This document shows positions 1 through 64,000 of a stretch of 64,000 nucleotides of DNA, piece after piece. Below the pieces are notes generated by a model. The model searched no databases, was not told the origin of the DNA, and worked only from the letters and a program-made list of their open reading frames with translations. A program made the translations under genes and the position numbers. This stretch comes from Brachyhypopomus gauderio (taxonomy: Eukaryota; Chordata; Actinopteri; Gymnotiformes; Hypopomidae), in the NCBI RefSeq assembly GCF_052324685.1, contig NW_027506895.1:396001-460000 (forward strand). The letters are read 5' to 3'. Every line of letters begins with the position of its first letter. The stretch's first letter is position 1.

Positions 1-157
1 TTAAGAGATCTTGTTTTCTTATGATTTTGGTAGTCATGATGTCAGGTTTGTTTGTGTTTTGTTTTGGTTTATTCTGTTATGTAATGTGGTTTTGTTTACT
101 TCCTGAGATTTTTGTGTTGATTATTGTTGATTGTGAAACTTAACCTTAAGAGTTAAG

Positions 158-158
<1 letters not shown>

Positions 159-233
<75 letters not shown>
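159..233. repeat. (TA)n microsatellite
   Basis: About 37 uninterrupted TA dinucleotides in otherwise unremarkable intergenic DNA. A short open frame on the minus strand across it is only the repeat read as Ile-Tyr. Confidence 0.97.
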
Positions 234-236
<3 letters not shown>

Positions 237-921
237 ACTTTACTGAGAACCCCAGTCTAGAGTTGTTGTAGGCCATAACACTTTGTAGTCTGCTTCTCCT
301 CTTTGATGAACTGATGTCATGTAAAACATGTTTAGGGGTGTATGAGCTATGCAAACACAAGAGGGCGCCACTGAAACATTATGCAGCTAACTGAACACAT
401 TTCAGAGGAAGAAAAGCTTTGTGGCTAGACTAGCATTTCCAGAATGGCGTTTGCATTTACAGCTTTTAGTGGACCCTTTATATTGTATATTATTTATATG
501 TATGTTTTAACCCCCAGCCCAAAATGACTTTACTGACTCAATTATTATTCCAGGTCAATTGATTGGATGCAAGCTCATCCCCCAAATCCAATATTCTCCA
601 ATATCCAATATTCTCTAATATCCAATATTCTTCTATATCCTAGTACATTTTGATGTTGTTTGAAGCTGTTGTATGTATTAGTGTAGGCAAATGAGAGAGC
701 ACAATTATAATGACCCAAGGAGACAGCTAGACACCTTAGACTGTATCAGAGAATGAAAATACGGGGCTTGTCACCATGACACTACTCTCAGTCAGGGCAA
801 GCAGCATGTAAGGGGGTGTCCCAGGGGTATTTCCTGGTCCTCACCAACCCCCCTGCTGCTGGGTTCTACACCCTCCTGAGACCCCTCTGCATTGATTGTA
901 GAGGATTCGGGAGGATGGGTG

Positions 922-924
<3 letters not shown>

Positions 925-965
<41 letters not shown>
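925..965. repeat. (GT)n microsatellite
   Basis: About 20 GT units. No coding exon was recognised around it. Confidence 0.95.
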
Positions 966-968
<3 letters not shown>

Positions 969-1298
969 ACTCCCTGGGGCGAGTTCAGAGCTGGGGTAGT
1001 CACACATAATGGAGTGACTGGAATACCAAGCTCGGTCCATGTCCTAAAATGCTCCTGACACATCCCTGCACAGCTCAATAGCAGATCATTCAGCCCGGCA
1101 GCAGATGGCCGGGGGGGCGTGGCCACGGCTGGATCACAGCAGCAGAGAGTAGGGACAGATTACCTCTCTCCTCTCCTGTGCTCCGGTTTGTGTGAAATTA
1201 CTGACCAGTAAACAGTGTGTGATGTAACTGATCTCATATGCTGATCTCATATATCTGTGGTCTGCTGTTTCCTCGTGATTTTTTTCCGTGTGGTTTTG

Positions 1299-1435
1299 CA
1301 TGCACACACACATGCACACACACATGCACACACACAAGCAGACCTTGCCTCATCATCTGCAAGCCTTATGCCATGGCACTGCTTCACCAGAGTGTGATCT
1401 ATTTGATACACACACACACACACACACACACACAC
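1299..1435. repeat. Two CA-rich microsatellites
   Basis: An interrupted CACACACATG array (1299-1337) and a pure (CA)n tract (1408-1435), separated by about 70 bp of unique sequence. Confidence 0.9.
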
Positions 1436-1671
1436 TGTCACTCCAGTTTCAGCCACACTCGCACTCATTATACTCAAATCTCAGATATCTGAACCATCAC
1501 CTGAAACAGTAATAAACACACAGCACGTCTTCAGACACTGCACACCTGTGCAAGAGGCGATTAAAAAACAGACAAAGAAACACACACCCAGCCTGTGCCT
1601 GGCGTCCGGGAGAGGCTGTGTAGCTTGGGGGGGGGGGGCTCGTCTGCTGTCAGAGTTCCTCCTGGGAGAAA

Positions 1672-1720
1672 GAGGAGGAGGAGGAGGAGGAGGAGGAGGG
1701 GGAGGGGGAGGGGGAGGGGG
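1672..1720. repeat. (GGA)n / (GGGGGA)n purine tract
   Basis: The purine-only strand changes from GGA units to GGGGGA units. Strongly strand-asymmetric G tracts of this kind can form triplex or G-quadruplex structures. Confidence 0.9.
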
Positions 1721-3419
1721 CTCTGACTCACCCTGAGCTGGGTTGCTGGGAGGGGGATGGGCGGCTGGGCTGGAGGTGATGTAGCTGTTTTGTTGTCCAC
1801 GAGAGCAGTACTAGAGGCTGATGAACGCAGATTGCTCTACGGGCCGCTGTCCTCTGGTTCTTCATGCTGCAACTGCATCTTTTGTAATTACTGAGCTTAC
1901 GCTCATGAAGCAAAAAAAAAAAAAAAAAACGCTCACGGTCCAGTGTGGGCCTTCCCACAGCAAACATTCGACCTTTAAACCTTTGCAGTGATCAACGCTG
2001 GAACACCCATTTAAGGATTGATTTACGGGCGGGGCTTACAGGGTTTATTCACGGGTGTCTGAACTGGTGGCTGATATCATGTCGGACCTGTGTGGAGTTT
2101 ACCCGTGGAGTGCACGATCTCGTGCGAGATGACTGGACACTGGTGAACCGAGTCTGCTCACAGGGAATGAGGTGACGCGTAGGTTATAGAGTAAACCTGC
2201 AAATCTGTGACAAGTGTAATTAAATCAAACATCTTTGATTATCTGTATTATCTACCAGTCTCTGTCTCTCTCTTGTATCACTCTTTCCCTCTGCTTTAAG
2301 AACACTTATTCACAAATCTGCTGTCTGATCCTTTCTGTTATTAGTAGTGGGATTACAACACGATTGGTGTGCAGAGAGAAGAGATGCTGAATCAAGAGCC
2401 AGTGGCTTAGTCTTCCCCTCTGAGACCTACAGAGAAGCAGGCCGGCCTTCAGCAGAGACACACACGCACAGCTCACTACAAAACATACAGTAAAACCCAA
2501 AATGTCAGCAGAGGCAGAAGGATGAAGCGCCCAGCGCCCCCTCATATGTCTTTTCGTGGTTTTGTGTGTCTTTGTGATTCTTCTGAGGTGATCGCTCACA
2601 CACCCTCACACGCTTTCTGTCTCTTTTTACTAATGTCCCCCCCCCCCCCCCCAATCAATTCTTCAATTAGATGCCAAAATGAAACTGCAACATGGGGGTG
2701 AGGTGGAGGGGTGGGTGGGGTTGGTGCAGGCAGTCTCGCGTGCAGGCTACTTGTCTCCAGAATTAGATTTATGAACATTGCCGAGAACAGGGTGGATCAT
2801 GCGGGTTTGTTTGAAATTAGGCCACGAGGCAGTTATTTTTTTTCTCATCAACTATTGTGCAGGGCGCACAAATGTCTGTCCTTTAAAAAGTCATGTAGAA
2901 ATAACAATAATATTTTTAGCCTCGCAGGTGCTTGAGAAAGGTGGTCTTAGAGGGAAATCATAATAGGCATTCGGGGATCTCTGAAGGTGATGTGACAAGA
3001 CGCTTTTTGTCAGAACATTCAAAAAGCATTTAGCAACAAATGTATGAACAAGTATTTGGTTTCATTTGGGACAAAGGAGCAGGACACAGGGGAAACAGGG
3101 GACAAGCGTGACCAGTCCACTGTGCAGGGCTTGCTGCTAACGCCCGTCTGTTCACAGCTGAGTCTGCTTCTGCCTGTGGTTGACAGTAAAGACCCTGTGG
3201 CCGTGGGCAACGTCCCCTGCCCCCCCCTTCTGTCCCTGCAGAACCCACCGTGACAAACGTCTCATTCTCCGGTCCTAACGTCATACCAACTGTGTCTGGG
3301 GCAGCTGAGCGTAGTCTGACATTCCCTCTCCTGTACACAGATCAACTATTAATAATCATCTCCACGTCCGAGCACACACACTCCGTACCACGTGAGAAAT
3401 GCACAAGCACGTCCAAAAC

Positions 3420-3690
3420 CACTCACGCTTCTCCCACTAACGGCGCCTCCGCACCCGGACCTGCAGCCGTCGTGCTGGGTGGAAGAGTTCTCAATCGTGG
3501 CGGCCATTTTCTTTTCCTCCGTTCCCCTGCCATGCCTCACGGAGGCGCGGAGTCCGGGATGGGGGGGGGTTGAGCAGCAGGCAGACCTGACGATTCGGTG
3601 AAAGGGCTCGCGGCACAGGCTGCGTCGCCGTTCTGCGCGCGCCGGGTGAAGGGATGCGGTAATGGATGGGCGCGAGAGATGGAAAGTGAA
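3420..3690. other. CpG-rich patch, possible promoter or first exon of an unidentified gene
   Basis: CpG density rises sharply against the flanks. On the minus strand an ATG at 3518-3516 has a good context (AAAATGGCCGCC) and begins a short frame starting MAATIENSSTQHDG. A possible splice donor, GTGAGT, lies about 90 bp downstream in that frame. I cannot match the peptide to a family and found no following exon between here and the window start, so this is only a candidate first exon or promoter. Confidence 0.25.
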
Positions 3691-4609
3691 CTGCCCATCA
3701 CAGCAGCATCCCTGGGTCAGAGGCCTGCAGTGGGGCGCATGTACAAGTGGACATCCGGAGTCTGTGACATCCATCAAGTTATTCTTGAGACTAAGGGAAA
3801 TGCATTTTCTGTTATTTTTAAATAAATCAAATTAATTAGTGTTCATTTTGCTTTGGTGAGTCCTGGTAGCCTATGTTGTATTTAGTGAACATGAAACGTC
3901 CATTCGTAATTGTCATGACTGCGTATCGTTCATTTTAGTTTCATAGTAGCTGCAGAACACGCCTTAAAACCGTGGTGCAAAAGAATCGTCCTGGGGAGAA
4001 AACAGACTTAAGCTACCGCACATGGGGAGATGTATGTGGATTTGTTATTAGGCTACGGCGTGTGGAAACGGTGGTTCGTGTCATGGTGTTCACAAAATAA
4101 ACGACATAATCCAAATTCCTGTACAATATCAGATCAAACTGATTGATCCATGGGTTAATGCGACGGATTGAACCGTCGTAATAAGATCGCCTTTTCACTC
4201 AAAATGGCTTTATGCCGATTAAAGGTGAAACGTCTCTGTATTAGAACATGTCGGCTGAAGTGAAAAACACGTAACCGAAATCAGGTTTAGCATTTAGCGG
4301 ATCTAAAACATTCACGTTTTGTTAGATATGTTTAAGACAGACATGATAAATATATTTGTGTTCAGCCATTGATCTTTAGCTATTACGCAATATGACATAA
4401 ACACGCTGCACAACGAAATCTTTTTTACTACGAAAAGATTTCCGTCCAGCGATTCATTTCGGAAGACATTATTCAGCGTCGTAATGCCGGTACGGAACAA
4501 TAACGTTACTAGTACGATATTTTGACTGACAGGCGACGGGCGCCAATCGTCGTCGTCTACGCCAACTGTAGCCGCGCCCATAGTTCTAGAACTGATCGTT
4601 TGAAAAAAA

Positions 4610-4764
4610 AATCAACCAATGGCATTCGTGCACAAAGCGCGAGACCGCGCGTGTAGGGCGGGTACAAGAGAATCTATTAATATGGGTGCGGTTGCTTTAT
4701 GCTGCTCAGTTGAAGCTTGAATCTTTAACGTCTGTGCAGTTCCCGCTACCTCTACGTTCAAAAA
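4610..4764 (+). promoter_or_regulatory. Core promoter and 5'UTR of the beta-tubulin gene
   Basis: A CCAAT box (4616-4620), a GC box GGGCGG (about 4656-4661) and an AT-rich TATTAATA element (about 4675-4682) are correctly ordered and spaced upstream of the tubulin ATG at 4765. The region upstream (4480-4600) is CpG-rich. The transcription start is inferred at about 4705 from the TATA-like element. Confidence 0.6.
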
Positions 4765-7365
<2,601 letters not shown>

Positions 7366-7489
7366 GTGTGTTTGTGTATGTACCGGGCTGTAATATTTCC
7401 TGACGTATCCAACGAGAAAACCTTTCCAAAGCTCCGTTTTTTGCTTTTGTGATGTCACCTGTGCTGTTCTCATTCCTTCTCTGTACAGA

Positions 7490-7495
7490 AATAAA
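7490..7495 (+). promoter_or_regulatory. Polyadenylation signal AATAAA of beta-tubulin
   Basis: Canonical AATAAA 125 bp after the tubulin stop codon, followed by a T-rich and then a GT-rich stretch (7500-7525) as expected for a cleavage/polyadenylation region. Confidence 0.85.
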
Positions 7496-8119
7496 AATCT
7501 TTTTTTGTTAATGTTGATGTGTCTTATCCGTGTGATTCACATGCAAACCATAAAACACTTGTGTTCAGGGCAGGCAGTTTGCATGTTTTATTTGGCCTGG
7601 TTGCTTGAAGTACACTCCTGGTCTAACTGGTTCAGTAGTGTTCATATTTCAACGTGACACGTGGGCTCTGCTATTGAGCTTGATCCTCGGGGGGGGGGGG
7701 GGTAGTGTCCTACAAGTAAATCATAGTTGCTGATCGCAGGGTGAGATGTACATGATAAAAGCTCATCCAGGAATGCATGTCAGACTTTTACCTGCAAGAC
7801 GGTGAGTATTATTACATCTGTGCATAAGTGCTGAAATCACATGGATCACAAATCACTTAAAATGGAAAATAAAGACCCAAGTTTCTAAATTGACAGTAAT
7901 ATTTTTATACCAGTGCAAATACAGTTACAACCTGTCTATGGGTTTGTAGTTTTAACATCATTTAGGTGCTGCACTTGCTCTGATAACTATGACTAATCTT
8001 TGTTGTGCTTTATAAGAGATCCAGCCCAGGAGTTATTTGCACCATATCAACCTCGATTTATTAACGAAGCCCTTTCAGCAAATGGCCTCATGCTGTATTG
8101 CTGGGCTCCAGAGTACTAG

Positions 8120-8680
8120 TGTTCACCGACAGATGGCGCCACATCTGCCTTTCACTTGTGTAAGATGGTATAGCACAACATTGTTATTTACGGATATCCT
8201 GGCTGTAGTTCCTAAACTTGTGTGATAAATTAGTAATTCTAATATGTGAAGCCTGTTCTCACATGGCCAACTCGAAATTAAGTGGCAAACTTAGAATATG
8301 TGCTCAAGTTTCTTTCATTTATAACTTACTATGTGTGTAATACAATTAAACTATGTTCAATGTCACTGAAACTGAATTCAGACGACGCTTGTAGCTGCCA
8401 AGACCAAACGTGGTCACCCATACAGATTTCCAGGCAGTTTACAGCATATTAAATTATTCACCACAAGGTGGCGATGTAGCTTAATTATTTTCCATATGAG
8501 GTACGTAAAGATCCACGCAGTATTAGTGTTTGCCAGAAGATGACACTGTAGCTCCTCTATGTCGGAGAAGGAAATACTCCCCACAGTCAGGATTTGAAGT
8601 ATTCACCACAAGATGGCGCTCAGTTTAGGTCATTCTTTTTTTCCATATATAGTAGGTGAAGATCCCCACAGTCAGTATCA
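8120..8680. repeat. Diverged repeat units carrying CTCF-like cores
   Basis: Two copies of an approximately 80-bp unit (about 8455-8535 and 8598-8680) share the start ATTCACCACAAGRTGGCG and a middle TTTCCATAT(G/A), followed by a related AAGATCC(A/C)C(G/A)CAGT stretch. A third, weaker relative of the motif is at about 8126-8142. The GRTGGCG cores resemble the CTCF binding core. The downstream copy overlaps the last coding exon of the neighbouring Bcl-2 family gene (8625-8756). Confidence 0.6.
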
Positions 8681-9573
8681 CCAGACTCCAACAACACACC
8701 TTCTTCACCTGGCCCTCCAAACTCGGCTTCCTCCCAAATCGAGACACAAAGCCCGACTAGGAGACACAAACACACGCACACACAAAAACAGTGGTGGCTG
8801 TTTGGACAAGTGTATTATGGGGTACTTACAGCATCCCACCTTTTGAGTTTGAAGAAAACTGACGTGTTGCTTATTCTGTTCTCAAAGGATTTCATGCACG
8901 TTCTCAGAAAAAGAAAAATTGTATGGTTACAGGTTGGACCTAATGCAGCCGGCTAGCATCTAAGCTAGTAGTCGTCTTCAGGACTGCAGTGCTCCTCTTA
9001 AAAGAACCTGCTCGTAACCTCTGGGAGGATCTCCACTGAGTGCCTCCCTAAATCAACACCCACAGAATTCCGGCTTCTGGCCATGTGGCGTCCACTCACC
9101 CATCCTCCCTTGTCCCTGATTTCGGGGCAGATGACCCTCTCGACGTAGCTGCCCACGCAGTGCTGGAGCTGGGGCAGGATGGCGTTCATGCCCCTCGACT
9201 GGCAGTGCAGAGCCATCTGGCCCGCCAGCACGTAGGTGGAGAGCACGGCGCTCCAGGCCAGATCTCGGCGGCGGGTCGGGGCGAAGTGCTCGTCCAGGAT
9301 GGTGACGAGGGTGCTGCACGCCGTCTCCTCCGTCACGTCGCGGAAGACGCGGGGCCAACGGCGGAAGAAGATGGGGAAGCGGAGGAGGAGCTCGTCCCCG
9401 GCGTGACGCAGGGCCGCGGAGGCCGGAGAGGGGGCGGGGCCCGACGGGGGCCGCGGCTGGGCCGTCACGTAGTCGATGTAGTCATAAGCCATCAAGTAGG
9501 CCTCCCGCACCAGGGGGTCGGGACTCGTCAGACCCTGGCCTGGGTCGGACTTGCCCATCACTGCTGCGTCCAA
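8625..9573 (-). CDS. bcl2l16: Bcl-2 family protein, two exons, 201 aa, probable Bcl-wav
   Basis: Apoptosis regulator of the multi-domain Bcl-2 fold. Exon 1 is 9573-9100 (158 codons) and exon 2 is 8756-8625 (43 codons plus TAA). The intron falls exactly after the Trp of the BH2 motif (DKGGW|SGF), where an intron interrupts BH2 in other Bcl-2 family genes; donor GTGAGT, acceptor CCTAG. Residues 21-36 look like an amphipathic helix 1. Residues 55-66 (LRHAGDELLLRF) form a BH3 with the diagnostic Gly-Asp-Glu. Residues 105-122 occupy the BH1 position, but the usual NWGR is replaced by LAWSA. Residues 179-196 form a hydrophobic C-terminal anchor followed by a basic KKRMT tail, so it should be membrane-tethered on mitochondria or ER. 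The sequence is not Bok, Bak, Bax or Bcl2l10 as I know them. The fish Bcl-wav (bcl2l16) assignment is by elimination. Whether it promotes or blocks apoptosis cannot be told from sequence. Confidence 0.85.
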
Positions 9574-9639
9574 TCAAGGTCGGGTTTTTGTAGGGACTCG
9601 GTACAAAAGTGTCCAATCAGGCTATTCAGTCCTTAGGAC

Positions 9640-11100
9640 AGTAAAGAATACCTCCAGTGTCCAGGAGCTTTCTACCATGGTGATCTACTAAGATCATCAT
9701 CCCATTCATCAGGAGGTCAAATCTGCCCCCTGTAGGCAAGAATGGGCATTTCTTAGAGTTGTATACTTAGTCAAGAGTAAAGCTGCGCTGATCAAAACCA
9801 CCGTTCACATTTAAAGGGGTGAGACGCTCAAACGCTAACTGTCAAACTGTCAACACTCTTTTTCTTCAAAACCGTGTCAACTTTCTCTGGAACATGCACA
9901 AACACGCACCGGCATACTGATGATCGAAAGCAGCAGCTCACCGCTTCTTCACACAGACGACAAGCGTGCAGGAGCCGTGGTCCTGACGGGCAGGTGGCGG
10001 GACAGGGGTGCGAGGCGCCTTTGTCCGAGGGTGCTCTGTTGCTTTTGCGAGCATGCGTGTCCACGTGCACACATTCGAATGCCTCTCCCCTGGCTATATT
10101 TAACTCTGGTAACCGATATAGACTGAGCGTGTTCATCTGCCATAACTCTGACCACCAAACACCCCCCCCCCCCTAAAAATACTGCACTGTTGACCCTATG
10201 GCGTCTCTCCACTACACAAACACCCATAAACACTGCACTGTGGGCTTCTATTTGTCCTCTTGTTGACTGGCACTATTGTGAATGAGTATTTAAGGGATTA
10301 TTCAAAAATTATGACTGAAACTTGATGGCTCCTCTAATGGCCCTGGTAGGTTCTGAGACATTACACTGTTGGGTGGATGTATATGTTCTGCTAGTGGGCG
10401 CTGAAGGGAATGTTAGTAAGTTTATATTCTTTGTTTCCTTTGTGAATAAAATATTCATCACCTGGCCTGGATGTTGATACTGTATTTAAGCATAATTTTT
10501 TTTTCTATGGTAGGCTAACTCAGAAATGTTGTGTCTAAAGTGAATTGAATATCTGTGTTTTCTAACAATACTCTGTCCTGCAAACCGCAATAGTGTGAAT
10601 GAACAGAATTGATATATCATCTACTGTCTGAACAATCCAGTTCGTATGAATTAATATCCTTAATTTCATGAAAAATAACCCAAACAACCCTTGTATTACA
10701 CGCTGTCATCCACTGAATTCTGCAGCAGTATTAACCTGCCTCATTAAGTTGCACATGCCACTAATGCTCAGGGGTCTTTCTGGAAGCAACTGAGTTAAAC
10801 GGTCTCGGGGGATCAGTGTTGTGATCTGTCTGGATTAGAGTTTACCCGTAACATAATTAAAGCCAAATCTTTTGCCGAAGCACAGTCGCAGAGACACTAG
10901 GGGGCAGTGGTACACCTACAACAGTACTTCTTTAAAAACAAACGTTAGTCTGGAAAAAATAATAGCTTATTCACTTTTTTGTAAAATGCACAATGACTTC
11001 TTCATTTTTCACCATCGTTTATCCTTGCAGTATTTAACCGTGTGGCTTAATAAGTTGTGGTATAGGCAATATAATCCAAAATACAGTGTCACAAAGCTTC
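9640..11100. other. Intergenic, no gene recognised
   Basis: Only short spurious frames here. The one item of note is a strong CTCF-like core, ACACTAGGGGGCAGTGG, at 10894-10910. Otherwise AT-rich unique sequence. Confidence 0.6.
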
Positions 11101-11526
11101 AATATGCAAAACCGACCTAAGTAGTGCAAATTCTTCCTGACGTGTTCATTGGTGTGAAGGGCCTTTATATGAGTGAGTGAGTACTCATGGCTTAGCACCA
11201 ATTAGGTTTAATTAAGAAGAAAACTCCACCACTAAGAAACCTAAGAAAAGAGAACACTTTTCTTAGCTTTACCTGCACAGGAGCAGTTTTTTTTTTCCAT
11301 GCAGACTGCCTGCAGTAATGATCCGTAGGGGTCTTTACAGTCCAGAGCCCTGTGAGCCCAAGTCATTTGACTAATTAGAAAGATCAATCAGATGTGTCCT
11401 TAATTGGTAAGAGCAGAAACTGGCAGCTGTAATTAGGCAGACTCTGGAGGACAGACTGAAGGAGTGGAGTGAGCGAGTGAATAGGTGGAGTGAAGGCACA
11501 GCAGAGGGAAAGGATGAGAGGGTTAG

Positions 11527-11710
11527 AGAGAGAAAGAGAGAAAGAGAGAGAGAGACAGAGAGCAATCATCAAACTCTCCACCAGCCAGCTGCAAACCCCA
11601 GGAATAATCGGTGATTATTTTCCCATTTCAGAACTTCAGTGGTTTATGGGTAATTTTAAGAGGCTTTTAATTTCCTGTCGAATGTGAAGCACTTGTATGA
11701 GTGTGTGTGA

Positions 11711-11749
<39 letters not shown>

Positions 11750-11750
11750 T
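11527..11750. repeat. GA and GT/GA microsatellites
   Basis: A GA-rich tract (about 11527-11562) and a (GT)n(GA)n tract (about 11701-11750) flank about 140 bp of unique sequence. Short open frames over them are Arg-Glu or Ser-Leu repeats. Confidence 0.85.
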
Positions 11751-13267
11751 GTGAGTGGGGGATTTGTGTTTTTGTTTTAACAACATGCTCTCAGCTCTGG
11801 GGTCGTGTGTCATGTAGGAGTTTAATGCACTGCTCATTTCCTGGACTAGCTGAGATAGAGATCAAAGCCTCTCACTCTGGCCTCTCCTCTTTCAAGGTGT
11901 GGACCCACACACATGCAGGTTTTGGTTGTAACTTCACACAGCGTCCGTGTCTCCAGCTGTCCCTTCTCTGGATAACGTCCCCTTCGTTAATTCAGCTCGT
12001 CTTTGCGTGTTCCCCGTCTCCTGCACCGCTCTGTGACGTCACCACGCCGGCATGTTACTCCTTCATTAAATCTGCTCCAGCTGCGGATTCTGACGCTGCC
12101 GGGTGGAGACGGGTGGAGACGGGTGGAGACGAGGCCCTCCAGCTGCTGCTACGCCCTAAACATCTACTGTCCTCCATCTAGCGTGGCTGCAGGGATTATA
12201 GAGGGAGGCACGCGACAGGGCGGGACAGACGCACGTCTCTCGTGGACAGTGACCCTGCTTCGGGGTCGCGTGGACGTTTCAGCACACTGCCGTTAAGTGA
12301 AAAGCCAGTTAGGGATTCGGACAAAGCGAGTGCTTTGACCTTTCCAAATTCTCTCAAGGCGCAGAGTGTTTGGGCCTGGTTTCTCCTGAGGACTACACTC
12401 ATTCGCAGAGCGAAAGAGTTGAGTCGCATTCATACCGTGAGTTTTAGGGGGAGGAATGGAAGAAGAAATGGTTGTTTAGGGCTTTTTCTTGGTCAGTGTC
12501 TTAGTTTTATCCTTGGTAAGAGTCTTTACTGATTGTCGTTATTGACGGAATAGAGCTGCCGGCATTAACAGTGCTTTTCTGCCGGAGGGAGAATGAGAGC
12601 AAGACAGAGAAAGTGGAGAAACATGTCTGATTTCATAAAGAGCGGGAGGGGGGTGGGGTGGGGGGGCTGCAAATGACAGGATGTTTTTATTGTATTGCAC
12701 CAAGGGCAGCTCTCAATTTCCCTTCCTTCATCCACCCAGCACTTATCTGCCCCCCCCCCCCCTCCATCACTCGGTTCATACTCCCCAGCTCTCCTCCCTC
12801 CTCCCCATCCCACCGTTCTCACCACCGAACGTGGCATTGAGCGGAGGGAAAGAGCAAAATTTGTTCTGGTGTTATTACCTTGAAAATAGAGAAATGAGGG
12901 GGGGGGGGGGGGGGAGAGAACGCAAGACACTATAATTTGGCCATTTGCAGTGTCTGCAGGTTTCCTAAGGAATCGGGCCACATGTGATGTAGATTCAGGT
13001 GGTTCAGGGCTGAAGTGCGTCTGTATAAATGATGTGAAATAACATAATGAGCCGGCGTTATTTTGGAGATTGTTTTCCCACTCGCTTTGATGGGCTTCTG
13101 GAGGCATTTGGTCACACTGGTCGGCCACTCCTGACTGTCTGTGCACTTGCTGCTCTGCTAATGGCCTGGCCATGCTGTCAGCGTACAATAGAGCCAGCAG
13201 TCCGGAGTGGACGAGTGAAACGCAGAAGGACGGGCCGGCGTGCCCTGCTGCTCTTAGACAAAATCCT

Positions 13268-13275
<8 letters not shown>

Positions 13276-13313
<38 letters not shown>
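13276..13313. repeat. (CA)n microsatellite
   Basis: About 18 CA units in intergenic DNA. No exon was recognised between 11.8 and 14.9 kb; 13.75-14.35 kb is moderately CpG-rich but carries no supported coding exon. Confidence 0.9.
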
Positions 13314-13314
<1 letters not shown>

Positions 13315-14893
13315 GTAGGACAAGATAATATATGCAAAAGCAAGATAAACATAAAATAATCAGTAAGAAATGTAATGCAGTATGACTGTATACTGTGTTC
13401 TGAATTAAGATGCACAAATAGAGTATGAGCAGACTAATCTGAGTAAATATTTGAAGGAAAAAATTAAAAGGGAATAATACGCAACACTATGTATCGCTGT
13501 ATAATGACCTAGTTACGAAGAGTTGAGTTATCTGGCGGTGTAGGATAACAGACAGTTATATAGCGGTTTATTAAGCATTCAGCAAGAGGCGTTTGAAATA
13601 TGTGGGCTAAATCTTGAGGGAGTTTGTAGGTGACCTTAATAAAACAACAAAATCGAACATCTACACTGCTGCGTCTACCCGAGTCTATCACGGACATAAT
13701 CAACAACATAATCAACATAATTGAACCGGGAACCATTGTCGGTGTTTAGTCTGGCGGCGTTATGACCCCTGTTGCAATGAACTTGCTGTGTGGCTCCAGT
13801 TCTCCGAACTCAACGAGCCACGTACTCGGATCCAGGCCCTTGGTGCGCTGTCGGTACCGACCCGAAGGTGACGAGGGGAGAGTTGTTCGGGTGTTGCCCG
13901 CGCGCCTCTGCGCTCGAGGAACAGCGGGACAGTAGCGGTCATTGCCGCTGCCTCTCAGACCCCCATTACTCGCCCAGTCAGGGTCCGCCTCCCTGAATGG
14001 ATGAAATTACACCAAATTCTCCGGTAATTGAAAATACCGATCCAACCGTACGGTTCCCTCCCCCATCCAGGATCCAAAGACATAAATCTATCTGTCTGGA
14101 TCTCTCTCCCTCTCTCTCTCTCTCTACAGCTCTCTCTCCCACACACACTTAGCGGACCTAACAAAGGCCTTTTTGTAGCGTTTTAAAAAGGCCCTACCCC
14201 ACTTTGTCCTCACTCTCCCACCGAACTGAATGGATGCAAACTGGTGGTGTCCCAATTACCGTCTGCTCGCGGGATAACACACACCGGCGCGTCTCCTGGC
14301 CTAACATGCGCGCGCACCCTGCTGTCACAGATTGCAGGCAATGACGCTGTGCCATTGTGTCTCATAGCTCAGCAGGATAAATAGTTTGGGTAGTTTGGCC
14401 GTAATCGGGGCTCCTTGGGTGGAGAACGCTTGTATTGATCTCCGCCTCCTTATTTACTTGTAACTCTTAGCTTTCCAAACCAAAACTACGTTTACAGAAG
14501 CCTTATTTCCCCACCGGAGGTTCTTGTCTTGTGACATGTTAAATTGTGCACATAATTATCTGGAAGATGTAAACTGTAATAGTTATTTATAGTTTTAAAA
14601 CGTGAAACACATGCCTGCATAAGACTGATGGTGGTAGGGTGAAGTCTGTCTAATAGAGAACAAAAAAACCAGCATGCACATGGCACACTGGAACAGAAAG
14701 GTTCGAATTCGGGACTGCAAAGCTCCCATGAAGAGTACAATCCTGCTAACGAGATACATGTATTAATAGCCAACGCACCCTATTAGTGTAACGAGTGCTA
14801 GTGTGAGGACACTGTTTGAGAGGGGACCCTCTAATGTAACAGAGCCTGCACTTTATGCTGTTAACTCCCGCACACTCAGCCCACACGCACGCA

Positions 14894-14897
<4 letters not shown>

Positions 14898-14955
<58 letters not shown>
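14898..14955. repeat. (CA)n microsatellite
   Basis: About 28 CA units, preceded by CACGCACGCG. Intergenic. Confidence 0.95.
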
Positions 14956-14957
<2 letters not shown>

Positions 14958-15819
14958 TGGAGGGGGTTCAATAGATCTACTGCAGGTTAACACTACTGTG
15001 CCAAAACCTAAATCTAACCTTGAATCCTGAACCTTGATAACCAAAATTAACTCAATTCACTTGAGACATTTAAATAAACATTTTGTTCAAGGATTCTGTG
15101 CAAAAAAATAAAGCAATCAAGCAGACACTTATTGACCCCAAACACACACACACACACACACACAACAGACTAAAAATTCTAGGACCTTTTAAGAGCATGA
15201 GGGTATTGTTGCATCCTCTGTGAACAGTACAAGCAAGTCAGTTCCATCGTCGTCTCCATAACATCCCTGAGCTCTCGCTGGTATCTGTAGCACAGAAGCT
15301 TCGCCAGGTATTAAAAGAGTGTCGGCATGATGTCTGATGGGCTCTTTCTGTCACACATGCAGGCACACGCTAATTAGAAAATTAATTACTGTAGAGAAAC
15401 AGATACATGGTTTCAAATCTTTTTCTCAAGTCTTCATCACCTCCCACACAGTTAATTTCTCTCTTTCTGTATCTCTCTGTCTCTCTCTCAACACAGAGTA
15501 GTCAGATGTTGTGTGCAATGGATCCATCTAGATCAAACTTTTTAAAAGTGATTTGTCCATAGAATTTAAACAGTTCTTTTTATTTTATAATTGCTTATTT
15601 AAACATATTGCTTATCTGAAACCAGGAACTCATTCACAGCTACTCAAGATGAACAAAGAGCATTTACCAAAAATGACCACGGTAGGCGTGCTGTAATTAG
15701 AAAACGAGTTCGTAGCCTTAATCAAATAAAACTTTTAAATCCAATTAAAACAACAACAAAAAAACAAGTGCATTTCTAAAAAAACAAGTGCATTTCTAAA
15801 GTAAACTCTACAGCCAAGC

Positions 15820-15826
15820 GTGTGTG

Positions 15827-15879
<53 letters not shown>

Positions 15880-15954
15880 GCATGCTTTTTGCTTGACTGT
15901 GCAAGTGACAGGAGAGGGAAGAGTGCTCACAGCCCAAGGAAATCACACAGGTGC

Positions 15955-15985
<31 letters not shown>

Positions 15986-15990
15986 ACCTT
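15820..15990. repeat. (GT)n, poly-C and (CA)n cluster
   Basis: A (GT)n tract (15820-15874), unique DNA, then a poly-C run running directly into (CA)n (15955-15988). Immediately upstream, 'aaaaacaagtgcatttctaaa' is duplicated in tandem (about 15760-15800). Confidence 0.85.
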
Positions 15991-16142
15991 TCCCTCTCTC
16001 CTTCTCAGTCTCTTTCATGGTCTCTACTGCCAAAGTCATATTAGTACTTAGAAAATGTTATTTGAAATAAATTAAAGGGTGTATACTTTTCAACCTCTCC
16101 ACTGACAGCAGCTGTGCAGGTTGCAGCCTAAAGTGGTTTAAT

Positions 16143-16375
16143 ATGTTCACTATGCCTCAACATGTTCACTATTGACATGTTCACTATACCTCATGTTCAC
16201 TATCAACATGTTCACTATGCCTCAACATGTTCACTATTGACATGTTCACTATACCTCAACATGTTCACTATTGACATGTTCACTATATTTCATGTTCACT
16301 ATCAACATGTTCACTATGCCGCATGTTCACTATGCCTCAATATGTTCACTATGCCACAAAATGTTCACTATTTTA
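16143..16375. repeat. Minisatellite with ATGTTCACTAT core
   Basis: About 14 imperfect copies of ATGTTCACTAT alternating with short spacers (TGAC, ACCTCA, GCCTCAAC), with a higher-order alternation of two unit types. It reads as an open frame of repeated Met-Phe-Thr-Ile, but nothing suggests it is a gene. Confidence 0.9.
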
Positions 16376-17113
16376 GAACTGATTTAATATGTTTCATTCT
16401 GAATGACCCCTGATTATAAACACCTATGACCCCTGTGATCTCCATGATCCCTGTTTTCTCTTGACCAAAAAGGGTGAAAGGTTAGCATCAGGTTAGCATG
16501 GGAAGACAGAATCGCACCACAGGTCAGGATTTTATTCACTTCACTGGGCCCTACCAACACACTAAAGCACAAAGATAAAGACCTCTACAGTGCCAGACTC
16601 ACATGCACAAGCTAAAAATAATCCATTATACACTAAAATAATGTTATTTAGTTTTCAATGTGGCTTTATTTCCTAGCTGCAGACCAAACAGATTGAATAG
16701 TTTTAAATGTTGCCTTGGTACTGTGTTACTGCACTTATTGTAATTTATTGTAACAGTCTGTACAAAAAGAAAAGAAAATATAAGCTACTTATCTGCATTA
16801 AAATGCTAATGCAAATTAGTATGAATAAATTACATGGTTGGTATAGCACACCTCCACCAGTGTCATTTCAATGGACAAGAAATCTTACAATTAAGACTCC
16901 AGATGCACTGAAACATAATTCAGACCTGTATCTGTCCACTTAATGAATGGGCAGAACAGATCCACGCCCTCAACATGAGAGTCACACCTTCAGAATCAGA
17001 ACACCATGCCTTCAGCATAAGAGAGGCACCCCTCAACAAAAGAGAGACACGCCCTCAACACAAGAGAGCCACGCCCTCAACACAAGAGAGCCACGCCCTC
17101 AGCCTAACTGAAG

Positions 17114-17117
<4 letters not shown>

Positions 17118-17171
<54 letters not shown>
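17118..17171. repeat. (GT)n microsatellite
   Basis: About 27 GT units, preceded by four imperfect tandem copies of a 20-bp GAGAGCCACGCCCTCAACACAA-like unit (about 16960-17105). Confidence 0.9.
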
Positions 17172-17174
<3 letters not shown>

Positions 17175-17431
17175 AACTGTATACACACACAAACACTACT
17201 CACTAAATGTCAGTAATATTTGACTTTACACATCTTTACACTTTTACGCACATGTAAAACTGTTCAGGGTTACAGTACTTTTTGTACAACTTGCTGTTAT
17301 CTAACAAGGGACTTATTGGCAAAATTCACAACAGGTGTTTGATCCATGAATCGACCGATACATATCCTAGTTCAGTTAGAATTGGTATTCAAACTCATCA
17401 TAGATCTTCATGCGGTTGACATTTTGACACC

Positions 17432-18300
17432 ATGAGACCAAGGCAACAACTAACAATTGATCAACAGCACCTCGCAATTGCGAGGCTTCTAACAGGATGT
17501 TCTCAGACGGAAGTGGCCACTGAGCTTAGAGTGTGGCCGGGTGTCATCAGCAGGTTGCAACACAGAAAGGGGTAGAAGTGGACGTGCGTTGGCCACATCC
17601 CACACCGACAACCGCTCTGCACATTTAAGGGAGGTGACCCGAGTGTCATGTCGGACCATTAGAAACCACTAACGTCAGCGCGGTCTGCGTGCTAGACGAC
17701 CTGCAAGGGTACCTGGCCGCAGGCATCGTCGTCTTGCATGGACCAGAGAGCATTTACCCTGGATGAAGGACCAGTGGGCCTCGTTGCTGTTCACCGATGA
17801 AAGTCGAGACATCCTGAGCAGAAATGTTGCTCGTCAGCGATGTTGAAGATGTGAAGGAGAGCGCTATGTATTAGCCACTGTTGTCACCAGACTAGCCTTT
17901 GGTGGTGGTGTTACAGTGTGTGCAGATGTGTCTAATCAATACAGAACTGTCCTACACTTCTTGACAGGTACAGTGACAAGCCCATACTACTTGAATAGCA
18001 TCATTAATCAGTCATTGTGCCTCTGCAAGAGGCTCTTCAAAGTTGCATCATTATGGAACGTCTGCAGGAGACTGGGGTACCTCAATTGGACTGGCCTGAA
18101 CTTTCTCCAGACCTGAATCCCACAGAAAACCTATGGGATCAGCTTAGTCGCTGTGTAGAGGCCCATAACTCTGTACCCCAGAACCCTGAGGGCCCTTCAA
18201 GAAGAGTGTGACGCCATACTTCAGCAGACAATAAGTCAACTTGTGAACACCATGAGACGTCGTTGTCGAGCCGTAATTGACGCTCAAGGGCATCATGACA
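17432..18300 (+). pseudogene. Decayed Tc1/mariner-family transposase
   Basis: DNA-transposon remnant. The frame is broken many times, but in order along the plus strand one can read an N-terminal helix-turn-helix start (MRPRQQLT..., from 17432), a basic linker, the first catalytic Asp region FTDESR (about 17800) and the hallmark second region DWPELSPDLNP followed by TENLWDQL (about 18090-18145). These are signatures of Tc1-type DDE transposases. The protein is truncated and frameshifted, so the copy is dead. I could not identify terminal inverted repeats with confidence; the element probably extends roughly from 17.27 to 18.36 kb. Confidence 0.85.
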
Positions 18301-18534
18301 ACTTATTGACAATTTTTGCTGGAGTAAATCCACCACTGTTGTTGGATTTAGTTTCAATAACTTGCTTGAGATGAAGAAATCACCAATGCTTCTACTTAAA
18401 TACCTAACTATCATGATATATCACTGTAGCGTGAACTATTTTCCATAAATATCACCTGAAAGCCAAATATCCTTATTGTGTATGTGTGTGTGTGTAGGAC
18501 CTTTGTCTGACAGCATGTCTTGAGAGAGAGAACA

Positions 18535-18551
18535 AGAATGAGAAAGAGAGA

Positions 18552-18590
<39 letters not shown>
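18535..18590. repeat. (GA)n microsatellite
   Basis: GA-rich tract with AAAGAGAG interruptions. The region just downstream (18.73-18.97 kb) is CpG-rich with a short GCGAGT repeat, but no coding exon is supported. Confidence 0.9.
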
Positions 18591-18591
<1 letters not shown>

Positions 18592-19764
18592 ACTGTTGTT
18601 TCTTCCCCCATGCTGTCTCACTGAACTCCAAATCAAAGCAGATGGACCCATTTGCAGCCAATTAGCCGCTGCTCTCAAAGCTCAGACTCACCTATGCAAT
18701 TAAAGCCGTGATAGTAAAGGCGTCCCAGCAGCCCATGCTCCGACCCCCCCTCCCCCCCCCCCGAGCACCCTGCGGTCCAGATGGGACGCGAGTGCGAGCG
18801 CGAGTGCGAGTGCGCAGCCGCTCTGGGGGGAACAGCGACGAGCTCTGGAGGCCAGACGACCGCAACAACACCGCTAGCGCTGGGGCTAGATCAGCCGCTT
18901 AACACAGCGGCGCCGGAACGCCAAAACCTCCTCACACACTGCAGCGTACAGCCAAACACGACGCGAAGCACGTGAGCTTCACGTGAAGTGTGAGGTTTTG
19001 CGAGGGAGCGTGAGTTTGAAGTGGGTTGCCTTTAGTGATATCACTAGCTGACCTACCCCGTTGTCCTCTTCGTTGGTCTTTGGTTTGTCTTTTTAGCAAA
19101 ACGTGTCTGCTTTTGTGGACAGTTTAAAACCCTTAACATTTTTCACCAATGAACTCCCTAGTTTGGGTTGTTTTGTATAGAGTGATTTTCAGCTGTTGTA
19201 TCATGTAGTTTAGCAGTTTTACAGTGTAGATTTGTGATGCTGCAATGGTTAGTACTGTATCATTTATCAGTTGTATAGAGTGGTTAACATACTGTTTTAT
19301 ACTTAAGTAGTGTTGTATTGTCTTGTTCAGGGCTGTTGTACTGTGTAGTTTATTTATTCATCTGTCTGGAGTCAGTGATCACTTTGCCATCATGTTTATT
19401 TTGTCTTCATGTTAAGACTGAAACAATAACAACAACAAATAGCAAAATGTTCACTGGCTTCCATTGTGCTTAGAGTTCATGTATGTCTCTGGTGTTAGCG
19501 GATGGCAACTGTTACTGGAGATTACTTCATGACATTCTGTTCCAGAAAATACTGTTATGTTAATCTACATGGCAATAATCTTTTATGATAGTTTAGAGGA
19601 CACAGATTTGGCACTGACCTAATATGGGTGCAGATGACAATGATGTACGTTTTGGCAATTTTGGACAGTTGGCTGTAATGTATTTGATACACACACATAC
19701 AGAATACCCACAAACCCTCTGATTCATCATGGCTGAGCCTTGGGCACTCTTGGGCGAGGCGCTG

Positions 19765-20124
19765 TGAATGTGTGTGCTGTGTGTGTGTGTGATGTGAGTG
19801 TTTATGATGTGTGTGATGTGTGCTGTGTGTGTGTGCTGTGTGTGTGTGTGTGTGTGAGTGTGTGTGTTCTGTGTGTGTGTGTGTGTTTGTGTGCTGTGTG
19901 TGTGTATGCTAGTGTGTGTGCTGTGTATGTGTGTTCGTTCTGTGAGTGAGTGTGTGTGTGAGTGTGTTCTGTGAGTGAGTGTGTGTGTGTGAGTGTGTGT
20001 TCTGTGTGTGTGTGTGTTCTGTGTGTGTGTTCTGTGAGTGTGTGTGTGTTCTGTGAGTGTGTGTATGTTCTGTGTGTTCTGTGAGTGTGTGTGTGTTCTG
20101 TCTGTGTGTGTGTGTGTGTGTGTA

Positions 20125-20183
<59 letters not shown>
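19765..20183. repeat. Long compound GT-rich array
   Basis: Over 400 bp of GT repeats with regular TGTTCTGTGAG, TGCTGTG and GAGTG interruptions, ending in a purer (GT)n of about 55 bp. Long His-Thr or Cys-Val open frames here are repeat artefacts. Confidence 0.95.
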
Positions 20184-20186
<3 letters not shown>

Positions 20187-20628
20187 GCTGTGTCTGTCAC
20201 CTGTCTGCCTTTCTTTGGCTCTGCTCTGATTTGTTTTGGTGTGTTGGTTGTTTCCCATGCCAACCCGTCGTGCACTGCACTTAATGCTTGGTGTAGCCCC
20301 TTTATCACTGTAGCAGATCTGATTGTGCCTACGCTCGTGTACAACCCACACAAACTACACGGCAATCCTGCCCCCGTTGCTACGGCCAACGTATATGTTT
20401 AAATAAATAAAACATAAACAACACAGTGTGCTATTAATGGATCTGGCAGTATGACATTTGTGTAAAATACATTAACCCAGTGTTCAGGTTAGTGCACTAT
20501 ATGTAAGTGCATTTGGACTGAAGACACAACGTACTTGAACAATCAGGAGAGTCTTTGTCTCTCGGTGATATTTCACCATGTTTTGGAAAATCATGCTGTG
20601 TTCCGTGAAGAAAAGCAAAACTATGGAG

Positions 20629-20629
<1 letters not shown>

Positions 20630-20660
<31 letters not shown>

Positions 20661-20802
20661 GTCTCCGTCTCCCCCACTCCCTCTTTCTCCCTCTCCTGTA
20701 ATCACTCTATCATACTGCCGGCCTTTGCTTGACTCCTTTTGTGATGGTCCACTTCATCTAAGCCATAAACAGTACCCCTCTCTCTCTCTCTCTCTCTCTC
20801 TC

Positions 20803-20841
<39 letters not shown>

Positions 20842-20850
20842 TTCTCTCAC
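20630..20850. repeat. Two (CT)n microsatellites
   Basis: (CT)n at about 20631-20660 and 20779-20845, separated by unique sequence. No coding exon recognised nearby. Confidence 0.9.
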
Positions 20851-22309
20851 TCTCTCTCCCATCGGTCACCATTGAGGAGGATCATATTTTATTAGGTGAT
20901 TAGGTGTTTAAGTAATGGCCACTGTACTCTGTAACACGATTCCACTGGCAAAATAAAGTAGGCCTATTTTTACAATGGACCTGTTGTGATGGACTATGAC
21001 AAACGTTCCAAAATACACACCAGTTGAAGAATTGTGTAACTACTCAGCAAATGCCCTGGTGAATGTATAAATGAAAAAACAAAAAAACGAAATTCTAATC
21101 ACATTTGCTCTCATCAGATTCATCAGAACACTTTAAGTGAGTGTTTAAACTTTTCCTGTACACGGTGGTTTACTGAAACTAAAGTGAATCTCAGTTCTAA
21201 TTCATCAGCTGACACTCGTGTATGTTCGATTCAGTCTTGCACAGTTTTCATTCCAAACACTGACGGTATAAGTGGCAGGTTGTAACTTGCTCAGTTTCGG
21301 CCAAGATCCCAGTGGGATGTGAAAGTGGGGTGAAGACAGCTCCTCCATCAGCCCAGCCGCCCTCACACGTGCTGAAGGGGAAAACTGTTCACGTCTACTC
21401 CTGAATCCAGTCCTGGATTTTATAATAATCAGTAGTTCAGTAGTAGTGAATTAGTATTCAAGCCACAGTCCCTGATGTACTCTAGATTATCCACTCCGCC
21501 CTTACTCATCCGCTAGCTGTGATGATAAAGCGGCCATCTCATTACATATCCTGTCAAACTATCCACCAGTGACTACAAAGTCCTGGAATGAAACCTGAAT
21601 CTGTGGCCTACAGTGAAACCCCTCTGCAGTAAACATAGCTGACCACATGCTCTTAATTACATCCTGCATCTAAAATTGAATTTGATCCTATATCTAGAAC
21701 TAACAGTTTTGAAATGTTTCTTAATTTCTATAGAGCTTGTTGTTGGAATTATTTCTTAATGTCAAAGATACAGAACACTGAACGCCATTTAAATGACGCC
21801 CTGTGAAGTAAACAGAGTTTAAATAGAGAGAAAACTGCAGAAATACTTTGCAACCAGTATGAACGACGTTAGCCAGCACTGCTCACGCCCACGATCAGAG
21901 TGACCAGTGCCCCCCCAGTTCCTTCTGTGTGTGCTGCTCTAGGGAGCGTTGGGGCGGTTCTGATCCAGAGGCCCGTCTGCTTCACACTACACCATCCTCT
22001 CTTATTCCCCTGATCACCATCACTGCGTAGTTTTGAGAAGATTCCATCTCACGGTTGTCCTGGGTGGCCATGCGGAATGCGAGGTTTGATTGCATACTGC
22101 CAAACGCACACGCACAACCCACACACACCCCTGTCCTGGACAATAAACATATTACATAACTCTACAATAACTCTACAATATCTCTACATGAAGCCAGTGT
22201 GAGCATCATGAGTTAAGCATAAGGTTGGACAACAGGCTAAAAAATAAATATATACGTTAAAAAAAGGAAAAAATAATAGGAAACAGAGAGGAAGAAAGGC
22301 AAAGAAGAG

Positions 22310-22356
22310 AGAACGAGAGAGAGAGAGAGAGAGAGGAAGAGGGAGAGAGAGAGAAC
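22310..22356. repeat. (GA)n microsatellite
   Basis: GA repeat with GGAAGAGG interruption in AT-rich intergenic DNA. Between 20.9 and 22.9 kb I see no gene. Confidence 0.85.
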
Positions 22357-22967
22357 TATTACCAGGCCTCTGTATCAGTGTAGTCATCGGCTGGTCTCCT
22401 GCACTGTGTCTGCTGTCTGGCTCCATACGGCTTATCAGAACTCCTCAGTGACTTATACAATAATACACACAAACCACACACACATCATTCACAAGTACAT
22501 GCAATAATAAACACCACACGTGCACTAAAACGAGGCACACATAGCCATACAAATGTGTGCACACATACATATAGAATTTTCGGTTACAAAAATATTGCAA
22601 AACGTCTGCTTGTTATTTCAACCTACTGTTCTCAAGGTGAATGTGTTTCATGGCCTGCGTTATATAAGGATTACAAATTACATAAAACATAACATTATTA
22701 CATGGGCTTTAATGAGTGAACTCATAAAACATAAGCGTTATGTCTAATACTTGAGGGTTTTGAGCAAAAACACGAGTTATTGATTGAATTGGGAACTGAG
22801 TTATTTTATTTGACTTGTGTACAATTGCAGGGAAAGAATGTTTGGTTTTTTTATGATAGTTATTAAAAAAACAATGTGTGAACTTTAACCTTTTCATCTT
22901 GTCCTCTCATCATTGGAAATATACAGTCCACACAAAGTGCTAAATACATGCCCCCCCTTCTCCCAAC

Positions 22968-22968
<1 letters not shown>

Positions 22969-23011
<43 letters not shown>

Positions 23012-23124
23012 CACCCTGCTGTGGCCCCTTATTGTCTGTCTGAGCAGGTGTGTGACAGGCGATAACCGAGAGAGGAGCTCTGTGGTTCAGTAACGTGGGG
23101 CCCCCTAGGAGGAGCTGTACTGGC

Positions 23125-23168
<44 letters not shown>
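22969..23168. repeat. Pair of (CA)n microsatellites
   Basis: (CA)n at 22970-23009 and 23128-23168 bracket about 120 bp of unique sequence. Confidence 0.9.
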
Positions 23169-23170
<2 letters not shown>

Positions 23171-24028
23171 ACCCTCAGGCCACGTTCGAGCCCTGGCATT
23201 TCCACGCAGGCCTAAGATGAGGACAGGACTGAGCTTTGAGTCTTATCTCTAGCTGAGAACCTGGGCAGCATTTCCCAGAGTGCTTCTCGAGGCCTGCGGT
23301 TAGGACCCCTCTTTCATAGCTGCCCTCTCCACTGCCCATGCGAGCCCCCTCCATGACTCTATCAGGCACCTCTGTGGCCACCTCAGTCTGGGTCTAGTCA
23401 GCGAGGTGAGGGGCCCCTGCTCCCCTCCCTGCCGTGCACAACGCTATCTCTCTCGTAAAATGTCAGACCACTAACTGACATTTCAGCTGCCTGGTTCCAA
23501 GTAACAGCGCACCTGAGAATGCGTGTGCATGCGTGTGCTTGTAAGAAAGAGAACGAGAGAATCTAAATTGTAGCCTAAATACACAGATAAGGTCCTCTCG
23601 GGTTTGTTCCGATCTAACAGGAGGAAGAAAAAAAAAGTGAATGAAGAGATTTCCTCTGGTTCTGATTCTGCAAATGGTGGGGCTCCACGGGTGTGGCTGG
23701 TGGATGTTAGCTGGTGGATGTTAGCTGACGGAGGCAGGCTAGCGAGGCAGCTGCACCGCGCTCACGACACGTGCCAACGGCGCCGAGCCGCCACGCGCGC
23801 CCACTCGGAACGGTAATTGTGCACTCTGGTACCGAGCGGGGCTTTGGGCACACGCGCCCGTGCGTGCGTGTGCGTACGTGTTTATGAAGGTGTTTCGTAC
23901 TGCATCTGTTCCTCTCCGCGGGGTGCTAATGAACAGGCTTACTCACCTTGGCTAGAGACGGAGAGGAAGGGAGAGAGAGTGAGAACAGCTCGGAGCTGGA
24001 GGGGGAGGCAGAGACTTCAGAGAGCTCC

Positions 24029-24037
<9 letters not shown>

Positions 24038-24093
<56 letters not shown>

Positions 24094-24095
24094 GC
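24038..24095. repeat. (CA)n microsatellite beside a CpG-rich patch
   Basis: About 26 CA units. The preceding 400 bp (23.6-24.0 kb) is CpG-rich but no exon could be assigned to it. Confidence 0.9.
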
Positions 24096-24412
24096 ACAAT
24101 TAGGCCTCAGTGATACAGTGAAATTAATGTTATCAAAAACTTTCCTAATCTCACTTATTGCTCTATTGTAATTTTAGCATTTAGGCTCTTTTTCATCAGG
24201 ATAGTGCCTATCAGTGCAGGCTCTGTGACAATAGCCTCTTTACACCCACCACCGGGATGCTTTCCGTGGACCTCTGGTCACCTGGGGCACTGCAGTGTTA
24301 GGCGGTAAGGCCGTTACAGCTCTAAGTAAAACTGAACGCTTCTTGTGTCTTTGCGTTGGCTGTCGACACCTTTCGATACACCTTGATGTCATAGGTAAAC
24401 AGCTGGTCACCC

Positions 24413-24538
24413 TGACCACACCCCTTACCACTCCCTGACCAAACCCCTTGCAACTCCCTGACCACACCCCTTACCACTCCCTGACCACACCTCTTACCAC
24501 TCCCTGACCACACCCCTTACCACTCCCTTGACCACACC
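24413..24538. repeat. 23-bp minisatellite
   Basis: Five to six copies of a unit close to CTGACCACACCCCTTACCACTCC, differing at one to three positions each. It reads as Trp-Ser-Gly repeats on the minus strand; no coding evidence. Confidence 0.9.
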
Positions 24539-25217
24539 CATCCAGCATACCCTACTTATTCTACTTTATTGCTAAAACTAACAAAATTGCCAAATGAGGC
24601 AAACACCCAGAAAAGCGAGCACTGGCTCACATGATTGCTGGTCCCTAGTTTTAATCCATACCAGTCGTGTTAGCTTTTTTTGGGGTTTTTTTTTTGCATG
24701 CTTTTAGGTTTTAGCTAGTTTCTGTCCTCATGTAGCTTTGTTTACCTTGCTGGAGCCTGGGCCTTTTACACACACACACATAAAGACATTATTATTCAGA
24801 CCTTTCTAATAGCTGTGCAGCATTAGTCCACTGTGATCTGGGCGTGGACCTTCTCTCCTGCTGTGGTGTCTCTGAAATGACCCTGTATTGAAGAGCCCTG
24901 ACAACACCAAAGCCATACGTGGCTGTCCATTTAAAATGCAAATGAGTCAGTTGTCAAATCTGAATGCATATTCTAATTAAAAACCATGTCACCAGTGTAA
25001 AGTTGAGGCAGCGAAGGGGTTGAGTCAGAGTAGCAAAGACACGATCAAGGTCCAGGATAATGACATCTTACTGACAAAAGGCCCCATTAGAGCCAACTTT
25101 CATACCAACGGGGCCTCAACCCATAGGTGGACGATATTTCATCACAACATATTTTGCACGGCGCTGGGACTACAAAGGACTTGGTGATACATTTAATGCA
25201 TCTCATGAGAAAAGAAG

Positions 25218-25321
25218 CCCCCCCCCCCCCCCCCCCAGAACTGAACCCCAATGGATGCCAAAGGAAGTGAGGCCCATGGGTGAGTCTGCATGAGAGGATA
25301 TTCAATAAATGCACTGAACTG

Positions 25322-25352
<31 letters not shown>
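25218..25352. repeat. Poly-C run and (CA)n microsatellite
   Basis: Poly-C of about 17 nt (25219-25236) and (CA)n (25323-25352). Confidence 0.85.
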
Positions 25353-25356
<4 letters not shown>

Positions 25357-25591
25357 GAAGTGAAATCATAAATACTGAGACAAATCCCACTCTATGCTAG
25401 CTTAGGTTGTGCATCAAAAGAAACCTTTAAAAAGAGCCATGCAAATATGTGAAGGACCAATAAGATGCATGGAGACAGGTCGCCATGGCCACCATTGTCA
25501 ACTACATTAGACAATAACAAATCAGTGCCAGACCTTGACCCCACCCACCTGTCATGCTCCCCAGCAAATGAAGGACAGATATAGAAAGATA

Positions 25592-25715
25592 TGTGTGTGT
25601 GTCTGTGTGTGTGTGTGTGTGTGTGTGAAGGTGGGTGGAGTGTCAACTCAAGCAGGCTTCCATGTAGCTAATTTATTTACAGATTTAATTAGACCGATTG
25701 AGCCCTCACGGTTCT

Positions 25716-25768
<53 letters not shown>
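25592..25768. repeat. (GT)n and (GT)n(GA)n microsatellites
   Basis: A (GT)n tract (25592-25628) and a compound (GT)n(GA)n tract (25718-25767), immediately before the AT-rich TAATTA block. Confidence 0.9.
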
Positions 25769-25770
<2 letters not shown>

Positions 25771-25779
25771 GTTGCCAGC

Positions 25780-26950
25780 GCTACACTACTTTAATTACTC
25801 TCTCCTGCTCTAGATCCCCATTCACCCACGTCTGGGGAAAAGCTTAATTAAAATCCTCATTATTTTACTTTTAATTAGTTCCCCCCTCTTTTGTTTCCTT
25901 TCACCATATGGCCATGTTCCGTGGTCAAATTAACGTAATTGAGCTAATTAAGCCGATCGCCTTAATTATTCAAAGCGTTCTGATTGGGCGACAGAGTCCC
26001 CCCTCCCCCCTCTCCATTCTCTGACATTCTCAGCTCTGCTAAGTTCACAGTTGTCAAGTCTGTCTCTCTGACACGTAGGTCCCTGCGCCCGCTCGACGGG
26101 AGCGCGCATGTCATTAGGGTAGATCTCACACCCAAGAAGAAATGTTCAAGAAAGTTCCTGTCTGACATAAACCTGACGGTGCATGCAGCGGGCGCTCTGC
26201 TTTCTGCCCTACACAGACCTATAAGACTCCGAGCTAATATTAAGCACGGGAGTGCAAAAATAAAAAGAGTTTATAGTCTTTAATGTAACACGTACTGTTC
26301 GTAAAAAAAAAGAAAAGGTCCTCGCGTGCAGGCTAGCACATGCGCCATAAAACCTTGGCTCGTTTTAAGGGCTTCACCATGTAAATGTATAAGATATGTA
26401 TCAAGAGCTGTCGCACGTGCTCTCTTCACTTCCGCCCTAGAAGATGCAAAGAGGCGCAGAAGTCTGTTCTCCGTGGTTAGCGTTTAAAATATTCTTTTCT
26501 TTCTCGCTCTTTCTCTCTTTCACAGCGTGAGGCGTAGAAGCTCAGGCAATTAGACTCATTTGCATGTGTTAATATGATTAATTAGTGAGGATAAACACTT
26601 TTTCCATGACAGAAGCCGCACAGCGATCCGTACACCTGCAAACTTTTTCTGATCGTGGATAAAGCTCTTCGGCTAAGAGGCTTTTTCTCCTAGACCTGCT
26701 AATTGGCATCTGAATATGCCTGGCTAATTAGCAATATGCAGATGAGGCTTGATTGGTTTGGATTTGACGTGCGAGTTGCGGCACGGTGGGACTCGAATTG
26801 TGCCGAGGTTTTTATTTCCTTACTTATCCAGATATGAAGATGATTGTAATCGTGATCATTTGCATACGTTAATGAATTTGCCTGAATTGTTTTTAATGGA
26901 AGGTGGAATAAATAAATAAATGATCCACAATGAGCACCTACACTGACACC
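25780..26950. promoter_or_regulatory. Candidate conserved non-coding regulatory block with clustered TAATTA sites
   Basis: Low-repeat, AT-rich DNA with unusually many homeodomain-type TAATTA/TTAATTA cores (near 25790, 25845, 25873, 25945, 25963, 26579 and 26727) and several octamer-like TTTGCAT/ATTTGCATA stretches (about 26560 and 26860). Short low-quality open frames only. It lies about 1.5 to 2.7 kb downstream of the lmo4 stop codon. lmo4 is a developmental gene that in other vertebrates is surrounded by conserved enhancers, so an enhancer role is a reasonable inference. Conservation itself cannot be seen from one sequence. Confidence 0.4.
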
Positions 26951-28417
26951 ATGGAGAATTTCTTCTGAAAACTAAGCACACGAAGAAGCCATCCACTTTG
27001 ATGGGGAACGATGCTTCAAATGAATTTGCTTTCCGTGCTCACCGCAAATCAACACAGCCTTTACATAACCAACCGAACTATTAAAACGTTGTTCATTTTT
27101 CCTACATGACTGTAGGCATCTCGGTGCAACACAGCTTATTTCCAAGTCTTGGACATCAGTTTAGGAACTTGAACTAAATATGAAAAAGTATGTAGAGACG
27201 CCAGAAAACAAACACTCGAACTCCTCCGAGAATGAAAAAATAACATCTGAATATGCGAGGTAAAAGCCAAAACTTCAAAATGACTTTGAGCTACTATTGT
27301 TTTATACTGAATCAAAGAAATTAGGCAGAATACTTGCTCAGAGATAGCGCGCGGAATGGCAGGGGGCTGCTACGGGGAGGGGGGTGCGCGAGGGGCGGAA
27401 AGTTGTGTTGTGTACTTTGATTGCGACATGGTAAACAGTTAACGAGTGCGATTGTTATGAGGCAGTGAAACGAAAGCAGTGAGCCTCTCTTAATTAGCTA
27501 GGCAGCAGATTAAGCTTTATTAAATTCAAACACGGGATCAGAGCAAAGTTCAGCCTCCCAAGTGCAAAAGTAATCGCAGATAGCACGCACACACACGCGC
27601 GCATACACAATAGCATGCGCGCACACACACTTAATTGCTTCTGTAATGGTCCAGGCTCAAGCTGAATTGTTTCTAGTCCTTGGGGTAATCAGTTTTGCAC
27701 CATTGACAGTGAAGCTGATCACGAGGCAAAAACAGCAATAAACAATGAGTAGTATCATCTGCGTTGTAGAAAAGGTACCATGAGTTTATTCTGAACTGAT
27801 ATTTGAGGATTTTTTAAAGCAATTTATTGTATATATTTTACATCTTAAATAAATGTTATGTATTGACCATATGATTGAACCATAACACCGCAACATTAAA
27901 TATGTGCATATATATATATTTATATGTATATAAAAAAGGTGTATTTACATCCCCACATCCTGAACAATGTCCAAAAGGCCTGGAGCTTGCCGTGTTTACA
28001 CTGGCTACAAAACCCACACACTCTGAAGTACAGAGAGAGCAAGCACTCTAGTGCTGGGTAAGGAAAAAGCCACTTGGAACACTCCACACTGCAAAACAGG
28101 AGGGTCCCCCCTCATTTCAGTTTTCCTGTAAGTGGCAAAAAGGGGAAAAAAGAAGTCCTTGTAGTCAATGTGAAATATTCCGCCGAGTCGGTCAGAGTTC
28201 ACCTCTAGCCACAAACAGTCTTGCACACCATCAGAAAACTGCTGCTTCTAGAAGAGATCGCAGAGGCAGGAGCGCTGGGAAAGGAAGGGGAGGGTCCTGT
28301 GGAGGGGCTGCTCCGGGAAGGCCGGGGTGACCTATTGACCTAATTACCCGTTGACCAGTGGGCACAAGTGCACCGGAAGTGTACGCGCAGGACAGCTGGT
28401 TAGGAGCTCCTCGGGAG

Positions 28418-28419
<2 letters not shown>

Positions 28420-28460
<41 letters not shown>

Positions 28461-28473
28461 TGGGGGGGGGGGG
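28420..28473. repeat. (GT)n plus poly-G in the lmo4 3'UTR
   Basis: (GT)n (28421-28457) followed by a run of G (28462-28473). By my gene model it lies within the 3'UTR of lmo4 on the opposite strand, just after the stop codon. Confidence 0.85.
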
Positions 28474-28508
28474 GTGTTCTCAGAGATGAGGAGGAAGAGG
28501 GGAGGATT

Positions 28509-29627
28509 TCAACAAACCTGCCAAGACAAGATATTGCTTTAGATTACAGCATACACCCGCAAACACTGCCAACTCTACTGCACGCTGTAAGGCAGACAAC
28601 ACAATACAACAGCAACACAAACACTGTCGACACCAACTCCCTTTAGCAATAAAGTTTCAGGAAAAGGAACTGCAACGACACATAAGCCTTCACTCTAAAT
28701 GATGGCTTCTGAGGTCAGAGAGACAACAGGTTTCTAGCTGGAGGGTTCTCACTCACTTTTTGGTCAGGCAGCACAGGGTTGCCCTGCAAATGGGAGCCAA
28801 TCGAGGCACCTCCTGGCCGGTCGTGTTCACAGAAGATGGTGCCGTTAACGTAGTGGAACCGGTCGCCAGGGACCAGCCGGTGTCTGCATGTCGCGCACGA
28901 GAAACACTGGGACAGAAAGAGAAGATGGAATCAACAAAGCACACTGAGAATCTGATCATTCTAGGGGTCTTGGTTCTGATCATTCTAGGGGTCTTGGTAC
29001 TTACACGCACACTTCACCCATGAAAGATGTGCACTTTATAAATGGCCAATAAACCCCAACAGGGAGAATTCAGAAGCCGTGAATAGCATAGCTATCTTGT
29101 TCATTTCCAATGCACAAAAGTGTTTAAGCAGTTCTGGAAACATTCATCAGCTATTGCTCCCTTATCAGATGTCAGACTGCATTTCTTTAAGCATGATGTG
29201 CTCAGTAGTAAAACCACAGGAATCCTGCCCATTAACACTCAACCACTTGCTCTCACTTCCTCAAAATTACAGCGGAGGACTCCAGGGCAGAGGCGGGAAA
29301 TCCCCCTTCCATAGACCAGTCTGGGCAGAGCCCCTCACCATGAACTTACAAGAACATTTCTGTTTTTCTGGCACGTTCCTAACGAGCATGTGTTGGAGCT
29401 TGGTCTGCTCCGGGAGGTTCTGCACACCTTTGCCCTGCTGCTGTTACGTTATTACATCGGAACAGAGAGGTGGATGTCATAAACATGTTTTCTGACAATG
29501 TGCTAACAGGGAAGCCACGGGGCTAACCTTGAGGTGGTAGACGTTGCCCTGTGCTTTCATAACCATTTCACTGGCAGGAATGGACTGTCCACATGCACTG
29601 CATGCTCCCGTATGCCCAAACAACCTG

Positions 29628-29680
<53 letters not shown>

Positions 29681-30861
29681 AGCTGGAGCATATCATTATA
29701 TTCAAGGGCTACATCATCTCTGATTTAAATACCACCAGCAAGATGGCTCACACATAATGACCACGTCATTAGGCACACCAGCCTTGTCAGATCAAAACTC
29801 GCCGCATCACATGATCTTCCCGCCGGGCTTTGAAGCCGCAGCGACGTCTCCCGCGCGTCGTGTTCGGCTCTACGTCAGAGAGCACGCGGAACATCTCGGA
29901 GCGCGCACCGGAGTACGGAAACGAGCCTGTCGCAGATCCCAGCTAGTGCGGCAGGTCCGGCCGAGCAAGGCTAGCTCACCGCACTGCAACTTCAGCCGAT
30001 TCGTTTGCATTGTAAATCAGACGCCCGACGCAGACGTACCCTCCGGTTCTCCCCCCCCCGTCCTTGTATTAAGCACGGTGAGCCTTTAATGTACTGCAGC
30101 CTCAGTTCCGAAAGTGGTGGAGAAGGACGGGGAAGGTCTAATTGGATTTAGGGAAGTGTCTAATCCTCGTCAGGCTGAAACCACGCGGGTAGAGGCGGAG
30201 GTGCAGAGAGGAGGGTCTCTGGATTCACCCGCCGCTACTGCGTCGTGCTTTATGGACCTTTCACTAATCTTAAGTCCAAATCACCAGAACTATCCCCCTA
30301 GAAAACTCGTAACGACGTATTAAAGGAATACTCCAGTCATTTTTAACCTAGAATCTGTTGGAATAGAGCAAATATTTTGGACACATTTCCCTGCACTTAG
30401 ATGGGTGGAAAAATCCACAATCTCACAAAAGTGCTTAGGCTTTCGCTAGAAGTGTGTTTCAACTTTCTCAGTTCTGGCTAAAATACACGGCAATGTGTCA
30501 AAATTGTTGTACATCGTAATCAACCACAATACAGTAGGCTACATCATAATCCCACGTCTGGGTGGGAGTAGAGGAATCCCCCCCCCCCCCCCCCCCCCCG
30601 CCGCCCCACGATGATGTTGTGCGTGATGTCGGGCACGTCTGACCTGATGTAGTCGTTCCTGCAGAGGATCATGCCCCCTTTGCTGTAGCAGGTGGTGCCG
30701 ATCTCGCCCAGCTGGGCCTGGCAGCAAGAACACTTCAGGCAACGCGTGTGCCAGTACCGCTCCATGGAGAAGAGCAGGAAGCGGTCGGAGATGCGGCCGC
30801 CGCAGCCCGCGCAGGCCCGGGGGGGCGTGCACCCGCCGCCCGCCGCCTGGCTGTTCACCAT
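28509..30861 (-). CDS. lmo4: LIM-only transcription cofactor LMO4, 157 aa
   Basis: Nuclear adaptor with two tandem LIM zinc-binding domains that bridges LDB1 and DNA-binding partners. Coding exons: 30861-30644, 29624-29528, 28906-28757 and 28517-28509. All phases join, giving 158 codons with the stop. LIM1 runs from CAGCGGRI (residue 17) to the end of the first coding exon, and LIM2 from ACSACGQS onward, with zinc Cys/His ligands in place. The last exon encodes only Val-Cys-stop (GTT TGT TGA after TTGGCAG), matching the conserved C-terminal DQKVC of LMO4. The ATG sits two bases after the acceptor CACAG. A non-coding exon and TATA promoter lie at 32.4-32.7 kb. The N-terminus (MVNSQAAGGGCTPPRA) and residues before the C-terminus diverge from mammalian LMO4. 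Fish have lmo4a and lmo4b; I cannot say which this is. A plausible polyadenylation signal (TTTATT on plus) is at about 27785. Confidence 0.95.
29630..29678. repeat. (CA)n tract against the lmo4 LIM2 exon acceptor
   Basis: About 23 CA units that on the lmo4 strand read (GT)n, followed by TTTCAG and then the exon starting at 29624. The microsatellite therefore supplies almost all of the sequence upstream of this 3' splice site. Confidence 0.9.
30578..30600. repeat. Poly-C run in lmo4 intron
   Basis: Long C homopolymer 45 bp past the donor of the first coding lmo4 exon (G-run on the transcript strand). Confidence 0.85.
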
Positions 30862-32401
30862 GCCTGTGGAAGGTCGAAGGTCACGGGGGTCAGGGGTTAG
30901 TACGGAGGGACGGGTGACGGCGGACGGGTGTGCCACCCCAACGGTGCTGGCCCACGAGCGGATCAGGCCGGGACGCTCCAAGAGCTAATTTGAGTTCTGA
31001 CTCTACGTGGACAGTAGCATCCATGAGGTGACATGACGGCTCGCTGTAGGCAAATTAGTGATGATGTACAAGATTATGGTTCAATGGATCCGTTTTACTA
31101 TGCTGGGGGGTTGGGAGACTTAAACTGAAGCAGCTTAGGCAGTATACTCGTCTGTCTGTGTGTCTGTCCATCTGTCTGTCTGTCTGTCTGTCCATCCACC
31201 CATCGTTAAAGAACCTGTATAATCACATTAAGTTTTTTTTTACCTCTCCAAAAAACCAGTACTCAAGGTGCAGGTGTAGTAGTAGATTATTGTAGCCCAC
31301 CTTTTGTATGCTTTACAGACACAGAACCAGGCGTTTTACGGAGATACACACCTATTACTCTTCTCTAGGGCACTGTACACAAAACCTCCATACACCTATT
31401 AGCCTGCATAAATGAATAAACCTGTACGTTTAGTAATATTTATGTTAGTGGCTGCAGACAGCTACAAGAAGGCAGCCTTGATCATGTTAATTTATGGCAT
31501 ACCTAGATTAAGGCTTGATATGAATGGGTCTCTCATCAGATCATATGTAATCTGATATGTAAACATTTGTCAAATTAACTCAACTGTGCGGTCGAGTGAA
31601 AGAGCTGGGGGAAGCTTAGTGTGGCCAGTCAAGCTTAATGTTGGTCACCATCAGTGATCATACACAGTTGTAAAAATACTCCATACCTCTACAGATTGTG
31701 GAATTGACCGATATAAAATAGTTCTTTAATCCGAATGGTAGGTCCAAGTGATTAATGAGGTTTCGGATAGAAATTACAGACTCAAAACAAGATTTTGCAT
31801 GCTGCCAGCCTTCATATTTAAACAATTTTCTGGACTACTGTAAGTGAAACAATCAAGCGATCCGTTTGTGTTTCTGTTCGCGGTCCAACCCTAGACAACG
31901 TCATTAACTTTTAGACAGATGGTCACGGTTTCCAAAACTGGCTCATCATTAATGGTCGCTGTACTTTCTCTGGGCATTTAAAACGTCCAGACACAGAATG
32001 ATGAGATTACTGTGAAGGCAGATAAACAGTGCAGGACGTTTATTTATGTGTTTAGTTGGAGGGGGCGACGCATTACAGTCACAAAGAAAAACAATAACCA
32101 ACTACGGACAAAACTACAATAACTATAATCCAATGATGTTACATTAATAGACACTACCACCCCCAGCCCACCCCCGCCCATATAGCAACTTAAGAGTTAT
32201 TGTTTTATTATAATTTATTTTATTATTAAATTATTTATTACCGCCGCCAAGGTACTCTGCGTCTGTCTGCTACAAAGCGAATACTACTGAGTATATAAAC
32301 CTACAGAAATACAGAAGTCTGACTTACATCTTGAACTTCGTTCTAAACTCTATACGTGAAAACGAGAACGATATCAAAAACAGGATGAGGTAGCCACTCA
32401 C

Positions 32402-32705
32402 CTTTAACTTTTGTTAGTTTTGCCACGAAGTGATAAACTGTCCGAAGGGAAGACGCTAATAACAATTTTCTAACGATCGCAATAACGTCCGCAATAACAG
32501 TCAAACTAACACAAATTTAATTTACGACAGATCACGAGACTGAACTGCGGTGCTGCAAGCCAGTCGCTTTAGTTAACAGAATTATACTCATCATCAGAGG
32601 GTTAAAACGAACGGCTACCTTAGTCTAGATATCGTTAAATCGTTGAATAAATGCGGTTTTTCCCCCCCGAACATCAACGCCGCGAGACTGTTTGAGCAAC
32701 TCTGA
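32402..32705 (-). other. lmo4: Probable non-coding first exon of lmo4
   Basis: On the minus strand this segment lies between a TATA box and a strong splice donor (AAAG|GTGAGTGG at 32402/32401). It contains no good long frame. The next acceptor downstream on the strand with a good LMO4 start is at 30864/30863. LMO4 genes in other vertebrates also have non-coding 5' exons. The exact start is inferred from TATA spacing. Confidence 0.6.
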
Positions 32706-32729
32706 ACACGACCTGCGTTGTGTGGCGTC

Positions 32730-32736
32730 ATTTATA
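32730..32736 (-). promoter_or_regulatory. lmo4: TATA box of the lmo4 promoter
   Basis: TATAAAT on the minus strand, flanked by TGACGCC and a CRE-like TGCGTCAC about 15 bp further upstream. It is about 25-30 bp from the inferred start of the non-coding lmo4 exon. Confidence 0.6.
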
Positions 32737-32959
32737 GCGTTGCACCGTGACGCAATGGAGTTGTAGACTGTGTGGCCAGTGAAATTTGGATGGGGGGGCG
32801 TGGTACACGATTGTACATTTTAATCTTGTCCAAGCATTTTTATCATGATATTGTCCGGATAAACTCAGAGTATCCTGAACATAGTGCCTTTTTTTATCAG
32901 ACTTGGACGTTTTCACTAGATCCCGGTACATCTGTGTGCTCCTCTCTGGACTTCTGGTA

Positions 32960-35900
32960 TCATTAAAATAATATAAGCTTTAGTAGGCTATATACAACTT
33001 CACCGACTCATGTAATCTATAAAGCAAACATTAAACGAAGTAGGGGTTTCTCTTCACATCGGGCAAACTTTAAGCCAGAATACACTTATAGGTCAGTAAC
33101 AGTAGCAATGTGGAAAAAAAGACTTTTAACATATTCTAAATATTTTAAATATATTCTACAAGAATATTTGCATTCGAGTCTGTTCAGAACGTTTGCACAC
33201 ACTCGCGTGCTGCACAAGGTCTGTTCTCTCAAGACTTCCACTAGGGTGCAGCACAGATTCATTGAGTGTAGGCTGCGCGTCATACCACACGGACATAACT
33301 CGATTTAGGACGTGACCGTTTTCAGTCTCCAAGTGCACTTTTGGCATGCAGAGTTATTGACACTTTATTCTGTTTCGTAATCAATGACTTATTCGGTGTA
33401 TTATATATTTTCTTGTTTGTTGATTCATTCTAAAGGATTTTAGGCCTACATATATTTTAATTTCGGTCCCTTATGTTTTCTAACCCTATTAGCCACACAG
33501 GAAAGCATTTTTTGCTGTGTATTCTCTTTACCCCGACTCAAAATAATTATTAGAATGATTTACTCGATATCTGTCTATTCTGAAATGATGTCTGGTTGCA
33601 CTCTCTCATGGCTCTCTGAATGCGCACAGACAAATTAAACTTTTTATATATTTTTTTCTTAGATATTACAAAAAATCTGGGGTTCGTATTCTGCAAGAAC
33701 TTCAAGAAATGGGAGTTAAATGGTTTACTGATAGCATAACGGAATGTGGGATGATTTATTATACTACCAATAAAATATTTTCGGCGATAAAGCAAACGTT
33801 TCAATGCATTCTTATTTTAAAAAGAAAATAAATGATTTTGGCCTATGCAGAACATTCCCTAAATAAAATTACTATTCCCTCGAATGGATTGCCAAGTATA
33901 CATGTTCAGAACATAATGCAGGCCAAACATTTATCATTAGTAAACCTCTCCCCATATCTCCCACCGTTCTCCATTCAAACTGCGCATCTGAAATCTAGGT
34001 CAGCCATCCATTAGCCTGAAATTAGTCCAACACAGGCTGCCCATCCGCACTCCAGCAGGGCACGTGTGTTTCGCTAGAGGGCGACTCCAAACCAGCAGAC
34101 AGGAGGATCGCCTTCCTGTCCCCGCCCCTGACTCCGCCCCTGACTCCACCCCTAATTCCGCCCCACACTCTGCCTCACTGTCATGGCCATTTGTCAAGTG
34201 CTTGTGGTCACCAAGGGACACTGTGGGAAGTTTGCAAGTTCTGCAAACATGTGAGACCTTTAGGTTCACGGGGGGCTCAGGGCAAATACAGAAAACATAC
34301 ATGCAATTTACCTCACGCGTGACGCTAGCAAGAGGATTGTATGGCTGTGGTCATGGAGATAGCTTTACACACCATGGCCCAACTTCCAGTTGATAATTAT
34401 CTTTGCTTTTTAACATTACTAGTAAACATTGCTTTTTGCATAACTCAATTGAATTCTGCATACATTCTTCATATTTTATATAATAGTATTTTATTCTGAT
34501 TTTCTGTGTAGTCTGAGTCGCTACACACAAGTGCCCACATGAAGCACCCTGGAATCCTGAGACGGAAGGAGAACCTGATTCATGCATCCGGTCAAATAAT
34601 GTTTTCACCTTGAAATCAGACCTATTCTGGCTAGGTCTGCACCCTCAGCTCCTGCGACATAGCCTGACTTCCTGCGAGTGCTGTGGTACGTAGGTGTGAT
34701 ATGGCTAGTCTATGCTTAGTTGTTTGTGTGTGTGTGTGTGTGTCTGCATGTGTATGGAGCACATGCCTGAGTGAAATGGTATGAAGAGAAAGGAGAGGGG
34801 GAGAACTGTCTGGAATTTCGGAGCAGGTTGTGAGTTTGTGCCGCCGAGTTGCATTGTGTGCAGAGGGAGGAAGAAGACACGAGAATCCGAAATGGGCAGC
34901 CGTGCGAAACTTTAATTCACTTTCTATCTTACTATCAACTCTATTAGACACATAAAACAAACAGACGCTTTCCTTTCAATAGTACATTTAATATACTGTA
35001 TCGAACATTGACACAGAAGATCAAAATCATTCATGGCAAACACAGGAAGTACATAAACTGAGAGAGAGTGTAACGCACGCCCCGTAAAAAGGAGCTGTCT
35101 CTTCAGAAACACACCCACTCCACTAAGAGTGAAGCCTGTCTACTGCATCTAGTCAAAAAACACAAATGCGAATCTAATACAGTCTTCTTTACAGATAACT
35201 CAACCTTGTACATAACAAAGTACGTTGTCTTTGAAAATATCTATACTCCTGTAGGTTTTAAGTGAAACTGCATATTAGGACAGCAGAGAACTGACAGATG
35301 TATTAGCTTAATGAGAAGGGTGAACATGTATCTTCTGGAATCTTCTGGAAGTGGTTCTTCTGGAATTCTGACTAACCTGTCAGAATCTGTCTCGGGTGGA
35401 CCCACCTTGTGTCATAAACATGAATGTTATGGAAGACCAAACTGTGCCTGGAGTTACGTCCATGACCCCCAATAGTCTCAGTTCTTTGGTTGAAGGGACA
35501 TAGTGCATTTCATCATTACCTGCCGACTACGACAGGAAGTCATTATTTATTAAGAAAAATGCGGAAGTCGGGAGCAGAGAATAAATAAGACAAACCTTCT
35601 TGTATAATATTTAATTACAAAACATGCAGGTTTGGGTTTAGAAAGGCCCAAGAGGAGCCCAGAACTGACAACCAGAAGTCCAATGGATCAACAAGTGTGT
35701 TCAGTTCGAGGGACTCACTGGAGTCAGCATGTCTCTGTCAGAGTCTCTCTGGAGGGCCTGGGGGCTGATCCGAGATCAGTCTCAGGATGGCTTAAGTTAA
35801 GCAGGGGAGAAGCACCCCTTTGTGAGGCAGCTTAAGTATGAAGTGTAAACTCTGTAACGTTCTGCACGCAAGTCTACCAGGAGATACGAAGATGGCGAGA
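32960..35900. other. Intergenic DNA between lmo4 and the CCN gene
   Basis: No coding exon recognised. It contains a tandem run of four CCCCTGACTCCGC-like 12-bp units (about 34120-34165), a CTCF-like core GCTAGAGGGCGACTC (about 34072-34086) and a short (GT)n at about 34727-34742. The rest is AT-rich unique sequence. Confidence 0.5.
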
Positions 35901-36023
35901 GGTCTTAGGAACGACAGTGGGGGGAAGTGAGTGTGTCTTCTGCCTTGCAGAGCACTCTTTTCGTTTGTCTTAGGGAGTGAAGGCGATTCTGAGTGCGCGC
36001 GGCCATTGCGCGCGCTCGCGCGA

Positions 36024-38710
36024 TCAGCGGGAGAACGTGTGTACGTCGTTGCGAAGGCTAACGGAAGGCGCCGCCTCGTCGCCGTCGCAGTGCCTCCTGC
36101 CGCAGCGGCAGCGCCGGATCCACATGACGTTGCGCGTGACGCTCTCGCCGTCCGGGCAGCGGAAGCGCATGCGCACCGTGCGTGACTCGGACGGCCGACA
36201 GCACCTGCCGTCCGAGCACGAGCCGCACGTCCGCGGTCGGTAGCGCCTCACCGTGCTGCAGCCGGCGAACGTGATGTGCTCGGGCTCGCGCGACCTCGCG
36301 GCCCGCACGCATTTCTTCCCCCTCTGAACAAACGCGGAAACATGTTACGTTTAATTTGATTACAACGTGCAGTATGCGCATGTCTTTATACAAAAATGAC
36401 CAAATTTTCAAGTTTTCTGGCCCTTGACTTTACGCTTAAACGCAGCTAAATCTGCAGAAAGTGTGTATCTCGTAGGTGTGTATCCGTCCAGTACAGACGT
36501 GGACGGCCGCCTTACCCTGACCACGGGGGTGACGTCACACTTGCGGACCTGACAGAGGCGTGTTTCCCGGACCAGCTTGCACCGCGGGTTGCTGTTGGTG
36601 ACACGGCTGGAGATGCCAAACCCGCAGGGGGACGAGCACCGGGACCAGTCTGTGGTCTGCGGGTAGCATTCGGACGAAGGGGAGGGAAGTCCCCACACAG
36701 CTGGCCCCGCCCACTCTGCACAGAACAGGATACAGGCATCGCGTTTACCTGATGTCATTTAGCAGTTTGCCTTTCGATAAAGTTGCATGCAGCCTCACCT
36801 TGGAAGGCGTCTCCGTTAGCTCGGCGAGCGCCGGGCGGCCATACCAGCATGCCGATGTGGTTGGCGTGGGAGTGTGGGAGTGGGGGCGGTGTGTCCTCTC
36901 TGATGTGATTGTCGTCATCACACACCCAACTCTGGCAGCAGTGCCCGGGGGGCGTCTCTAGACGCGGGCTGGCACAGTGCCCCCGGGGCAGGAGCAGCGG
37001 CTGGGGGCAGACGGGCACACAGCCCACCACGCCGTCTGTACAGCTGCAACGGTGTTCACAGCGCAGTTGGAAGTCCTCACCATGTTGGACCACCTGCCCA
37101 CCAAACTCACACGGACGACCGTGAGCGGCAGCTGAGGGAATATACACCACACATCGCACACACACCACATACACACACACACATCACATACACACCACAC
37201 ACATACACACACCACACAAACACACACACACACGCACACACACGACGCATACATGCATACATTCATACATTCAATAAGATTTAATGTTTATAATTACTCA
37301 ATGTGTACACAGCGTCTATTTGTCAACAATGTAAACACACACAGTGTAATGTAAATACTAAAATGCTGAGCTGAATATGTTTTAATCACAGTAATAATTC
37401 AAATTCACGTTTGCACACAGCCCCCTTGCCCTGTCCATCATCACCTCGGCAGACGCCGCGGTAGGGGTCTCCTCCGGCCCCTAGGTGGCAGTGCAGGCCC
37501 TTGATGTGGTCACAAGGTTTGTCCGGGCCACAGTCCTGGTTGAACTGTTGCGCACACACCTTACAACACCCACACTCATCCAGCACCCAGCTTACTCCCA
37601 CTGGACAGGAGGGAGGGGACGGGGGGCAGGAGCACGGTGCAGAACAGCCTCCTGACATCTGGCAAAGCACAGCAGGGGGGTGGAGAGCGGGTGAAGGAAC
37701 AGCTCATAATGACATAATGTACTGAAATCACCAGTCAGATAAAAGACATTCAGTATTGGTGGATGGTTTAGACAAGTGATATGTATAGGCTGTGTGGAAT
37801 TAGTAAACCGGTTCTTGTGGTATGAAATTGCAATTGAATACAAGGTGACATTTTTATCTTCTGCTTGGATGGAATGTGATAGTTTTGACTGGGAAAAGAA
37901 ACTCTTCTTGCTCCCACAGTGCAGTGTGGCGATAAATCTGCTAACCAGTGTTCACTAGCAGTAGAAATACCTGAACGGGCTGGTGGCCAGAGCGAATACC
38001 GCATGTACTCCTGAGAGTATACCACATGTACTTCTGAGAGTATACCACATAGACTCTTGAGAGTATACCACATGGACTCCTGAGAGTATACCACATGGAC
38101 TCCTGAGAGTATACCACTTGAACTCTTGAGAGTATACCACATGTACTCATGAGAGAGTCACACGGGCTTTAACTGTCGAAGCCTGAACTTATATGAACTC
38201 ATGTTGCCATTCAGCCTGAGGACTGTTTGCTTTTACCCTAAAGGTCCGTGGTAGGAATCAGCTGTCTTCCAAGTGTGGTTCTTAAACAAATGATATTAAT
38301 AATCAGATATGCGCTTTTTGATGAAGATCATTGTCTGAATACTGTCTTATCTACAGAGGTTATAATATCTGCAAACATATCATGCACATTAAGAGAACCC
38401 ACAATAATTTATGGACTTCAGTGATTTTATCTCTGTCTGCAGGCATTACTGCAAATTACAGTCATGCTGGCAATAAGAACTGAAATATTAAATCTGTCTC
38501 GTTTGATGGAAGAGATGATAATAAGCAGCACCTGAGCCCTGAGGTGTTTAAGCACACGTACGTTGCAATGTGAAGTATCTAAATGAAGAGTTCCTACAGC
38601 ACCTCTGAAATGCAGACACAGTGGAATCTCAGTGGATTTCACATACTCACTCTGTCTGCGGCACAGACACTAGCTGCCATTAGCAGGACAATGCCCAGAA
38701 CTGTCTCCAT
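36024..38710 (-). CDS. ccn1: CCN1/CYR61-type matricellular protein, five exons, 368 aa
   Basis: Secreted cysteine-rich signalling protein of the CCN family. Exons: 38710-38651, 37658-37445, 37131-36799, 36715-36516 and 36323-36024. All are GT-AG and phases add to 369 codons with the stop. One exon per module, as in the family: signal peptide (METVLGIVLLMAASVCAAD), IGFBP-like domain (residues 21-91, with CGCCKVCAQQ), VWC domain (about 96-165), TSP1 repeat (about 222-265, WSRCSSPCG) and C-terminal cystine knot (270-368, CGSCSDGRCC). The C-terminus (NDVHTFSR) aligns with CYR61 NDIHKFRD, and the length fits CYR61 (381 aa in human), so CCN1 rather than CCN2 or CCN3. Fish carry several ccn1 paralogues and this may be ccn1l1 or ccn1l2. 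The linker between VWC and TSP1 is shorter and less basic than I expect for CYR61. Nearness to lmo4 fits the human 1p22 arrangement. Confidence 0.93.
37150..37240. repeat. CA-rich array in intron 2 of the CCN gene
   Basis: Irregular CACACATA/CACCACA repeats, reading GT-rich on the gene strand, about 20 bp upstream of the VWC exon acceptor (CCCTCAG at 37132). Confidence 0.85.
37991..38156. repeat. 23-bp minisatellite in intron 1 of the CCN gene
   Basis: Seven copies of a unit close to CTCCTGAGAGTATACCACATGGA. It reads as an open frame in several phases because 23 is not a multiple of 3, but it is intronic. Confidence 0.95.
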
Positions 38711-38877
38711 GCTTCCAGTCCGAGGAGAATTACGAACAGCCCCCGTAAATACCAAGGTCCCCAGAAAGAAAAACAAATTGAGATTCCAGGTAACGATGAA
38801 GAGACGATCAGTCCATAAAACAGCTTAGAGGAACCAAGCCAGCTCACGGCTCCCCAAACAGAGTCAGTCGGCTGTCC

Positions 38878-38957
38878 ACGGAGTGGTCTGTACACGGAGT
38901 GGTCTGTCCACAGAGTGGTCTGTACACAGAGTGGTCTGTACACGGAGTGGTCTGTTG
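38878..38957. repeat. 16-bp tandem repeat in the predicted 5'UTR of the CCN gene
   Basis: Five copies of ACGGAGTGGTCTGTAC with one to two substitutions. It lies between the inferred TATA box (39094-39100) and the ATG (38710), so it should be transcribed as 5'UTR. Confidence 0.9.
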
Positions 38958-39093
38958 ACCTGCTTCGCTTCTCAAACACTGGGAGACGAAAGAACAGGTA
39001 GAACTGCAGAGTTCAGTCCAAAGAGAGCCGGTATCAATGTAGAACTCACAGAGCCCTGTCCTGTCTTAGGGGAATTACAGCTGGTGCAGGTCA

Positions 39094-39100
39094 CCTTATA
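39094..39100 (-). promoter_or_regulatory. ccn1: Probable TATA box of the CCN gene
   Basis: TATAAGG on the minus strand, 385 bp upstream of the ATG. Just upstream lie a poly-G run and a (GA)n tract (39121-39161). The implied transcription start is about 39068. No intron is needed in the 5'UTR. Confidence 0.5.
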
Positions 39101-39120
39101 GGCAAGGGGAGTGGGGGTGA

Positions 39121-39240
39121 TGGGGGGGGGGGGGGGGGAGAGGGAGAGAGAGAGAGAGAGAGGCCCCTCTGACATAAGCACACAGAGGAGAGCAAGGAAA
39201 CATGACCAAATGACACATACACACACACACACACACACAC
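39121..39240. repeat. Poly-G/(GA)n and (CA)n tracts upstream of the CCN promoter
   Basis: A run of about 17 G, (GA)n to 39161, then (CA)n (39219-39241). Confidence 0.9.
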
Positions 39241-39621
39241 AATTTGGTAGAAGCTAACTATATGCATATTTTAAAAGAACGGATCCTAAACCATCATTCA
39301 CTCAACAAAGGAGTTGTTGCTGTGTGCTGTGTTCTGCAGCAGTCCAAAAACATGTGTGTTATAGTGGAAGAACTGAGCCGGGGAGGGAGCTCCCCCTGAG
39401 GAAGGCTTTTCCTTTGTATTAGGAAGTAGTGATGCAGATGCAGGAGAAAATCCCCATAAACAACTCGACAGGTTTTCGACAAATTCTAAACACACACGCT
39501 GCCAGATAGAATCTCTCACACGCATTTACGCTTTTCAGGAAACTGGCTGGTTCCCATATTGTGGCTGGGAAGACTTCACAATCCCATTGTCGTGTGTGTA
39601 GGGCTTTAAAGCTGCACCTCC

Positions 39622-39902
39622 TCGCAGAGAACGAAGACCTTGCAGAGGACGAATATCTCACAGAGACTGAAGACCTCACAGAGGAAGAAGACCTTGCAGA
39701 GAAAGAAGACCTCGCAGGGGATGAAGACCTCACAGAAGAAGGAGACCTCGCAGGGGGAAAAGACCTCACAGATAACAAAGACCTCACAGAGAATGAAGAC
39801 CTCACAGAGGAAGAATACCTCACAGGAGACAAAGACCTTGCAGAGAACAAAGACCTCTCAGGGGAGGAAGACCTCTCAGACAAAGATCTCACAGAGAAAG
39901 AG
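39622..39902. repeat. 18-bp minisatellite with an acidic open frame
   Basis: About 15 copies of an 18-bp unit, CTCACAGAGGAAGAAGAC in its commonest form. On the plus strand it stays open as an acidic hexapeptide repeat (EDLTEE, EDLAEK, KDLTEN) inside a 139-codon frame (39561-39980). No splice sites, family match or conserved flanks support a gene, so I treat it as a minisatellite. Confidence 0.85.
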
Positions 39903-40361
39903 CTGAGACACTCTGTGTCTTGTCTTTCAAGCACTAATTGTGTCAACCACACGGTTATCCAGCAGGATGTGATAGCATGATCAGATTATATGCCTCACTG
40001 TGTTAGCATGATCAGACATTAGGTCTGACTATGATAGCATGATCGAAATTGTAGGTCTGAATGTGTTAGTATGATTCCAAATAATCTAAAGAACTAGTAT
40101 GATCTTACGCTACCTTTATTTGGTTTAACACCACACGTAAGAACTCCAGCAATGTCCTATAACTACATTATTGTGTTCAGTCTGTCTAATGGAGGAATAC
40201 TTAGCATTGCACTATAAAAATCACTTCTAATATGAGTTATGAAACTAGGGTCAGTGCTTAACAGAACTGGCAGAGCAGGTGTTGAGGTGCCACATCTCTC
40301 CAGGTGAGTGTGACCTCAGGGAGAAAAAGGTGACAGCTAAGGAGCACTGCTATACTTTCTC

Positions 40362-41455
40362 AAAGCTTTTCTGCTACTGAAAGCTTGTCTGCTACTGAAT
40401 GCTTGTCTGCTACTGAAAGCTTGTCTGCTACTGAAAGTTTGTCTGCTACTGAATGTTTGTCTGCTACTGAAAGCTTGTGTGCTATTGAATGCTTGTCTGC
40501 TACTGAATGCTTGTCTACTACTGAAAGTTTGTCTGCTACTGAATGCTTGTCTGCTACTGAAAGTTTGTCTGCTACTAAATGTTTGTCTGCTACTGAATGC
40601 TTGTCTGCTACTGAATGTTTGTCTGCTACTGAATGCTTGTCTGCTACTGAATGCTTGTCTGCTACTGAAAGCTTGTCTACTACTGAAAGCTTGTCTGCTA
40701 CTGAATGCTTGTCTGCTACTGAATGCTTGTCTGCTACTGAATGCTTGTCTGCTACTGAAAGCTTGTCTGCTACTGAATGCTTGTCTGCTACTGAATGCTT
40801 GTCTGCTACTGAAAGCTTGTCTACTACTGAAAGCTTGTCTGCTACTGAATGCTTGTCTGCTACTGAAAGCTTGTCTGCTACTGAATGCTTGTCTGCTACT
40901 GAATGCTTGTCTGCTACTGAAAGTTTGTCTGCTACTGAATGCTTGTCTGCTACTGAATGCTTGTCTGCTACTGAAAGTTTTTCTGCTACTGAATGCTTGT
41001 CTGCTACTGAAAGTTTGTCTGCTACTAAATGTTTGTCTGCTACTGAATGCTTGTCTGCTACTGAATGTTTGTCTGATACTGAATGCTTGTCTGCTACTGA
41101 ATGCTTGTCTGCTACTGAAAGCTTGTCTACTACTGAAAGCTTGTCTGCTACTGAATGCTTGTCTGCTACTGAATGCTTGTCTGCTACTGAAAGCTTGTCT
41201 GCTACTGAATGCTTGTCTGCTACTGAATGCTTGTCTGCTACTGAATGCTTGTCTGCTACTGAATGCTTGTCTGCTACTGAAAGCTTGTCTGCTACTGAAT
41301 GCTTGTCTGCTACTGAATGCTTGTCTGCTACTGAATGCTTGTCTGCTACTGAATGCTTGTCTGCTACTGAAAGTTTGTCTGCAACTGAATGCTTGTCTGC
41401 TACTGAATGCTTGTCTGCTACTGAATGCTTGTCTAGTACTGAATGCTTGTCCCTA
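40362..41455. repeat. 18-bp minisatellite, about 60 units
   Basis: Unit GCTTGTCTGCTACTGAAT with a common variant ending GAAA. It is a multiple of 3 and stop-free in several frames, so it gives 370-400 codon open frames on both strands (ATECLS or LLLNAC on plus; HSVADK on minus). Part of the array recurs at an offset of 450 bp (25 units; 40571 versus 41021, shared CTACTAAATG variant), a higher-order duplication. The flanks carry no exon I recognise. Confidence 0.95.
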
Positions 41456-41499
41456 TGTGTTATGTCCATTACTGAATGCTTGCTGGGACCTTACTGCCG

Positions 41500-41998
41500 T
41501 TACACAGCGATCCGAGAGGAACAGACATGAATGTGGCGCTGAAGAGGAGGGGAAGAGTGAAGCCCAACCTGAACAGCGGGGGCGTAGGTGTGTGTGTCCA
41601 TACACCTGTGCATGCGTGCGTGTGCGAACTGCTAGCTGGGTAGGCAACAGGTGCCCGTCCACATTAATGTAGCATAGAGGACAAGTGCTTGTGTTTCGTG
41701 TGTTTTTGGGCGTGTGCGTGTACCCTACTAGATGAGTCAGGGTTTAACTGACACGTGTGCATATGTGCGTGTGTGTGTGTGGTCAGAACCAGAGATGTAA
41801 GCCTTTATACATAAACAGGCCCGGCCTTGGCAAAGGGGAAGGCCCCCCCAGAGCCCGGTTGTCAGGTGCCCTGTGTTACAGACCCCGAAGAGATTGAGGG
41901 CGGCACCGAAAATCGGAATTCCAAAAATTCCTCTCCCACAAAAGCAGGATGTGTGCACATGCCTTCTGACACCACACCAAGACAGGAAGGAGGGGCAG

Positions 41999-42035
<37 letters not shown>

Positions 42036-42652
42036 ACGTGAGTGTGCGCGTGGGCGAGAGAACAGCGGGGAGGTCCTCGCCCTCAGGTGGACTGGCGACG
42101 GCCCAGCCATTGTCAACACTTTCCACCAGCCGAGGGTCAGAGACACACGCACGCCTGCCCACACAGGCTACAGGTGGTTGAGACACACACACTCCTACGC
42201 AGTACACACCGCAGCTGGATGAGACGCACACACCCAGCGCGTGCCCGTCTGTGGGCTTCAGAGTCAGAACGTCACCGTGCAGATGTGTGCGTGCGTGTGC
42301 GGGTGACTGTGTGTAACGGTTGTGTTCCTGCACGTGCGTGTGAGGGTTAGTGTGTGTGACAGGTGTGCTTAAAAATTGGAAGGTGCAGAAAGGTTTCCCA
42401 TATCCATATCCATATCCATACCGGTCATACTGCTCATTGTCATTCACCTGTCATATTGCTGTATTACTGTATATTGCTTTCATTCACCTGTCATATTTAT
42501 TTGACACTTTATTTCCTCTTCTGAACAAGACTCTTGTATATTGAAATGCACACGCTACATTTCAAACCTAAAAACATTTCCCATTATGCCAAAGACGTGT
42601 GAAAAGCATGCAAACAGGGGCTTTGGGTACATGTGCGTGTGTGTGTGAGAGA

Positions 42653-42684
<32 letters not shown>

Positions 42685-43240
42685 AAGAAGGATATACAGA
42701 GAGCTCTATTAAATAAAATAAAATTCATGTTCCAGTCACATCCTGGGTCTTTACATTAGACCCTAGACCCATCAGCAGTGGAAGTGTGTGAACATGAGTG
42801 AACAGGTCTGTTTAGACATTTCCTGTGTATCTGTAGCTCAAGTGTTTCTTCCATCTACATGTGAGGAGCTCCAGCTCTCAGTGGGTCAGCATGGCACAGG
42901 CAACTGTTTTGCACACCATGGTGTGAGCAGACAGTGTGTGTGGAATCAGCTGCGTGTTGCTGAACTCTGACCCTACATCCTGACAACCAGGGGTCAAAGG
43001 GCATGTACATTCCTCCTGACAATGTCTTGAAGCCCTCACAAACCATTGGTGCAAGCATTAAAATCTTGCACATCTGTAGGCTGTGTGTGTGTGTGTGGTA
43101 TGATGTGTGTATGACCCATTCCTGGATGTCTGCTAGAAGAATGGTTAATGGACCAGGTTGCTGTGGTCTCCTCTCAGGTTCAGTAGCCACTGGGCATTGT
43201 TGCTGTGTGATGTCTCTTTCTTCCTTATGCTTTTCTAGTA
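41500..43240. other. Intergenic, simple repeats only
   Basis: (GT)n at 42001-42033, a CATATC/CCATAT triplet repeat at about 42398-42420 and (GA)n at about 42645-42685. Open frames here are repeat-driven or lack family matches. Confidence 0.6.
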
Positions 43241-43244
43241 TTGC

Positions 43245-43600
43245 TCAGTGTCCAACTGGGTCTGTTCTCATGGTGTTACCCTGCGACTGAGAGAACACTA
43301 CGGTGGCCTGTGGGACGTTTATTCTGCTGGCTTCTACTTCTCTCGTGTAACTCTTCAGATGAGCAGCCCAAGCCAGAGTCTCCAAGGTCTCCGGTGTGGG
43401 CAGGTACTTAAGTTCCTTCACCACACCTTTTTTTGCAGTTCTAGCTAACTTGTCTGCGATGAGCAGGGTGCAGGTCTTGGTGCAACTTCTGAGGTGTGGA
43501 GATATTGATGATGGGCTGTCGTCATGGCTCTTTGCCGTAGCGCTCATGTTGAACCTCGTCACTCTCTAGTTGTGACGGCAGTTGCCGTTTGTGGACGTTG
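43245..43600 (-). pseudogene. Unrecognised open frame, possible decayed gene or transposon fragment
   Basis: The minus strand has about 105 codons of non-repetitive, compositionally normal protein, including LIADKLARTAKKGVVKEL and PTPETLETLAWAAHL, which is predicted helical and unlike its simple-repeat surroundings. It ends at a stop at 43245. The same strand upstream (43560-43640) reads as basic sequence (PAPKRPAAQRSNVHKR) in another frame. I do not recognise a family. It may be a processed pseudogene, a transposon relic or chance. Confidence 0.25.
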
Positions 43601-44770
43601 GAACGCTGAGCTGCTGGTCGTTTGGGTGCTGGTCTAGATGTTGGGTTTTGAAGCACCTGTAGTTGCCAAATCCTCCATATTTACTCCCGGGGTTGCTTGA
43701 AGTAGCATTCCCACAGTGCTCTGTTCCCCAGAGTCTAGCATCATAACAAGACTAAACATAAACAGAACCTGACTCAGGCTTCCTTCTGAGATCGACTCTG
43801 TCTCCTTTGGAGATCGGCACTCTCGGCATACAGAGAACAAAGTGAGATGTGGCTCGAGTGTTGGGGAGAGGAGAGCTGAGGTTCGGGGGAGGTCTGGCAC
43901 CTTCACACTGGTCTCAGTGTCTGCAGTGAGGAGTAAGAGGGGAGTCGGGCATGGAGGTCTCACAGCACCGCCTGTTGATTTCAGCTTGGGGGGGATGTTA
44001 TCTCAGAAAGTTCCAGAATGGCCAGCAGTGACACAAGAAAATACGGCTGGACTACAAACACACACACACATAGATGTGTGCTTACAAACATCGCCTCGTC
44101 ACAAAGTGCTTTTGTGAAATATGTGACCCGGATCACATATCAGAAAACACGACATCAAAAGAAGAGGGAGAGGGAAAGATATAGAGCAGAGGATTGTGGG
44201 GCGGGTGCTGGACCGTAACCTGAGGCCTGTGTCCACCAGCCACTGCTACAGCTCCACTGAGAACAGCGTATAAGTAGAACATCAAAGCCAAGGCTCCTAC
44301 ATAGTTCCTGCCATAACATCATTTGTTTAATTAGGTTTAAATATCATCTGTCACTTTTTCTCTCTCCCTCTCACTCTAACACACAGACACACACAGTAGT
44401 GCTAAGGCCATCAGGTCATTTGTTTACACAAATCACTCACTCTTCACACCGATTTGTCTGTGTGTCTCGGTCAGAGCTGAATTAAACCTCTCTGTTGGTG
44501 CAGGCGTTCACTTTTTCCCTGAATCAATTGCCATCAAAGACGCCTTTATCCCCGAGCCGAGAGCCTCGTCAACGCAGGCGCTGCGGCTCCGACCGGGTCC
44601 AAACCCGTACAAATCAGATGCGAATACACACACACACCCCATCATTCATGCGAGCGACACAGAGCAGTTGCCGTCACGTAGCTCACAGACGTCATCGCCT
44701 GCCCAACCACGGCGAGAGGCTCACCGTTAAAGGTGCCGCCCCATTCCGTGCCGTGGGTTGTGTGTGAACA

Positions 44771-44791
44771 GGCGGGGGGGGGGGGGGGGGG
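44771..44791. repeat. Poly-G run
   Basis: About 20 consecutive G on the plus strand. Confidence 0.9.
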
Positions 44792-44835
44792 CAGGAATGT
44801 GCCGTCGGCCCCAAAGCTTGGCCAAACAAACTCGC

Positions 44836-44843
44836 TGACGTCA
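44836..44843. promoter_or_regulatory. Perfect palindromic CRE (TGACGTCA)
   Basis: Full CREB/ATF consensus about 50 bp before a 40-bp repeat in which each unit has a TGACG half-site and an inverted CCAAT. No gene start was found next to it. Confidence 0.5.
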
Positions 44844-44888
44844 CTGGGACCTGCAACCAGGGGCAGCAGAGCAACAATGCTGAAGGCT

Positions 44889-45017
44889 CCTGTGACGTGG
44901 ATTCCAGCGTGGCTACCCTATTGGCTGGCCTGTGACGTGGAGTCCAGCGTGGCTACCCTATTGGCTGGCCTGTGACGTGGAGTTCAGCGTGGCTACCCTA
45001 TTGGCTGGCCTGTGACG
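44889..45017. repeat. 40-bp tandem repeat, three copies, with CRE half-site and CCAAT box
   Basis: Three near-identical 40-bp units beginning CCTGTGACGTGGA and ending CCCTATTGGCTGG, plus a partial fourth. Each contains TGACG and ATTGG (inverted CCAAT). Only one or two bases vary. Confidence 0.95.
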
Positions 45018-45594
45018 GTGGGGGGTCTAATGAGTTCCATGATGGAGCTCTGTGTTCATACCAGAGCACTCGCATCACACCCATCCTTAATTAAGGCTCA
45101 CAGGGGCTAAAGATGCTGTGTGTCTAGGCTAGACACATCTAGCATCAGTCTGTACCGCACAGCCGAGCACATGTTGTCCTGACCACGCCGTCCTAGTCCC
45201 TGCCCTCCCGCCCTTAGGAGTGTCTTGTTTTTCAGCCTGAGCTGTAAGGGTTGGGGTGGCGGGGCTGAGTGACAGAGAGCTTGCTCATCAGGCCCGACTG
45301 GAGTCCCGTGGTGGCCTCGTCAGGCCTGGTGCAGGTGGAGATGGGAGCTCCCAGCCACAAAACGCTGTGGCAGCCCCGGGCAGCCGCTGTGGAAAGCTCT
45401 CCTCACAGAGGAAGCACCGCTCACCCGCTCTCTCTCTCACACACACACACTTCTCTGAAGAGTAGTGCATGGAAAAAGTGTGTGTGCATATGTGTGTGTG
45501 TGCCGTGTACGGAGTGACTGAAGGTTTTCTGGCACTGGGACAGAGGCTGGGTGTGAGAACCGATCCAGGCCACACAGAACAGCTGTGACTTTGA

Positions 45595-45633
45595 GTGGGT
45601 GTGTGTGTGTGTGTGTGGGTGTGTGTGTGTGTT
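45595..45633. repeat. (GT)n microsatellite
   Basis: Short GT array with two GGGT interruptions. A strong CTCF-like core (minus strand, AGCAGGTGGCAGT) lies at about 45823-45840. Confidence 0.85.
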
Positions 45634-46127
45634 ACCATGCTAACTAACAGAGGAAACAGAGTTGCTGCTAATGTTCAGGACAGAGTATCACTGTTGCATG
45701 TACAGTGGGTGAGATCAGTGTCCTGCAGTGATTTCCCTTATCCAACACACCTGATTCAACTGACCAGCCCAACATGAAGTGTAAGATGAATAAAAAAGTG
45801 TTAGAACAAGGAAGCCTCTTAGACTGCCACCTGCTGATGGCCAACAGTAATAACAGTTATGAATATAGTTGAAAAAACTATACAAAACAAAAAGTTTTGA
45901 TATTAAAGTAAGACAAAGAATGTCAAAAACATAGATGCACAAATAAATACACCATAAAGAAACAGACAAAACACAAACTCTTTTTATTGTGTGTGTGCTC
46001 TACAGTGAGCTGAGGCTTGGTGGCGGAGTGGGTAGCTGGTGGCCCCTATATGAGGAGCTTAGGCCTCTCCAGGGAGCAGCCTGGACCCCTGGGCCCTCAC
46101 ACTCGCCATCTGTGTGTACGCGCGCGC

Positions 46128-46241
<114 letters not shown>

Positions 46242-46335
46242 ATAGTAATCTGTAGTGATGTGTTGAACCCTTTGACTGCCAAATCCATGACATTTTACAG
46301 TTCTACCAGAGACAAGGACAGGGGTCTACACAGGC

Positions 46336-46491
46336 CTATACACTGGCCTCCGACATGTCCTGGGAATGGCTGTGCTGACCTGTGCAGTGCTGGGCCTGTG
46401 CCGAGTGCCAGAGGTGCAAAGCTGAGTTAACAGGAGTGACGACACCTTTACAGCCCTTATGCCTCTCACTCTTCTCACCTGTGTCTAGCAT

Positions 46492-46527
<36 letters not shown>

Positions 46528-46958
46528 GCATGCAATCACACACACCCAGACCCACACGAAGGTTTGTGTTACCCACTGTCAGATATCGTGTTATCCAGGC
46601 AAGGAAATGGCTCGGTACTGTTATTCTTCACCAGATGGCGTGCCAATATTTTTGAGAAATGTATTTTTATTGGGTTACTGGGTTATTTTTGTTCCGTCAA
46701 CATGTTAGTGTAAGTGAATGTTGGTGACTTTGTGCGTGTGTGCGAGCGTGTGTGCGAGCGTATGTGCGTGCGTGTGTGCGAGCGTGTGTGCGTGCGTGTG
46801 TGCGAGCGTGCGGTTTCTCACCCTGTGCTGCACACTGTGTTCGGTCTCCACGGCAGTGTCTGGCGCAGTGGAGTGTGTGTGTGTCTCTGCTGCTGTGCTG
46901 GGCTCACACCACTGCTGGTCGTGCCATTTCCCCTTCACACAGTACCGCAAAGAAGGAG

Positions 46959-46997
<39 letters not shown>

Positions 46998-48305
46998 ACA
47001 CAACACCTCCAGGAGCCAATCCAGTGGGTCCTGTTACTCCCTTATATATACACATGTTCTTCAGGGCTGGGTAAGGTGGCATTTGTTACAGGAAAACAGA
47101 AGAATAAAGGAGAAGCACTCACCTGCAGGCAGGTGGTCTTGGAGTGGGGCCTGAAGACTCACTTTAGGAGCAGAGCCCAGGTCATGCGTCTGCAGGCGCT
47201 TGGCAGCCCCTAGTGGACAGAGTCTGTCCCTACAGTCGTTCTGCGGAGGGAGGCTGTGCCTTTTCCACAGGTATGTCTGTGCTTTCAGACTCTCCCAGTC
47301 AACGCTCTCCTCGCCAGTCTAGGCAGAGAAAACGACCACGTTAATACCACAACAAAGGCCCACATCACACAATATAACTGAATTAACCATCTGAGACCAC
47401 CGAATAACAGTGATCATTTATCTACCATGTAAATGTAAAGGCAATAATTGGATCCTAAAAGCCAAGGGAGACATTATTGCTCTATGACAGAGATATGTGT
47501 GAAGATGAGATCCTAACCTTGCTGTCCAGTTTGTAGAGTGAGGCCGGAGCACCCTTGCTTGCTCTCTTGGCTGCCCTCTCCTGGACACTGTGGAGTATTA
47601 CAGGCTTGTTTCTCAGCAGGAAAGGACTGCTCTGTCTGGCGTCTCCAGGGTCAATGATGACTTCATATTTAGTAGGGAGATGGCTGGGCCCCATGACGTT
47701 CTCCTCCTCCTCTCCATCACTGGCACTGCTGACTGTGGCTGAGCTGAGCTGAGCCTCTAGGGCGGCGCTCTGATCTCGAGGGGCAGACCTATACTGGCGC
47801 CTGGGGTGAGGGGTCAAGGGCAACTGGAAATGCACTCGTTTCTTCACTCCTTCAGACCTGCCAGTCTAAACAGAAGGAGCAATGGACGTGAGCCATTAGT
47901 TGGTCCTAGCAGCCACTGAAAACAGTTACAGTTTGTCCTCTACTGACCACCGTAGTTGTCTTCTGCGGAGAACAGGCAGGGAGACAGATGATCTCTTTCA
48001 ATGCATAGTGAGGCGATTTTGACCTGACAGTGGACAAGTGAAAGCATTGCGATATCTTCTGAAATAAAGCAATTAATTCAATGCTGCTGAGTCTACTGTG
48101 AAATAGGGTTTATTTACAATGAGGCTCAGCAGTGAATATATGATTTTACAACATTAACATATTATTTTGAATCAAGCTTGTTTGAGATATTCTTCCTCTT
48201 TATTGCTTAGTTTTGGGCCTTGTGGAGTATGATAAATAAAGCAGGTCTTGAATCCCCAAAGAATCGCAATACAAAGATAATCTTGAATGGCAGAATAAGT
48301 TATAC

Positions 48306-48358
<53 letters not shown>

Positions 48359-48458
48359 TCACTCACTCACTCACTCACTCACTCACTCACTCACTCACTC
48401 ACTCACTCACTCACTCACTCACTCACTCACTCACTCACACTCACACTCACACTCACAC

Positions 48459-48519
<61 letters not shown>

Positions 48520-49504
48520 AGATGATCTTCACCCTACAATGTTTTGGGAAACAAAGCTCAGATATTTTCCAGGGGCCTGGTACCTCTTCAGACACTGAGG
48601 TACTCGATGAGGGTTTGGGACCCACAAGACTAAGGAGCCCAATCCCCATGGTGATTCAGAGCCAATCAGAGGGCTGATCCGAGCTGTGTTTAACTGTTAA
48701 AAACCAAAACAAAAAATAATCCATATGTACAACCATCCACAACACATGTTTATGTCAGTACATGCTAAACCTGAGGTCAGGGGAGTGTGACCTTTGACTT
48801 GCCTTTACTCCATTGTTTCTGGTGCCACTGGGGTGTACAGATGAACCTGCTGAACCAAGGTCTGGGAAGACAGGACCTGCACTGCACAGAAAAACAGCCA
48901 GTTGGCCCACAATGAACTAAAGCAGCCATGATACATGCATACGCCATACTTTGACTGACCTTCAATAGCTACATAGTGCATCACTCACCTTTTAAACTTC
49001 TGTGCATGCAGAGACGAGCAGAGGAAACCGTATACAGAACCGGGGCTGCGAGAGCTCACGGTCTTACACAGGAGACTGGGCTGTGGGTGCTTTCTTCCAC
49101 CAGCCCACTCCGAAACGTCCACCACGCTCAGACACGGCAGACTCTCTGCAGATGGGGCATTGGACACATTGAGATGGTGACTGCAGCGGACGCTCACCAT
49201 CAGTTTATACAACGGAGTGCACCTTGTGGCACAGCAATGACTGGCCACCATATGACTGTGTTTACACGTTGGCACCAATGTATGTATGTACTGTGTATGC
49301 ATCTGCACATTTATGATTTGAAGATAAAGGACTGAGGGAGGGTGGCTGACCCTCGGTGGCAGGGCGGCGTTTAGTGGGAGACCCGACGAGGAGTCTAGGA
49401 GTTCCTCTAGTGAGGCGATGCTCGGCCTCCCAACAGCACGGATGTGGGCAAAGGGCCCTCAAACAGTGCGCTTCGTCCAAGAGCCCATCGCCGAGGTTCC
49501 CCAT
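46336..49504 (-). CDS. C9orf43 homologue, eight exons, 427 aa
   Basis: Function unknown. Exons: 49504-49351, 49145-48989, 48881-48792, 48629-48584, 47865-47518, 47318-47123, 46958-46822 and 46491-46336. Every junction keeps phase and the total is 428 codons with TAG. The N-terminal part (DEAHC..., CPHPCCWEAEHR, LPCLSVVDVS) lines up, as I recall it, with human C9orf43 (CQHPQCW, then LPVLTVVNIS), and fkbp15 next door is on the same human band (9q32). Residues 157-162 read KKRVHF, a good PP1-docking RVxF motif, followed by an acidic stretch (DGEEEENV). No transmembrane segment or enzyme domain is visible. Weak points are the donors of exons 1 (GTCAGC) and 3 (GTCACA) and the low-complexity exons 7 and 8, which could be alternative. 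An RFX-type X-box lies upstream. Exons 7 and 8 are each preceded by a (GT)n tract on the transcript strand. Confidence 0.7.
46494..46525. repeat. (CA)n tract at the acceptor of the last c9orf43-like exon
   Basis: On the gene strand this reads (GT)nGCAG and runs straight into the exon that starts at 46491. Confidence 0.85.
46730..46812. repeat. GTGTGTGCGAGC tandem repeat
   Basis: Twelve-base GTGTGTGCGAGC/GTGTGTGCGTGC units in intron 7 of the c9orf43-like gene. Confidence 0.9.
46961..46993. repeat. (CA)n tract at the acceptor of c9orf43-like exon 7
   Basis: On the gene strand (GT)n ends in GTGTAG, the 3' splice site of the exon beginning at 46958. Confidence 0.85.
48308..48514. repeat. Compound (CA)n(CTCA)n(CACTCA)n(CT)n microsatellite
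   Basis: Four repeat types in sequence over about 205 bp: CA, then TCAC tetramers (about 48354-48437), CACTCA hexamers (to 48462) and CT to the end. It lies in intron 4 of the c9orf43-like gene. Confidence 0.97.
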
Positions 49505-50252
49505 GTTTCAGTAAAGCGATGTGCTTCAGCCTAGCAAGTACAGTCAGGTACAGATCAACAGTGTTTAGTAAGCACACGCAAAAATGTTGAACATTATTAA
49601 CTGTAACTAGATGGCAAACGTCCCCAAACATCTTACACAGTTCACGAATCCACACAGAACAATGGCAACGTGGTAAATAACGCTGGTTGGATAATAATGG
49701 TTGGATAACACTAGCCAGCCAACTGAATTACATTATTTACTGAAAATACGGTTGTCTTACTCTTACCTTAATACTACAAACAACTCACATAACTAATTAA
49801 CGCTAGCTAACTAAATATATCGAATAGCCGCTAGCTAACTTTGCCTAGGCTGGAGAAAGTTCAGCTGTAGGGAAAGTTTCGTTGCCACGACAACCACACA
49901 CACCCTTGTTTTTAGCAGCTCGCCAGCCAACTGGTTACCTTAAAATTCACTTAATTAAACTTTATAAGGTGTAAACGAACAATTAATGTCACAACATATG
50001 CATGTATCGACAGTCTGAATCAATAAATGGACGAATGTGGGGATTCAGAGGCCACACAAAGCCGTACTTTCGCTTGAGCGGGCCGACTCGGCGGGTCAGG
50101 TGACAGGAGCGGGGAGGGAGAGGGACGTTAGCACGCTAGCCGGCCCAGCTATCACATGAGTGACATGTCCGTGTTCACCCACTGCGGTTTACAGCTGAGA
50201 AATATAGATATAGCCCGTTAATATTTTGCTTTAGACACATTGAGTCAGAGAT
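49505..50252. promoter_or_regulatory. Shared divergent promoter region of the c9orf43-like gene and fkbp15
   Basis: The two start codons point away from each other 748 bp apart. The fkbp15 side (50.05-50.17 kb) is GC-rich. An X-box-like RFX site, GTTGCCACGACAAC, is at 49881-49894. I see no TATA box on either side, as is usual for bidirectional promoters. Transcription starts are not resolved. Confidence 0.65.
49881..49894. promoter_or_regulatory. RFX X-box-like motif
   Basis: GTTGCCACGACAAC differs from the palindromic X-box consensus GTTGCCATGGCAAC at two central positions. RFX factors control many ciliary genes. It lies between the two divergent genes, about 360-380 bp from each start codon. 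Confidence 0.5.
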
Positions 50253-60939
<10,687 letters not shown>

Positions 60940-60951
<12 letters not shown>

Positions 60952-63900
60952 GTTAGTGTCACATCATCTAGAGCGAGGGAGCGTTCTCCACCACTCTGAT
61001 TCTGAGAGACCAGGTTAGTGTCACATCATCTAGAGCGAGGCAGCGTTCTCCACCACTCTGATTCTGAGAGACCAGGTTAGTGTCACATCATCTAGAGCGA
61101 GGGAGCGTTCTCCACCACTCTGATTCTGAGAGACCAGGTTAGTGTCACATCATCTAGAGCGAGGGAGCGTTCTCCACCACTCTGATTCTGAGAGACCAGG
61201 TTAGTGTCACATCATCTAGAGCGAGGGAGCGTTCTCCACCACTCTGATTCTGAGAGACCAGGTTAGTGTCACATCATCTAGAGCGAGGGAGCGTTCTCCA
61301 CCACTCTGATTCTGAGAGACCAGGTTAGTGTCACATCATCTAGAGCGAGGGAGCGTTCTCCACCACTCTGATTCTGAGAGACCAGGTTAGTGTCACATCA
61401 TCTAGAGCGAGGGAGCGTTCTCCACCACTCTGATTCTGAGAGACCAGGTTAGTGTCACATCATCTAGAGCGAGGCAGCGTTCTCCACCACTCTGATTCTG
61501 AGAGACCAGGTTAGTGTCACATCATCTAGAGCGAGGGAGCGTTCTCCACCACTCTGATTCTGAGAGACCAGGTTAGTGTCACATCATCTAGAGCGAGGGA
61601 GCGTTCTCCACCACTCTGATTCTGAGAGACCAGGTTAGTGTCACATCATCTAGAGCGAGGGAGCGTTCTCCACCACTCTGATTCTGAGAGACCAGGTTAG
61701 TGTCACATCATCTAGAGCGAGGGAGCGTTCTCCACCACTCTGATTCTGAGAGACCAGGTTAGTGTCACATCATCTAGAGCGAGGGAGCGTTCTCCACCAC
61801 TCTGATTCTGAGAGACCAGGTTAGTGTCACATCATCTAGAGCGAGGGAGCGTTCTCCACCACTCTGATTCTGAGAGACCAGGTTAGTGTCACATCATCTA
61901 GAGCGAGGGAGCGTTCTCCACCACTCTGATTCTGAGAGACCAGGTTAGTGTCACATCATCTAGAGCGAGGGAGCGTTCTCCACCACTCTGATTCTGAGAG
62001 ACCAGGTTAGTGTCACATCATCTAGAGCGAGGGAGCGTTCTCCACCACTCTGATTCTGAGAGACCAGGTTAGTGTCACATCATCTAGAGCGAGGGAGCGT
62101 TCTCCACCACTCTGATTCTGAGAGACCAGGTTAGTGTCACATCATCTAGAGCGAGGGAGCGTTCTCCACCACTCTGATTCTGAGAGACCAGGTTAGTGTC
62201 ACATCATCTAGAGCGAGGGAGCGTTCTCCACCACTCTGATTCTGAGAGACCAGGTTAGTGTCACATCATCTAGAGCGAGGGAGCGTTCTCCACCACTCTG
62301 ATTCTGAGAGACCAGGTTAGTGTCACATCATCTAGAGCGAGGGAGCGTTCTCCACCACTCTGATTCTGAGAGACCAGGTTAGTGTCACATCATCTAGAGC
62401 GAGGGAGCGTTCTCCACCACTCTGATTCTGAGAGACCAGGTTAGTGTCACATCATCTAGAGCGAGGGAGCGTTCTCCACCACTCTGATTCTGAGAGACCA
62501 GGTTAGTGTCACATCATCTAGAGCGAGGGAGCGTTCTCCACCACTCTGATTCTGAGAGACCAGGTTAGTGTCACATCATCTAGAGCGAGGGAGCGTTCTC
62601 CACACCACTCTGATTCTGAGAGACCAGGTTAGTGTCACATCATCTAGAGCGAGGGAGCGTTCTCCACACCACTGCTTCTGAGAGACCAGGTTAGTGTCAC
62701 ATCATCTAGAGCGAGGGAGCGTTCTCCACACCACTCTGATTCTGAGAGACCAGGTTAGTGTCACATCATCTAGAGCGAGGGAGCGTTCTCCACACCACTG
62801 CTTCTGAGAGACCAGGTTAGTGTCACATCATCTAGAGCGAGGGAGCGTTCTCCACCACTCTGATTCTGAGAGACCAGGTTAGTGTCACATCATCTAGAGC
62901 GAGGGAGCGTTCTCCACACCACTGCTTCTGAGAGACCAGGTTAGTGTCACATCATCTAGAGCGAGGGAGCGTTCTCCACACCACTCTGATTCTGAGAGAC
63001 CAGGTTAGTGTCACATCATCTAGAGCGAGGGAGCGTTCTCCACACCACTGCTTCTGAGAGACCAGGTTAGTGTCACATCATCTAGAGCGAGGGAGCGTTC
63101 TCCACACCACTGCTTCTGAGAGACCAGGTTAGTGTCACATCATCTAGAGCGAGGGAGCGTTCTCCACCACTCTGATTCTGAGAGACCAGGTTAGTGTCAC
63201 ATCATCTAGAGCGAGGGAGCGTTCTCCACCACTCTGATTCTGAGAGACCAGGTTAGTGTCACATCATCTAGAGCGAGGGAGCGTTCTCCACCACTCTGAT
63301 TCTGAGAGACCAGGTTAGTGTCACATCATCTAGAGCGAGGGAGCGTTCTCCACCACTCTGATTCTGAGAGACCAGGTTAGTGTCACATCATCTAGAGCGA
63401 GGGAGCGTTCTCCACCACTCTGATTCTGAGAGACCAGGTTAGTGTCACATCATCTAGAGCGAGGGAGCGTTCTCCACCACTCTGATTCTGAGAGACCAGG
63501 TTAGTGTCACATCATCTAGAGCGAGGGAGCGTTCTCCACACCACTCTGATTCTGAGAGACCAGGTTAGTGTCACATCATCTAGAGCGAGGGAGCGTTCTC
63601 CACCACTCTGATTCTGAGAGACCAGGTTAGTGTCACATCATCTAGAGCGAGGGAGCGTTCTCCACCACTCTGATTCTGAGAGACCAGGTTAGTGTCACAT
63701 CATCTAGAGCGAGGGAGCGTTCTCCACCACTCTGATTCTGAGAGACCAGGTTAGTGTCACATCATCTAGAGCGAGGGAGCGTTCTCCACCACTCTGATTC
63801 TGAGAGACCAGGTTAGTGTCACATCATCTAGAGCTAGGGAGCGTTCTCCACACCACTCTGATTCTGAGAGACCAGGTTAGTGTCACATCATCTAGAGCGA

Positions 63901-64000
63901 GGGAGCGTTCTCCACCACTCTGATTCTGAGAGACCAGGTTAGTGTCACATCATCTAGAGCGAGGGAGCGTTCTCCACCACTCTGATTCTGAGAGACCAGG
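60940..64000. repeat. 62-bp satellite-like array carrying the fkbp15 exon 24 splice donor, about 49 units
   Basis: The unit contains GAGAGACCAG|GTTAGTGTCA, identical to the last bases of exon 24 plus its donor, then about 50 bases of intron. The first donor is at 60952, the second at 61014 and so on every 62 bp to the window end. Copies are nearly identical. Variants are a 64-bp form with CCACACCACTCTG, a form with ACCACTGCTTCTG (mostly 62.58-63.12 kb), GAGGCAGCG in two units near 61.04 and 61.47 kb, and GAGCTAGGG near 63.83 kb. The array runs off the window, so its length is unknown. Confidence 0.97.

Follow-up and report, generated by a model that had tools for sequence, protein, structure and literature searches.

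A minisatellite of exon ends and 5' splice sites in fkbp15 of Brachyhypopomus gauderio

Known boundary minisatellites and the fkbp15 array

In the available text of two reports, lancelet mirages are tandem repeats of exon-intron boundaries, found in Adh3, in the globin genes BflGb6 and BflGb9, in TnC and in PGBD5, with unit lengths of 10-72 bp in Adh3, 150-160 bp in the globins, and 60 and 108 bp in PGBD5, and with AG/GT signals in many, not all, of the units (PMC3087553, PMC3902484). In the globin and Adh3 mirages, according to the same text, regular splicing seems undisturbed, judging by RT-PCR and earlier data (PMC3087553, PMC3902484). In human ABCA7, the available text describes a VNTR in intron 18 that begins at the authentic donor and consists of approximately 12 to 427 units of 25 bp, each carrying the exon-18 donor (PMC5954066). 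Retention of one unit is given there as approximately 2% and as unchanged with array length, longer arrays go with more exon skipping and lower expression, and the alternative isoforms together exceed the canonical one in 90% of one brain-sample set, mainly through skipping of exon 19 (PMC5954066). Variable repeats at human exon-intron boundaries have, according to the portion of a further source available, been suggested as sequences that may form novel introns (PMC2812944). In a search of the open-access literature we recognised no example of such an array in a fish or in fkbp15. A minisatellite of fish myostatin-2 is reportedly the subject of one published study.

Here we describe an array at the end of a coding exon of fkbp15 in B. 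gauderio. It lies at the end of the window, by which we mean the whole 64,000-bp stretch that was analysed (NW_027506895.1, positions 396,001 to 460,000); coordinates are those of the window unless a contig or locus is named, and a slash within a motif marks the splice junction (Table 1). As in mirages, the units span an exon-intron boundary of a coding gene (49 of 49) and carry AG/GT signals, here as an intact CAG/GTTAGT in all 49. As in the ABCA7 VNTR, the array begins at the authentic donor (here 12 bases into the exon), the units bring a donor with them, the unit length is not a multiple of 3, and retention of a unit would give a premature stop, as judged from the position of the TGA at 60997. 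The likeness has limits. BflGb6 has six or three units depending on the haplotype whereas fkbp15 has at least 49, and the mirages as described are cephalochordate and span acceptors and donors whereas the three arrays reported here span donors. ABCA7 units, in the available text, start with GT, and no exonic bases are ascribed to them there, whereas the fkbp15 array starts within the exon. Finally, splicing of the lancelet globins was checked by RT-PCR, and the polymorphism and splicing effects of the ABCA7 VNTR were measured, whereas the fkbp15 array is described here from its sequence. We regard the element as one of a kind already known, a boundary minisatellite or mirage, that by analogy should behave like the ABCA7 VNTR. 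The novelty lies in the setting, with three cases in a single genome, of which two occupy neighbouring introns and one has an open, in-frame 45-bp unit.

Table 1 Positions of the boundary arrays and of the features that bear on donor choice.
Feature	Position	Strand	Details
Preceding coding exon, ending ...LTQLQDR, donor AGG/GTACAC	60267..60419	+	donor 4/9 consensus matches
Second boundary array, 7 copies including the exon's own	60384..60833	+	overlaps end of exon 60267-60419
Coding exon	60859..60951	+	93 bp, phase 0, open; translation and CCCACAG acceptor
Tandem array, 49 complete units of 62 or 64 bp	60940..64000	+	passes window end
Authentic 5' splice site, first donor CAG/GTTAGT	60952..60957	+	8/9 consensus matches
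Weak candidate cassette SEGAFSTTLILRDQ, 42 bases, open, phase 0	60972..61013	+	between TCTAG and next donor
First in-frame stop (TGA) if first donor skipped	60997..60999	+	read-through VSVTSSRARERSPPL, then stop
LDL-receptor class A exon with boundary array (L034)	C1 near 3151511	-	Pfam PF00057

Anatomy of the array and its host gene

Tandem Repeats Finder describes the array as a single row (period 62, 49.2 copies, 98% matches, score 5871), and direct splitting gave 49 complete units, 44 of 62 bp and five of 64 bp, followed at the window end by 13 bases of a 50th. These fall into only five types (A, 37 units of 62 bp; B, five of 62 bp; C, four of 64 bp; D, two of 62 bp; E, one of 64 bp), in the order ADAAAAAADAAAAAAAAAAAAAAAAACBCBABCBBAAAAAACAAAAEAA. 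Each of the 49 contains CTGAGAGACCAG/GTTAGT, that is, the last 12 exon bases and the donor; the match between exon and repeat is exactly 12 bases long, base -13 being C in the exon and T in the repeat. Differences among units consist of two single-base changes, a CA insertion and a TGA/GC change, all of which fall in the later, intronic part of the unit and are too few for any inference. Mean unit-to-unit identity is 98.1% (1176 pairs). Thus the approximately 49 copies proposed by the first-pass annotation, and its claim that exon end and donor recur in every one of them, are borne out by the count, and its reading of the near-identity as recent expansion or homogenisation is compatible with the identity observed.

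An exact search for the 18-base junction CTGAGAGACCAGGTTAGT across 796,539,105 bases on 840 contigs returned 49 matches, all on the forward strand and all inside the window, and in the non-N bases of this one assembly no second copy of the junction was found elsewhere; the same search with CTGAGAGACCAGGTTAGT written backward returned none. The array itself is not a chance occurrence. Because it reaches the window end and is followed directly by 5,000 Ns (C51:460001-465000), whose content the exact search cannot count, 49 units is a lower bound. Tandem Repeats Finder detected no array in the sequence past these Ns, which places the array's end within them, and the 3' end of the array-bearing intron falls in them too. 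Unit and dimer fold no better than shuffled sequences, either as RNA (z of 0.07, 1.20 and -1.02) or as DNA (z of 0.76, 1.80 and -0.21), and we rejected hairpins as a cause or effect of the array. Rfam at its gathering threshold gave no match in the window, and the array contains no AATAAA or ATTAAA poly(A) signal.

The identity of the host gene, named as fkbp15 in the first-pass annotation, is confirmed by two Pfam matches. The joined exons 57012-60951 match FKBP15 (PF23649) at 142.8 bits (cut-off 27) over residues 2-173 of 270, a match that extends to the end of the profile, and three upstream exons (52936-54081) match FKBP_C at 98.9 bits. The exon that the array adjoins has a good acceptor (CCTCTCTCTCTCCCACAG), lies past the part matched by PF23649 and is predicted to belong to FKBP15 by its order and phase. 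Beyond the Ns, an acidic open stretch (L009:6181-6804) resembles the C-terminal region of FKBP15; Pfam did not confirm FKBP15 there and returned only Utp14, at 16.2 bits against a cut-off of 30.2. A search for a paralogue or second haplotype of these exons gave three matches at E <= 0.001 (11 candidates scored), all of them within the window.

Repeats are found elsewhere in the gene. A 19-bp and then a 24-bp minisatellite (53 copies) occupy 57122-58496, beginning 12 bases past exon 57012-57110 and without its donor, and the frame of that exon remains open across the adjoining array to 58526 (a 530-codon frame). The pyrimidine tract of the acceptor at 53938 consists of a (TC)71 run (53794-53935), and (TG)n runs occupy the corresponding position at 60267, 59917 and 56042. 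Another part of the window holds an 18-bp minisatellite with no donor-like motif (40365-41451; 60 copies, 93% matches). Pfam identified further genes in the window: a tubulin (6349-7362, + strand) and, on the - strand, a Bcl-2 family protein (9109-9573), a LIM-domain protein (30610-30981) and a cystine-knot exon (36045-36326) that is presumably CCN-like.

Further boundary arrays in the genome

The neighbouring, preceding intron of fkbp15 holds an independent case with a different unit. This unit comprises the last 33 exon bases (36 with the shared CAC) and the donor AGG/GTACAC; the copies start at 60387, 60463, 60525, 60579, 60659, 60707 and 60773, and each precedes an (AC)n run whose length differs from copy to copy. 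Read-through of the exon's donor leads to a stop at 60471, ahead of the next copy's donor. The second array looks older than the first because its intron copies have started to diverge, with, for example, GATACAGG in place of GCTACAGG.

The third case, L034, adjoins an exon encoding an LDL-receptor class A domain (48.4 bits); its best solved-structure matches are to LRP2, with scores that are totals over numerous domains of this class. The exon ends ...NLTCS, with bases CTCACCTGCTCAG/GTGAGT, and CCTCACCTGCTCAG/GTGAGT recurs in 12 further 45-bp units past it, the bases before GTGAGT ending in AG in eight of the 12 and in CG in the other four. Since 45 bp is a multiple of 3 and the frame is open for 572 bases beyond the exon, downstream donors, if used, would add 15 residues per unit, whereas the downstream donors of fkbp15 meet a TGA. 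Turri et al. (1995) reportedly described a minisatellite of an interferon-induced transcript (human 6-16/IFI6) with a 12-bp unit and in-frame products; if so, it is closer to L034 than to fkbp15.

When the genome was searched for triplets of strong donors spaced at 45-75 bp, the pattern gave at least 12 arrays on the longest contig, as counted by hand. Four distinct arrays were examined (L033, L034, L035 and L038), and one of the four, L034, is an exon-boundary array. We rejected L033 and L038, in which no open coding frame leads to the first donor, and L035, which by eye adjoins an apparent exon on the other strand and has no Pfam match. A triple CAGGTDAGT at the same spacing matched 504+532 times as against 494+1621 times for the mirrored motif (1036 vs 2115), so that raw counts show no excess; a single 10-kb region of C2 accounts for 85 of the 100 mirrored-control matches listed. 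When matches over C1 and the first 2.42 Mb of C2 were grouped manually into separate arrays, this form gave 12 arrays against 3 for its mirror (p = 0.035). The triple AAGGTDAGT is in excess both as matches (89+169 vs 40+33 mirrored, or 258 vs 73) and as separate arrays (26 vs 11, p = 0.02; hand-merged from C1 to C13:6.27 Mb), and for separate arrays of both forms the combined p is 0.001, from hand counts over part of the genome. Resting on hand counts among the matches listed, this modest excess is a hint only; it could stem from GT/GA-rich minisatellites, and the mirrored motif is an incomplete control. In a 200-kb sample (20 regions of 10 kb, one containing 1,032 Ns), a donor-like 9-mer occurs in one of 74 tandem arrays and in one of 74 in the reversed control; in the window it occurs in one of 27 arrays, the fkbp15 array itself. 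We note that, among the matches listed, a 35-bp array at C1 37589978-37590266 carries CTCTTCACCCACAG/GTTAGT in each unit listed and is a better recursive-site look-alike than the fkbp15 array. It is possible, but we think rather doubtful, that this genome repeatedly makes minisatellites from exon ends and their donors in many genes, as a vertebrate counterpart of lancelet mirages, and that where the unit is open and a multiple of 3, as in L034, the number of repeats inserted in the protein varies with array length.

Capture of a donor by an array needs no special mechanism, because when the eight arrays of fkbp15 were placed at random at least two overlapped a donor in 16% of trials. In a repeat-rich gene it could be coincidence (P = 0.16, at least two of eight arrays). 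Two further minisatellites of the gene lie near donors and exclude them, starting 12 bases (57122) and 21 bases (59753) past an exon end.

Origin of the array and donor choice

We consider it likely that the fkbp15 array is a donor-capturing minisatellite that grew by tandem duplication and in which nearly all transcripts are spliced from the first donor. The founding unit would have comprised the last 12 exon bases, the 5' splice site and the first 50 intron bases. A first tandem duplication would have left the upstream copy as exon and donor and placed the new copy in the intron, and slippage or unequal exchange, repeated, would have raised the number to at least 49. As the outermost copy would always provide the exon end and its donor, gain or loss of units would be splice-neutral, and expansion and contraction would be tolerated. 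In support of this explanation, all 49 units retain the exon end and donor, they are of five types only with 98.1% identity, and a stop precedes the second donor; the second and third arrays and the lancelet and ABCA7 precedents support it further.

The computed pairing of the first donor with U1 is -7.7 kcal/mol, compared with -4.1 to -10.9 for mapped exon ends (the 16 of 22 that are followed by GT, the other six being unrefined); consensus matches are scored over nine positions of CAGGTAAGT. All 49 donors share one sequence, which leaves position, and not motif strength, as a possible basis for selecting one of them. The TGA sits inside the first unit, upstream of the second donor at 61013/61014, so use of any downstream donor would retain it whatever the copy number, and such transcripts would be degraded. 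The earlier expectation that downstream donors shift the frame or hit stops is right about the stop, for which its argument that 62 is not a multiple of 3 is unneeded. With later donors retaining this TGA, and by analogy with lancelet mirages and ABCA7, almost all splicing of this intron probably starts from the first donor. A long array may nonetheless weaken splicing around the intron, as in ABCA7, and to call the array harmless may be wrong because the alternative isoforms of ABCA7 together exceed the canonical one in most samples of one brain set.

An alternative is copy-number-dependent splicing, in which many donors are used, the transcripts are mostly degraded and array length sets FKBP15 output. 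Forty-nine identical donors, each with eight of nine matches to the U1 consensus, would favour such an outcome, as would the single-unit retention and the fall of expression with length described for ABCA7, but in the available text that retention involves one unit only, at approximately 2% and independently of length, and the fall in expression is not attributed to nonsense decay (PMC5954066). With lancelet mirages also reported, in the text available, without splicing disturbance (PMC3087553, PMC3902484), we judge this alternative unlikely. That the assembler produced the copy number, or even the array, is very unlikely: near-identical 62-bp units are difficult to assemble and the array passes directly into Ns, but the five unit types occur in a non-trivial order and fkbp15 holds a second, more diverged array of like design. 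The number of units may well be in error, but hardly the array's existence.

The first-pass annotation had also likened each AG/GT to a recursive ('zero-length exon') splice site, at which the junction would act as acceptor and then as donor and the intron would be removed stepwise. Recursive splice sites have a pyrimidine tract and an AG-free zone directly before the AG/GT. The juxtaposed AG/GT is indeed present in every unit, and the pyrimidine-leaning stretch said to precede it in all of them is found exactly in 39 of 49 (types A and D), which have CTCTGATTCTG upstream, free of the CA insertion; the other ten carry a CACACC variant, five of them with GCTT in place of TGATT. The acceptor side is poor, however, with a pyrimidine fraction of 0.50 in positions -20 to -5 (unit 2) and another AG three bases upstream; all four YAG sites of the scored unit have an AG within the preceding 15 bases, and the junction is preceded by 12 exonic bases rich in purines. 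By comparison, the previous AG is 22-142 bases off in the 14 of 22 mapped exons that start directly after an AG (the other eight, unrefined, were excluded). In four of these 14 clear fkbp15 acceptors, three of which lie in TG repeats, the pyrimidine fraction is likewise only 0.50-0.56, but the nearest upstream AG is at least 23 bases away. As the array has neither a clean pyrimidine tract nor an AG-free zone, we rejected recursive splicing on sequence and find it hardly credible. We give just as little weight to the idea that an exon is emerging from the 42-base open stretch in each unit. Of 48 stretches scored, 43 are 42 bp long, in phase 0 and open (the remaining five are 44 bp long and have stops), and recruitment of repeat units as exons has been proposed in a lancelet intron-gain model, as given in the available text (PMC3087553), but the acceptor TCTAG/AGC is weak, with pyrimidines at nine of 15 positions and an AG only 13 bases before it, and by a rough estimate a stretch would be open in phase by chance approximately 1 time in 6.

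Boundary arrays such as those of fkbp15 and L034 offer a natural setting in which to study how the spliceosome selects one of many identical donors placed at known intervals, and how duplicated boundaries may give rise to new introns and exons. With three cases met after so little searching, it seems that arrays of this kind may have gone under-recorded except in lancelets and a handful of genes in humans.
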